DNA of 55,667 bases from Fibrobacterota bacterium (GTDB lineage: Bacteria; Fibrobacterota; Fibrobacteria; UBA11236), in NCBI GenBank assembly GCA_028287505.1, contig JAQBPN010000044.1, positions 1 to 55,667 of the forward strand, in the 5' to 3' direction. The notes under the pieces are model-generated. The model saw nothing but the letters and a program-made list of their open reading frames with translations, had not been told where the DNA came from and did no database searches. The first letter of the stretch is position 1. Each line of letters opens with the position of its first letter. Below, in pieces: positions 1-55,667 of the stretch. The translations under genes and the position numbers were made by a program.

Positions 1-239
1 TCTTTTCGGGTGGCGCGCGATTCCAGCGCGGAAGAGGCTATAGATTTCACCATGGTGTCCGATAAGATCAGGATGAAGATCCATCCGAAGATCAGGGTCA
101 AAAACCCCTTGCCTACCGCGAAGAGGATTTGAGCCGCGGTGATTTCCGGGGCGAACAGCAGCGAAAAGCCGATCACGGCGAACACCAAAGTCACCAATAT
201 GGCCCGGGTTATCGCTTTGGCTATGGACAGTGCGTCCAT
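1..239 (-). CDS. small membrane protein, 3' end cut by window edge
   Basis: This is an open frame of 79 codons running off the left edge of the window, read leftwards from an ATG at 239. A clear GGAGG Shine-Dalgarno sits about 7 nt upstream. The translation begins MDALSIAKAITRAILV and shows two hydrophobic stretches (about residues 13-33 and 38-62) separated by a short acidic turn (APEIT), so a two-helix membrane protein is likely. It follows flhF on the same strand after about 150 bases. In many bacteria the next gene after flhF is the MinD-like flhG, and this protein is not FlhG. I do not recognise a family. Its position suggests co-transcription with the flagellar genes, but no function can be inferred. 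Confidence 0.6.
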   Translation of the reverse strand, partial: MDALSIAKAITRAILVTLVFAVIGFSLLFAPEITAAQILFAVGKGFLTLIFGWIFILILSDTMVKSIASSALESRATRK

Positions 240-289
240 TCAACTTCCTCCAAATCCGCGTGTAGGTTAATTATGGACCCCGCCGACTC

Positions 290-345
290 GAAATGACAAG
301 GGGGGAGAGCGTTAGACCGATTCGCCCGCCTGAAATGACAAGGGG
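290..345. repeat. two direct copies of GAAATGACAAGGGG between flhF and the next gene
   Basis: The 14-base string GAAATGACAAGGGG occurs at 290-303 and 332-345, 42 bases apart, in the 151-base spacer after flhF. Read on the minus strand this is CCCCTTGTCATTTC, and the 290 copy continues CGAGTCGG. It resembles the TTGTCATTTCGAG-type repeats common between genes in many environmental bacteria. No other feature is visible in the spacer. Confidence 0.5.
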
Positions 346-390
346 AACAGCGACGGCGTGGTTTGGGTTTTTTCATGCTGGGCGGGTGTG

Positions 391-2007
391 CTAGCGGCTG
401 AACCGGCCGGACTCCGATGGCGTCCGCGATTCCGAGGACGTCTGCGCCGATGCGAGGGATGCGCGCGCGGCTCCGGCGATGGCGGAGGCCACCGTATCGG
501 TCCTGGCGAGCATGATATGGTCCGGGATTACCTGGCCGTTGCAGAGGTAGGACAGAGGCGCTTCGGCCCTGCGGGCCAGGTTGTAAAGACAGCCGAGAGA
601 CAGGCATTCGTCCAGTTTGGTGAAGATGATGCTGCCCGCGCCCAGATCGCGGTATAGCCCGTATTGATGCCAGAGCTCCCGCATGCGCGTGGGGCCGGAG
701 AGCACCAGGTGCACTTCGTCCGGAGCCAGGCAATGCAACAGGCCTTGCAGTTCGCGCCACATTTCCTTGTGGGTATGGCTGCGGCCGGCCGTGTCCACCA
801 GGATGAGATCGAAGCCCGCGAATTCGCGCTGGGCCTGGACCACGTCGGCGGGCGAGAACACCGGCTTCACCGGGATGCCGGCGGTGCGGCCGAAGAGTTC
901 CAATTGTTCGTTGGCTCCCATACGGAAGCTGTCGGCGGAGATGATGCCGACCTTTTTGCCCTGTTGGATTTTCGCGAGGGCGGCGAGCTTGGCCAGGGTG
1001 GTGGTCTTTCCCACGCCCGTGGGTCCCACCAGGGCCACCGTGGTGGGGCGGCCCGGACGCAGGCGGATGCCTCCCGTCACGCGGATGCGTTCGGCCAGGT
1101 TGCGCGCCAGCAGGGACGCTTCCCGTTCGCCGGGTTCCTTGGCGATGGCTTCTCCCGGGCCTTCCTGTTTGTAGGCGGCGCGGAACTCGCTGTAGGCCGC
1201 GCCCACCGCTTCGGCGGCCAGGGCGGGCTCCACATCCATCTCGATCAGGCTTTCCTGCAATCCCTGGAATTCGACGTTCGGGATCCAGGCGGTGGCCGGG
1301 GACATGGCCGAGCGGGCGAAAGTCTTGGATTCCATCTGGCGCGATCCGGATTGCGCGGCGGTGCGCGCGGCGGCCGATTCCATCATGGCCTTGATCTCTT
1401 CCTTGAGATCCTTCATCTCGCGGGACGGCTGATCCGCGCGCGCTTTCATTTCCTTCAGTTCGTTGCGGAGCATTTCGATCACGTTCGCGTCCGCATCCGC
1501 GGCCTGGGCGGCCTTTTCCCGGGAGGCGGGGACCGTGTTTGCGGCCCGGCGTTCCGGCGTTTTCAACGCTTGCGGGGACACCCGGCGGTCATCGGACACG
1601 ATGGGACTGGCGTTGCCGTCCTCATCGACCCTGCGCAAAGAGCCTTTCCAATCGTATTGCCCCGGGGTGGCGGGAGCGGTCGCGGAAGCGCGAGGGCCGT
1701 TGGCGGCGGTCGAAGCCATCGGGCGCAGGGCGGCGAGACGGGCCGCGGCGGGGCTCAGGGATCTGGGTGCGGCGCCGCGCAGGGTGGCGGCTTCGCGGGG
1801 AGCCTGGCGATCGGGGACCACGGGGGCGGGGCGCGCGAACAGGCTTTCCTCCAGGGCCGCGGTCACTTCGAAACAGGCCTGGGTCTTGCCCAGCACCTTG
1901 CGGGTGGTCCGCCGCGATTTCAGGATCACGGCATCGGGGCCCATTTCCTCTTTGACCAGTCCCAGGGCTTCCTGCATGGTATCGGCTTGGTACGATTTCA
2001 TTTTCAT
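391..2007 (-). CDS. flhF: FlhF, SRP-type GTPase for flagellar placement
   Basis: 538 residues. FlhF is the third SRP-family GTPase and helps set flagellar number and position at the cell pole. The N-terminus (MKMKSYQADTMQEALGLV, then GPDAVILKSRR) is the conserved FlhF B domain. Residues about 55-230 are a low-complexity, Ala/Pro/Arg-rich linker. The NG domain follows, with the P-loop GPTGVGKTTT (about 327-336), DSFRMGA, DTAGR (about 403) and TKLD (about 461). The first ATG overlaps the flhA stop as ATGA; a second ATG two codons later is possible. The family and the order flhB-flhA-flhF are standard. The usual partner FlhG is not the next gene here. Confidence 0.96.
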   Translation of the reverse strand: MKMKSYQADTMQEALGLVKEEMGPDAVILKSRRTTRKVLGKTQACFEVTAALEESLFARPAPVVPDRQAPREAATLRGAAPRSLSPAAARLAALRPMASTAANGPRASATAPATPGQYDWKGSLRRVDEDGNASPIVSDDRRVSPQALKTPERRAANTVPASREKAAQAADADANVIEMLRNELKEMKARADQPSREMKDLKEEIKAMMESAAARTAAQSGSRQMESKTFARSAMSPATAWIPNVEFQGLQESLIEMDVEPALAAEAVGAAYSEFRAAYKQEGPGEAIAKEPGEREASLLARNLAERIRVTGGIRLRPGRPTTVALVGPTGVGKTTTLAKLAALAKIQQGKKVGIISADSFRMGANEQLELFGRTAGIPVKPVFSPADVVQAQREFAGFDLILVDTAGRSHTHKEMWRELQGLLHCLAPDEVHLVLSGPTRMRELWHQYGLYRDLGAGSIIFTKLDECLSLGCLYNLARRAEAPLSYLCNGQVIPDHIMLARTDTVASAIAGAARASLASAQTSSESRTPSESGRFSR

Positions 2008-4109
2008 TGGGCACCGCTTTCATTGTCGCCGAGAACCACCGTTCCCGTCGCTTTCACGTTTACGCCGTTGGCGATTTCGCTATAGGAGATCAAGGCCAGA
2101 TTGGGGAAGGACCCTTCCATGATCTTGCGCAGCTGGAACCGGATCCCGGGCGAGCACAGGAGCACGGGCTGCATGTTCTGGGCCACCATGCGCTCCACCA
2201 GGGCGGAGAGGCGTCCCACCATGCGGCCCACCAGTTCGGGCCGGATGACCAGGCGCGGGCCGCGATCGGTGTTCTGCACCGAGGCTTCCAGCATCTGTTC
2301 CAGTTTGGGTTCCAGGCTGATCACGTGGATGCAGTCGTTGCTGTCCTTGTAGGTTTTGCAAATCTGGCGGGACAGGGCCTGGCGGCACTGCTCGGTGAGA
2401 TAGGCTTCCGATTTGGAGACCTTGGAGGCGTTGGCCAAGGCTTCCAGGACGGAGCCCAGATCGCGTATCGAGACCTTCTCGTTCAGCAGATTGATGAGCA
2501 CGCGCTGGATGTCGCCGATGCCCATCAGGCCGGGGATGAGTTCTTCCACCACGGTGGCGTTGGTCGCCTTCATGTTGTCCACCAGGGATTTCACGTCCTG
2601 GCGGGTGAGGATTTCGCCCGCATGGTTGCGGATGAGCTCGGTGAGATGGGTGGCGATCACGGCGGGCAGTTCCACCACGGTATAGCCCGCGATATCGGCG
2701 GCTTCCTTCTGCGAATGCGTGATCCAGATGGCGGGCAGGCCGAAGGCCGGTTCCACGGTGGGGATGCCTTGGATCTTCTGGCTGGTGCCGCCCGGGTCCA
2801 TGGCCAGGAAACAGCCGGTCATGAGTTCGCCCTGTCCAACCTCTATGCCTTTGATCTTCACCACGTACTGGTTGGCCTTGAGCTGGATATTGTCGCGGAT
2901 GCGGATGGGAGGGACGATGACGCCGATCTCGGTGGCGCATTGGCGCCTCAGCATGGTGATGCGCTCCAGCAGGTCCCCGCCCTGGTTGACGTCCACCAGG
3001 GAAATGAGGCCGTAGCCGATTTCCAGTTCCATCTGGTCCACTTGCAGGTAGGATTCGATCTTGTCGGGGTTGGCCGCGGAGTCCTTCTCTTCGGCCTTCT
3101 TTTCCTTTTCAACCGCGGCTTCGGCCTTTTCGGACACCTGCTTGCGGCCGACGATGAATGCGAGACCGCCCACCAGGAAGGCGAGCAGGAGGAAGGGGAC
3201 GGTGGGCATGCCGGGGATGACGGCGGTGAGGCCCATGAAGCCGGCGCCCGTGTACATGGCTTTGGTGCTCTGGGTCAATTGCCCCATTACCTCGTCGCCG
3301 AGGTTCTGCTTGGAGGCGGCGCGGGCCACGATGATGCCGGAGGCGGTGGAGATCATCAGGGCCGGCATCTGGGTCACCAGGCCGTCGCCGATGGTCAGGA
3401 TGGTGAAGCGCTTGATGGAGTCCTGGAAGGAGAGGTCCTGCATGGTCATGCCCACGATGAACCCGCCGATGATGTTGATCACCGTGATCATGATGCCGGC
3501 GATGGCGTCCCCGCGCACGAATTTGCTGGCGCCGTCCATGGCTCCGTAGAAGTCCGCTTCGCGGCCGATGTTGCGGCGGCGTTCCTTGGCCTCGGCTTCG
3601 GTAATGATGCCTGCGTTCAAATCCGCGTCCACGGCCATCTGCTTGCCGGGCATGGCGTCCAAGGTGAAACGGGCGGCCACTTCCGCGATGCGGCCGGCGC
3701 CTTTGGTGATGACGATGAACTGGATGATCACCAGGATGATGAAGATGATGGCGCCCACCACCATGTTGCCCTTGGTGACGAAGGTGCCGAAGGTGTGGAT
3801 GACGCCGCCGGCCTCGCCTTCGGTGAGGATGAGGCGGGTGGTGGCCACGTTCAGGCCCAGCCGGAACAGGGTGATGATGAGCAGCAATCCCGGGAATACG
3901 GAGAAATCCAGCACATTGTCGATGTACATGGAGATGAGCATGATGATGATGGCCAGGGAGATCATCACCGTCAGCAGGATGTCCAGCATGAAGGTGGGCA
4001 GGGGGATGATCATCATGGCGACCACGCCGATGAGGATGAACGCGATCAGGAGATCCTTGTGGCCCAGGAGGAGCCCGCTCAATCTCTTCGTTTCAGTAGC
4101 CAATTGCAT
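2004..4109 (-). CDS. flhA: FlhA, flagellar type III export gate protein
   Basis: 701 residues, the usual length of the family. FlhA is the inner-membrane component of the flagellar export gate; its cytoplasmic C-terminal domain docks substrate-chaperone complexes. The first half (to about residue 320) is hydrophobic with multiple helices. It contains the family signature RLGLNVATTRLIL near residue 88 and DAMPGKQMAVDADLNAG near 150. A charged Lys/Glu linker (about 325-345) leads into the cytoplasmic domain. The start is ATG at 4109, with a modest AGGA 10 bases upstream. Its stop overlaps flhF by four bases. A 237-base spacer separates it from flhB, the largest gap inside the export-gate cluster, so a separate promoter or RNA control point is possible there. 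Confidence 0.98.
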   Translation of the reverse strand: MQLATETKRLSGLLLGHKDLLIAFILIGVVAMMIIPLPTFMLDILLTVMISLAIIIMLISMYIDNVLDFSVFPGLLLIITLFRLGLNVATTRLILTEGEAGGVIHTFGTFVTKGNMVVGAIIFIILVIIQFIVITKGAGRIAEVAARFTLDAMPGKQMAVDADLNAGIITEAEAKERRRNIGREADFYGAMDGASKFVRGDAIAGIMITVINIIGGFIVGMTMQDLSFQDSIKRFTILTIGDGLVTQMPALMISTASGIIVARAASKQNLGDEVMGQLTQSTKAMYTGAGFMGLTAVIPGMPTVPFLLLAFLVGGLAFIVGRKQVSEKAEAAVEKEKKAEEKDSAANPDKIESYLQVDQMELEIGYGLISLVDVNQGGDLLERITMLRRQCATEIGVIVPPIRIRDNIQLKANQYVVKIKGIEVGQGELMTGCFLAMDPGGTSQKIQGIPTVEPAFGLPAIWITHSQKEAADIAGYTVVELPAVIATHLTELIRNHAGEILTRQDVKSLVDNMKATNATVVEELIPGLMGIGDIQRVLINLLNEKVSIRDLGSVLEALANASKVSKSEAYLTEQCRQALSRQICKTYKDSNDCIHVISLEPKLEQMLEASVQNTDRGPRLVIRPELVGRMVGRLSALVERMVAQNMQPVLLCSPGIRFQLRKIMEGSFPNLALISYSEIANGVNVKATGTVVLGDNESGAQ

Positions 4110-4270
4110 CGATTAAAGTTCCTAAGCGAAATTGCCGATGATCAAAAGATCGGGTCGCGTCAGGGTTTCTTGAGCAAACCCCGGGCCGGATTTTTCCGCG
4201 GCGAAAATTGAGAGCTTTTTGCGATCCGGCGGCATGGGTTATTTGCGTTCGCGGGGAGGGAAGCTTCGCG

Positions 4271-4319
4271 CAATCCTTAAACTGGATTGTTTTGGAAGGT
4301 TGCGGCGCTTTGGCCGCAA
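4271..4319. other. two inverted repeats in the flhB-flhA spacer
   Basis: CAATCC (4271-4276) pairs with GGATTG (4284-4289), followed by TTTT on the plus strand. TTGCGGC (4300-4306) pairs perfectly with GCCGCAA (4313-4319) around a six-base loop. On the transcribed minus strand they lie just after the flhB stop and are not followed by a T-run. They look more like RNA stem-loops (processing or partial attenuation between flhB and flhA) than a full terminator. Function is inferred only from position. Confidence 0.35.
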
Positions 4320-4346
4320 GCCCCGGTCAAAAGAGGGTCAGGCGCC

Positions 4347-5414
4347 TTACGCGGCCTTCTTGCCCTTGAGGCTGTATACGTAGGCCAAAATTTCCGCAAC
4401 GGCGGCAAAGAATTCCTCGGGAATCTCCTCTCCGGGCTGCACCACATCGTAAAGGCTGCGCGCCAACGGTTTATCTTCCACGATGGGAATGTCTTTCTGC
4501 CGCGCCACTTCGCGGATGCGCTCCGCGATCAGCCGCTTGCCTTTGGCCACCACCACCGGCGTGACGTCCACGCCCTGGTTATAGCGGATCGCGATGGCGA
4601 TGAAAGTCGGATTGGTGATGACCACGGTGGCCTTGGGAAGTTCCTTCATCATCAGGTTGCGGTGCATCTGCATGCGAAGGCTCTTGATTTTCCCTTTCAC
4701 GTGGGGATCGCCTTCTGACTGCTTGGCTTCGTCCTTGACTTCGGTCTTGGACATCATCAGATCCTTCTTGACCTTTCGCTTCTGGTAGATCAGGTCCGCA
4801 ATTCCCAGGACCAGCAGGACCAGGGTGGATTTGATGATCACTTCCAGGCTCACCGACCACAGCAAGTCGCAGAATTGGCTCAGGGACATGTCCGGCAGCG
4901 CCAGGTATTTCTCGTAGTGGTGCGCCACCGCCTGGTAGGCCACCATGCCCACGATGATCATCTTGAAGATGCTCTTCACGATCTCCACCACCGAGGCGGC
5001 TGAAAAGAGCTTGTTCAGGCCGCTGAAGGAGAAAATCCGGCCGAAGTGGGGGCCCAGGGGCTCCCAGGTCCACAGCAATCCCACCTGGGCGATGCTGACG
5101 GTCACGGAAACCACCGTGATGCCGCAAACCACCGGGAGGATGAGCAGGAGCACGCCGACGAAGCCCTGGCGGGCGATGGAGAAAATCATTCCCGGAATCT
5201 CTTCGAAGTTTCCGATGGCCATGAAGCTTTCGACCATGGTATTGCGCATGCCGCCCACCAGTTTGTCGGAAAACATCCAGATCATGCACACGCCCGCCAA
5301 CAGCACCAGGGCGGAGCTGAAGTCGCCGCTCTTGCCAATCATGCCCTTGTTGCGCGCGTCCCCGAGCTTTTTGCCTGTGGCCTCTTCTGTTTTGCCGTCG
5401 TCTTCCGCGGACAT
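4347..5414 (-). CDS. flhB: FlhB, export gate specificity switch, with NPTF at the cleavage site
   Basis: 355 residues, normal length. FlhB sits with FlhA and FliPQR in the export gate and switches substrate class after cleaving itself at an N-P bond in the motif NPTH. The start MSAEDDGKTEEATGKKL is typical (the T-E-x-A/P-T signature of the N-terminus). Four hydrophobic segments follow, then the basic cytoplasmic linker. The cleavage motif is at residues 268-271, matching the canonical position, but reads N-P-T-F (codon TTC) instead of N-P-T-H. Asn and Pro are kept, and the surrounding VVITNPTFIAIAIRY is otherwise family-like. The gene is one base from fliR. See the finding on the altered motif. 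Confidence 0.97.
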   Translation of the reverse strand: MSAEDDGKTEEATGKKLGDARNKGMIGKSGDFSSALVLLAGVCMIWMFSDKLVGGMRNTMVESFMAIGNFEEIPGMIFSIARQGFVGVLLLILPVVCGITVVSVTVSIAQVGLLWTWEPLGPHFGRIFSFSGLNKLFSAASVVEIVKSIFKMIIVGMVAYQAVAHHYEKYLALPDMSLSQFCDLLWSVSLEVIIKSTLVLLVLGIADLIYQKRKVKKDLMMSKTEVKDEAKQSEGDPHVKGKIKSLRMQMHRNLMMKELPKATVVITNPTFIAIAIRYNQGVDVTPVVVAKGKRLIAERIREVARQKDIPIVEDKPLARSLYDVVQPGEEIPEEFFAAVAEILAYVYSLKGKKAA

Positions 5415-5415
5415 C

Positions 5416-6243
5416 TCAGGCCCCCGTCCCCATCATCCGCATCAGCACCAGCAGATAGCTTTGCAGGCTTTCCTGTTCCTTGGCGAACGCCTGCCACATC
5501 AGGGGCAGGGCGAAGATGGTGGTCATGATCCCCAGGGCCAGCTTCAGGGGCATGGCCGTCATCCATACGTTCATCTGGGGCATGATGCGGGCTATGAGGG
5601 CCAGGCCGACGCTGGAGATGAACAGGGTGGTGACCACGGGCGCCGCCACCTTCATGCCCAGCAGGAAGGCGTTGGTGGACAGCTGGATGAAGACGAGCAT
5701 CATGTTTCCGGAGGCCGCATGCGCCCCGGCCAGGGGAATGAGCCGGAAGGATTCGGCGATGGCCCGCAGGTAGAATACGTACCCGCCCGTGGACAGCAGG
5801 AGCAGGATGAAAATGATGAAAAGCAGATGTCCCATGGGGGTGTCTTCTTCCTGGGCCATGGGATTCATGATCTGCATCATGTTGAAGCCCGTTTCCGCGT
5901 CGATCCAGGAACCGGCGAAGCGCAACCCCGCGATGACGAAGGTCCCGGCGAAACCCATCACCGCGCCGATATAGATCTCCCGGACCGCGAGCATGATATA
6001 ACCGGGAAGGTTGGCCGGGATTTCCACCGCCGTGGACGGCAGGGTGGGGAAGAGGATGAGACTGAGGAAAAAGGAGAGGCCGGCCTTGACGCGCGCCGGG
6101 ACGTCGTCGGAATTGAGGATGGGGAGCAGGAAGACCATCACGCTCACGCGGATGAGCACCAGCAGCCACAGTTCTATTTGCGCAACGGTGAAATCCTGGA
6201 TCCCGGGGATGGCCTCGAGCGCGGTGGCGGGGATGGATGTCAT
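5416..6243 (-). CDS. fliR: FliR, flagellar export gate protein
   Basis: 275 residues, with about six hydrophobic helices, e.g. IELWLLVLIRVSVMVFLLP and GLSFFLSLILFPTLP. FliR forms the FliP5Q4R1 export gate in the basal body membrane; in some bacteria it is fused to FlhB, here it is separate. It starts 16 bases after the fliQ stop and ends one base before the flhB start, so translation is tightly linked. No clear Shine-Dalgarno precedes it, as expected if ribosomes re-initiate from fliQ. Family assignment rests on the hydrophobic pattern, length and position between fliQ and flhB. Confidence 0.95.
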   Translation of the reverse strand: MTSIPATALEAIPGIQDFTVAQIELWLLVLIRVSVMVFLLPILNSDDVPARVKAGLSFFLSLILFPTLPSTAVEIPANLPGYIMLAVREIYIGAVMGFAGTFVIAGLRFAGSWIDAETGFNMMQIMNPMAQEEDTPMGHLLFIIFILLLLSTGGYVFYLRAIAESFRLIPLAGAHAASGNMMLVFIQLSTNAFLLGMKVAAPVVTTLFISSVGLALIARIMPQMNVWMTAMPLKLALGIMTTIFALPLMWQAFAKEQESLQSYLLVLMRMMGTGA

Positions 6244-6259
6244 TCGTTCGCCCGGCCGC

Positions 6260-6529
6260 TCATCGCAGCATGGATGGGATCATCTCCAGGAGTTCCACGA
6301 AGAAACCTTTGAACAACTGGAGCATCCAGGGCAGGAAAATCAGCAGGGCGATGCCCATGGCCACCAGCTTGGGAATGAAGGTCAGGGTCATTTCCGTGAT
6401 CTGGGTGGCCGCCTGGAAAATGCTGACGATCAGGCCCACCACCAGGGAGAGCACCAGCATGGGACCGCTGAGGATGAGCACCATCATCAGTGTTTTGCGG
6501 CCCAGATCGATAATCATCATTTCATTCAT
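6260..6529 (-). CDS. fliQ: FliQ, flagellar export gate protein
   Basis: 89 residues, exactly the family size, with two transmembrane helices (about 16-38 and 53-75). The conserved core GLIVSIFQAATQITEMTLTFIPK is clear. It is a four-copy component of the FliPQR export gate. The chosen start gives MNEMMIIDLGRK; the alternative ATGs at codons 4 and 5 are also possible because the upstream sequence has little ribosome-binding character. It lies 15 bases after the fliP stop and 16 before fliR. Confidence 0.96.
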   Translation of the reverse strand: MNEMMIIDLGRKTLMMVLILSGPMLVLSLVVGLIVSIFQAATQITEMTLTFIPKLVAMGIALLIFLPWMLQLFKGFFVELLEMIPSMLR

Positions 6530-6544
6530 GATACGCCGCGCGAT

Positions 6545-7546
6545 CTACCGGAAGCTCAGGACCAACTGCTGTATGACCAGGTTCCATCCGTCCACCAGCA
6601 CGAAAAGTATGAGTTTGAAGGGCGTGGAGATCATCACCGGAGGGAGCATCATCATGCCCATGGACATCAGCACGGAGGAGACCACCATGTCGATTACCAG
6701 GAAGGGGATGTAGATGAGGAACCCGATGATGAAGGACGACCGCAATTCGCTGATGCAGAAAGCGGGAATGAGCGTGAAGTTGCTCAGATCGTCCACGTTC
6801 TTGGGCGTGGGCGAGCGGCTGATGCGGACCATCAGCGCCAGATCCTTTTCGTTCACCTGCTTGAGCATGAACTCGCGCATGGGCGCCATGCCCTTTTCGA
6901 TGGCCACCTTGTAATTGATCTGCTCCGCCAGATACGGCTGCAAGGCCTCGCTGTTCACGCGATTGAAGGTGGGACCCATGATGAAAAAGGTGAGGAAAAG
7001 GGACAGACCCATCAGCATCTGGTTCGGGGGCGCGTTCTGGGTGCCCAAGGCCTGCTTGAGGAAGGTCAATACCACCATCACGCGGGTGAAGCAGGTCATC
7101 ATGATGAGGATGGAAGGCGCCAGGCTCAGGATGGTGAGCATGGCCACCAGCTCCAGGGTGACGGCCACGTCCTTGGGACCCGTCGCTTTGTCGAATCCCA
7201 GGGAGACTTTGGGCAGGATTTGCGCGTGGGCCGCGAAGGCGGTCGCGAAGATGAAGAGCGCGAAGAGAATCAGCGGCGAAGCGAGACGCGGACTGCGACG
7301 GGATGGATCCCGTCGGGCGTCGGGCGTCGGGCGTCGGGCGTTAAGAAAAGAGGAAGATGGCGAATGCAAGCGCTCTCCGTTGTGCGGGAGCGTATTCGCA
7401 TTCGATTTTACGCCCGACGCCCGACGCCCGACGCCCGACGAAACGCTGCCAAGTGTATCAAGGTTTCGTTCTTCCACTGCCGTCCCGAAAATAGTTCTAA
7501 AGATTCCTACAGCCGACGTCGATATTCCCGATAGCCCCAGCCTCAT
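6545..7546 (-). CDS. fliP: FliP, export gate protein with an aberrant 5' extension
   Basis: 333 codons from an ATG that overlaps the fliO stop (ATGA), against about 245-255 residues for normal FliP. The body from about residue 88 is standard: a signal-peptide-like core (LASPLILFALFIFATAF...AHAQ), then VAVTLELVAMLTILSLAPSIL, MTCFTRVMVVLTFLKQALGTQ, and the C-terminal LPPVMISTPFKLILFVLVDGW. The first 87 residues are not FliP-like. Residues about 36-79 are encoded by a palindromic repeat (7311-7440). No in-frame ATG or GTG lies between 7546 and the body. A TTG at 7369, inside the element, has GGAG five bases upstream and would give a 274-residue protein with a 28-residue shorter leader. Which start is used cannot be read from sequence. 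Confidence 0.93.
   Translation of the reverse strand: MRLGLSGISTSAVGIFRTIFGTAVEERNLDTLGSVSSGVGRRASGVKSNANTLPHNGERLHSPSSSFLNARRPTPDARRDPSRRSPRLASPLILFALFIFATAFAAHAQILPKVSLGFDKATGPKDVAVTLELVAMLTILSLAPSILIMMTCFTRVMVVLTFLKQALGTQNAPPNQMLMGLSLFLTFFIMGPTFNRVNSEALQPYLAEQINYKVAIEKGMAPMREFMLKQVNEKDLALMVRISRSPTPKNVDDLSNFTLIPAFCISELRSSFIIGFLIYIPFLVIDMVVSSVLMSMGMMMLPPVMISTPFKLILFVLVDGWNLVIQQLVLSFR
7311..7440. repeat. GTCGGGC-type palindromic element, copy A, inside fliP
   Basis: A 130-base element bounded by perfect 30-base inverted arms (7311-7340 and 7411-7440). Each arm is about four copies of the heptamer GTCGGGC or its complement. After the left arm comes the purine-rich TTAAGAAAAGAGGAAGAT. The inner region holds a second inverted pair (CGAATGC/GCATTCG, and CGCTC/GAGCG around the loop). 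It shares its ends and the purine tract with copy B (17381-17581) and its ends with the short copy C (45087-45134). It lies in the coding sequence of fliP between start codon and signal segment. No transposase of any kind is visible in the window. Confidence 0.85.
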
Positions 7547-8208
7547 GCCGCCTCCTCGTCCAGCAATTCGGACACTTTCTTCGGTTTCTTGAAGCGATCG
7601 AGCAGCTTGTTCAGGTTGTCCGAGAACGCGACGGAGTTGCTTTCGCGGGATCTGCGCAGGTCTTCGGCCGGTTCCTTGAGCACGGTGAGCAGGGAGATTC
7701 CATGCTGGGTGACTCCCACGATGCCCACTTCATCATTCATGCGCAGGGCCACCACGCGTTGTTGGGTGCCCAGATGGCAGGTCTCCAGGACTTCAAAGAT
7801 ATCCCCGCCCTTGCCGGGCTTGGAAAGAAAGCGGCCTTGCATGCGCTTGAGCAGGCGGATGGTCACTATGGCCAGCAGCAGCACGAATGCCAGTCCGAAA
7901 AGGATTTGAATGGCCACGGTCCCCACCGCGCGGCCCTGGGCGGGTTGGCTGTCGGCCGGTTTCGCGGCCTGGCCTGCGGGAGCGGAACGCCCGCCGCTTT
8001 CCATTTCCTTTTGGAGCTTGCGGAACTTCTCTTCCATGGCCGGCGTGGGCGGCGCGGGGAGTTCCGCCTGGGAAGGGGCCGCCATGGCTTCGGTTTTCCC
8101 GGCGGAATGGACCTTGGCCGGAACCAGCGCAAGAAAGGCGAGAGAGAAGGCGAAGACCAGGCCGGACAGGGCTCCCGGCGAACGGGCATGCGGAAACATT
8201 GGATTCAT
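7543..8208 (-). CDS. fliO: FliO, flagellar export gate assembly protein
   Basis: 221 residues. FliO helps assemble FliP rings and is poorly conserved. Here a signal-peptide-like start (LSGLVFAFSLAFLALVP) is followed by an Ala/Pro-rich periplasmic segment. A single transmembrane helix (about 98-117, VAIQILFGLAFVLLLAIVTI) leads into a FliO-type cytoplasmic domain: RLLKRMQGRF...IFEVLETCHLGTQQRVVALRMNDEVGIVGVTQ. Both ends overlap neighbours by four bases (ATGA with fliN before and fliP after), so the three are translationally coupled. Assignment rests on topology, the LGTQQRV-type core and position. Confidence 0.88.
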   Translation of the reverse strand: MNPMFPHARSPGALSGLVFAFSLAFLALVPAKVHSAGKTEAMAAPSQAELPAPPTPAMEEKFRKLQKEMESGGRSAPAGQAAKPADSQPAQGRAVGTVAIQILFGLAFVLLLAIVTIRLLKRMQGRFLSKPGKGGDIFEVLETCHLGTQQRVVALRMNDEVGIVGVTQHGISLLTVLKEPAEDLRRSRESNSVAFSDNLNKLLDRFKKPKKVSELLDEEAA

Positions 8209-9167
8209 TTAAGCTGCTTAATCCTCTCCTCGGGAGAAACCAGGGAGATGATGCGGATGCCGAAATATTCGTCCACCACCACCACTTCGCCTTTGGCGAC
8301 CACTTTGTCGTTCACCAGCAGGTCCACCGGTTCGCCGGCCAAGCGGTCCAGTTCGATGATGGATCCGGGACCCAGTTCCAGGACCTTGCGGATGGACAGG
8401 CGGGTCCGTCCCAGTTCGATGGTCACGTTGAGATTGATGTCCAGCAGCATCTGGATGTTGGGAGGGCTGTCCTCCAAATTGCGGGCCAGGGACGAATCGA
8501 AACCGCCCAGGTTGGATAGGGGATTGTCGCCGCCGCCGGAACCCGAATCGCCCGGGGCCCCGGACAGTTTGGCGGCCAGGGCGGAGGAGAGCAGCATGCG
8601 GAACATGGAATCCGGGAAGCCTTCGATGGCCAGATCCGCCTCCACCAGCGCCGCGCCTTCCAGGGCGAAAGGCGGCTGATCGGGATCATAGATGGAAGTC
8701 TGCGCCTGCGCGGGCGAAACGGAGGTGCCGAAATGCGAGCCCAACATGGTGCAGACGGAGCCCATGAACTGGTTGCCGAATTCGTTGAGGGCGTCCACGT
8801 CCTCGTCCTTGAAAGGCGCGGTACCGTCTCCGCCCATCATAAGCCCGCACAGCAGTGCGGCGGATTCCTTGCGGACCAGCAGGCACAATTCGCCGGGCAG
8901 ACCGTGTTGCAGGGCGAGACGGATGATCAGGCCCTCGTCGTTGAGGTCCTTGCCCAGGGGGGCCGGTTCCGCGTCCCTGATTTCCCGGATCGTCAGGGAA
9001 GCATTGCGGTTGACCAGGGTGCCTATCACGGTCGAACCCTGTTCCATGATCGCATCCAGCTCGGGACGCAGCGCGTCGGTATCCACGCCGCTGGAAGCCG
9101 CGTCGCCCAGCAGCCCCGCGGTCAGCGCGTCGATGTCGGCTTGGCTCAGCGGACCTTCTTCAGCCAT
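8205..9167 (-). CDS. fliN: FliN/FliY-type switch protein with CheC-like region
   Basis: 320 residues, much longer than a plain FliN (about 100-140). The C-terminal 80 residues are the SpoA/FliN domain: LLDINLNVTIELGRTRLSIRKVLELGPGSIIELDRLAGEPVDLLVN...GEVVVVDEYFGIRI. The first residues (LSQADIDALTAGLL) repeat the EIDALL-like motif by which FliM and FliY bind CheY-P. The middle (about 50-190) contains LNEFGNQFMGSVCTMLG, like the CheC/CheX phosphatase helix. This is the FliY architecture: a C-ring subunit that may also dephosphorylate CheY-P. It overlaps fliM by eight bases and fliO by four. The name fliY would be equally correct. Confidence 0.93.
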   Translation of the reverse strand: MAEEGPLSQADIDALTAGLLGDAASSGVDTDALRPELDAIMEQGSTVIGTLVNRNASLTIREIRDAEPAPLGKDLNDEGLIIRLALQHGLPGELCLLVRKESAALLCGLMMGGDGTAPFKDEDVDALNEFGNQFMGSVCTMLGSHFGTSVSPAQAQTSIYDPDQPPFALEGAALVEADLAIEGFPDSMFRMLLSSALAAKLSGAPGDSGSGGGDNPLSNLGGFDSSLARNLEDSPPNIQMLLDINLNVTIELGRTRLSIRKVLELGPGSIIELDRLAGEPVDLLVNDKVVAKGEVVVVDEYFGIRIISLVSPEERIKQLK

Positions 9168-10191
9168 CTTCCCCTACTTCCCGGTCGATTATCGACGTGA
9201 TCTGGATGCATTTGTTGCGCCCCACGATGCCCACTTTGCCCAGAAATTTGGGCTGCTCGCCCACCTTGACCACCAGATCGCTCTGGGCCAGCTTGTCCAA
9301 TACCACCACGTCCCCGTTCTGCAATTGCAACAAGTCGCGGATGGACAGGCTGGTTTCCCCGATCACGGCGGTGGTGCCGAGCTCGGTGGTGGCCAGTTCG
9401 GTTTCCATGAGCCTGCGGGTTTCCTGGGTGGTGGTGCGCTGCCCGGAAATCCAGGACTCCCCGGATAGTTTGCTGATGACGGATTCCAGCAACATATAGG
9501 GGAAGCACAGCGAGATCAATCCCGAGCCGTGCTTCATGCGCACTTCCAGGGAGATGAGGATTACGGTTTCGTTGGGAGGGGCGATCTGGACGAATTGCGA
9601 ATTGGTTTCGTAGCTCTCGATCTTGGGAGTGAAGATGCCGACGTGCTCCCACACTTCCTTGAGGTTGAGCAGGGCGCGTTCCACGATCTTGGTGAGCACG
9701 TTCTTTTCGATGTCCGTGAGTTCCCGGTTATGTTCGGAGGGCTTCCCCTGCCCCCCGAACAACCGGTCCACGATGAAGAACACCAGGCTGGGATTCACTT
9801 CGAAGATGGCGGCGCCTTCCAGGGGCTCCATCTGGAAAACGTATATGCAGCTAGGGTTGGAAATCGACATCATGAATTCGGAATAGGTGAGCTGATCCAC
9901 CGATACGATATCGATTTCGACGAGGGTGCGCAGGTACGAGCTGAGGGTGGTGGACAAGAGGCGCGCGTACCCGTCGTGCAGGTTCTGCAGGGTGCGCATC
10001 TGGTCCTTGGAGACGCGATCCGGCCTGCGGAAGTCGTAGAGGATGACGGACTTGTCCTGGACCGAGTCCTCGGACATGGAGCCGCCGTCCATGCTTATGG
10101 ATTTGTCCGATGAGGTTTCCGGAACCAGGCTGCCGGTGGAAACCGCGTTCAGGAGGGCGTCCACCTCCTCTTGTGACAGTATATCGCTCAT
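9160..10191 (-). CDS. fliM: FliM, flagellar motor switch protein
   Basis: 343 residues, the usual length. FliM is the C-ring protein that receives CheY-P and sets rotation direction. The N-terminal CheY-binding peptide ILSQEEVDALL is at residues 4-14. A linker leads into the middle domain (LYDFRRPDRVSKDQMRTLQNLHDGYARLLSTTLSSYLR), which contacts FliG. The C-terminal SpoA domain (LELGTTAVIGETSLSIRDLLQLQNGDVVVLDK) pairs with FliN. The start has GAAGG about 5 bases upstream. It lies 36 bases after fliL and overlaps fliN/fliY. Confidence 0.98.
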   Translation of the reverse strand: MSDILSQEEVDALLNAVSTGSLVPETSSDKSISMDGGSMSEDSVQDKSVILYDFRRPDRVSKDQMRTLQNLHDGYARLLSTTLSSYLRTLVEIDIVSVDQLTYSEFMMSISNPSCIYVFQMEPLEGAAIFEVNPSLVFFIVDRLFGGQGKPSEHNRELTDIEKNVLTKIVERALLNLKEVWEHVGIFTPKIESYETNSQFVQIAPPNETVILISLEVRMKHGSGLISLCFPYMLLESVISKLSGESWISGQRTTTQETRRLMETELATTELGTTAVIGETSLSIRDLLQLQNGDVVVLDKLAQSDLVVKVGEQPKFLGKVGIVGRNKCIQITSIIDREVGEDG

Positions 10192-10227
10192 GGCCTTCTG
10201 TTTCCGGTGTCTTTCTGGCTGTCGGGC

Positions 10228-10890
10228 TTACTGGACGATGAACTCGGTGAAAAAAGCATTGCGGAGCTTGCCGGTCGGGGCCGGGCCCTCGTGGGCATCT
10301 TTCTTGGCGTGCTCGTCGGGGGGCAGGTCGGGAAGGATGGCATTGATCTCCGTGACGATGGCTTCCTTGATCTTCTGTTTTCCGGACGGGCGCAGAAGCT
10401 CTTCATAAGATTGTGAACTCAGGATATTGATGATGATGTCGGTGATTTTCGGCATGCGTTTGACGATTTCCTCGCCGGTGGCGTCCAGGGCCGGTCCCTT
10501 GCCTTCTCCGCCGCCGCCTTCGGCCTCGACGCCGTCCCATTCCAATTGGAGCGAGCATTTCAGATAATGGCTTGCGGTTCCGCCTCCGATGTTCACGGTG
10601 AAGGGAAGCGGCTTCGGCAGGACCATGCCTATCTTGGTCATCTGCTGCTTCTTGCTCTTCTCGGCTTCTTCCTGCTCGTGTTGGGCCACGGCCACGGGAT
10701 CCACGGTCTTGCCCTTCAGTTTGCCCACGATGAAAAAAGCCAGCCCGGCCATGATACCCAGGTCGGCCACCAGGATGCCCGCGATGATGATGATTTTCTT
10801 GTTAATGGGCTTTTTGGCCGCCTTTTTGTCGGCACCCTCGCCCTTTTCCTCGGTGGCGGTCGCCCCGCCTTTCGCTTTTTCTTCAGCCAT
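10228..10890 (-). CDS. fliL: FliL, basal-body and stator-associated protein
   Basis: 220 residues. FliL is a single-pass inner membrane protein surrounding the stator. A Lys/Ala/Glu-rich cytoplasmic N-terminus (about 1-32) is followed by one helix (KIIIIAGILVADLGIMAGLAFFIV). A periplasmic stomatin-like domain ends in the family pattern KITDIIINILSSQSYEELLRPSGKQKIKEAIVTEINAIL...AFFTEFIVQ. A Gly/Glu-rich insert near residues 122-130 is unusual. GAGG precedes the ATG. MotA and MotB, which often sit between flbD and fliL, are absent here and must be elsewhere. Confidence 0.95.
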   Translation of the reverse strand: MAEEKAKGGATATEEKGEGADKKAAKKPINKKIIIIAGILVADLGIMAGLAFFIVGKLKGKTVDPVAVAQHEQEEAEKSKKQQMTKIGMVLPKPLPFTVNIGGGTASHYLKCSLQLEWDGVEAEGGGGEGKGPALDATGEEIVKRMPKITDIIINILSSQSYEELLRPSGKQKIKEAIVTEINAILPDLPPDEHAKKDAHEGPAPTGKLRNAFFTEFIVQ

Positions 10891-10913
10891 TTCGCCTCAA
10901 TCGCCTTCGCGCA

Positions 10914-11129
10914 TTATTTCGGGTCCGTGTTGACGCGCGGTCCCGGGGCCATCCGAATCGCGCGCTGATACTCTATGACTTTGCGCACGACGTCGGACAC
11001 TTCGTTCCGGATGACGATGCGCTTGCCGTTGCCCAGCACCAACGCGGTGTCGGGTTGCGCTTCCACAGACTCGATGTGATCTGCGTTGACGATGATGTTT
11101 TCCCCGTTCAACTTGGTCACTTCGATCAT
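10914..11129 (-). CDS. flbD: FlbD (SwrD) family flagellar protein
   Basis: 71 residues. The sequence (MIEVTKLNGENIIVNADHIESVEAQPDTALVLGNGKRIVIRN) matches the small FlbD/SwrD family, in which a conserved L-N-G-x-x-x-x-x-N and DTxxxLxxGxxxxV pattern recurs. The protein lies between flgE and the motor genes in spirochaetes, Bacillus and others and supports motor torque. A Shine-Dalgarno-like GGGAAG precedes the ATG. fliL begins 23 bases after its stop, so the two are probably co-transcribed. Confidence 0.93.
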   Translation of the reverse strand: MIEVTKLNGENIIVNADHIESVEAQPDTALVLGNGKRIVIRNEVSDVVRKVIEYQRAIRMAPGPRVNTDPK

Positions 11130-11466
11130 GGCGGCACTTCCCGTCCCTATTCTACCTTACCGATTTGCGCGATTTCAATAACCATGCCCGCAACACGCCC
11201 CGCAAGGTCTTTCGCCTGCAGTCGATGGACCAGGCGCCCAGGCCGGGCAAGGCGCGGAGTTTGGCGGTGGCGGAGAGGGCGATGGCGACCGGGCGGGTTG
11301 GCTCGATTGCGGCGAAAACCGGGTCCGACGGCCTTTGCGGCGCGCCCGGTGGCCTGCCGGCCAAGGGCCGGTCGGGCAGGGGTCTGGCGGTAAGGGAAGG
11401 GGAAAGTTCCAGGGAGGCGTTCCTCCCCGCAGCCGTCCCCCGGCCGTTGTCGGGGTTCAAGGACTA
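11130..11466. other. flgE-flbD spacer, no convincing gene
   Basis: This 337-base gap lies within an otherwise tight cluster. It is very GC-rich and contains several inverted repeats: GGGAGG (11412-11417) with CCTCCC (11422-11427), and a nested CCTGCC...GGCC-AAG-GGCC...GGGCAGG near 11348-11378. A 102-codon minus-strand frame (11152-11460) fills most of it, but it begins at TTG, has no ribosome-binding site and is Pro/Ala/Arg-rich, so I treat it as chance. The hairpins follow the flgE stop directly and may weaken read-through from hook to motor genes. Confidence 0.5.
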
Positions 11467-13611
11467 TTACCGCTTCAGGTTGACGAGTTCTTCGAGCAGG
11501 CTGTCGCTCACGGTGATGACGCGGGCGTTGGCCTGATAGCCTCTCTGCGTGGTGATCATGTCCGTGAACTCCTGGGCCAATTCCACGTTGGAAAGTTCCA
11601 GGGCTCCCGGCTTGATCACGCTGGCGCTCTGGGCTCCCGCCGCGCCGAAAATGGGGTCGCCGCTGTTGGAGCTGGTGGTGTATACCGAGTCCTTGACCTT
11701 CTGGAGGCCGCCGGGATTGGTGAAGTCCACCACCATGATCTGCGCCAGCTTCTTGTTGGTTCCGTTGGTGAAGGATCCGGAAACCACGCCGTCCTCGCCG
11801 ATGGAGACCTCGCGGAGGCGTCCCATGGTATAGCCGTCCTGGCCGACCGCGGTGGCGGTGGTGGCCGAACGGAACTGGGTGAGGCCGGTGAAATCGCGCG
11901 GTCCGCCCACGGACAGTTTGGCGTCCACGTCCGGAGCGCCGTTGCGCGGATCGAAAACCAGGCTGGAACTGCCGTCATCGAAGGTGAATGAGGAAACCGA
12001 TCCGTCCTGGCCGAAGCCCAATTTGCCCTTCTGTCCCTTGATGATGTTCTCCTGGCCGGCCAACTGCACTTCCCACAGCCACTGGCTGGGTTGGGCGGTG
12101 GGGATGAATCTCATGGTGGCGGTATGTTCCTTGCCCAGGCTGTCGTAGATGGTGATGGAGTTTTCCGCGATCTTGGTATCCGTGGCGTCGCGCAGGCTGG
12201 ACGCGACCATGTTGGAGTTGAAGGCGTTCGGCGAAGGATTCGCGTTGTCGGAATCCGTGGCCTTGATGGAGACGTCCCGGATGGCGAAGGCCGCTTCCGG
12301 TTGGCCGCGGATGACTATGGAGCCGTCCGCGATGTTGTCGTCGCTGCCGGCGGCGTTCAGGGAGACCGAGAGATTGTTCTGCACGGTGCCGTCGCGGTCC
12401 GGAAGCTTGAAGTTGTCCTTGATTTTGGCCAGGATGTCCGACATCTTGGTGCCGCCCGCGCCGGCCACGTAGGTCAGGGCGGTCACGTTGGCGGCGGGGG
12501 TGCCTCCCACGCTGCCGCCGAAGCTGATGAGATCGCCGGCTTGGAGGCCCAAGTCGTTTCCGCCGTTGTCATAGAGTTCGCTCAGCGCATCGATGTCCCG
12601 CGCGGGGGAACGGAGGGTATCCGTGGTGACGCTGAGGCGGGTGGTGCCGGCCGGGATGGTGGTGGGCACGGAGAAAGCTTTGGTCACCGCCGGTCCGCTG
12701 ATGGGCCGGCTGCTGGTGATCTGGAAATTGTTGACGGGCAGGGTGTTGCCGTAGATGGTGATGGCGCCGCGCTGGGTCAGGCTTTGCGCCGCGGTGACCA
12801 GGTCCACCTTGGTGCCGAAACCCACGTTGGCCGTGCCCTTCAGGAAGTTCTCGATGGCCAAGGCAAGGTCTTTGGTACTCATCGTATCCGTTACCGTGAT
12901 GCTTGCGGGAACGGTCAGGCCGCCAGGGCCGGTGGCCGAAAAGGTGAGCACATCGCCCGCCTGGATGCCCAGGGAATTGCCGGCGTGATCGGAAAGGCCC
13001 AACAGGGTGTCCCCGTCTTCGGCATGATGCAGGTACTTCTGGGTGTACAACACCGATCCCTTGGCCAGGGAGTCCGAGTCCAGGTTGCGGGCGTATTTGA
13101 TTTCCGAAGAGGCCTTGGCGGGCGCCTGATCGTTGAACGGGACGCGGATGTTGCCGATGGGCGAAGCGGTGTCGATCGTTCCGTCGGTGCTCGCGAGTTT
13201 GCCCTGGAGCACCATGCCGTTGGTGGGGAGGACCATCTGTCCCTTGGAATCGAACTGGAAGGCGCCGTTGCGCGTGTAGTAGGTGCCGTTGCCGTCGGAC
13301 ACGGCGAAGTACGCCTTGCCTTCGATGGACAGATCGGTGATGAGGCCGGTGGATTCCAGGTTGCCCTGGGTCATGCGGGAGTCGATGGAGCCGATGTTCA
13401 TGCCCAGTCCCACCTGCATGGGATTGGTGCCGCCTCCGCCGTCCACGCCCCGGGACGCGCCCGAGAGAAGCTGCGAGAGGGACTCCTCGAAGGTCACGCG
13501 GGAGGACTTGTAGCCCACGGTGTTCACGTTGGCGATATTGTTACCGATGACATCCATGCGGGTCTGATGGTTTCTCAGGCCCGAAATCGAAGCGTAAAGT
13601 GACCTTAACAT
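11467..13611 (-). CDS. flgE: FlgE, flagellar hook protein (long form)
   Basis: 714 residues, longer than the enteric hook protein (about 400) because of a large variable outer domain. The N-terminus MLRSLYASISGLRNHQTRMDVIGNNIANVNTVGYKSSRVTFE and the C-terminus NVELAQEFTDMITTQRGYQANARVITVSDSLLEELVNLKR are the D0/D1 coiled-coil signatures of hook and rod proteins. The TxxPM-like segment GGTNPMQVGLGMNIGSID is also standard. Two imperfectly repeated modules lie in the middle (NSLGIQAGDVLTFSATGPGG and NDLGLQAGDLISFGGSVGG), suggesting internal duplication of the outer domain. The start has GGAGG nine bases upstream. It lies 57 bases after flgD. Confidence 0.97.
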   Translation of the reverse strand: MLRSLYASISGLRNHQTRMDVIGNNIANVNTVGYKSSRVTFEESLSQLLSGASRGVDGGGGTNPMQVGLGMNIGSIDSRMTQGNLESTGLITDLSIEGKAYFAVSDGNGTYYTRNGAFQFDSKGQMVLPTNGMVLQGKLASTDGTIDTASPIGNIRVPFNDQAPAKASSEIKYARNLDSDSLAKGSVLYTQKYLHHAEDGDTLLGLSDHAGNSLGIQAGDVLTFSATGPGGLTVPASITVTDTMSTKDLALAIENFLKGTANVGFGTKVDLVTAAQSLTQRGAITIYGNTLPVNNFQITSSRPISGPAVTKAFSVPTTIPAGTTRLSVTTDTLRSPARDIDALSELYDNGGNDLGLQAGDLISFGGSVGGTPAANVTALTYVAGAGGTKMSDILAKIKDNFKLPDRDGTVQNNLSVSLNAAGSDDNIADGSIVIRGQPEAAFAIRDVSIKATDSDNANPSPNAFNSNMVASSLRDATDTKIAENSITIYDSLGKEHTATMRFIPTAQPSQWLWEVQLAGQENIIKGQKGKLGFGQDGSVSSFTFDDGSSSLVFDPRNGAPDVDAKLSVGGPRDFTGLTQFRSATTATAVGQDGYTMGRLREVSIGEDGVVSGSFTNGTNKKLAQIMVVDFTNPGGLQKVKDSVYTTSSNSGDPIFGAAGAQSASVIKPGALELSNVELAQEFTDMITTQRGYQANARVITVSDSLLEELVNLKR

Positions 13612-13668
13612 TGCTTATCCTCCATTGACTTTTTATTCATGATTCTTTCGGCCTTGGCCCGGTATCCG

Positions 13669-14451
13669 TTATTCGAGGGATTCTCCGACATGGAGCACCT
13701 GCTCGAATCCGACGGACTGCCCGTTGATTTCCAATTTCGTTCCGGTTTTCGCGAAGGAGATTCCCGTCACCTTGTTTTCGAAGAAGGTGTAGCCCGTATC
13801 CTTGCTTCCGTCGGGAGAGGTCACCTTGAGCGTATACGCGCCGGCGGGCGCCTTGGATCCGTCCAGTTTCTGGCCGTTCCACTCCACCGTGGATTCCCCG
13901 GCCGCCTGCAAGGGAAGGGCGTTGACGATGTTCTGATCCTTATCGAGGATGGTGAGCACGGAGCCGTCGCCGGCCTCGGAGTGCACGTTGATCTTGATGG
14001 GCGTGGTCGAGGCCGGATCGTAGATGACGTCCGAGGCGCTCACCCGCACGGTCTTGCCGATCAGGCCGGTAGCCGAGGAATTGCTGATGGTGGAGGCGCT
14101 GGTCGCTTGGCCGTCCACCATGGATTCAAGTTTCTTGCTCAGGTCCGAGATGGACGTGCTGATGTTCTGGGTGCCTTCCAAAGCGGAGAACTGCGCCAAC
14201 TGCGCCACGAATTGCTGGTTGTCGGTGGGAGCCAGGGGATCCTGGAACCGCATCTGGGTCACCAAGAGCTGGAGGAAATCCTGCTTCCCCATCTGCTTGC
14301 TGCCCGCGGCGAAAAGCGTCTGGTCGCCCGGGGAAGTGACCGTCGAGGTCGGTTCCGTGCCGCTCAGATCGGCCGTGACCTTGCGGCCCGCCTGTGCGGA
14401 GGAGTTGAACAGCGTGCTGGCGTCTGCCGTGAGGGGGCTGGTTGTTGACAT
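13669..14451 (-). CDS. flgD: FlgD, hook cap / hook assembly protein
   Basis: 260 residues from ATG at 14451 (MSTTSPLTADAST); longer open frames through this point are shadows. FlgD caps the growing hook. The N-terminal signature GKQDFLQLLVTQMRFQDPLAPTDNQQFVAQLAQFSALEG (about residues 55-93) is unmistakable. The C-terminal half holds the FlgD Ig-like domain, ending in EWNGQKLDGSKAPAGAYTLKV. It lies 17 bases after the fliK stop and 57 before flgE, the usual fliK-flgD-flgE order. Confidence 0.97.
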   Translation of the reverse strand: MSTTSPLTADASTLFNSSAQAGRKVTADLSGTEPTSTVTSPGDQTLFAAGSKQMGKQDFLQLLVTQMRFQDPLAPTDNQQFVAQLAQFSALEGTQNISTSISDLSKKLESMVDGQATSASTISNSSATGLIGKTVRVSASDVIYDPASTTPIKINVHSEAGDGSVLTILDKDQNIVNALPLQAAGESTVEWNGQKLDGSKAPAGAYTLKVTSPDGSKDTGYTFFENKVTGISFAKTGTKLEINGQSVGFEQVLHVGESLE

Positions 14452-14468
14452 GTTGCCTGTCTTTCCCT

Positions 14469-16307
14469 TTAACCGATGTATTCCATGGTGTTGTAACCCA
14501 AGCGGCGGCCGGTGTCGCTTTCGGGCGCGCTTTCGAAAGGCGCGATCTCCGCGGTTCCCTGCGAGCCGCCCTGTCCGCCCTTGCCGTTGCGGTGGAAGAA
14601 CGATTCGGCATTGCTTCCGTCGGGATTGAAAAGCGAGCCATGGCGCTGGTCGACGGTCACTTCCAGGCCCTGCAATTTGATTCCCTGGTTCTCGAGGGCG
14701 TCCCTGAGGGTGGCGATTCCGGCTTCCACTTGCTGCTTGACGCTGTCGCTTTCCACGGCGATGCGGGCGGACATGGCCCCTTCCTTCATCTCCAGGGAAA
14801 CGCGCACTTTTCCCAGGTGCTCCGGGGAGAGTTGGATATTGATTTCGTCGCCGACCTTGTGGCCCTGGGCGGACATCTTCTTGGCGATCTGTTCCAACGC
14901 GGAAGGTTCGAACGCGGGCCGGGGTTCCCAGGCGCGCTGGACGCCTGAGCGCGAGTCCACCGAGCGGGCCTGTTCGAGATTCGTCTGGAATACGGGTCCG
15001 GCGGCGCCGTCCTTGGAAGCCATGGGTCCATCTTTGCGCGCGGCTGCTTCCGCGCTCTTCGCGGCGTCCCCGTTGCGGCCGAAAAGGCCGGTCTCGCCGT
15101 CCGAGAGTCCTTCGTTGCCGGCATCCGCGGAATCGTTCTTCCGATCGGAAACGGACATGGAGTTGCCGATGTCCCGGGTGGCGTCGACGGAATCGTTTTC
15201 GGCCATGCCGGAAGCGGGAGCGGCTTCGGCTTCTTTGCCGGTATTGCCGGCCTGGAGCGCGGCGGCCTGCAGGACGCGCATGCGATCCAAATCGGCCATG
15301 GGAAGCGGTTGGGTGGTCACGGATTCGGTCTGGGGACGGACCTTGATCCCCTGCCAACCGGCCGGAGTGGTGGTGGGGGCGGATCCGGTGATGGAGGCGG
15401 TTCCGGCTTGCTTGGTGTCGGCCGCATCCTTTCCGGCCAATGCCTCGATCCGGTCCTGGATGAGGGCGGCCATCTCTTTGCTGTCGGCGGGTTTTCCCGC
15501 GACGGTTGCGACTTGGGGCTTTTCGCCTTTGCTGTCGGCGGCGGTTTCGGCCGGAGCTTCCCCCGCCGATTGCGCATTCTCTTCCGGAAGGGTCGGGGCG
15601 GAGGCCGTGGCTTGCGCCGGATCCGCGGCGGCGGGAACAATGTCCGCCTGCGAGCCTTCCGGATTGGCGGCTTCCGTATCCGGGGAGCCCGGGATCGTTT
15701 GCGCGGGGAGGGCCTGCAGCATTTGCAACACATCGCTGAGGAATGCCGGATCCTGCAATTGTTCGTCGCTGGCTTTGATTCCCATGCGCGCCAGGCCGTC
15801 CTTCAATTCCTTTTCGGCGGCCGCGTCCATGTCGGCGGAGTCGTTTTCGGCTTGGCCGTTGTCGGAGGGCTTTTGCGCCCCGTTCATATCCGATTGGGAG
15901 CGGCCGGCTTTCCAATCGGGCTTGGCGGAGTCGACGCCGTCGTCCTGGCCTTGATCGTCGCGGCGGGACTGGGAGCGCGTCTGGTCGGCGCGGGAAGCGC
16001 GGTCGGCCTGGGAGCGGGAGTCCCCGTTGTCTTTGGGCGCATCGTTCCTGGGCTTGATGTCGGGCGTCCGGTTATGCGGGCTGGGAGCCTCGTTCTTGGC
16101 GGCCAGCTTGGCGTGGCTTTCCTTGATCTTCGCCTGGAAGGATTTGGGCGCAACCGCCGCCTTGCCCAGCGTTTCGATGGGGAGCAGATCCCGGGAGGCC
16201 TTGACTCCCTGGGGTTGACTCTTCGATTCCAAGGGCTTTGCGCCCTTGGCTTGGACATCCTTGCGGTTGTTCAAGAACATATCGAGGAGATTCTGGACTT
16301 CTGGCAT
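14469..16307 (-). CDS. fliK: FliK, hook-length control protein
   Basis: 612 residues from ATG at 16307, which has GGAG six bases upstream. A TTG 13 codons earlier is also open but lacks a ribosome-binding site. FliK is secreted during hook growth and triggers the FlhB specificity switch. Most of the protein is a disordered Ala/Asp/Lys/Pro-rich ruler region. The C-terminal Flg_hook domain is clear: LEQIAKKMSAQGHKVGDEINIQLSPEHLGKVRVSLEMKEG, then ALENQGIKLQGLEVTV. The partner FlhB here carries an altered cleavage motif. The gene lies between the motE-like gene and flgD. Confidence 0.93.
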   Translation of the reverse strand: MPEVQNLLDMFLNNRKDVQAKGAKPLESKSQPQGVKASRDLLPIETLGKAAVAPKSFQAKIKESHAKLAAKNEAPSPHNRTPDIKPRNDAPKDNGDSRSQADRASRADQTRSQSRRDDQGQDDGVDSAKPDWKAGRSQSDMNGAQKPSDNGQAENDSADMDAAAEKELKDGLARMGIKASDEQLQDPAFLSDVLQMLQALPAQTIPGSPDTEAANPEGSQADIVPAAADPAQATASAPTLPEENAQSAGEAPAETAADSKGEKPQVATVAGKPADSKEMAALIQDRIEALAGKDAADTKQAGTASITGSAPTTTPAGWQGIKVRPQTESVTTQPLPMADLDRMRVLQAAALQAGNTGKEAEAAPASGMAENDSVDATRDIGNSMSVSDRKNDSADAGNEGLSDGETGLFGRNGDAAKSAEAAARKDGPMASKDGAAGPVFQTNLEQARSVDSRSGVQRAWEPRPAFEPSALEQIAKKMSAQGHKVGDEINIQLSPEHLGKVRVSLEMKEGAMSARIAVESDSVKQQVEAGIATLRDALENQGIKLQGLEVTVDQRHGSLFNPDGSNAESFFHRNGKGGQGGSQGTAEIAPFESAPESDTGRRLGYNTMEYIG

Positions 16308-16349
16308 GTATTCTCCGCTGCGGTTTTCCGGGATTGCGTCCGTCAAGGC

Positions 16350-17138
16350 CTATGCCTTGCCGGGGCCGTCCTTCTTGGGTATGGTCTTGTCTTCGGTCTT
16401 GGGCGTTTTCGCGTCGCCGGAGGCTTTCGCCTTTTGCGAATCCTGTTTCTTGGCATCCGCCGGGGTCGCGGCCGCGGGGGCTGCCGCGTCGGCCTTGTTG
16501 GAGGCGGGCTGAACCGAGGCGCCATCGGTCCTGGCGCCGGTCCTGTCCTTATCCATGCCGCCTTTGCCGCCGAGCAGAAGCGTGATATGCGCGGCGCGCT
16601 TGACGTCCAAGGCGCCCAGGGCGGCCATCAGCTTGGAGGTGGAGCGGGTTTCGGGAATCTTCTTCATGATGCGGACCACCATGGGATCCTGCAGGCTCAA
16701 TAGTATCGGGGCCGCTTCATCCGGGCGCATGCCTCCGTAGACTTCGGCCAGCGAGGCGATTTGTTTATCCTGGATTTCCGCGCTCTTGCCCACCAGCTCT
16801 TCAATCTTGCGGCGATGTTCGGCGATTTCCTCTTTGGCGGCCACGGTTTCCAGCTTCAGGTTCTCCAGGCGCTCGGTCTCGCGATTGACTTCCGCCTCTT
16901 TATCCTTGAGGTCCCGTTCCTTGAGTTCCAGGGCCTTGAAGGACTTCAGCTGCTTGGCTTCGGCTTCTTCCTGCTTGGCCTGGTCCTCGCCGGTATAGGC
17001 GGTCTTGAGCCGTTCCTTGTCCTTGCCGTTCCCGAACTCCAGATGCACCACGCCCGCCGCCAGCATGATGCCGACCAGGATGACCGGGAAGAGGAAGATC
17101 GATACCAACGATATTCCCAAGAGATCTTTGAGTTTCAT
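16350..17138 (-). CDS. MotE-like protein: membrane anchor, coiled coil, MgtE-N/FliG-like domain
   Basis: 262 residues from ATG at 17138, with GGAA just upstream; the longer frame to 17177 begins with TTG. Order: one N-terminal transmembrane helix (about 8-32, GISLVSIFLFPVILVGIML), a long charged coiled coil (about 45-130), then a helical domain with YGGMRPDEAAPILLSLQDPMVVRIMKKIPETRSTSKLMAALG. This last part is the MgtE N-terminal/FliG middle-like fold of the MotE family. A Lys/Ala/Asp-rich tail follows. In other bacteria such genes sit just before fliK and help stator or basal-body assembly. It is the first gene of the cluster in this window; the fliF-to-fliJ genes that often precede it are not here. 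Confidence 0.8.
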   Translation of the reverse strand: MKLKDLLGISLVSIFLFPVILVGIMLAAGVVHLEFGNGKDKERLKTAYTGEDQAKQEEAEAKQLKSFKALELKERDLKDKEAEVNRETERLENLKLETVAAKEEIAEHRRKIEELVGKSAEIQDKQIASLAEVYGGMRPDEAAPILLSLQDPMVVRIMKKIPETRSTSKLMAALGALDVKRAAHITLLLGGKGGMDKDRTGARTDGASVQPASNKADAAAPAAATPADAKKQDSQKAKASGDAKTPKTEDKTIPKKDGPGKA

Positions 17139-17380
17139 GTCTGGTTCCGTTTCATGGCGACAAGTCTTCAATTGCAACCTTCGTGCCAGACCGGAAAGGG
17201 GGCTGAGAGGGCCCGATCGGCAGGGACGGGGGAAAGAATTTCTCTGGTGGGGAAAAGACGGATGGCAATATGTGCCAGGCTGAGGAAGAGCTTTAGGTTT
17301 GACTTCAAGCGGGGAGGAGGAAGAGGTTGCGGGGCGGAGAACGGCTTTGAGGGAGGATGGGGAACTATTGATCCGCGTTT

Positions 17381-17581
17381 CGTCGGGCGTCGGGCGACCG
17401 GCGCGTGTGGGCGCCGCAATTCATCACTATCGGCGTAGCGCCTCGGCGTCGGGCGTTAAGAAAAGAAGAAGATCAAAGGCGAAAACAAAAAGCCAAAAAT
17501 CCTCTCGCTCCCTTGGGCGAGAGGAGAATCAACGCAGTGGTTTTTGTTTTTGTTTTCGCGCCCGACGCCCGTCGCCCGACG
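17381..17581. repeat. GTCGGGC-type palindromic element, copy B
   Basis: This element fills much of the 500-base gap (17139-17638) between the motE-like gene and the DUF1015 gene, both minus strand. Left end: two GTCGGGC heptamers, then small GGCGC/GCGCC hairpins, another CGTCGGGCG and the tract TTAAGAAAAGAAGAAGAT shared with copy A. Inside, GCGAAAACAAAAA (from about 17479) is opposed by TTTTTGTTTTCGC, and CCTCTCGC pairs with GCGAGAGG (17500-17523) around eight bases. Right end: CGCCCGACG repeats then AAATG. The whole can fold as one long nested hairpin. On the minus strand it follows the DUF1015 stop and could block read-through. The remaining gap must hold the flagellar promoter; I see only a TGGCA-ATATG-TGCCA palindrome (17263-17277). 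Confidence 0.8.
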
Positions 17582-17638
17582 AAATGTCGGTAGGAGCGCC
17601 GTGGCATCAATATCCACCGCCCCCCACTCCCGCAGTTC

Positions 17639-18793
17639 TTACTTCTTCGAATGCTTGTACAGCACCAGCCCGGACAGAATCTTCGGCGCGAAGAAGGTCG
17701 ATTTTTCCGGCATCACGATCTCCGGATTCTTCAGACCGGCATTGGCCACGGCCATCAGCTCGTCGATGGATACCGGGCACAGGGCCACGGCCAGATCGTA
17801 TTCGCCCTGATCCACCAGCGATTTCATGGTCTCCAGATCCGATTCGGGATAGTAGTCGAAGTACTGTTTTTGGAGGATCATGGAATGGTCCACGCCCAGC
17901 GCCGGGTACACTTCCTTTTCCAGGATGCTGCAATCCAGGCGGCCCACCACGTCATCGGGAACGCGCTTGGCCTTCAAGGTGAAGGCGCCGTCCTTGGTAT
18001 ACAGGCGGAAGGCATGCTTCTCCGGGGTGGCGAAGGCGGGAGCCGGCTGCAAATCGAATTGGCCCATGATCTCCTTGAACTTGGCCTTGCCGTTGATGAC
18101 GCGGTTGTAGGCGAGGATGCGCGCCTTCTCCACGATGTAGGCCATGGCATGGGTCTGGCCGTTCAAGAGGGCCGCATGGTAGCGATGATGTCCGTCCGCG
18201 ATGTAAAGAGGGTTTTCCGAGACGGCGCGCTTCAGGGCCTGTCCGGCAGGCGTGGTTTCCGGCACGCGGAAAATGCGGCTGGCGATGCCGTGCAAATCGT
18301 TCCAGCCCTTGAAGTCGCTGGTGATGGAATATTCCGGGGCCTGTTCGGCGCGCACCTTTTCCAGGATGGGCTGGATGGGGGACTTGGTCAAAAGAAAAAT
18401 GGGTTCCAGGGTATAGCCGGTTTCGTTGGTCACCTTGAGGCGGCCTTTGACCTTTTCGTCGAAGGTCTTCTCATGGCGCACGATGTTGCCTTCCGCGTAG
18501 GCGCTCACCGCCACCGCGGCGAAGAATCCCAAGCGCTCTCCTCCCGCCCACTTCTGCTCGTACACGTAGAACGCCGGTTCTTCATCCGGAATCAGAACGC
18601 CTTTGGCCACCAGGTTCTGCAGGTCCTCGGCGGGATTGGGTCCCAGGGTCACGTGGTAAAAGGATTCCGGATTGGAGTTCAGGAGGGTTTCGAGAAGCGA
18701 GCCTTCCTTGATGACGTCATAGGGGGGCGTGGCCAAAGCCTCCGCCTTGTTCGCCGCCGCCCGCAATCCATGCAATCCCGCTATCTGAGCCAT
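17639..18793 (-). CDS. DUF1015 family protein
   Basis: 384 residues, close to the usual 400-430. The family is recognised by an N-terminal segment with ATPPYDVI (about residues 21-28), the middle FYVYEQKW, and above all the signature PLYIADGHHRYHAAL (about residue 195 on). The function is unknown; the conserved Asp/His cluster suggests a metal- or nucleotide-dependent enzyme, and one subset has been linked by others to amino-acid metabolism. No signal peptide or membrane segment. The start codon ATG at 18793 has only weak ribosome-binding sequence. It is followed by palindromic element copy B. It shows no relation to the flagellar genes beyond strand. Confidence 0.88.
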   Translation of the reverse strand: MAQIAGLHGLRAAANKAEALATPPYDVIKEGSLLETLLNSNPESFYHVTLGPNPAEDLQNLVAKGVLIPDEEPAFYVYEQKWAGGERLGFFAAVAVSAYAEGNIVRHEKTFDEKVKGRLKVTNETGYTLEPIFLLTKSPIQPILEKVRAEQAPEYSITSDFKGWNDLHGIASRIFRVPETTPAGQALKRAVSENPLYIADGHHRYHAALLNGQTHAMAYIVEKARILAYNRVINGKAKFKEIMGQFDLQPAPAFATPEKHAFRLYTKDGAFTLKAKRVPDDVVGRLDCSILEKEVYPALGVDHSMILQKQYFDYYPESDLETMKSLVDQGEYDLAVALCPVSIDELMAVANAGLKNPEIVMPEKSTFFAPKILSGLVLYKHSKK

Positions 18794-18892
18794 TTTCCGT
18801 CCATCCCGTGCTGTCCCGGAAGGTTCCCCGGGGACCTAAAAATAAAACTTTATTATGGATTGGAAGACCGGGGGCTGGGGTATTATTAGGGT

Positions 18893-19210
18893 ATGTTCCT
18901 CTTGAATTGGCTTGGAATCGCCTTTTCCACGGTGGCCTATCTGGCGGGTCTGCGGAAATGGATTTACCAGGGAAACCTGCTGTTGGGGATGGTTTCCATC
19001 TTCGTTTTCTTTCCGCTGCTTATCTGCCTGACCATGACCTTCCCCGCCGCCATCCTCAGGGCCATACCCCTGGTGGGCATCGGCATGTTCATCCACCATT
19101 ACGGCAGCCGGCTCCTGATGCAAATCAAATTGCTTTGGTTCACCACTCTCAGCGTCCTGGTGGTGCAAGGCTATTACGTGTTCTACGCCCACTTCATGCT
19201 GGCCCGCTGA
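18893..19210 (+). CDS. small integral membrane protein, unknown function
   Basis: 105 residues, mostly hydrophobic, with about three to four transmembrane helices (roughly 3-20, 28-50, 52-68, 78-100). A few charged residues sit at the loops (GLRKWIYQGN, HHYGSRLLMQIK). I recognise no family. The ribosome-binding site is poor: AGGG directly precedes the ATG and GGGG lies farther upstream. The hydrophobic pattern is far from that of random GC-rich frames, which supports it being real. It is divergent from the DUF1015 gene, so promoters for both may lie within 18794-18892. Its last 17 bases overlap the 3' end of the convergent gene 19194-19553. Confidence 0.65.
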   Translation: MFLLNWLGIAFSTVAYLAGLRKWIYQGNLLLGMVSIFVFFPLLICLTMTFPAAILRAIPLVGIGMFIHHYGSRLLMQIKLLWFTTLSVLVVQGYYVFYAHFMLAR

Positions 19211-19553
19211 GGCCGGGGGAACCTTCCCGTTCCTCCAGCAACCATGCCTTGGCTTTGAGATAGGCGATGCATAGGGCGTTGAAGCGCGCCATCCAGTCCT
19301 GGCCCACCTGCATCCCCAGAAATGTCCTTCCCCGTCCCTTGAACTCGCTCCGGACCTCCCCCCAATGCGCGCCGGTCCTGGATTCCGGATGCATCAAAGT
19401 GTCTTCGGTTTCCCGGAAACTCAGGCCCTGCGCCTCCAGTTCATCCCGCAGTTCGAAATATTTGTTCTGGAGCAGGGTTTTGAAATTGGGGGCTTTTTCC
19501 GCCTCTTTCAGCCAGGCTTGCAGATCGCTTTTGACCTCTTGGATGGCTTCCAT
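19194..19553 (-). CDS. small soluble hypothetical protein
   Basis: 119 residues from ATG at 19553, with GGAG five bases upstream; a GTG one codon earlier is also open. The sequence is a charged, helical soluble protein (MEAIQEVKSDLQAWLKEAEKAPNF), with aromatic residues later (ARFNALCIAYLKAKAWLLEE). No domain is recognised. The composition and Shine-Dalgarno support a real gene. It is convergent with the membrane protein at 18893-19210 (17-base tail overlap) and divergent from the tRNA. Nothing suggests a role. Confidence 0.65.
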   Translation of the reverse strand: MEAIQEVKSDLQAWLKEAEKAPNFKTLLQNKYFELRDELEAQGLSFRETEDTLMHPESRTGAHWGEVRSEFKGRGRTFLGMQVGQDWMARFNALCIAYLKAKAWLLEEREGSPGLSGPA

Positions 19554-19656
19554 CACGGCTCCAGTCGATGTGATTCGCTTTTCCGGTCAAAATATGTTTT
19601 AAGATAGGCCCGGGTAACTTGTTTTTGGGCCGGAATAGGCTACTTTTCCCCACCAC

Positions 19657-19732
19657 GCCACTTTAGCTCAGTTGGTAGAGCGGCTCATTCGTAATGAGTA
19701 GGTCATCGGTTCAATTCCGGTAAGTGGCTCCA
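19657..19732 (+). tRNA. tRNA-Thr (anticodon CGT)
   Basis: A full cloverleaf of 76 bases. The seven-base acceptor stem GCCACTT/AAGTGGC is perfect and CCA is encoded. The D arm is GCTC...GAGC with AGTTGGTAGA. The anticodon stem GCTCA/TGAGT encloses loop TTCGTAA with anticodon CGT, which reads ACG (Thr). The T arm is ATCGG/CCGGT with TTCAATT. An intrinsic terminator follows six bases later. It stands alone, not in an operon. AT-rich sequence begins downstream, a common situation for integration sites, but I find no second copy of the tRNA 3' end in the window. Confidence 0.96.
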
Positions 19733-19737
19733 ATTAT

Positions 19738-19770
19738 CCCTAGGTTCCTAAAGACCTAGGGATTTTTTTT
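19738..19770 (+). terminator. intrinsic terminator of tRNA-Thr
   Basis: CCCTAGGT (19738-19745) pairs perfectly with ACCTAGGG (19754-19761) around an eight-base loop and is followed by A then eight T (19763-19770). Confidence 0.92.
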
Positions 19771-20023
19771 GCCCACTCCTCCTAGTCTGTCCACTTGGGT
19801 CCGGTATTCACTTATAGATTTGGAATTGGTCCGGATCAGGTGAACAAATCAGACACCCAGGATAGCGTCGCAAGGTTGTTTCTTTCGTGACAATGATTAT
19901 CGTCGTAGCGGGTCTCTTCGAATCTTAGATGATGCTGAGCCGCAACGACGTGGTGGAAAAAATGGCTGAAATCAAGCAATCGAAACTTTTAGGACGGCAA
20001 AAAGAGTGGCTGAAAATTCGATT
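19771..20023. other. AT-richer islet after tRNA-Thr, no clear gene
   Basis: Base composition drops from that of the neighbours. The stretch opens with a loose inverted arrangement (GTCTG at about 19784 and CAGAC at 19850, with GGTCCGG repeated between). It contains a 32-codon plus-strand frame from 19929 (MMLSRNDVVEKMAEIK) that directly follows a stop and resembles the end of a larger gene. I read this as decayed mobile or phage-type DNA, but no integrase or transposase piece is recognisable. Confidence 0.4.
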
Positions 20024-20233
20024 TTAGAGAAACTTTAAATTTTCCTTATAATTTACCTTTAACATTTTGACAAAAAAATCAGCATGGTGTTTTTCCGGTA
20101 CTGTAAATTCGCCTGTAATTCGCAGAATATCCCCCAAGACCGGGAGTAATTTTCTTGACTTGAAGAAATGCCATAGGGCATAATGACGATGAGATATTTT
20201 ACCCCACTTGTAATACCTCAACATCCCTGGCAT
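20024..20233 (-). CDS. possible small protein, unknown
   Basis: 69 codons on the minus strand in AT-rich DNA (MPGMLRYYKWGKISHRHYALWHFFK). The composition, rich in aromatic and basic residues, is protein-like. However, there is no good ribosome-binding site upstream of either possible ATG (codons 1 and 4), and no family is recognised. It could equally be a fragment of an older gene within the islet downstream of the tRNA. Low confidence. Confidence 0.3.
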   Translation of the reverse strand: MPGMLRYYKWGKISHRHYALWHFFKSRKLLPVLGDILRITGEFTVPEKHHADFFVKMLKVNYKENLKFL

Positions 20234-20285
20234 AATAAGAGGGAGGGTAATTCAGCCCTCTACTTACAGATGGAAGGTATGTGCC

Positions 20286-20444
20286 ATGTCAGAAAATCCC
20301 AATCCGAACAATTCCAATAACTCGAACATAACCATCAACGTTCCTCCGCCTCCACCCAAAGACCACTGGGGATTATTTTGGAGCACTGTTCTCGGTGCTG
20401 TCGTCACTGCCGCTTTTACAACCTGTTCTCACGCTGCCCGGTGA
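20286..20444 (+). CDS. 52-residue Asn/Pro-rich tail-anchored small protein
   Basis: ATG at 20286, with GGAAGG ten bases upstream. The product starts MSENPNPNNSNNSNITINV, then has five prolines in a row followed by KDHWGLFW and a C-terminal hydrophobic stretch (about 29-47, ending TTCSHAAR). This is a soluble, disordered head and a single tail helix, as in small proteins of mobile elements or toxin/effector cassettes. A hairpin (AGAGGG/CCCTCT) lies in its leader near 20247-20270 and a strong inverted repeat just after its stop. It is too short for most gene callers. No homologue is recognised; real expression is plausible but unproven. Confidence 0.5.
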   Translation: MSENPNPNNSNNSNITINVPPPPPKDHWGLFWSTVLGAVVTAAFTTCSHAAR

Positions 20445-20455
20445 ACCCGATTTAT

Positions 20456-20498
20456 GGGAGAGCCTTAGCCTATCATATAGGACCACAAAGGCTCTCCC
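20456..20498. terminator. double hairpin after the 52-residue ORF
   Basis: GGGAGAGCC (20456-20464) pairs perfectly with GGCTCTCCC (20490-20498). A second stem CCTAT-CAT-ATAGG is nested inside at about 20469-20481. The following TT-ACCCTT is only weakly T-rich, so this is a probable but not classical terminator. Confidence 0.5.
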
Positions 20499-20671
20499 TT
20501 ACCCTTATCATGCCAATTAACCAATCGCCTTAAGCTCTTTTCGACCAATGCAACAAGCGCTTCCGTAGCCGCTGCAACCCGGTCTATCCGTGGAGAATTG
20601 GATTGTCGAAAGGAATTGAAGAGACTGGCAACATCCCTTTCATGACCTCGACCAAATATTTTTAAATGCAA
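20465..20671 (-). CDS. possible small protein or gene fragment
   Basis: 68 codons on the minus strand from a TTG, two codons after an in-frame stop. The product (KIFGRGHERDVASLFNSFRQ, later ALVALVEKSLRRLVNWHDKG) has a balanced, helical composition rather than the Ala/Arg/Pro pattern of chance frames here. There is no proper Shine-Dalgarno, and its end lies in the double hairpin at 20456-20498. It may be a remnant. The rest of the interval up to 20821 (20672-20821) shows nothing beyond the leader of the next gene. Confidence 0.25.
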   Translation of the reverse strand: MHLKIFGRGHERDVASLFNSFRQSNSPRIDRVAAATEALVALVEKSLRRLVNWHDKGKGEPLWSYMIG

Positions 20672-20821
20672 ACCTTACCAACCAATTCCAGCTGGTTACG
20701 GAGTAGCCGGCGTTAACTGGAAAAGAACGGAAGGAAATCCGGGTAACATTCTCTTCCCCGTCCGGACATATCCGCAGCGGAGCAACTTAAGCAACCCTCC
20801 GGTCGTACGAAAGGAACCCCC

Positions 20822-21166
20822 ATGAAGACCTCGCATACCCTCGCCAATCTCACTAACCTCGCCCTCGTCGGCATCGCCGCCGGCTTCCTGTCCAACGCCG
20901 CTTTCGCGGATGAGAAGGCTGCCCCTTCAAAAGACCCCTCCATGAGCAGCCCCGCCGCGGGCGATTCGTCCGCGATGGCCGCTCCCCATGAACACGGGTG
21001 CAAAGGCATGAACGAATGCAAGGGCATGGGCGGCTGCAAAATGTCCAAAAAGGATCTGAAGGCCGCGGCCAAGAAGGCGGGCATGGGCATGGACAAGGCC
21101 GGCAAGGCGCATGATTGCAAGGGCAAGAACGAATGCAAAGGCTTGGGCGGTTGCAAGGGCAAGTGA
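20822..21166 (+). CDS. secreted Cys-repeat protein with two CKGxNECKGxGGCK motifs
   Basis: 114 residues. A signal peptide (about 1-29, ending SNAAFA) is followed by a Ser/Ala/Pro spacer. Two near-identical blocks follow, CKGMNECKGMGGCK (Cys 60, 66, 72) and CKGKNECKGLGGCK (Cys 99, 105, 111), each with C-x5-C-x5-C spacing and an adjacent His. A Lys/Ala helix separates them. Such CKG-N-xCKG-GGC motifs occur in small periplasmic metal-binding proteins, including the bufferin-like precursors whose cysteines are modified by DUF692 (MNIO) enzymes. No DUF692 gene lies in this window, so that link is inference. AAAGGA stands about 7 bases upstream of the ATG, and a strong terminator follows. Confidence 0.8.
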   Translation: MKTSHTLANLTNLALVGIAAGFLSNAAFADEKAAPSKDPSMSSPAAGDSSAMAAPHEHGCKGMNECKGMGGCKMSKKDLKAAAKKAGMGMDKAGKAHDCKGKNECKGLGGCKGK

Positions 21167-21197
21167 TTCCCGCGCGGGAATTTCCCCCATGAAACGG

Positions 21198-21227
21198 AAA
21201 GCCTCGCGATGGAGTTCGCGAGGCTTT
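21198..21227 (+). terminator. terminator between the Cys-repeat gene and the GH28-like gene
   Basis: AAAGCCTCGCG (21198-21208) pairs perfectly with CGCGAGGCTTT (21217-21227) around eight bases. The stem ends in A3/T3 on either strand, so it may serve both convergent genes. A CCCGCGCGGG palindrome lies just before it (21168-21177). Confidence 0.8.
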
Positions 21228-21290
21228 CGCATACAAGGGAGCGCCGGACCGGAGCGTGTAGGCGCTCCCGATCGGATGCGGAAGTAAATG

Positions 21291-22886
21291 TTAAGGCAGG
21301 CGCATCCGCTGCCGCGCGTCCGGGAGAGCCAGACGTCCCGACGCATTGTAAATCATGGCGGGATGGTCCGCCGGGCGGCGATAGAGAATGGTGCTGGTGG
21401 ACCCCGGCACCATTTGCAGGATTGGAAGCGCCTGGTTGGCCGCGGGATTCCATTTCGCGATGGTGCCCACGATGTCGTAAGTGAAGGTGGGCTGATCCAT
21501 GAATGCATTGACCAGAAATCCCCCGTCCGCCAGGGTCCGCACCGGTTTGCCCAGGATGGTCAGGTTGTCGATGGTGACGCCGGTGACACGGTGGTTCGCA
21601 TCGAAGCCGTTGATGCGGCATCTGGGAACTTTGCCGCCCAGCACATTGATGTTCTTGAAATGCACGTTCTGGATTTTGCCCTTCTCCGCATCCTGGGTCC
21701 ATACGGCGGTCCCTACCCACAGATCGATGACCAGATTGTCGGTCTGCTCGGTCGGATTCATCCTGGCATCCTCAACGCGGATGTCTTCCCAGCTGATGTT
21801 CTGCATGGTGGCGCGGTCCCCGGCGTGGATGCTCATCACCGGTTTGTGGAAGGCGTGGATGACGTCGATGTCCTTGAAGGTGATGCCTTCCATCACGTCC
21901 GCGCGGGTCTCGTAGCCGATCTCCATCGACTGGGCCAGATCGGTCCAGATGGTGCACCCTGAAAAGGCGATGCCGCTGCTGTTGCCGGTATTGTCGCTCT
22001 TCACGCACAGGCAGTCGTCCCAAGCCCGCACGAAACATCCCTTGATGGTGGAGTTCGAGCAGCCCACCAGATCGATGCCGTCCGAGTTGGGACGGGCGCC
22101 GATGATCTTCACGTCGTCCACGTGCATGCCGTTCGTCTGGCGGATGTTGAAGTTCCAGGTCGGGGAGTCGAACAGGATGATGCCGTTGACGTTGACGTTG
22201 CTGCTGCCGCTGCTGATGTTGATCAGGTTCTGCCAGCCCACGTTGCGCGGTATCTTGGTGCCGCTCAGGATGCCCCGGCCGCGCACGGTGGCGTTGTTGA
22301 TGCCGCCCCCGCGGATGGCTCCGTAGACCACGGCTCCGCCGGCGATATAGATGGTCTGTCCGCTGTTCAGGGTCATCTCGCCGGCATCGTACACTCCCGG
22401 TCCGAAGTAGCGGACGTTGGCGTCGCCGTTGTGCGCAGGGTTGGCCTCGATCGAATCCGCGAAAAGGTGCAGGGCCCGATGGATGTCGCCGTTCAGCTCC
22501 AGAGTCAGCCTGCCCGGCTTGGTCAGGGTGAACGTGACGCTGTTCCCGTTGATGACCGGCTGCACTCCGTAGGAGGCGGGCCGGATGAGGGCGGAGGCGA
22601 TGGTCACGCCCGGCGCGGTTACGGTTACGGCGGCCGAGCCCGAGAAATCGAAATAGGCCACCGGGGTCTTTTCCAGGGTGGGGGTGAGGGAGTAGACACG
22701 GTTGAAATTGACCGCGGTCTCATATACGAATACGGATTTCCCGTCCGCGGTGACCTGGCGATCCGCCGCCGGCGTAATCCCCGACGGGCCCGGGTAAGTG
22801 ACCACGGTGGCTTCGGCAAGGCCGATGCAAGCGGTCGAGACCAACGCGATTAGGCCCGCGAGTCCCATTGTGGACCGTGCAATCAT
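21291..22886 (-). CDS. secreted GH28-like right-handed beta-helix protein (polygalacturonase-like)
   Basis: 531 residues from ATG at 22886, with AAGGGGG six bases upstream; the longer frame starts ten codons earlier without support. A signal peptide (MIARSTMGLAGLIALVSTAC...EA) is followed by a parallel beta-helix with turns such as NNATVRGRGILSGTKIP and VNVNGIILFDSPTWNFNIRQT. The GH28-type active region is present: ARPNSDGIDLVGCSNSTIKGCFVRAWDDCLCVKSDN, then MEIGYETRA. GH28 uses N-x-D, D-D and H-G motifs. Here the first two are NSDG and WDDC, while the G-H-G motif is replaced by MEIGYE, so substrate and activity are uncertain (pectin, dextran-type or other glycan). It is divergent from the SGNH gene, with a regulatory palindrome between them. 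Confidence 0.82.
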   Translation of the reverse strand: MIARSTMGLAGLIALVSTACIGLAEATVVTYPGPSGITPAADRQVTADGKSVFVYETAVNFNRVYSLTPTLEKTPVAYFDFSGSAAVTVTAPGVTIASALIRPASYGVQPVINGNSVTFTLTKPGRLTLELNGDIHRALHLFADSIEANPAHNGDANVRYFGPGVYDAGEMTLNSGQTIYIAGGAVVYGAIRGGGINNATVRGRGILSGTKIPRNVGWQNLINISSGSSNVNVNGIILFDSPTWNFNIRQTNGMHVDDVKIIGARPNSDGIDLVGCSNSTIKGCFVRAWDDCLCVKSDNTGNSSGIAFSGCTIWTDLAQSMEIGYETRADVMEGITFKDIDVIHAFHKPVMSIHAGDRATMQNISWEDIRVEDARMNPTEQTDNLVIDLWVGTAVWTQDAEKGKIQNVHFKNINVLGGKVPRCRINGFDANHRVTGVTIDNLTILGKPVRTLADGGFLVNAFMDQPTFTYDIVGTIAKWNPAANQALPILQMVPGSTSTILYRRPADHPAMIYNASGRLALPDARQRMRLP

Positions 22887-22964
22887 GAATCCCCCTTGTC
22901 GAAAAAAAGTGTCCAACCTGTGAATGGCAACTTATCGCGTACTTTAAGTTATCGCTGACGGCCC

Positions 22965-23004
22965 GGGTTCTCTGTGGTAAATTGGGTTCTCTATGGAGAG
23001 AACC
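22965..23004 (+). promoter_or_regulatory. operator-like palindrome, site 1 (with upstream half-site)
   Basis: GGTTCTC (22985-22991) and GAGAACC (22998-23004) form a perfect inverted pair with a six-base spacer, followed by TTT. A direct half-repeat GGGTTCTCTGTGG starts 19 bases upstream at 22965. The same architecture recurs at 25161, 28111 and 34361. It lies 52 bases before the SGNH-TPR gene and about 100 bases before the divergent GH28-like gene. Confidence 0.65.
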
Positions 23005-23055
23005 TTTCCCGAAATCGCCGCCAGCGAGGCTGGGCGCGCGGCCTAGTTTGCGAGT

Positions 23056-25131
23056 ATGAGGTTTCCCGAACCCGGTAAAAACAGCGTAAAGACAAGGGGC
23101 AAATGGCGTTCCTGGGCGCCTGCCATCCTGTCGCCGTGCCTTTTCCTGCTGGCCGCGGAAGGGGTGTTGAGGCTGTGCGGTTTCGGGTATCCGGCCGGTT
23201 ACCTCCGACCCCTCGCCATCGGCGGAAAGGCGTATTCCATCGGGAATCCGGACTTTTTCCGGACCTATTTCCCGGCCCGCCTGGCGCCTTATCCGGATCC
23301 GGTCACCATTCCCCTGGAAAAGTCCCCGGATGCCTATCGTATCTTCATCCTGGGCGAATCGGCGGCATTGGGCATCCCCGAGCCGAGCTTCGGATTCGGC
23401 CGGATCCTTGAGCGCATGCTGCGGGACCGGTATCCGGGCATCCGCTTCGAGGTCATCAACCTCTCGGTTACGGCCATCGATTCCCACGTCCTGCTGCCCA
23501 TCGCGGAAGCGGCCTCCCGCCGCCATCCCGATCTCTTCATCCTGTACATGGGGAACAATGAGGTGATCGGGCCCTACGGACCGGGCACCGTGTTCGCGCC
23601 TTTCGCTTCCGGAACCGCTTTGATCCGGGCCGCCGTGGCCGTGAAGTCCACCCGCACGGGGCAATTCCTGGACGGACTCCTGGGCCGCATGGGCGTGAAC
23701 GCCGCGGGGCGCGCAAAAGCCGCGGGAGGCGGTGATGCCATGGGGCGCGGGAATCGGGCGGGCGCGGAAAAATGGGCGGGCATGGAGATGTTCCTGGACC
23801 GCACCGTTTCCCGGGACGATCCGCGCATGCAATCCGTCTATGCGAACTTCCGCAAGAACCTGGACGGCATCCTGTCCGCGGCGAAATCGTCCGGAGCGCG
23901 CGTCATCATCAGCACCGTCGCCGCCAATCTCCGCGACAACGCGCCCTTCGCATCCGTGCATCGTCCCGGCCTTTCGGAACCGGAGCTCAAAACCTGGCGG
24001 GGGCTTTGCGATTCGGCCGCCTTTCTGGCCGCCGCGGGAATGCCGGAAGCGGCCCTGCGCCTCTACATGAAAGCGGAGGACATCGATTCGGTCCCCGCGG
24101 AGCCGCGCTTCCGCATGGGCCGGTCGCTGCTGGCCCTGGGCCGCGCGGAGGAGGCCGCGCAGGCATTCCAAACGGCCCTGGACCGGGACGCCCTCCGCTT
24201 CCGCGCCGACTCGCGTCTGAATTCCATCCTGAGGGAAAGCGGCCGGGGCCGCTCCTCCGAAGGCATCTGGCTCGCGGATGCGGACAGCGTATTCCGATCC
24301 GCCGCCGTCGATCACGCGCCCGGCGCCGAGTTCTTCTATGAACACGTCCACCTGCGCTTCGAAGGCAATTACCTGCTGGCGCGGACCCTTGTGCCCTATT
24401 TGGATTCCGCGCTGGCGGTTTCGGGCAAGGCCGATTCCCGATCCTCCGGGCCCTTGCTTTCCGCGGAGGCGTGCCGCGCCTCCCTGGCCCTTACAGGATG
24501 GAACCGTCTGGAGATGGCGAAGAAAATCCTGGCCATGGCGGAGCGCCCTCCGTTCTCGGGGAAAAGCGATTCCGGCGAGCATCGGGCACGGCTTAAGCGC
24601 GAAGTGGACTCCTTGGGCGCGTACACGGGCAACGACTCTTTGCAAGCGGTGCTGGAAGAATATCAGCGCGCCATACCCGCCGCGCCGGGGGATCTTACGC
24701 TGCGGCGCAATCTCGGGGATCTGTTCTACGCCTGCGACTATCTGCCGCAGGCCGCGGAGAACTACCGCGCCGTTCTGGAGGGCGTGCCCCAGGATACGCG
24801 CACCCGCCAGATGCTGGCCAAGTCCCTGGCCGAACAGGGAGACGGAAAGGGCGCCGTGGAGGAATACGGTCGGGCGCTGGAGTTCACTCCCGGGGCCGTG
24901 GAGCTTCGCAATGGGCTGGCGAACAGCCTGGCCGGGATGGGCGACTACGCGGAGGCAGTCCGGCAATATGCAATCGCCTTGCAAGGCAATCCCGATCTCG
25001 CCGAAGTCCATTTCAACCTTTCCCGGGCCCTGACCGCCCTGGGACGGACCCGGGAAGCGGCGGAACATTTGCAGGCGTCCCGCCGTCTGGACCCCGATTT
25101 TGCCCCCGCAACTCCGGAAAACGGACTTTAG
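23056..25131 (+). CDS. membrane-anchored SGNH-type hydrolase with C-terminal TPR repeats
   Basis: 691 residues. A basic N-terminus and one hydrophobic helix (about 20-38, WAPAILSPCLFLLAAEG) anchor or export the protein. The SGNH/GDSL-like domain carries the block I motif ILGESAALG (about 98-106) with Ser as nucleophile candidate. It also has VINLSVTAIDSHV, the block III motif YMGNNEVIGPYG (about 172), and a late YEHVHLRFEGNYLLA (about 433) holding the catalytic His. After it come TPR units (AIPAAPGDLTLRRNLGDLFYACDYLPQAAENYRAVLE and two more). Proteins of this build act as acyl-ester hydrolases or acyltransferases on surface polymers; the substrate is unknown. The open antisense frame over it is a shadow. 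It is preceded by operator site 1. Confidence 0.85.
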   Translation: MRFPEPGKNSVKTRGKWRSWAPAILSPCLFLLAAEGVLRLCGFGYPAGYLRPLAIGGKAYSIGNPDFFRTYFPARLAPYPDPVTIPLEKSPDAYRIFILGESAALGIPEPSFGFGRILERMLRDRYPGIRFEVINLSVTAIDSHVLLPIAEAASRRHPDLFILYMGNNEVIGPYGPGTVFAPFASGTALIRAAVAVKSTRTGQFLDGLLGRMGVNAAGRAKAAGGGDAMGRGNRAGAEKWAGMEMFLDRTVSRDDPRMQSVYANFRKNLDGILSAAKSSGARVIISTVAANLRDNAPFASVHRPGLSEPELKTWRGLCDSAAFLAAAGMPEAALRLYMKAEDIDSVPAEPRFRMGRSLLALGRAEEAAQAFQTALDRDALRFRADSRLNSILRESGRGRSSEGIWLADADSVFRSAAVDHAPGAEFFYEHVHLRFEGNYLLARTLVPYLDSALAVSGKADSRSSGPLLSAEACRASLALTGWNRLEMAKKILAMAERPPFSGKSDSGEHRARLKREVDSLGAYTGNDSLQAVLEEYQRAIPAAPGDLTLRRNLGDLFYACDYLPQAAENYRAVLEGVPQDTRTRQMLAKSLAEQGDGKGAVEEYGRALEFTPGAVELRNGLANSLAGMGDYAEAVRQYAIALQGNPDLAEVHFNLSRALTALGRTREAAEHLQASRRLDPDFAPATPENGL

Positions 25132-25136
25132 GCCGG

Positions 25137-25182
25137 GAGGTCTCCTATCGATGAACCCGAGGGTTCTCCTATCGGTGAACCC
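25137..25182 (+). promoter_or_regulatory. operator-like palindrome, site 2 (tandem)
   Basis: GGGTTC (25161-25166) and GAACCC (25177-25182) with a ten-base interior starting TC (TCCTATCGGT), followed by TTT. A degenerate copy lies 24 bases upstream (25137-25158), sharing TCCTATCG-TGAACCC. It lies 101 bases before the TIGR02147 regulator gene, so autoregulation is possible. A -10-like TACAAT occurs near 25243. Confidence 0.6.
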
Positions 25183-25283
25183 TTTGCTACTTCTTGGCAC
25201 GGAAAGGGGTGTCGGAATACCGTTCCACCGGTACATTTTGATACAATACCGAGCATAAGGATACCCTCCTTAGAAAAGCGCCA

Positions 25284-26111
25284 ATGCCCAACTTATTCGC
25301 CTATCTCGATTACCGTCAGTACCTCAAGGACTACTATGAGGAGAAAAAGGCCGCCAGTTCGGTCTTTTCCTACAAAAGCTTCGCCAACAAGGCGGGTTTC
25401 AAGACCAAAAGCTTTTTGAAGATGGTGATCATGGGAAAGAAAAATCTTTCCGACTCTTCCTTGCAGAAGGTGGCCAAAGCCCTGAAGCTGGACGATAAGG
25501 CCACCTCCTATTTCGAAGATCTGGTCGCCTTCAACCAAGCCAAGTCCCTCAAGCTGCGGAACCAATTGCTGGAAAAGCTCCTGATCCACAAGGTGCAGGG
25601 CGTGGGCCGCATCATCCAGCAGGCCCAGTACGAATTCTATTCGCAGTGGTTCCACAATACCATCCGCGAATTGCTGCCCCATCTTGATTTCAAGGGCGAT
25701 TACGAAGGCCTGGGCAAGCTGTTGTTTCCGCCCATTTCCAAGGAAGACGCCAAGCGCTCCGTGGACATGATGACCCGCCTGGGCCTCATCCAGAAGAAGG
25801 AAGACGGCAAGTATATCCAGGCCGATCCCATCATTACCACCGGGGACGAAGTCATTTCCATGGCCGTGCGCAATTTCCACCTTGAGAACTTCCTTTTGGG
25901 CGCAAAAGCCCTGGAAAGTTGCCCGGCCCCCCTGCGGGATCTATCTTGCTTGGTGGTGCGTCTTTCCGACGGTGGGTTCCAGTTGCTGAAACAAGAGATC
26001 CAGGGATTCCGGAAGCGGCTTTTGGAGCTGACGGAAAGCGACACGAATTTCAAGCGCGTTTACCACATTTCCTTCCAGATGTATCCGACAACCCAGGAGA
26101 TTCCTTCATGA
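25284..26111 (+). CDS. TIGR02147/DUF4423-type HTH protein
   Basis: 275 residues. The start PNLFAYLDYRQYLKDYYEEKK and the end KRVYHISFQMYPTT are the family signatures: FxYxDYRxYLxDxY at the N-terminus and VYxLxFQLFPLT at the C-terminus. Residues about 30-75 (YKSFANKAGFKTKSFLKMVI, then KVAKALKLDDKATSYFEDLV) have the spacing of an XRE-like helix-turn-helix. The middle contains the usual YYxxWxxxxIRELL-like segment (EFYSQWFHNTIRELLP). The family was first defined from many paralogues in Fibrobacter and is probably regulatory. Its TGA overlaps the next gene's ATG (ATGA), coupling it to a surface lipoprotein. It is preceded by operator site 2. Confidence 0.9.
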   Translation: MPNLFAYLDYRQYLKDYYEEKKAASSVFSYKSFANKAGFKTKSFLKMVIMGKKNLSDSSLQKVAKALKLDDKATSYFEDLVAFNQAKSLKLRNQLLEKLLIHKVQGVGRIIQQAQYEFYSQWFHNTIRELLPHLDFKGDYEGLGKLLFPPISKEDAKRSVDMMTRLGLIQKKEDGKYIQADPIITTGDEVISMAVRNFHLENFLLGAKALESCPAPLRDLSCLVVRLSDGGFQLLKQEIQGFRKRLLELTESDTNFKRVYHISFQMYPTTQEIPS

Positions 26112-27892
26112 CGCGGATGCGCCCGTCGGGGGGACGACGGACGCCATCGAAACGGAACTCACCGTTTTGGGCGATACCGGGCCTGCTGGCCGCAATCTTT
26201 TCGCTGTTATCCTGCACGGAGAAGGGACCCACCACGGTCGCGGGATCCGAAATCGGCAATCCCACCGTCGCCGTTTCCGGCATCGCCCTCTATCCGGACG
26301 GCCGCACTGCGGGAGGCGCCAGCGTTCTGCTGCGCCGCCAGGATTTCCTGGCCGAAGACAAGGGCACCAAGCTCCTTTCCTCCATGGCCAGATTGGGCCA
26401 GGCGAAAGTCTCCGTGTCCCTGGCGAACGTCTTCACCGACAGCCAAGGCCGTTTCCGCATCGACTCCGTGGACGCGGGCGACTACCGCATCGAAATCAAT
26501 GACGGCCAAAGCCAGGGCCTGGTCCTGGATTTCCCCGTGACCGTGAAAACCCATAAGGACACGGTGGTGCACCCGGATTCCCTGCGCGCCAACGGTACCG
26601 TCTATGGCATGGTCGAATGGGACGCGCCGCCATTGACTCCCTTCGTGGCCTTGGCCTACGGAATGGATCGGGTGGCCATCGTCGATCAGGTCACCGGAAA
26701 GTTCACCATCGATCAGCTGCCACCGGGGACATACACCTTCAAGGTGGGTTGCCTGAGCCGCGGCTGCCTTTCCAAGGACGTGGAAAACGTGCATGTCGCG
26801 GCCGGCGAGAGCGTCAATCTCCCCGTCGTCACCCTTTCATCCTTCGCCACCGAGGACTATTCCAAGTGGACGGACTCCGCGAAGGTGACCGTGAACACGT
26901 CCGCATCCGGCGCCGCCGTCTCGGAAACCCTCGCGAACTTCCCCCTGCTGGTCCGCCTGGACAGCTCCAATTTCGATTTCAGCAAGGCCGACGGCCGCGG
27001 TCGCGATATCCGCTTCGCCAGCCTCTCGGGTCGGCATCTCCATTTCGACATCGAGCGCTGGGACAGCCTGGTTCGCAAGGCCGAAATCTGGGTGCAGGTG
27101 GATTCCATATACGGGGACAACGGCGCCCAGTCCCTGAAAATGTTGTGGGGCAATCAGGCGGCGGCCTACTATACCGGATCCACCCAGGTGTTCGGCGCGC
27201 AAGCGGGTTACCGAGGCGTGTGGCATCTGGCCGAGGAAGGTTCTTCCACCGCCAATGGCTTCCGTGATGCCAGCGGCCACGCCAACCATGGCACCGGCAT
27301 CGGCATCGGTCCCGTAGCCAGCCGCGAGGCCGTGGCGGGCCAAGGCCTGTCATTCGACGGCAACACCTCGGTGGAAGTGAAAGCCGATTCCTCCCTGCAT
27401 ACCAAGGATTCGCTCACCCTGGAAGTCTGGATCAACGCCAGCGAGTGGGGCGTCGAAAAGAACAAATTCAAACGCATCGTCAGCAAGGCATTCGCCGCCT
27501 CGGGATATCCCTGGACGGAATACGATATCGAGACGGACAGCACGGGCACCAAGGTGGCCTTCTCCATCACCCTGGGCGGAACCCTCCGGACCGTCATCAG
27601 CTCCACCCAGACCGAACTGGGGTACTGGTACCACGTGGTGGGAACCTACGATGGAGAGAACCTCAGCATCTACGTGAACGGCGCGCAGGAAACCAGCCAG
27701 CTCCGGCCCGGGGTCATCACCGATTACGGCAGGGGCCTGACTTTCGGCAGATACGATTTCGACAACGCCAGCAATTACCACGGCAAAATCGATGAAGTCC
27801 GGGTCTCCTCCCGGGCGCGTTCCGCCGGTTGGATCAAGCTGAGCTACGAGAACCAGAAACAGGGTTCCAAAGTGGTTTCCATCGTTCCCTAG
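26108..27892 (+). CDS. surface lipoprotein: carboxypeptidase-regulatory-like, DUF2341 and LamG domains
   Basis: 594 residues from the ATG overlapping the upstream stop; longer frames upstream are shadows of the regulator gene. A lipoprotein signal ends in LLSC with Cys36. Two carboxypeptidase-regulatory-like beta sandwiches follow (about 60-160 and 155-240; e.g. GRFRIDSVDAGDYRIEI, GKFTIDQLPPGTYTFKV). A DUF2341 domain (about 255-355: SETLANFPLLVRLDSSNFDF..DIRFA, then KAEIWVQVDSI) precedes a LamG/concanavalin-like domain (about 370-590: GLSFDGNTSVEV, TLEVWINASEW, DGENLSIYVNGAQ, GKIDEVRVSSRARS). This is a typical outer-surface glycan-binding protein. Translational coupling to a regulator suggests that the pair is one functional unit. 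Confidence 0.88.
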   Translation: MTRMRPSGGRRTPSKRNSPFWAIPGLLAAIFSLLSCTEKGPTTVAGSEIGNPTVAVSGIALYPDGRTAGGASVLLRRQDFLAEDKGTKLLSSMARLGQAKVSVSLANVFTDSQGRFRIDSVDAGDYRIEINDGQSQGLVLDFPVTVKTHKDTVVHPDSLRANGTVYGMVEWDAPPLTPFVALAYGMDRVAIVDQVTGKFTIDQLPPGTYTFKVGCLSRGCLSKDVENVHVAAGESVNLPVVTLSSFATEDYSKWTDSAKVTVNTSASGAAVSETLANFPLLVRLDSSNFDFSKADGRGRDIRFASLSGRHLHFDIERWDSLVRKAEIWVQVDSIYGDNGAQSLKMLWGNQAAAYYTGSTQVFGAQAGYRGVWHLAEEGSSTANGFRDASGHANHGTGIGIGPVASREAVAGQGLSFDGNTSVEVKADSSLHTKDSLTLEVWINASEWGVEKNKFKRIVSKAFAASGYPWTEYDIETDSTGTKVAFSITLGGTLRTVISSTQTELGYWYHVVGTYDGENLSIYVNGAQETSQLRPGVITDYGRGLTFGRYDFDNASNYHGKIDEVRVSSRARSAGWIKLSYENQKQGSKVVSIVP

Positions 27893-28110
27893 CGGGCTGC
27901 CGCTTCAGTAACCTCCAGGCTACCCGGGCGCCCTCGGCCCTCCGCCTCCGTCTCCCCTCCGAAACCGTACCATCCCAAATACCCCGAAACGCCGGGGGTT
28001 CCGCCCGCCGTCCCATCCGGACCGCTGCCGCTGATCCGCCCGTGCTTGGAAACGCGATTCCCGATCCTTCGAAAACCCCGTAAAATAAGGCCTAGACGCT
28101 GGTTACGTAC
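27893..28110. other. intergenic region upstream of the fibro-slime gene
   Basis: This first part of the 495-base gap before 28388 is C-rich with no convincing frame. A small CCCCG/CGGGG hairpin near 27978-27994 may be a weak terminator for the lipoprotein gene. The second part holds operator site 3 and the leader hairpin, listed separately. Confidence 0.4.
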
Positions 28111-28128
28111 GTTCTCTCCGCGGAGAAC
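28111..28128 (+). promoter_or_regulatory. operator-like palindrome, site 3
   Basis: GTTCTC (28111-28116), spacer TCCGCG, GAGAAC (28123-28128), then CCTTT. It is a perfect inverted repeat with the same six-base spacer as sites 1 and 4. It lies about 260 bases before the fibro-slime start codon and 67 bases before the shared leader hairpin. Confidence 0.65.
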
Positions 28129-28192
28129 CCTTTAGGGTCCGGAAAGGGGGTAAGCGAAGCGGGGAAAAGGGCGGGGGGATAGATTTGTCTCA

Positions 28193-28238
28193 CCGAACGG
28201 CGAACGTGTCCCAGTGGGGAGGATACGGAAGCCGGCGG
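28193..28238 (+). promoter_or_regulatory. structured leader hairpin, copy 1
   Basis: CGGC (28198-28201), GAA, CGTGTCC (28205-28211) pair with GGATACG (28221-28227), GAA, GCCG (28231-28234) around loop CAGTGGGGA. Outer CCG/CGG extends the stem. The symmetrical GAA/GAA internal loop is notable. The related hairpin at 34449-34489 stands at the same distance from its operator. It lies in the presumed 5' leader of the fibro-slime gene. Confidence 0.5.
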
Positions 28239-28387
28239 AAGGGAGCGAGTAGGCTTTCGGGTGAGGGGCGGTTGGCCCGATGAAACCCGATAAGCCGGCG
28301 ACCTCCCCTCCGGAATCCGGGCGGGCGCCTCTGCATGAATCGGCGTCACCGGGAGTTCCGCGAGTTGAGGGGACTAAAGGGAGGAAT

Positions 28388-31300
28388 ATGAGTCTTGCAG
28401 GAGGAAAAAAACTGGGATTATTCGTCCTTTTCGTACTGCTTGGGTTGCAGTCGGCGTTGGCGCAGAACGTAACCTATCGGATCCATTTCTATTCGCCCTG
28501 GAAGGACAACGCCGTCCGCAGCACGCCGCCGGCGCACATCAACATGGAAGGCTCGGGCGGCCCCATCGCCAACCACGGCCCCGCCATGACCGCGGAAGGC
28601 GCCGACTGGTACGTGCAGTCCGTAACGTTCAATCCCGGCCCTCCCGGCACGGGCGACGGCTACCGCAACTTCTCCTTCCACAATTACGTCCCCAACGCCA
28701 ACGACAACTGGGCGAACGATACCACCTACCGGAACAACGGCAAGGATTTCACCCTCGACGACATCTTCTTCAAGACCGGGTTCAAGAACGACGTCTGGGT
28801 CATCCCCCAGGGCCCCAATCTTCCGCCCATCATCACCGATATCCCGCCCAACACAAAGGTGGTCTACCTCTTCAATCCCTGGGCGCTCGGCGCTCCCGAC
28901 ATCAAGACGGGCAAGGTCGATTGGTCCCACATGCGCTTCCCAATGGACAAATCGCGCTGCGGCTGGTTCGTCTTCTACATCACGGACGGAAACTATTCCG
29001 TCACCTTCAGGAACCAGATCGGCGGGGAACTCTACGGAGCAGCCGGAGCCAAGGACGGCGGCATGATCGACCTATCCAGCTATTTTTCGACTGACGACAA
29101 GGATACGGCCTTCATCGTCCCGACCCCGTATCCCGTCGGCGCGCCCAAGATCACCAATGCCTACCCGATCGGCGTGCTGGGCACCTGCAAATTCGACCTG
29201 GCCGTGACCGTCCGCGACTTTACCGCGGCGCATCCCGATTTCGAAGAAGATCGCAGCACCTATGACGGGCTCAGGAAAGGCCTGGTCCTGCCCACCTTGG
29301 GCGCCGACAAGAAGCCCAAAAAGAATACCGCCACGGTTTCCAAGTTCACCAATTATCTCGACAATTGGTTCATTACCGATTCCACCAACGCCAATCCCGC
29401 GCTCCGCAATTGGCAATCCTGCTATGATCTGCCCATCTCCAAATCCATCGATGGCTATTGGCAATACAGCTCGCTCGATGAGTTCACCACCGGCTTCTTC
29501 CCCCTGGGAGATCCGAAGACGGGCCATTCGTCCGCGGACCCGGCGCACACGAACTGCTACACCACCGACATCGACGTCAAAAGCTGCATGGGCGCTCCGG
29601 CCGACAAACCCACCGCCGTGGCCAACCAGAACTTCAATTTCTGCATGGAAATGCACGCCAATTTCAAGTACGAGAAGGGCCAGAAATTCACCTTCATCGG
29701 CGACGACGACGTCTGGGTGTTCATCAACAACAAATTGGTCATCGACCTGGGCGGCACCCATTGGCCCATCAAGGATTCGGTGGCGCTGGATACCGTGACC
29801 GGCATAACCGCGGGCCAGAAGTACGACTTCGACCTGTTCTATTGCGAACGCCAGTTCAGCGGGTCCAACCTCCTGATCAAGACCTCCATCTATTTCGAAC
29901 AGACGCAAGCCATCAAGGCGGATCCCACCGTGGTGGGAAGCCGGACCGACTACAACATCACGGAGAGCACCTGCGGCGACAAGAGTTGCGGCGCTGTGCT
30001 GACCGCGAGCGATACCTGCCATACGATCCCGGGCGTCTCCACCTTCAAGCTTACGGGCGGCAGCATCGTCACCCCGGAAGCCTTGCCGGTCGGCACTTCC
30101 CATGGCGGCATTGTCGTCGACGCCAACCGCACCAAGGTTTCGGTGGATACCTCCAAGATCGCCGACCTGCCCCCGGGCATATACCGCATCATCTTCACCA
30201 GCGACAGGTCCAACCGTGCCGGTTATGTGGAGTTCGAGATCACCGGCAGTTGGCTGGTGGACTTCGTCACCAAAGCCGGTGCTGATGCCCTGGTGGGAAC
30301 GCCGGTGGGCGCCACTCTCCGCGCCACGCTCAACGGCAAGCCCGACCTCGCCGGCCAGGACTTCACTCTGACCCCGGTGGCCGGACTCAACGTGTTCGAG
30401 GATTCCGCCATGACCAAGCCGGTCACTTCGACCACCGTCCTCAAGACCGATGCCTCGGGAAACAAGAAGGTCTGGGTGACCGCGGCCGCCAAGGGAACCT
30501 ATACCGTCACCGTCAAGGGCGTCAAGGCGAAGGCCACCGATACCTTCACGGCCAACTTCTTCGCGATAGTGAAAGCTTCCACCCCCGTGGCCACGCCGCC
30601 CGGCACCACCTTCAACGCCGCCACCATCGTCTCTTTGGCCTCGGCCACTCCGGGCGGAGCGACCATCCTGTACACCACCGACGGGTCCACGCCGGATTCC
30701 GCTCTGGGAGGGACGACCAAGACATATACCGGCCCCATTACCTTGGACAAAACCCTGACGCTCAAGGCCATCGCCATCAAAGCGGGCTACTACAAGAGCG
30801 ACGTCATGTCCGAGAGCTATGTCTTCGTGATGCTCACGGCGGCCGTGCCCGTCGCCACTCCCCCGGGCAAGAACTTCGCCGCGCCTTTCTCCGTCACGCT
30901 CGCGTCGGCCACGTCCGGAGCGACCATCCTTTATACCACGGACGGGTCGGTGCCGGATTCCGCTTTGGGCGGGACGACGAAGACCATGACCGGGCCCATC
31001 CCTCTGACCGCATCCATGACCTTGAAGGCCATCGCCATCAAAGCCGGCTTGCATAAGAGCGAGGTCATGACCGAGACCTACGTCTATACGCCGCCCGCGA
31101 ACGTCAAGCATGCGTATTACAAGGATCTCAACGGCGACGGGAAAATCGAAACCGTGATCGTGGACTACGACGAGGATCTGTCCGTCGTTCCGGAAAAACT
31201 GACTTTCAAGGTGGGAGCTCCAACGGACCAGGAGCTTACCGCCCGCAACGATCAGAAGGAAATAGCCTTCGCCGCGGGGTCCAAATCCCGCATCGTTGTG

Positions 31301-32287
31301 ACTTTCTCGAAGCCCTTCCCTTTCGGGGTCACTTCCGTGGCCGACCCCGCGAATTCCGGGCACCAGTACGTCCAAGACAATATCCCTACGCTGGACGGCG
31401 CCTTCCCGGTGGATGATTCGGTACCCCCCGTGATCATTTCCGCCGTGGTCAAGGCGCCGGACAGTCTCCAGCCCTATGTCAAGGTTCTGGTCACCTTTTC
31501 CGAAACGGTCACCTTGCCTTTGGGAAGCCAGACGGCAATCGTGTTCAGGCGCGACGGAACGGAAATGGCTTCGGCCGACGTGAAGCTGATGGGCATCGCG
31601 GCCGCGGGCGATCGCGCCTACGAAGTGAGGGTCGACTCGACTTCGAGCAAGTTCCCCATCGTCGGCGACTATGCGGCCGCCAATACCAACGGCGAGATCG
31701 TGGACGGAAACCGCAATGCGCCCGCCGTCAAGGCCTTCATGATCCTGACCGGCACCGTTCCCAAGGGCAAGGCCGCGAACGTATATATCACTTTCGCCAA
31801 CGGCACCAATAAGGCCGGCGACGGCATGCCCACGGGATCCGAGCCCAACACTCCCTCCGACGTGCTCTTCATCCCGTTCGATAAAGCGGGAACCGCCCTG
31901 ACAGGCGACAAGAGCGACGGCAAGTGCACCGGTTGCTTCGTGGGCGGCGAAGGAAAATTCGTGGGACCCGTGGTGTTCATGGAAGTCCCCGGTCCCGTGG
32001 AATACGATTTCCGGATCTTCTCCAACATGGGCGAGTTCGTCGCGGCGGGCAAAGGCAAAATCACGGAAGAGGACATTCCCGGACTGACGCCCATCCATAA
32101 CGGCACCGGCTACCTCGCCCGCGTCGTCTGGACCGGTCGCACCGCGGACGGCGCAAAGGCCGGCACCGGCGCTTATGTGCTCATCTCGACGGTGAGGACG
32201 CAAAAGAATCTGAAGACGGGCGCGCCTCCAGCCACGGATACCAATCGCATCCGTTTCGGCATGTTGCGCAACTATCGCGGCAGCTGA
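28388..32287 (+). CDS. fibro-slime domain surface protein with two CHB_HEX-type repeats
   Basis: 1299 residues from ATG at 28388 (GGGAGG seven bases upstream; the longer frame from 28280 is unsupported). A signal peptide ends SALAQ. The N-terminal third is a beta-rich region of unknown type (FYSPWKDNAVRSTPPAHINM and a second VVYLFNPWALGAPD unit). The fibro-slime domain (about 270-530) has TTGFFPLGD, NFNFCMEMHANFKYEKGQKFTFIGDDDVWVFINNKLVIDLGG (Gly438-Asp-Asp-Asp-Val-Trp) and FDLFYCERQFSGSNL. Two tandem chitobiase-C-terminal-like units follow (about 730-818 and 819-908), both with TILYTTDGS-PDSALGGTTKT. An Ig-like end (YDFRIFSNMGEFVAAGKG...GTGAYVLISTV) resembles FlgD-Ig/sorting modules. In Fibrobacter such proteins are tied to cellulose adhesion; the ligand here is unknown. 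Confidence 0.9.
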   Translation: MSLAGGKKLGLFVLFVLLGLQSALAQNVTYRIHFYSPWKDNAVRSTPPAHINMEGSGGPIANHGPAMTAEGADWYVQSVTFNPGPPGTGDGYRNFSFHNYVPNANDNWANDTTYRNNGKDFTLDDIFFKTGFKNDVWVIPQGPNLPPIITDIPPNTKVVYLFNPWALGAPDIKTGKVDWSHMRFPMDKSRCGWFVFYITDGNYSVTFRNQIGGELYGAAGAKDGGMIDLSSYFSTDDKDTAFIVPTPYPVGAPKITNAYPIGVLGTCKFDLAVTVRDFTAAHPDFEEDRSTYDGLRKGLVLPTLGADKKPKKNTATVSKFTNYLDNWFITDSTNANPALRNWQSCYDLPISKSIDGYWQYSSLDEFTTGFFPLGDPKTGHSSADPAHTNCYTTDIDVKSCMGAPADKPTAVANQNFNFCMEMHANFKYEKGQKFTFIGDDDVWVFINNKLVIDLGGTHWPIKDSVALDTVTGITAGQKYDFDLFYCERQFSGSNLLIKTSIYFEQTQAIKADPTVVGSRTDYNITESTCGDKSCGAVLTASDTCHTIPGVSTFKLTGGSIVTPEALPVGTSHGGIVVDANRTKVSVDTSKIADLPPGIYRIIFTSDRSNRAGYVEFEITGSWLVDFVTKAGADALVGTPVGATLRATLNGKPDLAGQDFTLTPVAGLNVFEDSAMTKPVTSTTVLKTDASGNKKVWVTAAAKGTYTVTVKGVKAKATDTFTANFFAIVKASTPVATPPGTTFNAATIVSLASATPGGATILYTTDGSTPDSALGGTTKTYTGPITLDKTLTLKAIAIKAGYYKSDVMSESYVFVMLTAAVPVATPPGKNFAAPFSVTLASATSGATILYTTDGSVPDSALGGTTKTMTGPIPLTASMTLKAIAIKAGLHKSEVMTETYVYTPPANVKHAYYKDLNGDGKIETVIVDYDEDLSVVPEKLTFKVGAPTDQELTARNDQKEIAFAAGSKSRIVVTFSKPFPFGVTSVADPANSGHQYVQDNIPTLDGAFPVDDSVPPVIISAVVKAPDSLQPYVKVLVTFSETVTLPLGSQTAIVFRRDGTEMASADVKLMGIAAAGDRAYEVRVDSTSSKFPIVGDYAAANTNGEIVDGNRNAPAVKAFMILTGTVPKGKAANVYITFANGTNKAGDGMPTGSEPNTPSDVLFIPFDKAGTALTGDKSDGKCTGCFVGGEGKFVGPVVFMEVPGPVEYDFRIFSNMGEFVAAGKGKITEEDIPGLTPIHNGTGYLARVVWTGRTADGAKAGTGAYVLISTVRTQKNLKTGAPPATDTNRIRFGMLRNYRGS

Positions 32288-32318
32288 GGCCATGCCGGCG
32301 AAGAAGGATTTTTCAATC

Positions 32319-34118
32319 ATGGGGACGAAAATGCTGATGTCAAAGTTTTTGGTGGCGGGAACGGCGGCCCTCGCGGCCGGGATTACCCTTGGGAATGCCC
32401 AGACGGGAACCATATCGGTCCACAATGACCTGGTGTTGAATCCGGCCTATACGCTGGCGGAGATGCATCCCGCCGCCTGGGTTCCTCCCCAGGTCGGCGA
32501 CATGGCGCTGATGGCGGACGGGAAGCTCGTGATCCTTACCCACGAGCTCAGCCTCTCCGACAAGGAGAACACAACCAATGTTCCCCGCTCCAACAGCAAA
32601 GTGTACCTGGTCGGCAACTACAAGTCCGCGGACCTGGAAACAATCGATACCCTGCTGGTCGCGAAGGACTTGAAGGAAGCCACCGGAGTCTGCGTGGTGG
32701 ACGGCAAGATCTACGTGATGGAAAAGCTCCAGCTTACCGAATTGACCTTGGGCGCTCCCGGGACCATGGCCACCGCCCGCAAGGTGGCGGATATCGGCGT
32801 GGATGCGCTCGGGGTCGTCAATTTCCAGGAATACGCATTCGGCCTGATCTACAAGGACGGATACTTCTATTCGGCCCTGGGCGGCGGAGTCCGCATCGGG
32901 GGCAAGTCCTATTCGGACGACTTGTCGAAGCTCACCGAACCCAACCGCGACGGCGTCCTTAAAATCAAGGCTTCGGACGGCAGCAAGGAGCTTCTGAACG
33001 GCGGCTTGCGCGCCCCCAATGGAATCGCCTTCGGACCGGCCGGAACCATGTGGGTTACGGACAACCAGGGCTCCTGGCTGCCCTCCTGCAAGCTCATCAA
33101 TGTGGTGAACGGCCGGAACTACGGGTATCCCAACGGCCCCGGCAAGTTCCGGGACATGGTGGAATCCCCGCCCGCGGTCTGGTTTCCCTACAGCGAAATC
33201 GGCAGGTCCCTGACCCATCCCGCCTTCCTGAAGACCGGCCCGTTCGTCGGCCAGTTCCTGATGGGAGATCTTTCCCAGGGGGGCATGATACGCGCCGCGG
33301 TGGAAGTGGTCAACGGAGAATACCAGGGGTCGGCCCATTCCTTCAGCGGCGGCTTCACGGCCGGCGTGGAAGCGACCCTGGAACTGGACGACGGCAGCTT
33401 TGTCCTGGGCGGCCTGGGAAAAGGCGACGTGGCCAACTGGGGATGGAGAGGCAAGCTGCGCGGACTGCAGAGACTGACCCCCAAGCCCGCCACCACCAAC
33501 TTCGAGATCCTCGCCCTGCATTCCAAAAGCGACGGGATTGAAGTCGAGTTCACCAAGCCGGTGGGAGCGGGCGCCGACCTGGTCGCCACTTACACCATGT
33601 TCTACGGCACCATGACTCCCAGCGAGCTCTATGGAGGCGGCAACATGCTGAACAAGACCCTCATCACCATCAAGAGCGCCAAGGTGTCGCAGAACAAGAT
33701 GCGCGTATTGCTGGAAGCCGACGGCCTGGTTCCCAAATCCGTTATCGCGGTCAGGGTCACGGGCCTGAAGACCGAGGCCGGAGAGGAATTGTACCGCCCC
33801 GCAGCCTGGTATACCCTGAATAGCGTTTCTCCGGTCAAGTGGACGGACGTTACCTCCGTCAACGACCGCGCCAGGGCCAAAGGCCTTTCCGTGGAAAGCA
33901 TCCTGACCGCGCGCATGGGCCGCAACCTGTCCGTCAAGGTGCCTTTCGCGGGCGCCCACGTCGTCACTCTCCGCAATCTGCGCGGCGAGGCCCTGGAATC
34001 CCGTTCCGGTTCCGGAGCCGGCCAGTACCTGCTCGGCAATTCCGCTCTCGCATCCGGAATGTATCTCCTGGACGTGAAGGTGGGCGATCAACTGCTGCGC
34101 AAGAGCGTGGTGTTCTAA
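32319..34118 (+). CDS. secreted beta-propeller sugar-dehydrogenase-like protein with C-terminal sorting-like domain
   Basis: 599 residues from ATG at 32319 (AAGGA ten bases upstream); ATGs at 32292 and 32331/32337 are alternatives. A signal peptide ends near LGNAQ. The body looks like the glucose/sorbosone dehydrogenase or DUF7133-type propeller: GDMALMADGKLVILTHE, ATGVCVVDGKIYVME, and the strong motif LRAPNGIAFGPAGTMWVTDNQGSWLPSCKLINV. An Ig-like region (about 395-500) precedes a C-terminal 60-residue module (VPFAGAHVVTLRNLRGEALES...LASGMYLLDVKVGDQLLRKSVVF) like type IX-type sorting domains. It lies 31 bases after the fibro-slime gene with no terminator between, so one operon under operator site 3 is likely. 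A strong terminator follows. Confidence 0.82.
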   Translation: MGTKMLMSKFLVAGTAALAAGITLGNAQTGTISVHNDLVLNPAYTLAEMHPAAWVPPQVGDMALMADGKLVILTHELSLSDKENTTNVPRSNSKVYLVGNYKSADLETIDTLLVAKDLKEATGVCVVDGKIYVMEKLQLTELTLGAPGTMATARKVADIGVDALGVVNFQEYAFGLIYKDGYFYSALGGGVRIGGKSYSDDLSKLTEPNRDGVLKIKASDGSKELLNGGLRAPNGIAFGPAGTMWVTDNQGSWLPSCKLINVVNGRNYGYPNGPGKFRDMVESPPAVWFPYSEIGRSLTHPAFLKTGPFVGQFLMGDLSQGGMIRAAVEVVNGEYQGSAHSFSGGFTAGVEATLELDDGSFVLGGLGKGDVANWGWRGKLRGLQRLTPKPATTNFEILALHSKSDGIEVEFTKPVGAGADLVATYTMFYGTMTPSELYGGGNMLNKTLITIKSAKVSQNKMRVLLEADGLVPKSVIAVRVTGLKTEAGEELYRPAAWYTLNSVSPVKWTDVTSVNDRARAKGLSVESILTARMGRNLSVKVPFAGAHVVTLRNLRGEALESRSGSGAGQYLLGNSALASGMYLLDVKVGDQLLRKSVVF

Positions 34119-34146
34119 GCCCTTTTCCGTCCCTTCCAACCACCGC

Positions 34147-34184
34147 AAAAGCCGCAGGCGATCCGCCTGCGGCTTTTGTGTTTT
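34147..34184 (+). terminator. intrinsic terminator of the fibro-slime operon
   Basis: AAAAGCCGCAGGCG (34147-34160) pairs perfectly with CGCCTGCGGCTTTT (34164-34177) around ATC and is followed by GTGTTTT. Confidence 0.93.
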
Positions 34185-34360
34185 CCGGGCGTGTCGGCCA
34201 GGGGCCTTCCGGGCCTTCTCCAACCCCAATTCCGGTTGATCGGGACGCGAATCATATCGCCACTGGGGAAAGGCCTGGAACACCGTCCCGGGCCCGCAGG
34301 AAGGGCGCCAAACGCGGGTCGGACAATGCCTCCGGAAACCCGGAAACAAGGCTTGCGGAC

Positions 34361-34378
34361 GTTCTCCCCGTGGAGAAC
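34361..34378 (+). promoter_or_regulatory. operator-like palindrome, site 4
   Basis: GTTCTC (34361-34366), spacer CCCGTG, GAGAAC (34373-34378), then CATTT. It nearly copies site 3 (the spacer differs). It lies 137 bases before the start codon at 34516 and 68 bases before the second leader hairpin. The rest of the 34119-34515 gap holds the terminator at 34147 and no gene. Confidence 0.65.
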
Positions 34379-34448
34379 CATTTCGGCCCGCGGTTACATA
34401 GATGGCGTGGCCCGGAGGGAAGGGGGCATTAGTTTTGGAATCACATCA

Positions 34449-34489
34449 GGCGGCACATTATCCTCGTGGGGAGGAGTGTGGTGGACGCC
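34449..34489 (+). promoter_or_regulatory. structured leader hairpin, copy 2
   Basis: GGCG (34449-34452), CACA (34454-34457) and TCCTC (34461-34465) pair with GAGGA (34471-34475), TGTG (34477-34480) and CGCC (34486-34489) around loop GTGGG. The loop-side string GTGGGGAGGA is identical to that in copy 1 (28214-28223), while the stem bases differ. It begins 68 bases after site 4. Confidence 0.5.
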
Positions 34490-34515
34490 GGGAATCACCT
34501 CAAAGGAGCGAAGCA

Positions 34516-36006
34516 ATGTTTCAGTTTACCCAACGAGCGAATGGAAAGAAGGCCTTCTCGGCCGGACTCTCCATGATCGCATGCGTCACCGCGGCCGCCC
34601 TTTCCGGCGCCAATGCGGCCGAGCCCACCTACACCGTGGGAGCCCGCACGACCGTTCTGGGCAATAACGTCGGCGGCCTCACCCAGTTCCCGGAAGCGCC
34701 CATCTCCATTCTCCAGACCACGCCGGAATACCATGTGCTGATTTCCACGGGCCTCAAGACCGCCTTTTGCAAAGGCGCGAGCATGTCGACCCTGTCGGCC
34801 ACCAGCTACGCGCTCCAGCCTTCGAATGCCAAAGGCTACGACGAGGTTTCCGCCCACATCACCAGCACCTGGAAGGATCCGGAAACCGGCGACATCTACG
34901 GCGTGTTCAACGCGAACGATTCCGACGGCGTGCCCCGCATCCCGGGTCCCGGCATCGGTTTCCGCGGCCGTTATTTCACCACCAGCCTGGCCAAGTCCAC
35001 CAACGGCGGCGCCAACTTCTCCAAAATCGGACCCATCCTCAGCATCCCCAAGAACGCCACCGCGGATCCCCTGCAGGGCGATGCCTTCGGCAGCGTGGTG
35101 ATGAGCCCGGACAAGCAATACCTGTATCTCTACTACGGCGACATGTACCGCGCCCAGTTCCGCCATGGCGTGCAGACCTGCGTGGCCCGCGCCACCGTGG
35201 CCTCCAAGGGCCTGCCCGGTTCCTGGAAGAAGTGGTACAGCATGGACTGGGTCACCCCGGGCATTTCCCTGATTGATACCGCCACTTACGAAGGCGCTGA
35301 GACCGATCCGGTCGTCACCTTCCCCGGCCTGGATTCGGGTTACAACGGCGATGCCATGTACCCGCACGTCGTCTATTCCGCAAAGGCCGGATGCTACATC
35401 ATGGTCTACGCCGTCAATTCCTTCGACGATATCCCCGAAGCGGATTCCCTGGGCCATTTCCCCGCCGTGCAGAAGAGCGGCATCTACATCACCTATTCCA
35501 AGGACGGCCTCAACTGGGTCGGCTCGCACATGCTCGTGAAATCCGTAGTCATCGACTATCCCGGCCGCGAAGTGGCCCTGCATCCCGCCATCGTGGTGGA
35601 TGAAGCCGCCGCCGGCGCCGGAATCAAGGCGACCGTCTACTACGGCTACAGCGCCAACATGTGGCTCGGCACCCCCGCCACCCAGTACCTGGTTTCCCAG
35701 ACCGTGGACATCAGCGCCCTGCCGTCGGACTTCTTCACCGCCGGCATCGTCACCAAGTCCAAGTCCTCCCGCGGCGCTCCCGGCTACTCCCTGCTCCAAG
35801 GCGGCGCGGGCGAGTTCATGCTGAGCTTCAAGAACGACGTGAACGCGCTCAAAGTGATCACCGCCGACGGTTCTTCCGCAGGCAAGGCCGTCCGCGTCGG
35901 TCAGGGCCGGTACCAGTTGCAGGTTTCCCGGTCCGTCGCCGGACCTTATTTCCTCCAGGGCAAGCAGAACGGCCGGACCTTCTCCAGCTTCCTGCGCCTG
36001 CCTTAG
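34516..36006 (+). CDS. secreted beta-propeller-like protein (GH43/sialidase-like fold?)
   Basis: 496 residues from ATG at 34516, with AAGGAG seven bases upstream. A signal peptide ends LSGANA. The mature part shows repeated blade-like units with aromatic/Asp motifs: SAHITSTWKDPETGDIYGVFNAND, YFTTSLAKSTNGGANFSKIGP, YPHVVYSAKAGCYIMVYAV, SGIYITYSKDGLNWVGS. The last two (Y-x-x-S-x-D-G-x-x-W) are Asp-box-like, as in sialidases and GH43/GH32-type five-bladed propellers. Catalytic residues cannot be assigned. The C-terminal 45 residues (ALKVITADGSSAGKAVRV...GPYFLQGKQNGRTFSSFLRLP) form a compact beta module like a sorting domain. It is a single-gene unit behind operator site 4. Confidence 0.78.
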   Translation: MFQFTQRANGKKAFSAGLSMIACVTAAALSGANAAEPTYTVGARTTVLGNNVGGLTQFPEAPISILQTTPEYHVLISTGLKTAFCKGASMSTLSATSYALQPSNAKGYDEVSAHITSTWKDPETGDIYGVFNANDSDGVPRIPGPGIGFRGRYFTTSLAKSTNGGANFSKIGPILSIPKNATADPLQGDAFGSVVMSPDKQYLYLYYGDMYRAQFRHGVQTCVARATVASKGLPGSWKKWYSMDWVTPGISLIDTATYEGAETDPVVTFPGLDSGYNGDAMYPHVVYSAKAGCYIMVYAVNSFDDIPEADSLGHFPAVQKSGIYITYSKDGLNWVGSHMLVKSVVIDYPGREVALHPAIVVDEAAAGAGIKATVYYGYSANMWLGTPATQYLVSQTVDISALPSDFFTAGIVTKSKSSRGAPGYSLLQGGAGEFMLSFKNDVNALKVITADGSSAGKAVRVGQGRYQLQVSRSVAGPYFLQGKQNGRTFSSFLRLP

Positions 36007-36028
36007 TCTTTAGACTTGGTCCTTAATG

Positions 36029-36061
36029 TCCGGGAAACGGCTTTACCGCCGCTTTCCCGGA
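36029..36061 (+). terminator. terminator after the propeller gene
   Basis: TCCGGGAAA (36029-36037) pairs perfectly with TTTCCCGGA (36053-36061), with nested GGC/GCC; the T-run comes only ten bases later (CTTTTTC). The remaining bases to 36218 show nothing further. Confidence 0.65.
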
Positions 36062-36218
36062 ACCCTGGCTTTTTCGAAAGGTAAAAGTCATGGCGGACAG
36101 ACGCGCTCGCGAGCCCAAAACGGAACCCGGGACCCATCTCACCCCTCTGCAATGTTTCCGGAGCTTCGCATAGGGATTCTCTCCGCGATCTGCGTCTGTT
36201 CCGCCTCCCCTCTTTCCG

Positions 36219-37415
36219 TCATTTCGCCTTGTCTTCCGCTTCGGCCTTGGCCTTGGCCTTCTTTTCGTCTTTCGGGGTTATCCCGGATTCCTTCCCGCCC
36301 GTCACGTCCTCGAAGCCCACGGAATGGCTCAGGTTGGGCCGCAAGGCCTGGATGAAGGCGTTACGCAGAAGATACCCCACCGACCGCCAGATACCGGCGG
36401 TGGGATTGGAAAACTTCCCGGACAGGGGGATTTGCGTGGCCACCTGGTCTTTCCGCTTGTTCTCGAAAATGTTCACCACCCCGGCCACCAAAGCCTCCCA
36501 AGCGGATTCCAGGATGCCGCCTTCGTCCTTTTTCCCCGGCGAGAAGATCCTGACGTCCTTGGCCAAGGGTTTCACGTAACCCTTGAACCTGCCTTTGTCC
36601 GCGGCCATTTCCGTATACAGGGAAAAAGTCCCTCCTTCCGCGTCCACTTTGGCGTAGGCCTTGAGGAAATCGTTCAAGGACGTCAGGCGCAGTTCCGAAA
36701 GCTCCCCGTCCATGTCGAAGGTGGGCTCCTTGGCCAGCGGGTCCAATTTCAAATCGAGACGCATCTTGGCATGCTCCATGGCGCGGGCGGTGGCATGGAA
36801 GGTGGCCGGCAGCGCCTCGCCCTGGCGGGGATGGGTGGTCAGCCCTTTGGCGAGCGCGTCGATCCGGTCCAGATGGACGTCCACCTTGGGCGTGCGCGTC
36901 AGATCCCGGAAATGGATTTCGCCATCGTGGATTTCGAAGCGATTGATGTCCAGGGGGAACAATTCCGTAGAGCGGTCCTCCCAGGAGGAGTCGATGCCGG
37001 TCTGGGATTTCTTCTTGGTTTCCGCCACCACGAAGTTGAGGCGGGGACGGTACAATTTCACCTCGCCCACGAAGGATCGGTGCCGCAACAGCGCGCTCCA
37101 TTCCACGGACAGGTCCACCAGGTCGGCGGAGAAGAAAGGCGCCCGCGATTCCCCCTGGATCTTCTCCAGGCGGACGTCTTTGATCTGATACGCGCCCCGG
37201 AACACGGAAAGGTCCACGTCGCGGATGTGGCCTTTGTATTCGGGAATCTGATCCAGTTTGCGATTGGCGAAGTGGAGGATAACGGGAGGCATGGCGGCCC
37301 GGATTCCGATCAGGACCACGGCGATGGCCGCGATCCAAATCACGCTTTTGCGCAATGGGCGGCGCCCCGTTTTCCCCGGTGGGGAGGCCTTTCCGGAGGG
37401 ATCGGGAATAATCAT
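36219..37415 (-). CDS. DUF748 family membrane-anchored (AsmA-like) protein
   Basis: 398 residues. A basic N-terminus and one helix (about 24-40, VIWIAAIAVVLIGIRAAM) are followed by a periplasmic beta-rich region. DUF748/AsmA-type motifs are KGHIRDVDLSVFRGAYQIKDVRLEK, GEVKLYRPRLNFVV, INRFEIHDGEIHFRDLTRTPKVDV and the long KGRFKGYVKPLAKDVRIF. The end is a Lys/Ala/Glu-rich tail. AsmA-like proteins form lipid-conducting grooves between membranes; DUF748 members are little studied. No ribosome-binding site is obvious before the ATG at 37415. It stands alone between convergent and divergent neighbours. Confidence 0.82.
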   Translation of the reverse strand: MIIPDPSGKASPPGKTGRRPLRKSVIWIAAIAVVLIGIRAAMPPVILHFANRKLDQIPEYKGHIRDVDLSVFRGAYQIKDVRLEKIQGESRAPFFSADLVDLSVEWSALLRHRSFVGEVKLYRPRLNFVVAETKKKSQTGIDSSWEDRSTELFPLDINRFEIHDGEIHFRDLTRTPKVDVHLDRIDALAKGLTTHPRQGEALPATFHATARAMEHAKMRLDLKLDPLAKEPTFDMDGELSELRLTSLNDFLKAYAKVDAEGGTFSLYTEMAADKGRFKGYVKPLAKDVRIFSPGKKDEGGILESAWEALVAGVVNIFENKRKDQVATQIPLSGKFSNPTAGIWRSVGYLLRNAFIQALRPNLSHSVGFEDVTGGKESGITPKDEKKAKAKAEAEDKAK

Positions 37416-37635
37416 GAATTGAAAAAAAGCTTTGAGGCGGAAAAGGCAAGCGTGTCCGGGGGGCCGCCCAATCCCCGGATTTTTTCCATTCCTGGGGGGC
37501 GCTTTGCTTTTTTTGGGGAAAGGAACTCCCGGAAACAGGGGCCTCCGCGCCGCCGGAGCGCTTCCGGGTCGCTTTGACCCCGTATCCCGGGACTATGGGC
37601 TCCCCGGCCCGGGAGGTAACGCATAGATTTCGTGC

Positions 37636-38670
37636 ATGAAGTTCATGATCCTCCTGGCCGCCATGGCTCTATCCGGGACCGGATCCGCCCGGGTCGCCGA
37701 TTGGCCCCATGACGGGAAATACGGCATGGGCACGCGCCACCTGATCATCAGGAACCATCTCCCCAAGGATCTCTATATCGATGTGCTCAGCGGCGGCAAC
37801 TCCCTGCTCAAAAGCGACGAGTTCATGTTGCCCGCGGGAGGCGATACCGTATACGAGGTTCCCAACGTCTGGCGGGCCAGCCGGTTGTGGGGGCGCACCG
37901 AGAAGGCGCAAACGGGTCCCAGCACCTTGGTGGAATGGACCATGGGCAAGCGGGACTGGTACGACATCAGCCTGGTGGACGGCTACAATCTTCCCGTGAC
38001 GGTGGCTCCCGTGCCGGGCACCTATGCCAAAATCGACGCCAACGATCCCTTGCAATGCGGCACCGTCAGCTGCGCGGAGGACCTTTTGCCCGACTGCCCG
38101 CCGGAGCTGCAAAAGAAAGACGCCTTAGGCCAGGTGGTGCAATGCCTCAGCGCCTGCTCCAAATACAACAAGGACGAATATTGCTGCCGCGGAATCTACG
38201 ACTCCGCCCAGATCTGCCGGCCGGAAACGTGGGAGATGAACTATCCCGCGACCTTCAAGGCGGCCTGCCCCACGGCGGTGACGTATGCCTTCGACGATTC
38301 TCTCAACACGTTCATCTGCCCTTCGGGAAGCGAGGAGGTGGGGCCCGACTATGAAATCGGGTTCGGCGCATTGCGCGCCACCTCGGACCCCATCGCCGTC
38401 TTCACCGCCCCTGCGATCGGACGCTTGCGCGTTTCCCTCGAGCCCGGGCTCCTGAGGTTTTCCCGGGCCGATGGGGGAGATCTGCGCATCGGTCTGTACG
38501 ATGCTCGGGGACGTACCGTCCTGGAAAAAAGGCTGTCCGCCTCCGCCGGCAGTTTTGCCGTCCCGGCCTTGCGGGCCGGTGTATACGTGGCCGCCGTGTA
38601 CGCCGGGGGGCGCTTCCTGGAGTCCCGCGAACTCCGCGCCGGGGACTCCCCGGCCTTTCCCGGACGATAG
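37636..38670 (+). CDS. secreted thaumatin-like protein with C-terminal sorting-like domain
   Basis: 344 residues. A signal peptide (about 1-18, ending GTGSA) precedes a thaumatin/PR-5 domain (about 30-240). Diagnostic stretches are STLVEWTMGKRDWYDISLVDGYNLPVTVAP, then CPPELQKKD, CLSACSKYNKDEYCCRG, CRPETWEMNYPATFKAACPTAVTYAFDDSLNTFICP. These are the plant pattern AEFTL..DFYDISLVDGFN, CP.EL, YCC, S..FK..CP.AYSYA.DD.TFTC, with cysteines at the expected places. A C-terminal Ig-like module (LRIGLYDARGRTVLEKRL...LRAGVYVAAVYAGG) resembles those of other secreted proteins here. Thaumatin-like proteins bind or cleave beta-glucans in plants and fungi; bacterial members are uncommon and uncharacterised. 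Confidence 0.88.
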   Translation: MKFMILLAAMALSGTGSARVADWPHDGKYGMGTRHLIIRNHLPKDLYIDVLSGGNSLLKSDEFMLPAGGDTVYEVPNVWRASRLWGRTEKAQTGPSTLVEWTMGKRDWYDISLVDGYNLPVTVAPVPGTYAKIDANDPLQCGTVSCAEDLLPDCPPELQKKDALGQVVQCLSACSKYNKDEYCCRGIYDSAQICRPETWEMNYPATFKAACPTAVTYAFDDSLNTFICPSGSEEVGPDYEIGFGALRATSDPIAVFTAPAIGRLRVSLEPGLLRFSRADGGDLRIGLYDARGRTVLEKRLSASAGSFAVPALRAGVYVAAVYAGGRFLESRELRAGDSPAFPGR

Positions 38671-38752
38671 GAAAGCCGCGTCGGCCGAAGCGTCAAAACC
38701 CCCGACACATTCCGGCGCCCCCACGCCGCTCGCCGGCGTTTATCTTAAAAAG

Positions 38753-40000
38753 ATGGCGATAGAGAACGGAAACCGCCTTGACGCTTTGCTGGCCGCGCGG
38801 CGCGCCACGGAGGCTTTGTGCGCGCCCCTGCGTACGGAAGATCATGTGGTCCAGCCCCGGGAAGCCGTCAGTCCTCCCAAATGGCATCTGGCCCACACCA
38901 CCTGGTTCTTCGAGACCTTCCTGCTGGGGAGGTATCAGCCCGGTTACCATCCCGCCGCCGCGGAATACGCGTTTCTTTTCAATTCCTATTACGAATCGGT
39001 CGGAAGCCGCGCCGAAAAAGGCGAGCGCGGAAGCTATTCGCGTCCCACCGTCCGGGAGGTCTTGGCGTACCGGCGCCGGGTGGACGAAAGCCTGGGAGAC
39101 CTGTTGGCTTCGCCCCTGGCTCGCAATCCCGACGTGGAGGGGCTGGTGGAGTTGGGCATCCACCATGAGCAACAGCACCAGGAGCTGCTGGTCACGGACA
39201 TCAAGGCCATCCTGCATTTCAATCCATCGCGGCCGGCTTACCTGGAAGGGAGCACGGAGTTCCACCCGCGCCCGGCGAAGCCGGAATCCAATCCGGCTTC
39301 CGCCATCGGACTTTCCTCTCCGCCGGCGCCAAAGCCGCGCTGGATTGCATTCCCATCCGGTCTGCGCGAAATCGGCTGGCACGGAGGCGGATTCTCATTC
39401 GACAACGAAAGACCGCGGCATCCGGTATTCGTGGCGGGCTTCCGCCTGGAAGATCGGCTGGTCACCAATGCCGGGTACCTGGAGTTCATCCGCGCGGAAG
39501 GGTATTCGCGTCCGGAGTTCTGGTTGTCCGAAGGCTGGCGCCTGGCGCGCCAGGAGGGCTGGAAGGCGCCGCTCTATTGGGAAGAGATCGATGGGCGCTG
39601 GAGCGAATACACCCTGGGCGGAACCCGTCCCCTGGATCCGGATTCCCCGGTTTGCCACGTCAGCCATTTCGAAGCGGATGCATTCGCCCGCTGGCGTCGC
39701 GCCCGCCTGCCCACGGAGGCGGAATGGGAGACGGCCTGCATCGCCGGGGACGCCGGATTGCTGCAGATGACCGGCGAACTCTGGCAATGGACCGCCTCCG
39801 CCTATCTGCCCTACCCGGGCTTCCGGCCCTTTCCGGGAGCGGTGGGGGAGTATAACGGAAAATTCATGATGGACCAGATGGTCCTGCGAGGCGGATCCTG
39901 CGCCACTCCCGCCGGGCATCTGCGTCCCACCTACAGGAACTTCTTTCCCGCCGCGACCCGCTGGCAATTCAGCGGTATCCGGCTGGCGGAGGATGGATGA
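38753..40000 (+). CDS. egtB: EgtB, ergothioneine sulfoxide synthase
   Basis: 415 residues from ATG at 38753; the longer frame is read through the previous gene. EgtB is a non-haem iron enzyme that joins a thiol to trimethylhistidine with O2. The DinB-like N-terminal half carries PPKWHLAHTTWFFETFLL (about 42-59) and HHEQQHQELLVTDIK (about 137-151), which give the three iron-binding His residues. The C-terminal FGE/formylglycine-type domain has FSFDNERPRHPVFVAGF, RLPTEAEWE, LWQWTASAYLPYPGFRP and VLRGGSCATPAGHLRPTYRNFF. The ribosome-binding site is weak. It overlaps egtD by four bases (ATGA). No egtA, egtC or egtE is adjacent. Confidence 0.96.
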   Translation: MAIENGNRLDALLAARRATEALCAPLRTEDHVVQPREAVSPPKWHLAHTTWFFETFLLGRYQPGYHPAAAEYAFLFNSYYESVGSRAEKGERGSYSRPTVREVLAYRRRVDESLGDLLASPLARNPDVEGLVELGIHHEQQHQELLVTDIKAILHFNPSRPAYLEGSTEFHPRPAKPESNPASAIGLSSPPAPKPRWIAFPSGLREIGWHGGGFSFDNERPRHPVFVAGFRLEDRLVTNAGYLEFIRAEGYSRPEFWLSEGWRLARQEGWKAPLYWEEIDGRWSEYTLGGTRPLDPDSPVCHVSHFEADAFARWRRARLPTEAEWETACIAGDAGLLQMTGELWQWTASAYLPYPGFRPFPGAVGEYNGKFMMDQMVLRGGSCATPAGHLRPTYRNFFPAATRWQFSGIRLAEDG

Positions 40001-41013
40001 AAGGCAGGGAATCCCGCTCGCACCTCATCGTGGAGAATGCCCAATGGGATGCGGGGCGCGCGGCCGCCGATCGCCAGGAATTCCTGCGGGACGTGGTGGA
40101 GGGTTTGTCGCGCCGGCCCAAATCCCTGCCCTGCAGACACTTCTATGATGCCGAAGGCAGCCGCATTTTCGAAGAGATCATGCGCATGCCCGCGTACTAT
40201 CCCACGCGACGGGAAACGGAAATCCTCGCCCGCTGCCAGCGGGACATACGGGAGGCCATGAGGGAGGAGCCTTTCCACCTGGTGGATCTGGGGGCCGGCG
40301 ACGGAGCCAAGACCCGCATCCTCCTGGAACCTTTCCATCGGGAAGGATGCCTGCAAAGCTATGTGCCCGTGGACATCTCCGGGGACTCGCTGTCCCGCAT
40401 GGCCGAATCCCTGCGGCGGGAGATGCCCGGTCTGGTCGTCCATCCCCTGGCCGACGAATATTTTCCCGCCCTCGATCGATTGAGCGCGGCCGGCCTGGGA
40501 CCCAAGCTGGTCCTGTTCCTGGGTTCCACCATCGGCAATTTCGACGAGCGGGAAGCGGTATCCTTTCTCAAGGGCATCCGCTCCTTCCTGGAACCGGGGG
40601 ACGCTTTGCTGATCGGATTCGATCTCCGCAAGGATCCCGGCGTCATCCTGCGCGCCTATGACGACGAAGACGGGATAACGGCGCGCTTCAATCTCAATCT
40701 GCTGGCGCGAATCAATCGCGAGTTGGAGGCCGATTTTTCCCCGGCCGGCTTTCTGCACCACGCGGTGTATGATCCCGAGCAAGGGGTGGCCAGGAGTTAT
40801 CTGGTGTCCCGCCGGGATCAAGCCGTGCGCATCCGCAAAGCGGGGCTCACCTTCCGCTTCGAGGCCTGGGAGTCCATCCATACCGAGAATGCATTCAAGT
40901 TTTCGCCGGCGGAGATCCGCAGGTTGGCGGAGGCTTCAGGATTTTTGGAATCCGCCCGCTTCAGCGACCGGGAAGCCTCCTTCCAGAACTCGTTTTGGAC
41001 TATTCCCGGCTAG
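39997..41013 (+). CDS. egtD: EgtD, L-histidine N-alpha-methyltransferase
   Basis: 338 residues, family length. EgtD makes N-alpha-trimethylhistidine (hercynine) from His and three SAM, the first step of ergothioneine synthesis. Landmarks: SLPCRHFYDAEGSRIFEEIMRMPAYYPTRRETEIL at about 42-76, the SAM-binding VDLGAGDGAKTRILL (about 95-110), YVPVDISGDSL, LFLGSTIGNFDEREAVSFL, and the C-terminal IHTENAFKFSPAEIRRLAEASGF. It is translationally coupled to egtB, giving a two-gene ergothioneine operon. Confidence 0.97.
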   Translation: MKGRESRSHLIVENAQWDAGRAAADRQEFLRDVVEGLSRRPKSLPCRHFYDAEGSRIFEEIMRMPAYYPTRRETEILARCQRDIREAMREEPFHLVDLGAGDGAKTRILLEPFHREGCLQSYVPVDISGDSLSRMAESLRREMPGLVVHPLADEYFPALDRLSAAGLGPKLVLFLGSTIGNFDEREAVSFLKGIRSFLEPGDALLIGFDLRKDPGVILRAYDDEDGITARFNLNLLARINRELEADFSPAGFLHHAVYDPEQGVARSYLVSRRDQAVRIRKAGLTFRFEAWESIHTENAFKFSPAEIRRLAEASGFLESARFSDREASFQNSFWTIPG

Positions 41014-41136
41014 TTAGGCACTCTGGGAATAGCAAGCCTATTTAATCCCCCGTCAATTCTTACTAAATATGCCTGACAAAATTCGGCTACCCTGTTTCGA
41101 TTTTATACCTTTTTCGAACCTGGCTTCTGGAAGGAC

Positions 41137-41820
41137 ATGACATTCATGGGACAAAGGTTCGCTATTGCTTCCGATACGAGGGAGTGGCTATTGACCAAAT
41201 TCGCCCGGGGGAAGGCCAATTACTGGTTCACCTTCGTCGCCGATTTCAGCGCGGCCATGTTCTTCCTCGTCTGGGAGATAGTATCACGCGGGATACGCCC
41301 CGCTTGGGCCGGAGTCGCCTTCTTCGCCGGAATCATGGCCTGGGGCCTGACCGAATACATCTTCCACCGCTGGGTATACCATCAACCCGATGGGATTTTC
41401 GGCGAAGGACACAACATCCACCATACCGAGGCCCAGGAGCTGATTGCCATGCCTTGGTTCATGACCACCCTGACCATGTTCGCCCTCTGGGCGTTCTGCG
41501 CCCGGATCCTCAATATTCCCTATTTTTCGAGCATTCTGTCCGGCTGGCTGGCGGGATTCGTCTGGTATTCAATTGTGCATCATAGTCATCACCATTGGAT
41601 TCTCCGGAACGGCTGGATCCGGAGGCTGAAGGCTTATCATCGCGTCCACCACCAGTTTCCCGGCTACAATTTCGGCGTAACCATCAGGTATTGGGACGTG
41701 GTGTTCGGAACCGTCTATCGCAAGCCCGGACAAGCGGTCCAGGGCCTTTCCGGCATCCGGCAGACGGCCAAGGTCGCCCATCCCGAAACCGCCCAGGAAG
41801 CCGTCCTGGCGGACGCCTAG
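41137..41820 (+). CDS. fatty acid hydroxylase / sterol desaturase family membrane enzyme
   Basis: 227 residues with four hydrophobic helices (about 31-50, 55-72, 108-125, 130-146). The di-iron histidine clusters of the family are all present: HRWVYH (about 77-82), HNIHH (about 92-96), HHSHHH (about 148-153) and HRVHHQ (about 168-173). Such enzymes hydroxylate long-chain fatty acids or lipid chains using O2; size and motif order fit the FA2H/Scs7-like 2-hydroxylase side of the family better than sterol desaturases, but this is inference. It ends overlapping by four bases the stop of the convergent Mpo1-like gene. It starts 123 bases after egtD with no clear terminator between. Confidence 0.88.
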   Translation: MTFMGQRFAIASDTREWLLTKFARGKANYWFTFVADFSAAMFFLVWEIVSRGIRPAWAGVAFFAGIMAWGLTEYIFHRWVYHQPDGIFGEGHNIHHTEAQELIAMPWFMTTLTMFALWAFCARILNIPYFSSILSGWLAGFVWYSIVHHSHHHWILRNGWIRRLKAYHRVHHQFPGYNFGVTIRYWDVVFGTVYRKPGQAVQGLSGIRQTAKVAHPETAQEAVLADA

Positions 41821-42338
41821 GGTTTGACGGTGCCGCCTTTGGCGGACCCGCCCCCGTCGGCCCTACCATTGGCCAACGGACCCTTCCAGCCCAAGGCCAA
41901 AAGCACCTCCGCCCAGAGAAACAACGGGGCCGTGAGTACCGCTTGAACGAAGTTGACCAGTAAAGCGGGTCGCTTTCCCTCGATGGCGTGCCCAATCAGC
42001 TGGAATGCCCAACCCAATACGAACGATATTATGAACACCGACAGGGACGTCCCGAATGGAAGCCGTGAAATCCAGTCCGCGGCCCAAGTCATGGGAAGCA
42101 TGGTCAAGGTCATCAGAGTTGCCAAAACGGGCTCCAGGAGGAAATAATACACCAGCGCGGAAAGGACGAATGCCATCGCCAGGGTAACCCTGTGGCCGGA
42201 CACGTCCAGCGACAACCACCCCATGGGAATGAGGATGGAAAAAGTCACCAGCGGCACGCCCAGAAAATGGGTAGCCTTGCACCCTGGGGTCCGATGATAG
42301 GACTGGTAAAAGGCCAATTGTTCCGAGAGGGATTTCAT
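41817..42338 (-). CDS. Mpo1-like (DUF962) membrane protein
   Basis: 173 residues. Family landmarks are LAFYQSYHRTPGCKATHFLGVPL near the N-terminus (about 8-30; the YHxxxxNxxxHxxGxP pattern) and GWAFQLIGHAIEGKRPALLVNF (about 109-130; the GHxxxExxxPAL pattern), with about four transmembrane helices. Yeast Mpo1 is an Fe(II) dioxygenase that shortens 2-hydroxy fatty acids by one carbon (alpha-oxidation). The convergent, overlapping neighbour is a fatty acid hydroxylase-like gene that could make that substrate. The C-terminus is Gly/Pro-rich. ATG at 42338; the upstream sequence gives no strong Shine-Dalgarno. Confidence 0.87.
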   Translation of the reverse strand: MKSLSEQLAFYQSYHRTPGCKATHFLGVPLVTFSILIPMGWLSLDVSGHRVTLAMAFVLSALVYYFLLEPVLATLMTLTMLPMTWAADWISRLPFGTSLSVFIISFVLGWAFQLIGHAIEGKRPALLVNFVQAVLTAPLFLWAEVLLALGWKGPLANGRADGGGSAKGGTVKP

Positions 42339-42370
42339 TCTGGTAATAGTATAGCCGAAATGTTCCGATC

Positions 42371-43249
42371 ATGAAACAAACATTGAAACGGACGATATTT
42401 CTGCTGTACGGTTTGCACGGATTGGTTTCCGCCATGAACATGGAGGATCCCGCCACGGACTTCGCGTTCCTGGAATTCGAGCCCTATCCCAGCTTGGGCG
42501 GCACGCGTTTCAGCGGGCCCGCGGTGGCGGAATCCAGCGCCAAGCGCGCCTGGCGGCTGGCCGGGCAGCTTTCCTTTCCGGCCGGCAAGATCGGGGACAA
42601 TCAGCTTTTCGGATCCTTCAAATCGACTTTGATGGACAGGGACATCGTCTACAACGATACCCTGCTCCTGAACGACGGCGTATTGGAACGCTTCTGGCTG
42701 AGCGGCGGTTCCACCTGGCCGGGACGCGATGGCCAAAGCTCCCTGGCGCTGGTAGGGGTGGGCGTCAACAGCGACTTCGCCGACATCGGTCTGCTGGACT
42801 TCAATACCGAGTGGATCTATTCGCATTTCTGGACCTTGAATCCTTCCTTCAATTGGGGATTGGGCCTGGATGTCCAACAGTATTTCCACAAGTACCAGCC
42901 CTACCCGCTCATCTTCGTCGACTGGAAGGTATCGGAAAAGACCAAGCTGAAATGGGACGCCGATTTCCTCGAGATGCGCCGCTTCCTGTCCCCGTGGCTT
43001 TGCTTCACCGCCGGCGTCCGGTTCAATCTGGAGTTCTTCGCCCTGAAGGATGACGCGGACTTCGAATACAACAGCATGGGATTGGAAACCGGCTTCCAGT
43101 ACGCGGTGGGGCGCAACTGCTACGCCCGCATCAAATACAAGGAGTTGGTCTGGGGGAAGGAAACCCTGGGCCTTCCCGATGGCACCCACCACACGCGCGG
43201 CATCGATGCCGGGCGCAGCCTCCGCCTCAACTTCGCCTACGGCCTCTGA
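42371..43249 (+). CDS. predicted outer-membrane beta-barrel protein (DUF6268-like)
   Basis: 292 residues. A signal peptide (about 1-21, KRTIFLLYGLHGLVSA) is followed by alternating amphipathic strands rich in Trp, Tyr and Phe: AWRLAGQLSFPAGK, QLFGSFKSTLMD, SSLALVGVGVNSDF, FNWGLGLDVQQYF, PLIFVDWKVSEKTKLKWDADFLEM, LCFTAGVRFNLEFFAL, SMGLETGFQYAVGRNCYARIKYKEL. The protein ends in SLRLNFAYGL, with an aromatic residue close to the C-terminus as in barrels. This is the pattern of a 10-14-strand barrel, probably DUF6268. The divergent Mpo1-like gene begins 33 bases away, so both promoters share a very short region. Confidence 0.72.
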   Translation: MKQTLKRTIFLLYGLHGLVSAMNMEDPATDFAFLEFEPYPSLGGTRFSGPAVAESSAKRAWRLAGQLSFPAGKIGDNQLFGSFKSTLMDRDIVYNDTLLLNDGVLERFWLSGGSTWPGRDGQSSLALVGVGVNSDFADIGLLDFNTEWIYSHFWTLNPSFNWGLGLDVQQYFHKYQPYPLIFVDWKVSEKTKLKWDADFLEMRRFLSPWLCFTAGVRFNLEFFALKDDADFEYNSMGLETGFQYAVGRNCYARIKYKELVWGKETLGLPDGTHHTRGIDAGRSLRLNFAYGL

Positions 43250-43264
43250 GGCCGCCCGCTTCCG

Positions 43265-43951
43265 TCATAAGTGCTGTTCGAACCAATGACAGGCCAGGCG
43301 CGAGACCTTTTCGGTGATGCGCGCGTCGTCGCGCCCCTTCGCGTAACCGGGGATGAATTCCAGGCGCTTCCGCCCGGGAACCGCGTTGATGCAGTCCCGG
43401 GCCAGGTCCGCTTCCGCGTCTTCCTCGTCGCCCGCGATAATCATGGTGGGCGCGCGCAGGCGCCTCATGATCCTGATCTCCCCGGGCGCGGGCAGGCCCG
43501 CCGCGACCACGGCCGCCACTTCCCCCGGGCGGGCCACCGCGACCTTGAAGGCCGGCCAGGCCCCCGGTCCGATTCCGAAGAGACCCAAGGGCAATCCCGC
43601 GGCTTCGGGTAGATCCCGCACCCATCCCAGGGAATCGTCCAGGCGTTCCGCCAACATTTCCGCGTCGAAGCACGTATTGTCTTCGCCGGCTACGCCAAGC
43701 TCTTCCGCTTGTTTGCCGATTTCCGATTCCTCTTCGGTCAACAAGTCCATGATCAGGATGCCGAATCCATCCTTGGTGAAATATTCCGCCACGTTCTGCA
43801 CGCGCTGGGAATACCGCGGCCGGCTGCCCGCATGGGCGAGCACTATCAGCCCATTGGCGCCGCTTGGAACCTGCATTTCCGCGTCCAATATCGAAGAGCC
43901 GGCCGGAACCTGCACCGGAAACCCCTCGGAAAACCATTCCTGCATCATCAT
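43265..43951 (-). CDS. alpha/beta hydrolase (dienelactone-hydrolase-like)
   Basis: 228 residues from the first of three consecutive ATGs at 43951, preceded by AGGGGGG; a longer frame to 44200 lacks support and crosses the promoter of the next gene. The fold reads as alpha/beta hydrolase: GANGLIVLAHAGSRPRYSQRVQNVAEYFTKDGFGILIMDLLTEEES (oxyanion strand and strand 4), then GLPLGLFGIGPGAWPAF at the nucleophile elbow and APTMIIAGDEEDAEAD near the acid. The elbow is G-I-G-P-G instead of G-x-S-x-G, so the usual Ser nucleophile is missing, and activity is doubtful or altered. It lies divergent from pip. Confidence 0.75.
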   Translation of the reverse strand: MMMQEWFSEGFPVQVPAGSSILDAEMQVPSGANGLIVLAHAGSRPRYSQRVQNVAEYFTKDGFGILIMDLLTEEESEIGKQAEELGVAGEDNTCFDAEMLAERLDDSLGWVRDLPEAAGLPLGLFGIGPGAWPAFKVAVARPGEVAAVVAAGLPAPGEIRIMRRLRAPTMIIAGDEEDAEADLARDCINAVPGRKRLEFIPGYAKGRDDARITEKVSRLACHWFEQHL

Positions 43952-44021
43952 GGGTGCGGCCCCCCTATATCCTGAATTAAAACAAGCCGAGGAGGGTCCC
44001 CAATATATTCGGCATGACAAA

Positions 44022-44038
44022 TTGGCATGCTCCGTGCT
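44022..44038 (+). promoter_or_regulatory. possible sigma-54-type promoter before pip
   Basis: TTGGCATG-CTCC-GTGCT keeps GG and GC ten bases apart, as in the -24/-12 consensus TGGCACG-N4-TTGCW, with three mismatches. It lies 45 bases before the pip start. No activator site is seen, and the match could be chance. Confidence 0.25.
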
Positions 44039-44082
44039 TGCGGAACGCGCTTCCGCCGCGGCGAATGCTATTTTGGGATGAT

Positions 44083-45030
44083 ATGGCGCCAGCAGGATTC
44101 TTTCCCGAAATCGAGCCCTATCGTACCGGATACCTGCAGGTTTCCCCCATCCACAGCATCTATTTCGAGGAAGCGGGTTTGCCCCACGGCGCTCCCGCAT
44201 TGTTCCTGCACGGCGGCCCGGGCGCGGGTATCAATCCCAAGCACCGGCGGTTTTTCGATCCCTCCCACTACCGGATCCTTCTTTTCGATCAACGGGGAGC
44301 GGGGCGCAGCAAGCCGCATGCGGAGCTTCTGGAGAACACCACCGACCATCTCATCGAGGACATCGAAAAACTCCGGCGCATGGCGGGAGTGGAAAAGTGG
44401 CTCGTGTTCGGCGGCAGTTGGGGAAGCACCCTGGCCTTGGCCTATGCCATCCGGCATCCCTCGCGGGTTTCCGGCCTCATCCTGCGCGGGGTTTTCCTGG
44501 GCCGCAAGAGTGAAGTCCGCTGGTTGTTCCAGGAAGGCGCTTCCGCGGTTTTCCCGGACTACTGGGAGAAATTCCTAGAGCGGATACCGCCTGGGGAGCG
44601 CCAGGACCTGGTCGAGGCCTACTACAAAAGGCTTACGGACCAGGACGCGGAGGTGCGCTTGCGTTCGGCCCAGGCGTGGAGCGGATGGGAAGCTTCCGTG
44701 TGCAAGCTCATCCCGGATGAGAACCTGATCCGCGAATCCGTTGCGGACAAGATGGCGCTGGCCCTGGCGCGGCTGGAATGCCATTACTGTCTCAACGGCC
44801 TGTTCCTGCCCTCCGAAAACCATATCCTCGACAACGCCGCCGTGATCGCGGATATCCGCTGCCGCATCGTGCAAGGCCGCTACGATATGGCGTGCCCGCC
44901 GGTTTCGGCATGGGACCTGCACCGCGCATTGCCCCGATCGGAAATCCGCATCGTTCCCGACGCCGGACATTCCGCCACGGAACCCTCCTTGGTGCGGGAA
45001 TTGGTGCAGGCAACGGAAGACTTCAAGTGA
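44083..45030 (+). CDS. pip: proline iminopeptidase (peptidase family S33)
   Basis: 315 residues from ATG at 44083, the normal family length; the longer frame from 44014 would add 23 atypical residues. The enzyme removes N-terminal proline from peptides in the cytoplasm. Landmarks: ALFLHGGPGAGINPKHRRFFDPSHYRILLFDQRGAGRSKPHA (oxyanion HGGPG and DQRGAGRS), the nucleophile elbow GGSWGSTLALAYA with Ser112, RGVFLGRKSEVRWLFQEGAS, the WExxVCKLIP-like segment, and GRYDMACPP (Asp) with GHSATEP (His) at the end. All catalytic elements are present. Confidence 0.95.
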   Translation: MAPAGFFPEIEPYRTGYLQVSPIHSIYFEEAGLPHGAPALFLHGGPGAGINPKHRRFFDPSHYRILLFDQRGAGRSKPHAELLENTTDHLIEDIEKLRRMAGVEKWLVFGGSWGSTLALAYAIRHPSRVSGLILRGVFLGRKSEVRWLFQEGASAVFPDYWEKFLERIPPGERQDLVEAYYKRLTDQDAEVRLRSAQAWSGWEASVCKLIPDENLIRESVADKMALALARLECHYCLNGLFLPSENHILDNAAVIADIRCRIVQGRYDMACPPVSAWDLHRALPRSEIRIVPDAGHSATEPSLVRELVQATEDFK

Positions 45031-45086
45031 AGATTGGCAAAAGGTCGGTAGCTGGATTTGATGCCTGGAACATTTTGGCAACGTCT

Positions 45087-45134
45087 CGTCGGGCGACCCG
45101 GCACGAAGCGTGCCTGGGCGTCGGGCGCCCGACG
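45087..45134. repeat. GTCGGGC-type palindromic element, copy C (short form)
   Basis: CGTCGGGCG (45087-45095) and CGCCCGACG (45126-45134) flank a hairpin GGCAC-GAAGC-GTGCC (45101-45115) and an extra CGTCGGGCG. The right end continues AAATGC, like copy B. It lacks the purine tract and long inner region of copies A and B. It is located 56 bases after pip, before the next gene. Confidence 0.7.
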
Positions 45135-45248
45135 AAATGCATACTGCAATCCTCTCAAATGTCTCTGTCCTTCAATACTCACAAAAGTACTCTTCCAAGG
45201 TGCAAAACATATTTTGAAATAGAGAACCCGCACCATTGGGAGGTTGTT

Positions 45249-45551
45249 ATGCCCAGAGGAGATAAATCGGCCTACACGGACAAGCAGAAGCGACAGGCCG
45301 AACACATCGAGGAAGGCTATAAGGAACGGGGCGTGCCGGAGAATGAAGCCGAAAGACGCGCCTGGGCCACCGTGAACGAAGCCACCGGCGGAGGCAAGAA
45401 GCGCGGATCGGGCCGGGGCAAATCGGTCAACAAGGCGCCGTACCACAAAGGCGGAACCAAGGGCGGGCGGGCGGCGGCGGCGCGTCCGGCCTCGGCTCGT
45501 TCCGCTTCGGCCCGCAAGGGCGCGCGAACTCGTTCCAAGACCAAGACCTGA
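45249..45551 (+). CDS. small basic protein annotated elsewhere as 'plasmid stabilization protein'
   Basis: 100 residues from ATG at 45249, with GGGAGG six bases upstream. The N-terminal half is well conserved across bacteria: MPRGDKSAYTDKQKRQAEHI, then EEGYKERGVPENEAERRAWATVNEATGGGKK. The C-terminal half is a Lys/Arg/Ala/Ser tail with low complexity, histone-H1-like, suggesting nucleic-acid binding. The family name is historical; no partitioning role is established, and no toxin partner is adjacent. Palindromic element copy C lies in its upstream region. Confidence 0.85.
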   Translation: MPRGDKSAYTDKQKRQAEHIEEGYKERGVPENEAERRAWATVNEATGGGKKRGSGRGKSVNKAPYHKGGTKGGRAAAARPASARSASARKGARTRSKTKT

Positions 45552-45632
45552 TCGCCGGACCGTCCGGAACCCCGCCCCGCCGGTGAAATCTCCATTGGCG
45601 AGGCGGCCCGGGCGGAAGTACAATTCCGGTAC

Positions 45633-46151
45633 ATGCATACCGGTCCATCCCCGTTTTCCACCCGCTGCCTGCTCCCGGCCGCCATTTCGGCTGCTCTGTT
45701 TATCGCGGCCGGATGCCGCGGGGGAAATCCGGTTTCCGATCCCGTGTATGCGGATGACGGCATCTGGATCCTGGATTCCGCCTACACTCTCGACGAATAT
45801 CCGTTCCAAACCGCCGCTTGCGAGGAAGTGTTTCCGGCCGGTTCGATGAACGTGGACTCGGTTCCACCGGAGGCGGTGGCGCATCTCCGCATTCGCGCCA
45901 CCGCGTGCTACCATGCGCGCGTGCGCGTGGTGGATTCCGACAGCGATACGGTCAGGACCTTCGAGACCCGCTTCGGCATTTTCAACCGAAGCGAAGAGGA
46001 GAAGAACCGCGGCGTGGTGGGATTCCTTGTCTGGGACGGAAAGGACGATCAAGGCGGGACCGCTCCTCCCGGCGAATACCTGTGGCGCATGGAGTTCGAT
46101 TTCGGTTCGGGCCGGATCCGGAAATTCCGGACGGTGTTCAGCGTGCCTTGA
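45633..46151 (+). CDS. lipoprotein with FlgD-Ig-like C-terminal domain
   Basis: 172 residues. A lipoprotein signal ends in IAAGC with Cys28, followed by RGGNPVSDP, a typical lipoprotein tether. The C-terminal part (about 85-172) reads like the FlgD Ig-like fold: ACYHARVRVVDSDSDTVRTFETRF, then GFLVWDGKDDQGGTAPPGEYLWRMEFDF. This motif (W-D-G-x-D-x-x-G-x-x-x-x-x-G-x-Y) is common in cell-surface and sorting modules. No catalytic motif. Its last 14 bases overlap the convergent universal stress protein gene. Confidence 0.75.
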   Translation: MHTGPSPFSTRCLLPAAISAALFIAAGCRGGNPVSDPVYADDGIWILDSAYTLDEYPFQTAACEEVFPAGSMNVDSVPPEAVAHLRIRATACYHARVRVVDSDSDTVRTFETRFGIFNRSEEEKNRGVVGFLVWDGKDDQGGTAPPGEYLWRMEFDFGSGRIRKFRTVFSVP

Positions 46152-47022
46152 CCGGCGCGGCCGCTTTCCGCGGGTGGGCGCGCTTGGCTTTGGCGGGAAG
46201 GGACGGTCCGTCTTTGCGGGGCGCGGGCGGATTCGCCTTTCGGATCACTTCCACGGAACAAGGCGCATGGAACGCCACCGCGGTGGATACGCTGCCCAGC
46301 AGATACCCTTGATAGGGATTCATCCCCCTCGATCCCAGGAATACGCAATTCGCGGACCAGGTTTTGGCTTCCTGGAGAATAATGCGCCGGGGTTCCCCCA
46401 GGCGTAGCTCATGCGTTACCGTCAATCCCTTCGCGGAGAGTTTCGCGGCGGCCTGACGCAGCCTTTTGCCGATCGGGGAAAATGCGCCTTCCAGGGATTC
46501 CCGCCAGTCGACGGCCGCCAACAAGCGCACCTGGGTATGCTTGGGCCAATTCCGGGCGGCCAGGACGCCCAACGCCGCGAAAGCCCCGGGACTGCCGTCC
46601 ATCCCCAGGATCAGCCTGGGTGCGGAAGGATCCGCGCCGATGCGGGCCCGGGCGATGCGGACGGGCCGGGTCGAATGCAAAAGGATCTTCTGGGTCACGC
46701 TGCCCAGATTCGGTTGTCCAGGGGATGGGTGGCCATGGGTTCCCATGACGATGAGGTCGGGCTTCCAGGTTCCCGCCCTGGAAAGGATCCCCCGCGCGGG
46801 CGAATCCAGGAATGCCTCGCAGCGGATTCTCCACCCGGCGAACCGCTCCGCCAGATAGCGTCGCGCCCGTTCGGCCATGGCCAGGGATCCGGAGAGGGCA
46901 TCGGCCGAATTCGCGACGGTCATGACCAGGATATCCGCCCGGGAAGGGAGGCCTGCGGCCGCCAAATCGAAAAGCGCGCCATCGCCGCAGACGGACCCGT
47001 CGTATGCCACCAGGATTCTCAT
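46138..47022 (-). CDS. tandem universal stress protein (UspA family)
   Basis: 294 residues from ATG at 47022; longer frames upstream lack support. Two Usp-like halves are visible. The first has MRILVAYDGSVCGDGAL and PDLIVMGTHGHPSPGQPNLGSVTQKILLHSTRPVRIAR, with the ATP-binding pattern G-x2-G-x9-G-S replaced by a close variant. The second has RLILGMDGSPGAFAALGVLA and NCVFLGSRGMNPYQGYLLGSVSTAVAFHAPCSVEVIR. The end is a Lys/Ala/Pro/Arg-rich tail. These proteins bind nucleotides and support survival under stress. It is divergent from the baeRF-like gene. Confidence 0.88.
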   Translation of the reverse strand: MRILVAYDGSVCGDGALFDLAAAGLPSRADILVMTVANSADALSGSLAMAERARRYLAERFAGWRIRCEAFLDSPARGILSRAGTWKPDLIVMGTHGHPSPGQPNLGSVTQKILLHSTRPVRIARARIGADPSAPRLILGMDGSPGAFAALGVLAARNWPKHTQVRLLAAVDWRESLEGAFSPIGKRLRQAAAKLSAKGLTVTHELRLGEPRRIILQEAKTWSANCVFLGSRGMNPYQGYLLGSVSTAVAFHAPCSVEVIRKANPPAPRKDGPSLPAKAKRAHPRKAAAPVKAR

Positions 47023-47162
47023 TTCCGGCCCCCAAGGAAAAAAGCCTTTCAAATTCCCTTGCGCAAGGGACAAAAAACCGGATCCGGATCCAGGGCGCGA
47101 AAACAGAAAGAGGGTTCCGCAACCGGGAAATCTATTTTACCAAGGAGGGACGGGGGGTTGGC

Positions 47163-48356
47163 ATGATCACCGGAAAGTCCACGCTCACGCTCAAATCCGG
47201 GTTTACCCGCGAAGATTTGAGCCGCATTTCCGAAGATGGGAACGGTTGGCGGCTGTCGTTGTACATGCCCCTGTACCGCACTGGACGGGAGGTGCGGCAG
47301 TCGCCCATCCTCCTCAAGGATCTGCGATCGCGCGCCTTGGCGGAACTGGAAGCGCGCGGGTGCGATCCGGAAACCATCGAGGAACTGCTGGCGCCGGTGA
47401 ACCGGATTCTCGAGGAAACGGATTTCACCGTGTTGCAGGGGGAAGGCATGGCGGCGCTTTCCGCCCGCGGGTTTTCCGCATCCTATCTGCTGCCCATCGC
47501 TCCGCCGGCGATGGTGGAGACCGGCAGGCGGTTCCTTCTCGATCCCCTGCTTCCCCTGCTGTTCGAGAACGGCCGCTTCCATCTGCTGGCCTTGAGCCTC
47601 AACTCCGTAAGGCTTTACCAGGCGGATCGCCTGCGCCTGGAGGAGATATCCCTCAACGGCATGGCCACCAATATGCGCGAGGCCCTTCGCTTTGAGGATT
47701 CGGAATCCTACCTCATGCTCCACAGCGGCGTCCCTCCGGCCGGCAAGGCCGGCGGCACCGGCATCTTCCACGGCCACGGCGGCGGCAAGGGCGATGTCAA
47801 GGAGCGGAAAAAGGATATCCTGGATTTTTTCCAGCAACTCGACAAAGGCATCGGAGAGCGGCTGCCGGAATACGATCTTCCCTTGATGCTGGCGGGCGTG
47901 GAATATCTTCTGCCCATCTACCGCGAAGCCAACACCCACCCGCGCCTGCTTGACCGAGCGATCCTGGGTAACCCTGAAGTTGCCCTCAGGCAGGACCTCC
48001 ATGCCAAGGCCTGGAAAAAATACCGCGAGTCCAGGGACGAAGAGAAAAAAGGGATCCTCCGCCTTTATGGCGAGCGCTTGGCCTCTCCGGAAGCGGTTTC
48101 CGGAATCGCCGATGTGTTGCCGGCGGCCTGGGAGAAGCGCATCCTCCATCTATTCCTCCGCAAGGGATACCGCCAATGGGGCGTATTCGATCCGGACAAT
48201 CAGCGGTTGGTCCTGGAAGATGGTCCGGGCGCGGATCGCGAGGATCTGGTGAACCTGGCATGCATACACGCCCTCTTGGGCGGCGGCAAAGTCTATGCGG
48301 TGGAAGCCGGGGAAATCCCGGAAAAGGCGGATATCGCGGCGTTGTGCCGCTACTGA
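47163..48356 (+). CDS. bacterial aRF1/eRF1-like protein (baeRF family)
   Basis: 397 residues from ATG at 47163 (AGGAGG about 15 bases upstream, GGGGG closer). The N-terminal part (LSLYMPLYRTGREVRQSPILLKDLRSRALAELEARG) and the central LALSLNSVRLYQADRLRLEEISL match bacterial homologues of the archaeo-eukaryotic release factor domain, the YxPxxRxG...N..K and LxVS..SVRLFRG patterns. The last third has LLDRAILGNPE and HALLGGGKVYAVEAGEIP, also family-like. Such proteins are predicted ribosome-associated factors acting under stress; none of the class is well characterised. The adjacent Usp gene is compatible with that. It ends six bases before the convergent response regulator. Confidence 0.82.
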   Translation: MITGKSTLTLKSGFTREDLSRISEDGNGWRLSLYMPLYRTGREVRQSPILLKDLRSRALAELEARGCDPETIEELLAPVNRILEETDFTVLQGEGMAALSARGFSASYLLPIAPPAMVETGRRFLLDPLLPLLFENGRFHLLALSLNSVRLYQADRLRLEEISLNGMATNMREALRFEDSESYLMLHSGVPPAGKAGGTGIFHGHGGGKGDVKERKKDILDFFQQLDKGIGERLPEYDLPLMLAGVEYLLPIYREANTHPRLLDRAILGNPEVALRQDLHAKAWKKYRESRDEEKKGILRLYGERLASPEAVSGIADVLPAAWEKRILHLFLRKGYRQWGVFDPDNQRLVLEDGPGADREDLVNLACIHALLGGGKVYAVEAGEIPEKADIAALCRY

Positions 48357-48361
48357 GGCCG

Positions 48362-48733
48362 CTACCGGCCTTTCAGGATTTCCGCCAGCAGAGCGGGAAG
48401 CTTGCGCGTGTCGATGGGCTTGACGATGTAAGCGTCGCATCCCGCTTCCAGCGCGCGCTCCTCGTCGCGCTTCATGGCGAAGGCCGTCAAGGCGACCACG
48501 GGGATATGCCGGGTCGATTCCTGCGAGCGCAGGTGGCGCGTCAGGGCCAGTCCATCCATGCCGGGGAGCGCCAAATCCATCAGGACCAGATTGGGAAGAT
48601 TGAGCGCGATGGCCGCCAGGGCGGTCTCCGCGTTGGATGCGCGATCGACCAGATAGCCCTCGCATTCCATCATTTCGCTGGCCAGCTTCAGGTTGATGAG
48701 GTTGTCGTCGACCACGAGTATCCGTTTCGCCAT
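48362..48733 (-). CDS. single-domain response regulator
   Basis: 123 residues from ATG at 48733. A complete receiver: DD acidic pair (LVVDDN), phospho-acceptor Asp53 in LVLMDLALPG, the Thr in VVALTAF and the Lys in IVKPID. It has no output domain. It starts one base after the histidine kinase stop and is therefore its co-translated partner, in the manner of CheY- or Spo0F-like relay proteins used with large hybrid-less kinases. Longer frames through the kinase gene are shadows. Confidence 0.94.
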   Translation of the reverse strand: MAKRILVVDDNLINLKLASEMMECEGYLVDRASNAETALAAIALNLPNLVLMDLALPGMDGLALTRHLRSQESTRHIPVVALTAFAMKRDEERALEAGCDAYIVKPIDTRKLPALLAEILKGR

Positions 48734-48734
48734 G

Positions 48735-51700
48735 CTACTCGTCCCCCGCGCGATGACGGGGAAATACCGCCGTGAAGGTGCTGCCCAGGCCGGGTTCGCT
48801 TTCCACTTCCACGCTCCCGCGATGCAGTTCCACCAGCTTCTTGGTGATGACCAGTCCCAGGCCCGAACCCGGATAATGCCGAGCGGATCCCGAGTCCAAC
48901 TGCTGGAATTGCTGGAACAGTTTCCCCAGATCCTCTTTGCGGATGCCGATCCCCTGATCGATGACCTCCAGGCGGGTGCCCCCTTCCGGATCCGATTTGG
49001 CGACCACGAAAACCTTGCCGCCCTGCTTGGAGAACTTGATGGCATTGGAAACCAGGTTGTAGAGCACCTGGCGGAACTTGCCTCCGTCCAGGAAGGCGGT
49101 TTCCGCTCCCGGGTCGGAAGCGGTCTGCACCGTGACCCCTTTGCCCAGGGCCATGGGCATCAGGATGTCGCAGACTTCGCGCATCGCGGCCGGTACGTGG
49201 ATCTCCTCCCGGAACAGCTGCATCTTGCCGGCTTCGATCTTGGCGAGGTCGAGCACATCGTTGATCAGGCGCAGCAGATGCATGCCTCCGTCCAGGATGT
49301 CTCCGAGGTATTCCGTCTGTTTGTCGTTCATGTGGCCGACCTTGCGATCGATCAGCAGTTGCGAGAACCCTATGATGGCGTTGAGAGGGGTCCTGAGTTC
49401 GTGGGACATGTTGGCCAGGAACTCGCTCTTCATGCGGCTGGCTTCCTGGATCCGCATGTTCTGCTCGGAAAGTTCCTGGTTTTTGCGGCTCGTCTCCTGC
49501 TGGCGCTGCCGCTCGATGGCGATGGCCGCAAGGTCGGACGCGGTCTCCATCAGCTTCAAATCATAGGCCGCCGGTTCCCCGGTTATGGGATAGAAGAAGG
49601 CGAATACGCCCAGCACCTGCCCGAACGATCCGCGGATGGGCAGGGAGGCGCATGCCCGCAGTCCGCACGCCAGCGCTTCCGTTCCTCCCTGGATCCAATC
49701 CGGATCCAGGGCGATGTCGGGGCAACAGACGTACTCCTTGGTAAGCGCCGACGCTCCCAGGACCCCGCTTTCCCCGTCGATGGGAAACGTCCTGGCAGGG
49801 TCGCGGAAGGATTCGGCGATTCCGGGGGCGGCCAGCCACGCCAGGCGCCGGGTATCCATGTCGAGCTGCAGGACGCAGCCTTTTCCCCCCGAGGATTCCT
49901 TTTCCACGTATTGGATCAAGCTGTCCAGAACGTCCTGCAAATGCCATCCGGAGGCCACCATGGCCAGGGTCCGCTTTTGGCAGGCCAGCAGGATCTCGGC
50001 TTGTTTCCGTTCCGTGATGTCGGAAATCGTACCGATGTACCCGATGACGGTGCCATCGGCGGCCTTGTCGGCCAGGGCGTTGCCCATCACCCATACCGTG
50101 CGGTTGTCGCTGCGCCGCATCCGGTATTCCGCATGGAAGGAAAGTCCGCGCGATGTGGCGACCAGCCAGGATTCCTTGACCCAAACCGCGTCGAGGGGAT
50201 GGATGATGAACGCGGCAATGACTCCAAGTAACTGCTCTTGGGCCAATCCGAGGAGGCCGCACATATGATCATTCACATATGTGCAACGGCCTCTCATATC
50301 GACGCGATAGAGGCCGACCGGAGAGACCGCGGCCAAGGTGCGATAACGCTCCTCGCTGTGGCGCAGCCTTTCCAGGGTCTCCAGCTTTTCCGTGATATCG
50401 TTGGACAAGGCGATGGCGGCGCTCTTTCCGGAGATTTCGATGTAATGGTGGAACACTTCCGCGTGGATGACCGACCCGTCCTTGCGGCGGTGCCTGTGCA
50501 CGGAGTTGGTCTCGCGCTCCGCGAGCAACCGCACCATGGTCGCGTCCAAGTGATGATAATCCTCCGGGAGCCAGAGATCACCTATGGTCTTGGAAAGGAA
50601 CTCCTCGTGCGTAAAACCGTATTTCCCGATGGCGGCCTCGTTCACGTCCAGGAACTTCAGGCTGGCGGTATCGAACAGCCACATCGGCTGGGGATTGTTC
50701 AGGAACAGCAGGCGGTAGCGTTCCTCGGAGTCGCGCAGCGCGAACTCGGCCTGCTTGCGGGCGGTGATGTCGCGGATCACGGCCAGCTTGGCCGAGTGTC
50801 CCTGGTAGGGATAGGAGATGGCGCGCGATTCCGCCTCGATGGTGGTGCCGTCCTTGCGGAGGAACTTGTGTTCCATGGGAGGAATGTCCAAGCCCGCATC
50901 CAGTTCCATCAGACGCTTGAGGACCGCGCTGCGGGAATCGGGATGGAAGAAATCCATCACCTGCTTTCCCAGCACTTCCTTTTCCTCTTCCACGCCGTAG
51001 AACTGCAAACCGGCGTTGTTGACGAATGCCAACTTTCCGTCCACGACGATGACGATGATATCGGGAAGCACTTCCACGAGTTTGCGGTATTTCTCCTCGC
51101 TCTCGCGCACCGCTTCCTCGGCCCGCTTGAGTTCGGTGATGTCGAGCATGGCGCCCAGCATGCGTACGGGGGCTCCGGCTTCGCCCCGGACCACGTAGCC
51201 GCGTTCGTAAATGTGTCCGGTGGTCCCGTCCTTGCGTTTGATCCGGTATTCCCGGACCCAGGTGTCCGCGCCGCCGTCCGAGATCTTATTGAAGGCGTCC
51301 AGCACCCGGTTCCGATCCTCGGGATGCAGGCGTTGTTTCCAGGCGTCCATGCTCGGGGCCATGCGATCGGAATCGTATCCGAACAACTGGAAGGCGCGCT
51401 CATTCCACCAGGTATCGCCGCTGGCGGGTTTGTATTCCCATACCGCGTCGTTGGTGGCCTGGGCGATCAGTTCGAAGCGTTCCACGCTTTGGCGGAGGAC
51501 TTCGCGGTTCCTGCGTTCTTCGGTGACGTTTTCGAATGCCACGGCCACGTTGTCGTTTGGGAGGGCGATAATCTTCGCGGTATAGTGGCCCGCCGGATCC
51601 CGGCTGTCCCCGTAGGCGATTTCCCCCAGGTCCATGGACTCGCCCGTGGCGATCACATGCAGGCATTTTGCGGTCAGGCCCAGATCGAAAATGGCGGGAA

Positions 51701-53003
51701 AGGCTTCCTGCATGGTCTTGCCGATGACGTCGTCGATGGAAAGGCCGGTCATGCGCGCCGCGGCCGCGTTGGTCGCCAGGAGGCGGAAACGGACCTGCTC
51801 CGTGGGGCGGCCCTCCAATTGCCAGACGAAAAGGCCTGCCTGGATGTTCCGGAAAATGTCCGCAAAGACGCGGATGCGGGCCTCGGCCTTTTCCCGCTCG
51901 GTGATGTCCAGGGAAATCCCCCCGATAAGGCGCTGGCCATGTTTTCCCTGGAATGGGAATTTGCTGACCCACCAGCTCCGCATCACCCCGTCGGGGGTGG
52001 GGGCTTTCTCCACGTACTCCAGGGTCTTGCCGCCTTCCAGTACCGCGCGGTCGGTTTCATTGACGGCGCGCAGAAGGTCCGCACCGAAGGCGGCCACCCG
52101 GCTCGGCACGTCGGGGCTTCCGACTTTGAATTTGAACGCTTCGGACATGGACCGGTTGATGTAGAGGAAGTCGTTCTTCTCATCCTTGATGAAGGCCATC
52201 AACGGGCTGTGGTCCATGAAGGTCTGGAAACGTTCTTCGCTTTCGCGCAGGTTTTCGGCCGCTTCCATCCGCCCGGACACGTCGCGGGCCACAACCAGGC
52301 GGCATTCCTCGCTGCGCAACTGGATGGAGATGGAAGCGACTTCCAGCGGGATTTCCTTGCCGTCATGGCGGCGGTAGCGCAGGGTGCGCCGGGCGGTCGG
52401 AAGGCCGCGCTGGTACACTTCTTCGACATGGCCCTCGGCCGCCTCCCGGTATTCCGGCGCGAACAGGGAGAAGATGGGTTTCCCCACTATGTCGGAAGCA
52501 CTTCCGGAGGCGGACAATTTCAGCAGCGCGGAATTGGCGAAAGTCACCTTGCCCCTGGTGTACATGAGAATGGCATCGGGTATCAGTTCCAGGATGTCCA
52601 GGAATTGGTCTTCGACAGGCGACGTCTTGATAGGCGCTCCGCCGCCCAGTTCCAGCAAGGCGGCGGCCTGGCTTGCAAGTCCCGCCAGGATGCGGCCTTG
52701 ATCGGCGGAAAGCTCCGTGACCGTGTGGTTCAGGATGGTCAGGGTGCCCAGGGCGAGTCCGTTTCCGTTGTTGACGGGGATGACGGTCTTGTAGGGGTAA
52801 GCTTCGCCGGTTTCGTTCCCGGCAGCGGCCGCCAGCAGCGATTGCCCGGCTTCCAGGATGTGGATTTCCGCGGAGGGCGCGCCGCAAATGGCGGCGGCGA
52901 GGGAGGCGAGATCTGTGAGCGCTTTTTCCGCGATGCGCCGCGAAGATTGAGTCTGCCGCCCGTCGGGAAGGGCGGCCCCCCGGGGCGGAACAGGTGCCGT
53001 CAT
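48735..53003 (-). CDS. multi-PAS/GAF sensor histidine kinase
   Basis: 1422 residues, with no transmembrane segment, so cytoplasmic. Order: an N-terminal GAF-like region (about 25-120); seven PAS domains, beginning near 130, 258, 385, 510, 640, 765 and 890 (e.g. ESEERFQTFMDHSP, SVERFELIAQATNDAVWEY, ESEEKYRKLVEVLPD, DSEERYRLLFLNNP, HSEERYRTLAAVSP); a second GAF (about 1015-1170); HisKA with MSHELRTPLNAIIGF, phospho-His1201; and HATPase_c with NLVSNAIKFS, DQGIGI and GSGLGLVITKKL. There is no attached receiver; a single-domain receiver follows immediately and a PhoB-type regulator precedes by 12 bases. The signals sensed are unknown; redox, light or small ligands are all possible for PAS/GAF arrays. 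Confidence 0.95.
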   Translation of the reverse strand: MTAPVPPRGAALPDGRQTQSSRRIAEKALTDLASLAAAICGAPSAEIHILEAGQSLLAAAAGNETGEAYPYKTVIPVNNGNGLALGTLTILNHTVTELSADQGRILAGLASQAAALLELGGGAPIKTSPVEDQFLDILELIPDAILMYTRGKVTFANSALLKLSASGSASDIVGKPIFSLFAPEYREAAEGHVEEVYQRGLPTARRTLRYRRHDGKEIPLEVASISIQLRSEECRLVVARDVSGRMEAAENLRESEERFQTFMDHSPLMAFIKDEKNDFLYINRSMSEAFKFKVGSPDVPSRVAAFGADLLRAVNETDRAVLEGGKTLEYVEKAPTPDGVMRSWWVSKFPFQGKHGQRLIGGISLDITEREKAEARIRVFADIFRNIQAGLFVWQLEGRPTEQVRFRLLATNAAAARMTGLSIDDVIGKTMQEAFPAIFDLGLTAKCLHVIATGESMDLGEIAYGDSRDPAGHYTAKIIALPNDNVAVAFENVTEERRNREVLRQSVERFELIAQATNDAVWEYKPASGDTWWNERAFQLFGYDSDRMAPSMDAWKQRLHPEDRNRVLDAFNKISDGGADTWVREYRIKRKDGTTGHIYERGYVVRGEAGAPVRMLGAMLDITELKRAEEAVRESEEKYRKLVEVLPDIIVIVVDGKLAFVNNAGLQFYGVEEEKEVLGKQVMDFFHPDSRSAVLKRLMELDAGLDIPPMEHKFLRKDGTTIEAESRAISYPYQGHSAKLAVIRDITARKQAEFALRDSEERYRLLFLNNPQPMWLFDTASLKFLDVNEAAIGKYGFTHEEFLSKTIGDLWLPEDYHHLDATMVRLLAERETNSVHRHRRKDGSVIHAEVFHHYIEISGKSAAIALSNDITEKLETLERLRHSEERYRTLAAVSPVGLYRVDMRGRCTYVNDHMCGLLGLAQEQLLGVIAAFIIHPLDAVWVKESWLVATSRGLSFHAEYRMRRSDNRTVWVMGNALADKAADGTVIGYIGTISDITERKQAEILLACQKRTLAMVASGWHLQDVLDSLIQYVEKESSGGKGCVLQLDMDTRRLAWLAAPGIAESFRDPARTFPIDGESGVLGASALTKEYVCCPDIALDPDWIQGGTEALACGLRACASLPIRGSFGQVLGVFAFFYPITGEPAAYDLKLMETASDLAAIAIERQRQQETSRKNQELSEQNMRIQEASRMKSEFLANMSHELRTPLNAIIGFSQLLIDRKVGHMNDKQTEYLGDILDGGMHLLRLINDVLDLAKIEAGKMQLFREEIHVPAAMREVCDILMPMALGKGVTVQTASDPGAETAFLDGGKFRQVLYNLVSNAIKFSKQGGKVFVVAKSDPEGGTRLEVIDQGIGIRKEDLGKLFQQFQQLDSGSARHYPGSGLGLVITKKLVELHRGSVEVESEPGLGSTFTAVFPRHRAGDE

Positions 53004-53015
53004 GCGCCTGTTACC

Positions 53016-53759
53016 TCAGTTTTCGAATCGATAGCCCAGGCCCGGCACGTTGACGATTTTCTTCCCCAGGTCCGGACCGAGTTTGCTTCTGAGGGAGGAA
53101 ACGTGGACCTTGACCGTGTGCGAATCCACCGGCGCGGAGGCGCCGTAGCCCCATACGGTATGATAGAGTTGGGTGGTGTAGACGACCTGGCCCCTTTTGC
53201 GGAGCAGGGCGGTCAGAAGATCGAATTCCTTCCGGGTCAGGGCGATGGGCTGGCCGGAGACCAGCACCTTGCGCGCCTTGACGTCCAGAGCCAGGCCTTC
53301 GGCCTGGAGTACGTCGGCCAACTCCTCGGCGGAGGCGTAGCGGCGGAGCACCGCGCGCACCTTGGCGACCAGCAATTCGTTGGAGATCGGTTTGAGGATG
53401 TAATCGTCGGCGCCTTCTTCGAATCCCTGCAATTGGAATTCTTCGTCGGTTTGCGCGCCGGAAAGCAGAATGACGGGAATGGAGCTGGTATAAGGCTGGG
53501 CCTTCAGCTTTTGGGTCAGCGCGATGCCGCTCTGGTCCCCCAGCACCACGTCCATGAGGATGAGGTTGGGCTGATGGGTCTTGGCCAGATTGAGCACATC
53601 GTTCAAGTCTTCGGCCGCGATGACCAGGAATTTTTCTTCTTCCAGGACGACCTTGACCATTTTCCTGAAGGAGGGATTATCCTCCACTATCAGGATCTTG
53701 GTGTCGGGCCGAATGGCGCCCTCTTGGGGAGTGATGCTGCCTTGGGGATTCTGCGACAT
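53016..53759 (-). CDS. OmpR/PhoB-type response regulator
   Basis: 247 residues from ATG at 53759 (GGAAAG seven bases upstream); a longer frame adds 14 unsupported codons. The receiver has the acidic pair VEDN, Asp70 in LILMDVVLGD, the Ser/Thr in VILLSGA and Lys in YILKPIS. The winged-helix output domain has LTRKEFDLLTALLRKRGQVV, then DSHTVKVHVSSLRSKLG and VPGLGYRFEN. It is the first gene of a three-gene two-component operon (regulator, kinase, single receiver). No binding site can be proposed. Confidence 0.95.
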   Translation of the reverse strand: MSQNPQGSITPQEGAIRPDTKILIVEDNPSFRKMVKVVLEEEKFLVIAAEDLNDVLNLAKTHQPNLILMDVVLGDQSGIALTQKLKAQPYTSSIPVILLSGAQTDEEFQLQGFEEGADDYILKPISNELLVAKVRAVLRRYASAEELADVLQAEGLALDVKARKVLVSGQPIALTRKEFDLLTALLRKRGQVVYTTQLYHTVWGYGASAPVDSHTVKVHVSSLRSKLGPDLGKKIVNVPGLGYRFEN

Positions 53760-53965
53760 TATGAAGCTTTCCTTGGTCGTATCATGGCGGAGGGGAAGCA
53801 TGGATGAAGGTCCATCGAATTAACCCGCCCAATCGACCTGAAATTTAGTTGATTTCGAGCCCCGGCACCAACCTTTTGTCCAGAGCGGTCATAAGCTTGC
53901 CGTTTGCAAGCAATCATCTTAGGGGAAAGATACCTAATTCCCCCGGGTGTACACAAAATCCCAAA

Positions 53966-53988
53966 ATGGGTGGGTCGGGCCCACCCAT
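53966..53988 (-). terminator. terminator downstream of the Lhr-like gene
   Basis: ATGGGTGGG (53966-53974) pairs perfectly with CCCACCCAT (53980-53988). On the minus strand it is followed by TTTTGGGATTTTG. It serves the helicase gene, whose stop is at 54055. The interval between also has GCGAGTAGTTCT twice (about 54016-54044). Confidence 0.75.
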
Positions 53989-54054
53989 CGGGCAAACTAA
54001 TCTTCCGTGCGGGTGGCGAGTAGTTCTGGGCGGCGAGTAGTTCTATTCGTGGAA

Positions 54055-55667
54055 CTAGGAGGCTACCTTCAATCGGGTTTCGAAGGCGGTATCCAAAGCG
54101 TGACCGGGCAGGACCCGCATCTCTCCGCCCTCGAGCACGGCGACGGGCTCTCCATCCCGGAAGAGAATCCGGTTTTTGCGCGTGGCCGGAACCCGGGGTC
54201 CTGGCGTGAGGATGCCTTGGAGATTGGCCGGATCGGCCGCGCTCAAGGACAGTAACACCCCCGTTTTCTCCTTTTTACGTAAGAGCCGCAACATTGCCAG
54301 CGCTTCCGGCAAGGCGAATTGCTCCCCGTAGAAACCTTCCACGAACCGGCCTCCGCGGATTTCCCCTCGGGCTTCCATCAAGCGCAAGGCGCGCACCAGA
54401 TCCCGCCACGGGGGAACCAGGTTTTCCCGATCCGCCAATTTGCGGAAGACCACGCCATACCGTTTGAGGAGCACGCGGGCGATGGCTTCCATTCCGTCCG
54501 GTTGGGCGCGCGGCGGCGCTCGGTCCGGATTGAGGTCCGAGGTCCCGCTTATCGGCTGGTTGCCGGGCCGACGGCCCGGGGGGCTCTGGGCCTCGGCTCC
54601 GGGAAGACGCAGAAGCGACCAGCGCCCCGAGCGCTCAAGACCGGAAGCGGCATTTGCCGATCCTCCCTGCAACAGCGCCCGCAACCCCCTGAATCCATCC
54701 GAGGTCAGCCAGCCCAGGGAAACGAGTTCCGCCATGGCATCCCGCGCTTCCGGCGCGGTAAGGCCGGTATCCCAGAGGATATCCCGCCAGAACGAGGCCC
54801 CGCGGGTCCGCAAATGATCCAGCATCCGCTTTGCCGGCGGCCCTTCCGGCTCGGGAACTTCGCGGCCTTCCGATCCCGTCGCTCCGGTCCCGCCGAGCCA
54901 ATGGTCCAGGTTCTGCCGGCCCAGGAAAGCGATGGGAGTGGCCTTGACCGGTCCCGGCTTGCGGCCTTCCACTCCTTGCGGCTGGGCTCCCGGACGGACC
55001 CGTCCCCAGATGAAACTGCCGGAAAGCGACTGTAAATCGAGCCAAGAGGGCTCGTAACGGGCCAGCCGGGCGGGCAGGATTTCATTTTCCCAGGCCGCGC
55101 AGGGGGCTTCGAATCCTTCCAGGCGGGAAAGAACCGTTTCCACGCCTTCGGGGCCCGTGGGCTTGTCGTGATCCATCATGGCGCTTGCGGCCGGAGCGGT
55201 CACCGAATCCAGGCCCTGCCAGGAGAACAGGAACCGGAGGAAGTCGGAAGCGGAGACAGGTTCGATTTCCCGGCGCAGTTTGGCCAGGGTATAGCGATGG
55301 ATGCGCGCCAGGAGCCGGCGTTCGCACCATTCCGTGCCCTCGCAGCCGGGCGTGAACCTGCCGCGCAGGATGAAGCCTTCCTGCTCCAGGGCCAGCAATG
55401 CGAGTTCGATCCGTTCGGGCCGGATTCCGAGGGATGCCGTAACTTCAAGGTTACTGGTGGGGCCGAGGGATTCCATGCGGCCGCGCACGATTTCGACGAG
55501 CGCTTCTTCTTCGCTCCAGGTTTTCGCGGGAGGCGCGAGCACCGCGCCGGTCCAGACGATTTCCGCGCCGGGGAAGGCGGCCAAGGCCTGGTGCATACGC
55601 TCCGCGGCCACCCAGATGGGACCCGCGCCGGGCGTCCCGCCCGCGCCGGGCGTCCCGCCCGCGCCGG
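54055..55667 (-). CDS. lhr: Lhr-type ATP-dependent helicase, C-terminal part (5' end beyond window)
   Basis: The frame stays open to the right edge, giving 537 codons of the C-terminal region. The helicase motor itself lies outside the window. Recognisable Lhr C-terminal features are PIWVAAERMHQALAAFPGAEI, winged-helix-like repeats (ERIELALLALEQEGFILRGRF, FLRFLFSWQGL, FWRDILWDTGLTAPEARDAMAELVSLGWLTSDGFRGLRALL), GRWSLLR, and LLKRYGVVFRKLADRENLVPPWRDLVRALRLMEARGEIRGGRFVEGFYGEQFALPEAL. Lhr proteins unwind DNA or RNA-DNA hybrids in repair. Just before PIWVAAER the frame encodes a GAGGTP repeat, an insertion not usual in the family. A GTG at 55611 is only an internal codon. Confidence 0.9.
   Translation of the reverse strand, partial: GAGGTPGAGGTPGAGPIWVAAERMHQALAAFPGAEIVWTGAVLAPPAKTWSEEEALVEIVRGRMESLGPTSNLEVTASLGIRPERIELALLALEQEGFILRGRFTPGCEGTEWCERRLLARIHRYTLAKLRREIEPVSASDFLRFLFSWQGLDSVTAPAASAMMDHDKPTGPEGVETVLSRLEGFEAPCAAWENEILPARLARYEPSWLDLQSLSGSFIWGRVRPGAQPQGVEGRKPGPVKATPIAFLGRQNLDHWLGGTGATGSEGREVPEPEGPPAKRMLDHLRTRGASFWRDILWDTGLTAPEARDAMAELVSLGWLTSDGFRGLRALLQGGSANAASGLERSGRWSLLRLPGAEAQSPPGRRPGNQPISGTSDLNPDRAPPRAQPDGMEAIARVLLKRYGVVFRKLADRENLVPPWRDLVRALRLMEARGEIRGGRFVEGFYGEQFALPEALAMLRLLRKKEKTGVLLSLSAADPANLQGILTPGPRVPATRKNRILFRDGEPVAVLEGGEMRVLPGHALDTAFETRLKVAS
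55622..55667. repeat. 18-base tandem repeat encoding GAGGTP in the Lhr-like gene
   Basis: The unit GCGCCGGGCGTCCCGCCC occurs at 55625-55642 and 55643-55660, and a third begins before the window ends. It is a multiple of three, so it adds Gly-Ala-Gly-Gly-Thr-Pro hexamers without a frameshift. Total copy number is unknown because the window ends; an assembly edge at a repeat is also possible. Confidence 0.7.

Follow-up and report, generated by a model that had tools for sequence, protein, structure and literature searches.

A palindrome upstream of secreted-protein genes as the predicted operator of a TIGR02147 protein in Fibrobacterota

Introduction

One palindrome, GTTCTC-N6-GAGAAC, recurs in the intergenic DNA of the surface-gene block of a 55,667-nucleotide stretch of DNA from a Fibrobacterota bacterium (hereafter the window; contig 127 of the organism's 6.07-Mb draft genome, G000), which raises the question of whether it is the operator of a regulon and, if so, which protein reads it. 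The genome paper of Fibrobacter succinogenes described the transcriptional control of cellulase genes as an unanswered question, with few recognisable regulators nearby (PMC3079729). One gene of the window encodes a member of TIGR02147, which has so far been annotated as a paralogous family only. We found no function described for this family in the literature, where it is named once, as a domain, in a Bdellovibrio proteome (PMC12546842). A first-pass annotation of the window had proposed an undescribed regulon operator with this protein as a suspected regulator, and our literature searches found no earlier description of the palindrome or the regulon.

Results

Four intergenic copies of the palindrome in the window

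A pattern search of the 55.7-kb window returned three perfect copies, against ~0.003 expected from the 12 fixed bases, and one copy with a single mismatch. The palindrome is thus real and far above chance, and no further copy with zero or one mismatch exists in the window, in keeping with the first-pass statement that none was seen in the flagellar, ergothioneine or signalling regions.

22986-23003, no strand: site 1, GTTCTCTATGGAGAGAAC, perfect, between the divergent GH28 and GDSL/TPR genes
25163-25180, no strand: site 2, GTTCTCCTATCGGTGAAC, one mismatch, TIGR02147 gene promoter
28111-28128, no strand: site 3, GTTCTCTCCGCGGAGAAC, perfect, fibro-slime promoter
34361-34378, no strand: site 4, GTTCTCCCCGTGGAGAAC, perfect

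All four sites are intergenic and lie, as had been described, upstream of the genes starting at 23056, 25284, 28388 and 34516. The genes concerned are the following:

21291-22868, minus strand: GH28 (polygalacturonase-like) secreted protein, predicted target with site 1 upstream on the minus strand (Pfam PF00295, E 1.3e-11)
23056-25131, plus strand: GDSL-like/TPR protein, predicted target (TPR matches; GDSL found in the G004 ortholog)
25284-26111, plus strand: TIGR02147 (Fsuc_second)/DUF4423 protein of 275 aa, predicted regulator (profile matches)
26108-27892, plus strand: laminin-G/DUF2341 lipoprotein-like gene (Pfam)
28388-32287, plus strand: fibro-slime domain surface protein, predicted target (TIGR02148, E 3.9e-36)
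34516-36006, plus strand: secreted protein with a signal-peptide-like N-terminus, predicted target

The T-rich flank noted before is present at all four sites (ctttc, ccttt, ccttt and cattt). Other details of the first-pass description need correction. Site 2 had been given as GGGTTC-N10-GAACCC with the same total length as the others, but that form spans 22 bp against 18 bp for the motif; read in register, site 2 is the 18-bp motif with one mismatch. The shared orientation of the sites simply follows local gene direction, as site 1 faces the divergent GH28 gene too and targets elsewhere lie on either side. Tandem half or degenerate copies beside sites 1 and 2 (22967-22972 and 25139-25156) are not kept in two sister species (G004 and G005).

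The laminin-G/DUF2341 gene overlaps the stop of the regulator gene by 4 bp with synteny kept in G004 and G005, and the two are probably in the same operon. The product of 34516-36006 has no match in Pfam or NCBIfam, and its orthologs were found only in G004 (74%) and G005 (66%). Shortly before the start codon of several targets lies a GTGGGGAG element (window 34461-34480; DUF1080 and GxGYxYP leaders) that is strongly conserved between species, takes the form TCCTCGTGGGGAGGAG before 34516 and may be a ribosome-binding or leader element.

A dispersed set of sites in the genome

The complete draft genome holds eight perfect sites, against ~0.4 expected from the motif's 12 fixed bases; the reversed control pattern does not occur in it. 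Perfect copies inside genes or before unrelated genes, which the first-pass annotation had named as evidence against an operator, were not seen: all eight perfect sites are intergenic and each stands before a secreted- or surface-protein gene. The claim that the palindrome marks only the surface-gene block is correct within the window but fails for the genome, where five of the eight perfect sites are on other contigs (L001-L005). Their targets are a glucose/sorbosone dehydrogenase (GSDH), a GxGYxYP putative glycoside hydrolase, a DUF1080 protein (with a 3-keto-disaccharide hydrolase domain), an alpha-1,3-glucanase and a DUF6259-like protein carrying a sorting tail. The window block is thus a single cluster within a regulon that is dispersed over the genome.

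Nearly all true sites conform to GTTCTCY-N4-RGAGAAC. A one-mismatch site (L107) between genes for a GH10 xylanase and an uncharacterised secreted protein was retained, since the copy between these two genes in G005 is perfect. Three other one-mismatch matches with fitting Y/R inner flanks (L105, L106 and L108) were rejected, two being intragenic and one lying between convergent genes; this survey, which applied the Y/R inner flanks, left out G000:C125:6744.

Conservation in two congeners

Among 60 relatives, more than three sites were found only in the two congeners G004 (seven) and G005 (nine), with none for the control. Of these sites, six in G004 and all those in G005 are at promoters, mostly of the same orthologs as in G000, while the G004:C47 match lies inside a gene and was rejected. 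In alignments of the three species, the palindrome and a downstream hexamer stand out as conserved islands, i.e., the conservation at orthologous upstream regions on which the first-pass annotation had made the operator depend is found in two other species. Site 1 is kept in both with its flanks attgg/ctttcccg, as is site 4, and site 3 is kept in G004 and at two fibro-slime genes of G005. The counterpart of site 2 has one mismatch in G004 and is perfect in G005, so this putatively autoregulatory site is the least perfect in two of the three species. Each of the two window-type fibro-slime genes in G005 (on C3, L037, and C85, L039) has a perfect operator with a -10 element at 63 bp.

The relatives G001, G002 and G003 have zero, zero and one regulon-type match, the last intragenic and rejected. 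A close ortholog of the 25284 protein (95% identity in G004, 90% in G005) was found only in the regulon-bearing genomes, all three of which have the site upstream of its gene; the best matches in G001-G003 reach 47, 39 and 38%. This co-occurrence is partly confounded and not independent of gene content because G001-G003 also lack two targets that were tested. Across the three species, the predicted regulator (95 and 90% identity) is far better conserved than any gene next to it (48-79%).

Promoter geometry

We predicted -10 hexamers with an E. coli matrix. A scan for such hexamers at equal distance in orthologs yielded one peak only, 63 bp from the site centre (combined score 36.8 against 8.6 for the runner-up; 99.9th percentile of the null 23.3; p = 5e-5 by circular shifts). 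The hexamer lies at 63 bp for fibro-slime, 34516, alpha-glucanase and GSDH (a perfect TATAAT), at 62 bp for DUF1080, at 73 bp for the TIGR02147 gene and at 52 bp for GDSL/TPR, and the steps between 52, 63 and 73 bp each equal one helical turn. The spacing from site to -10 is identical to the base between species, whereas the distance to the start codon varies.

23044-23049, plus strand: -10-like TAGTTT, 52 bp from the site 1 centre, same spacing in G004 and G005
25242-25247, plus strand: -10-like TACAAT, 73 bp from the site 2 centre, same spacing in G004 and G005, within a conserved GTACATTTTGATA(C/G)AAT in all three species
28180-28185, plus strand: -10-like TAGATT, 63 bp from the site 3 centre, same at four orthologous/paralogous promoters
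34430-34435, plus strand: -10-like TAGTTT, 63 bp from the site 4 centre, with TAAGTT at equal spacing in G004 and G005

For GxGYxYP, DUF6259, GH10 and GH28, the scan showed no clear -10 where the spacing predicts one. The start codon of the GDSL/TPR gene is uncertain, since ATG 23056 coincides with the predicted transcription start and lies 7 bp after the predicted -10 at 23044, so the gene is either leaderless or begins further downstream.

No good -35 element was found at the regulon promoters, where the best matches (1-3 of 6 positions) are at random level. With ~9.5 bp allowed between the -10 centre and the transcription start, the site centres fall at ~-61.5, -72 and -82.5; at lac, CRP acts as a class I activator from a site centred at -61.5 (PMC6728893). 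Judged by predicted -10 elements, the sites thus show two features of class I activation, i.e., helical phasing at positions before the core promoter and the lack of a good -35, and this combination supports an activator.

The predicted regulator and its family

The 25284 protein is a full-length member of TIGR02147 (residues 1-271; E 8e-85, 284.6 bits against a curated NCBIfam cut-off of 50 bits) and matches DUF4423 in Pfam (E 2.8e-29). Residues ~28-70 resemble a Cro/C1-type helix-turn-helix (HTH) and are helical with pLDDT 80-89 in an AlphaFold model made from four sequences, which is poor past residue 180 (pLDDT mostly <50). HTH_3 (PF01381) matches the protein weakly (E 0.025, 15.1 bits against a gathering score of 23) and appears at E up to 1 in 12 of 38 paralogs (best 1.8e-4). 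A structure search with the model gave no significant match and no PDB relative of DUF4423 was found, with all structure and sequence matches below significance. Membership in the CRP/FNR family was rejected: neither a cyclic-nucleotide-binding domain nor a CRP-type HTH was detected, DUF4423 being the protein's only Pfam match above cut-off. TIGR02147 proteins number 56 in G000, 53-85 per genome across the three regulon-bearing species and ~22-85 in the larger genomes searched.

Predicted paralog operators that vary with the recognition helix

Other TIGR02147 paralogs in the genus have their own upstream palindromes with half-sites GTTGTC (N5), GTTTAC (N4), GTTTCC (N4) and GCTTAC (N5). From inspection of the G000 paralogs, we defined a class GYTNNC-N4..6 plus complementary arm and then kept it fixed. 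In three test genomes, its density upstream of paralogs is 10-34 times that in the rest of the same loci (0.93 versus 0.03 sites/kb in G004, 0.51 versus 0.05 in G005 and 0.64 versus 0.02 in G002), though the values for G004 and G005 also measure conservation because both include orthologs of G000 paralogs. Most paralogs in the genus do not have a class palindrome. The class was found at none of 29-30 paralogs each in G010, from another family (L169-L197), and in the Fibrobacter genome G011 (L244-L246 and others), and a phylum-wide claim was therefore dropped. In G011, one paralog (L245, sharing 39% identity with the window protein) comes close to the class, with CGTTGTTTCTGGACAACG upstream.

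The enrichment is confined to this specific class. Generic palindromes with any arms and a span of 16-22 were also tried and gave almost no enrichment before TIGR02147 genes (runs of six pairs 70% versus 53%, p = 0.03; no difference from other genes for runs of 7-8 pairs).

The pairs of recognition helix and half-site are KTKSFLKMVIMG with GTTCTC, KTKDFLYRVMHG with GTTGTC, NSAPYFKFVIEG with GTTTAC and NSSGFYKNVVDG with GTTTCC. Half-sites agree in 18 of 22 ortholog pairs and in 3 of 66 pairs from different groups. Across 12 groups, a Mantel test relates the half-site to the recognition helix (p 0.012) and gives p 0.17 for the C-terminal domain. A -10 element lies at about 52-53 bp, with a peak at ~53 bp, from the paralogs' operator centres (17 groups, p = 5e-5 to 1e-4; weaker, p = 0.01, when restricted to perfect sites).

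A second operator predicted from a paralog

GTTGTC-N5-GACAAC was searched last, as an out-of-sample prediction from another paralog. It occurs four times in G000, nine times in G004 and ten times in G005 but not in G001-G003, and all controls gave zero. Ten of the 17 unique sites have a strong -10 at 51.5-53.5 bp from the centre, against 0.025 expected per site, and two more have one at ~62.5 bp; the p value of 1.5e-12 is optimistic since some sites are mutual orthologs, though the effect is clear. The paralog with the KTKDFLYRVMHG helix (G000:C78 L072, G004:C73 L115, G005:C319 L156) carries two such operators in its own promoter region, with others nearby. By the measure of these sequence features, the GTTGTC set is a second regulon with the same architecture.

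In both sister species, the DUF1080 promoter has a GTTGTC-N5-GACAAC site ~65 bp upstream of its GTTCTC site, and two TIGR02147 paralogs may act on this one promoter. The G000 DUF1080 promoter is without a GTTGTC copy.

G004:C4:21380 and 21446 (L033, L265): double sites at the DUF1080 promoter
G005:C94:11972 and 11907 (L040, L264): double sites at the DUF1080 promoter

Discussion

Reading the motif, its targets, conservation, -10 spacing, paralog operators and helix covariation from the sequence of draft MAGs, and inferring direct binding, dimerisation and activation, we think it likely that GTTCTC-N6-GAGAAC is the operator of the TIGR02147 protein encoded at 25284-26111, which would be a class I activator of a regulon for secreted and mostly polysaccharide-related proteins. 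Sequence support for the suspected role of this protein comes from the site in its own promoter, from co-occurrence, from the paralog operators and from recognition-helix covariation. The proposal of an undescribed regulon operator thus gains support at a wider scope: what had been described for a local block becomes a dispersed regulon with a family-wide arrangement of promoters.

The protein probably binds as a dimer with one N-terminal Cro/C1-type HTH per half-site. Its position would be ~61.5, 72 or 82.5 bp before the transcription start, on one helix face, at promoters that have a -10 and lack a -35. From there it would switch on its own operon together with about ten scattered transcription units whose products are secreted or at the surface. 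Most of these products would act on polysaccharides (fibro-slime, GH28, GH10, alpha-1,3-glucanase, GxGYxYP, DUF1080, GSDH and others). The same arrangement, with a different half-site for each paralog, would hold for about ten other TIGR02147 groups in the genus.

Operators alone are silent on the sign of regulation, and Cro/C1-type HTH proteins often repress. We nevertheless consider it improbable that the TIGR02147 protein is a repressor, acting, e.g., by looping or by blocking upstream sequences, as none of the sites overlaps the -10 or the start. They keep instead to class I positions before the -10, in helical phase, and the promoters lack a -35 like activator-dependent ones. We would be similarly surprised if another, unlinked activator bound the palindrome with the TIGR02147 gene as just one of its targets. 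Adjacency is not binding, and the genome surely has many other HTH proteins, but class palindromes recur family-wide at TIGR02147 promoters, half-sites covary with recognition helices and the GTTGTC operator was predicted from a second paralog.

Much less credible still is the reading as RNA hairpins (terminators or leader structures) or as dispersed repeats of the REP type that do not serve as operators, even though intergenic DNA commonly holds short inverted repeats with a few T after them. The six inner bases are variable and need not pair, and the sites are upstream of the predicted -10 and hence outside the transcript. There are only eight copies, at conserved orthologous loci, some of them common to divergent genes, and Rfam reports nothing in the window but a tRNA (19657-19729), with no RNA element at the palindromes.

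The predicted activator resembles class I CRP at lac (PMC6728893) in having a palindrome upstream of the core promoter at ~-61.5, -72 or -82.5 from the predicted start, with helical phasing and no -35. It differs from CRP in combining an HTH with DUF4423, and TIGR02147 comprises many paralogs with their own half-sites rather than one global regulator. Its N-terminal HTH appears to be of similar fold to the Cro/C1-type (HTH_3, XRE) proteins C.BclI, C.AhdI and SinR, with weak sequence similarity, but unlike theirs is fused to DUF4423. For the TIGR02147 (Fsuc_second)/DUF4423 family, the operators and the proposed activator role are new here.

We lean slightly towards the broader view that TIGR02147/DUF4423 proteins are lineage-expanded, dedicated class I activators, each with a palindromic operator of its own, and each activating its own gene as well as a scattered set of genes for secreted or surface proteins that act on polysaccharides, and would thereby form the regulatory layer so far missing in these Fibrobacterota. 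The half-sites (GTTCTC, GTTGTC, GTTTAC, GTTTCC, GCTTAC), tabulated with the recognition helices, are a ready data set for DNA-recognition rules in an unstudied HTH family. Should TIGR02147 proteins prove to be activators whose operators can be read, the regulons behind polysaccharide degradation and adhesion would become predictable from sequence and testable promoter by promoter, and TIGR02147 activator sites could explain how these bacteria turn on their secreted sugar-polymer-degrading genes.

Follow-up and report, generated by a model that had tools for sequence, protein, structure and literature searches.

In all six genomes of one Fibrobacterota genus, a gene for a putative FA2H-side hydroxylase (fah, product FAH) and a gene for a long-type Mpo1-like protein (mpo1) are convergent neighbours, followed by a gene for a DUF6268-like protein. 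Of the 167 genomes of the phylum, the same 8 carry a member of the FAH clade, an Mpo1 and a strong DUF6268-like ortholog. This shared distribution, in which Mpo1 is of two different types, gives a hint that the three proteins are functionally linked. We tentatively propose that FAH 2-hydroxylates a non-sphingolipid acyl chain and works with the DUF6268-like protein, and that Mpo1 disposes of the 2-hydroxy acids released, a reading that we hold to be somewhat short of probable.

The convergent fah-mpo1 pair and its surroundings

The window, that is the whole stretch of 55,667 nucleotides analysed, belongs to a genome of 6.07 Mb that is 98.69% complete (features in Table 1). As the original prediction had stated, both open reading frames are present and run tail to tail, their stop codons overlapping by four bases. 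Its two family calls, a hydroxylase and an Mpo1-like protein, were confirmed by Pfam, where the fah product matched PF04116 (FA_hydroxylase) with 58.1 bits (cut-off 31) and the mpo1 product matched PF06127 (Mpo1-like) with 68.3 bits (cut-off 24), each being the single match of its family in the window's own genome. The conservation expected of the pair stood for the convergent arrangement, kept in every genome of the genus, and not for the overlap, as the spacing between the two genes in the six genomes was -4, +39, +2, +18, +79 and -14. Because it ranges this widely, the four-base overlap is incidental. The further idea that the overlapping stops would make the two transcripts antisense at their ends was not upheld, since the spacing varies and a scan of 40900-43400 found no excess of promoter- or terminator-like sites over shuffled sequence; antisense regulation as a special feature of the overlapping stops was rejected on the variation within the genus.

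Table 1. Features of the fah-mpo1 locus and its flanks (positions in the window).
Feature	Position	Strand	Description
Thaumatin-family gene	37636..38670		bacterial thaumatin-family protein; PF00314, E 1.8e-40
EgtB and EgtD genes	38471..41013		ergothioneine genes directly upstream of fah; EgtB TIGR03440, 526 bits; EgtD TIGR03438, 317 bits
fah	41137..41820	+	227 aa; PF04116 E 1.6e-15; FA2H/Scs7-side membrane di-iron hydroxylase (putative)
CTAG common to fah and mpo1 stop codons	41817..41820		read in sequence
mpo1	41817..42338	-	173 aa; PF06127 E 6.6e-19; long-type Mpo1-like (DUF962), putative Fe2+ dioxygenase of 2-hydroxy fatty acids
DUF6268-like gene	42371..43249	+	292 aa; PF19783 E 4.5e-5; apparent signal peptide
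Dienelactone-hydrolase-family gene	43265..44200		between DUF6268-like gene and aminopeptidase; in 3/5 other genus genomes
Prolyl aminopeptidase gene	44014..45030		TIGR01249, 425 bits; downstream of the block in 5/5 other genus genomes

With regard to the flanking genes, the family match of EgtB begins only at residue 104, so that translation of this frame likely begins downstream of the first start codon, and the dienelactone-hydrolase-family gene probably also has a later true start, as the first possible one falls within the neighbouring gene. A link of fah to the upstream EgtB/EgtD genes was considered and rejected, EgtD adjoining fah in only one of the five other genus genomes (the upstream stretch was short in L023).

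FAH falls on the FA2H side of its family

Yeast Scs7 was the sole significant PDB match of FAH (E 1.6e-7 when FAH was searched alone, 3.8e-15 with a profile of nine sequences), while another PF04116 member from the window's genus, a paralog scoring above FAH in Pfam, had no PDB match at E <= 1. Scs7 was also the top Foldseek match (E 1.8e-5) of the predicted FAH model (pLDDT 71). Alignment of this model to Scs7 by VIA-align gave a Z of 12.9 with an rmsd of 4.6 over 181 residues and Z 6.3 for the next unrelated row, FAH being helical, so that a Z under about 13 would by itself be weak in this program. Ten histidines of FAH (77, 82, 92, 95, 96, 148, 152, 168, 171 and 172) are invariant in nine relatives, and all of them align with metal-site positions of Scs7, which we take to be the ligands of its di-metal centre. 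FAH differs from Scs7/FA2H in its identity of about 26%, its separate bacterial clade and the lack of a cytochrome b5 domain, PF04116 alone being found in its 227 residues; such a domain is not defining for fatty acid 2-hydroxylases, as the plant FAH1/2 enzymes are not known to carry one.

PF04116 spans carotenoid, hopanoid/sterol, ornithine-lipid head-group and varied acyl hydroxylation chemistries, and this breadth leaves room for FAH to act on a carotenoid, a hopanoid or sterol, or the head group of an ornithine lipid, or to hydroxylate acyl chains elsewhere than at C-2. In a 46-row tree, which leaves out one match with an incomplete frame (L061, genome G001), FAH sits in a bacterial clade that neighbours the Scs7 group and is not part of it, a weakly supported placement (85/71) that also fits a substrate of this other kind. 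The same tree has a starred split (95/89) that puts FAH, Scs7 and 28 other rows on one side and 16 rows on the other, among them OlsE/sterol-desaturase-like and CrtZ-like proteins, L059 and L068 being presumably CrtZ-like by their motifs; the long branches X_L110, S_L050, X_L101 and S_L051 are placed unsurely. Nine of the tree proteins were scanned against NCBIfam for labels. Two Fibrobacterota PF04116 paralogs, both on the 16-row side, matched the OlsE ornithine-lipid hydroxylase model (NF052566) strongly, whereas FAH, which shares with OlsE the PF04116 superfamily, had no NCBIfam match at E <= 0.01, this model included; one row on the FAH side, X_L091, matched it weakly (E 3.3e-4; 20 bits, where the cut-off is 475). 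Moreover, a C-terminal block, GVT..WD.VFGT, is common to FAH and Scs7 and missing from the CrtZ-like sequences. With these observations against it, a substrate other than an acyl chain hydroxylated at C-2 seems unlikely to us.

The grouping with sterol or carotenoid enzymes, which had been set beforehand against the hydroxylase reading, was thus not seen, and Scs7 is the best match both by sequence and by fold. Judged on these comparisons, the placement of FAH on the FA2H side of PF04116 holds, and FAH, a candidate for an FA2H proper, is probably a membrane enzyme adding a hydroxyl group to fatty chains.

The substrate is unlikely to be a canonical sphingolipid

Aminotransferase-fold PF00155 has 17 matches in the window's genome, 13 of which were scanned against NCBIfam (all except L113, L125, L126 and L127). 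None of the 13 passed the cut-off for serine palmitoyltransferase; the nearest were one glycine C-acetyltransferase (KBL), above its own cut-off, one BioF-like and one PRK07505-like protein. A canonical sphingolipid is therefore an unlikely substrate for FAH, which sets this genome apart from what is expected of Scs7/FA2H. Earlier reports describe functional FA2H homologues, acting as 2-hydroxylases, in myxobacteria, where 2-hydroxylation is connected to sphingolipids (PMC10002949), and bacterial alpha-oxidation of fatty acids in the same group, with the iso-even fatty acids of Stigmatella arising by this route (PMC3035250). As far as these texts go, the myxobacterial systems (Ring 2009; Bode 2005) resemble ours in having a bacterial FA2H-like enzyme and a one-carbon shortening of fatty acids and differ in being tied to sphingolipids and iso-fatty acids, the likeness being one of description. 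A literature search, covering mostly papers outside subscription, returned no description of a FAH-Mpo1 gene pair.

The Mpo1-like protein is of a long type

Residues H15, H24, H117 and E120 of Mpo1 are invariant in the window's genus, and G116, H117, E120 and P124 are kept in all 28 rows of a wider alignment. The predicted model was poor (pLDDT 65), and a fold search with it gave no significant match. In a tree of Mpo1 proteins, the long Mpo1 of the window's genus groups with proteobacterial proteins (92/93, not starred), being 36-37% identical to relatives such as that of Acinetobacter, and the Mpo1 of the sister genus, a short form of about 100 residues, falls away from it. The length of the window's Mpo1-like protein is similar to that of yeast Mpo1. 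The family match, PF06127 above its cut-off, is what likens the window protein to the yeast enzyme (Seki 2019), from which it differs as a long type with proteobacterial relatives and a putative dioxygenase activity. Yeast Mpo1 is described, in papers citing the original work (PMC13332142, PMC9624242), as a Fe2+-dependent dioxygenase of 2-hydroxy fatty acids, and by analogy it is plausible that the window's Mpo1 carries out the Fe2+-dependent alpha-cleavage of such acids.

A DUF6268-like gene is the most constant partner of fah

The most constant partner of fah, absent from the original prediction, is the DUF6268-like gene, which lies in one block with fah in all eight genomes, adjoining it in two and standing next but one, across mpo1, in six. 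Its product matches PF19783 just above the cut-off, a family that 7 of 8 relatives match when E is at most 1. It has an N-terminus that reads by eye as signal-like, and its search against the PDB gave nothing below E 0.5; possibly it is an outer-membrane beta-barrel. Six distant homologues were read with their short flanking sequences, in which nothing telling was seen. A second, weaker relative is found elsewhere in the window's genome (G000:C114:15606-16442).

Within the window's genus, the DUF6268-like gene and mpo1 diverge from each other across 23-40 bases in all six genomes. In two genomes of the sister genus the DUF6268-like gene comes straight after fah in the same orientation and the two frames overlap, by 4 bases in one and by 8 to 11 in the other, depending on start choice; the Mpo1 of these genomes is the short type, encoded elsewhere and unlinked to fah. 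The adjacency of fah and mpo1 is not seen in the sister genus. Given this overlap and the different, short Mpo1 elsewhere, the FAH-DUF6268 unit looks older, and the simplest history would be that the long Mpo1 gene was placed between its two genes in one genus; alternatively, the sister genus may have lost an ancestral Mpo1 gene that once stood between the two. One sister-genus genome also encodes a further member of the FAH clade (L041:7989-8558, 46% identity), set among unrelated small envelope-like genes.

This arrangement bears on whether the neighbours share a pathway at all. FAH and the DUF6268-like protein might serve to produce or process a modified lipid, with Mpo1 as a housekeeping scavenger of 2-hydroxy acids, inserted by chance and kept by the synteny of the genus. 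The unlinked genes of the sister genus fit this possibility, as does the prolyl aminopeptidase gene further downstream, whose equally complete retention means that adjacency is not special to the pair.

FAH and Mpo1 are present together in Fibrobacterota

Co-presence within the phylum speaks against mere neighbourhood. Among 61 genomes, the window's own and its nearest relatives, the 8 that contain FAH are also the 8 that contain Mpo1, and the two coincided over the whole phylum as well. PF06127 matched in 9 of the 167 phylum genomes; the 8 above the Pfam cut-off are exactly those with FAH, and the ninth match falls below it. Some PF04116 protein is present in 17 of the 167, and weaker DUF6268-like relatives were found in 5 genomes beyond the eight. 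The sister genus has two genomes with both FAH and Mpo1 and two with neither, and the two genera use two different Mpo1 types, which also counts against chance insertion. COX1 was found in 20 genomes, 8 with FAH and Mpo1 and 12 with neither (two of the 12 being of the sister genus), so that an aerobic lifestyle is not sufficient as the sole cause of the co-presence. Fisher tests gave 7.9e-14 over the 167 genomes, 7.9e-6 over the 20 COX1-positive ones and 0.011 when only the 14 COX1-positive genomes from other genera are counted; because kinship is ignored, these values overstate the co-presence, which reflects few independent events in one clade of two genera.

No general FAH-Mpo1 module is found outside the phylum

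In Acidobacteriota, a close FAH was found in one record (35% identity, L042), whose genome has two Mpo1 genes, both on other contigs. With up to 7 candidates scored in each genome, FAH-profile matches at E <= 1e-20 occurred in at least 11 of 396 genomes of this phylum, and Mpo1 (PF06127) matches at E <= 0.001 in 100 of the 396, so Mpo1 genes are common alone. Mpo1 was present in 4 of 11 FAH-like genomes (at least 11 such exist) versus 96 of 385 others (p 0.29), and among the matches listed the 4 genomes with both genes always had them on different contigs. This non-linkage rests on Pfam coordinates, because a profile built from our own Mpo1 missed one of the two Mpo1 genes that Pfam found in genome G167. 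Fourteen stretches with a long Mpo1, chosen by match length from the 100 Acidobacteriota genomes, held no FAH-profile match. Of plasmid records, 16 matched FAH and 18 matched Mpo1, none matching both (12 neighbour stretches were looked at, with L085, L086, L088, L105 and L110 lacking listed features). Among all stretches searched outside the window's genus, FAH and Mpo1 were never on one stretch.

Since there is no linkage in Acidobacteriota or in plasmid records, and no excess of co-occurrence in the former, we find no general FAH-Mpo1 module in the sequences searched, and the original prediction is supported in part. The missing association in Acidobacteriota, together with the solitary Mpo1 genes, is again what neighbours without a shared pathway would look like. 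Weighing this against the co-presence in Fibrobacterota, we regard such an unconnected neighbourhood as a real possibility, clearly short of probable.

A proposed role in envelope lipid turnover

In the reading that we prefer, FAH would hydroxylate an acyl chain of a non-sphingolipid envelope lipid, most likely at C-2, working primarily with the DUF6268-like protein. The long Mpo1 gene would have come between the two genes, on the opposite strand, in the window's genus, and its product would most likely remove free 2-hydroxy fatty acids set loose by lipid turnover, by an oxidative alpha-cleavage that yields a fatty acid one carbon shorter. That FAH and Mpo1 share one pathway is a view we take, by analogy with the known enzymes, with modest confidence. 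Going further, one may picture a sphingolipid-independent 2-hydroxy-lipid cycle, in which FAH, together with the possible barrel protein of the envelope, puts 2-hydroxy acyl chains in place and Mpo1 proteins, each recruited independently, turn the acids set free back into fatty acids shorter by one carbon, a scheme that in this full form we consider doubtful.

In conclusion, that the DUF6268-like gene accompanies fah so constantly points to an envelope function. Should FAH and Mpo1 act in separate pathways, their genes would be an ordinary pair of lipid genes; if the cycle is true, it would give genetic candidates for the bacterial alpha-oxidation step. An FA2H-side hydroxylase and an Mpo1 encoded side by side in one genus make a compact, testable candidate pair.
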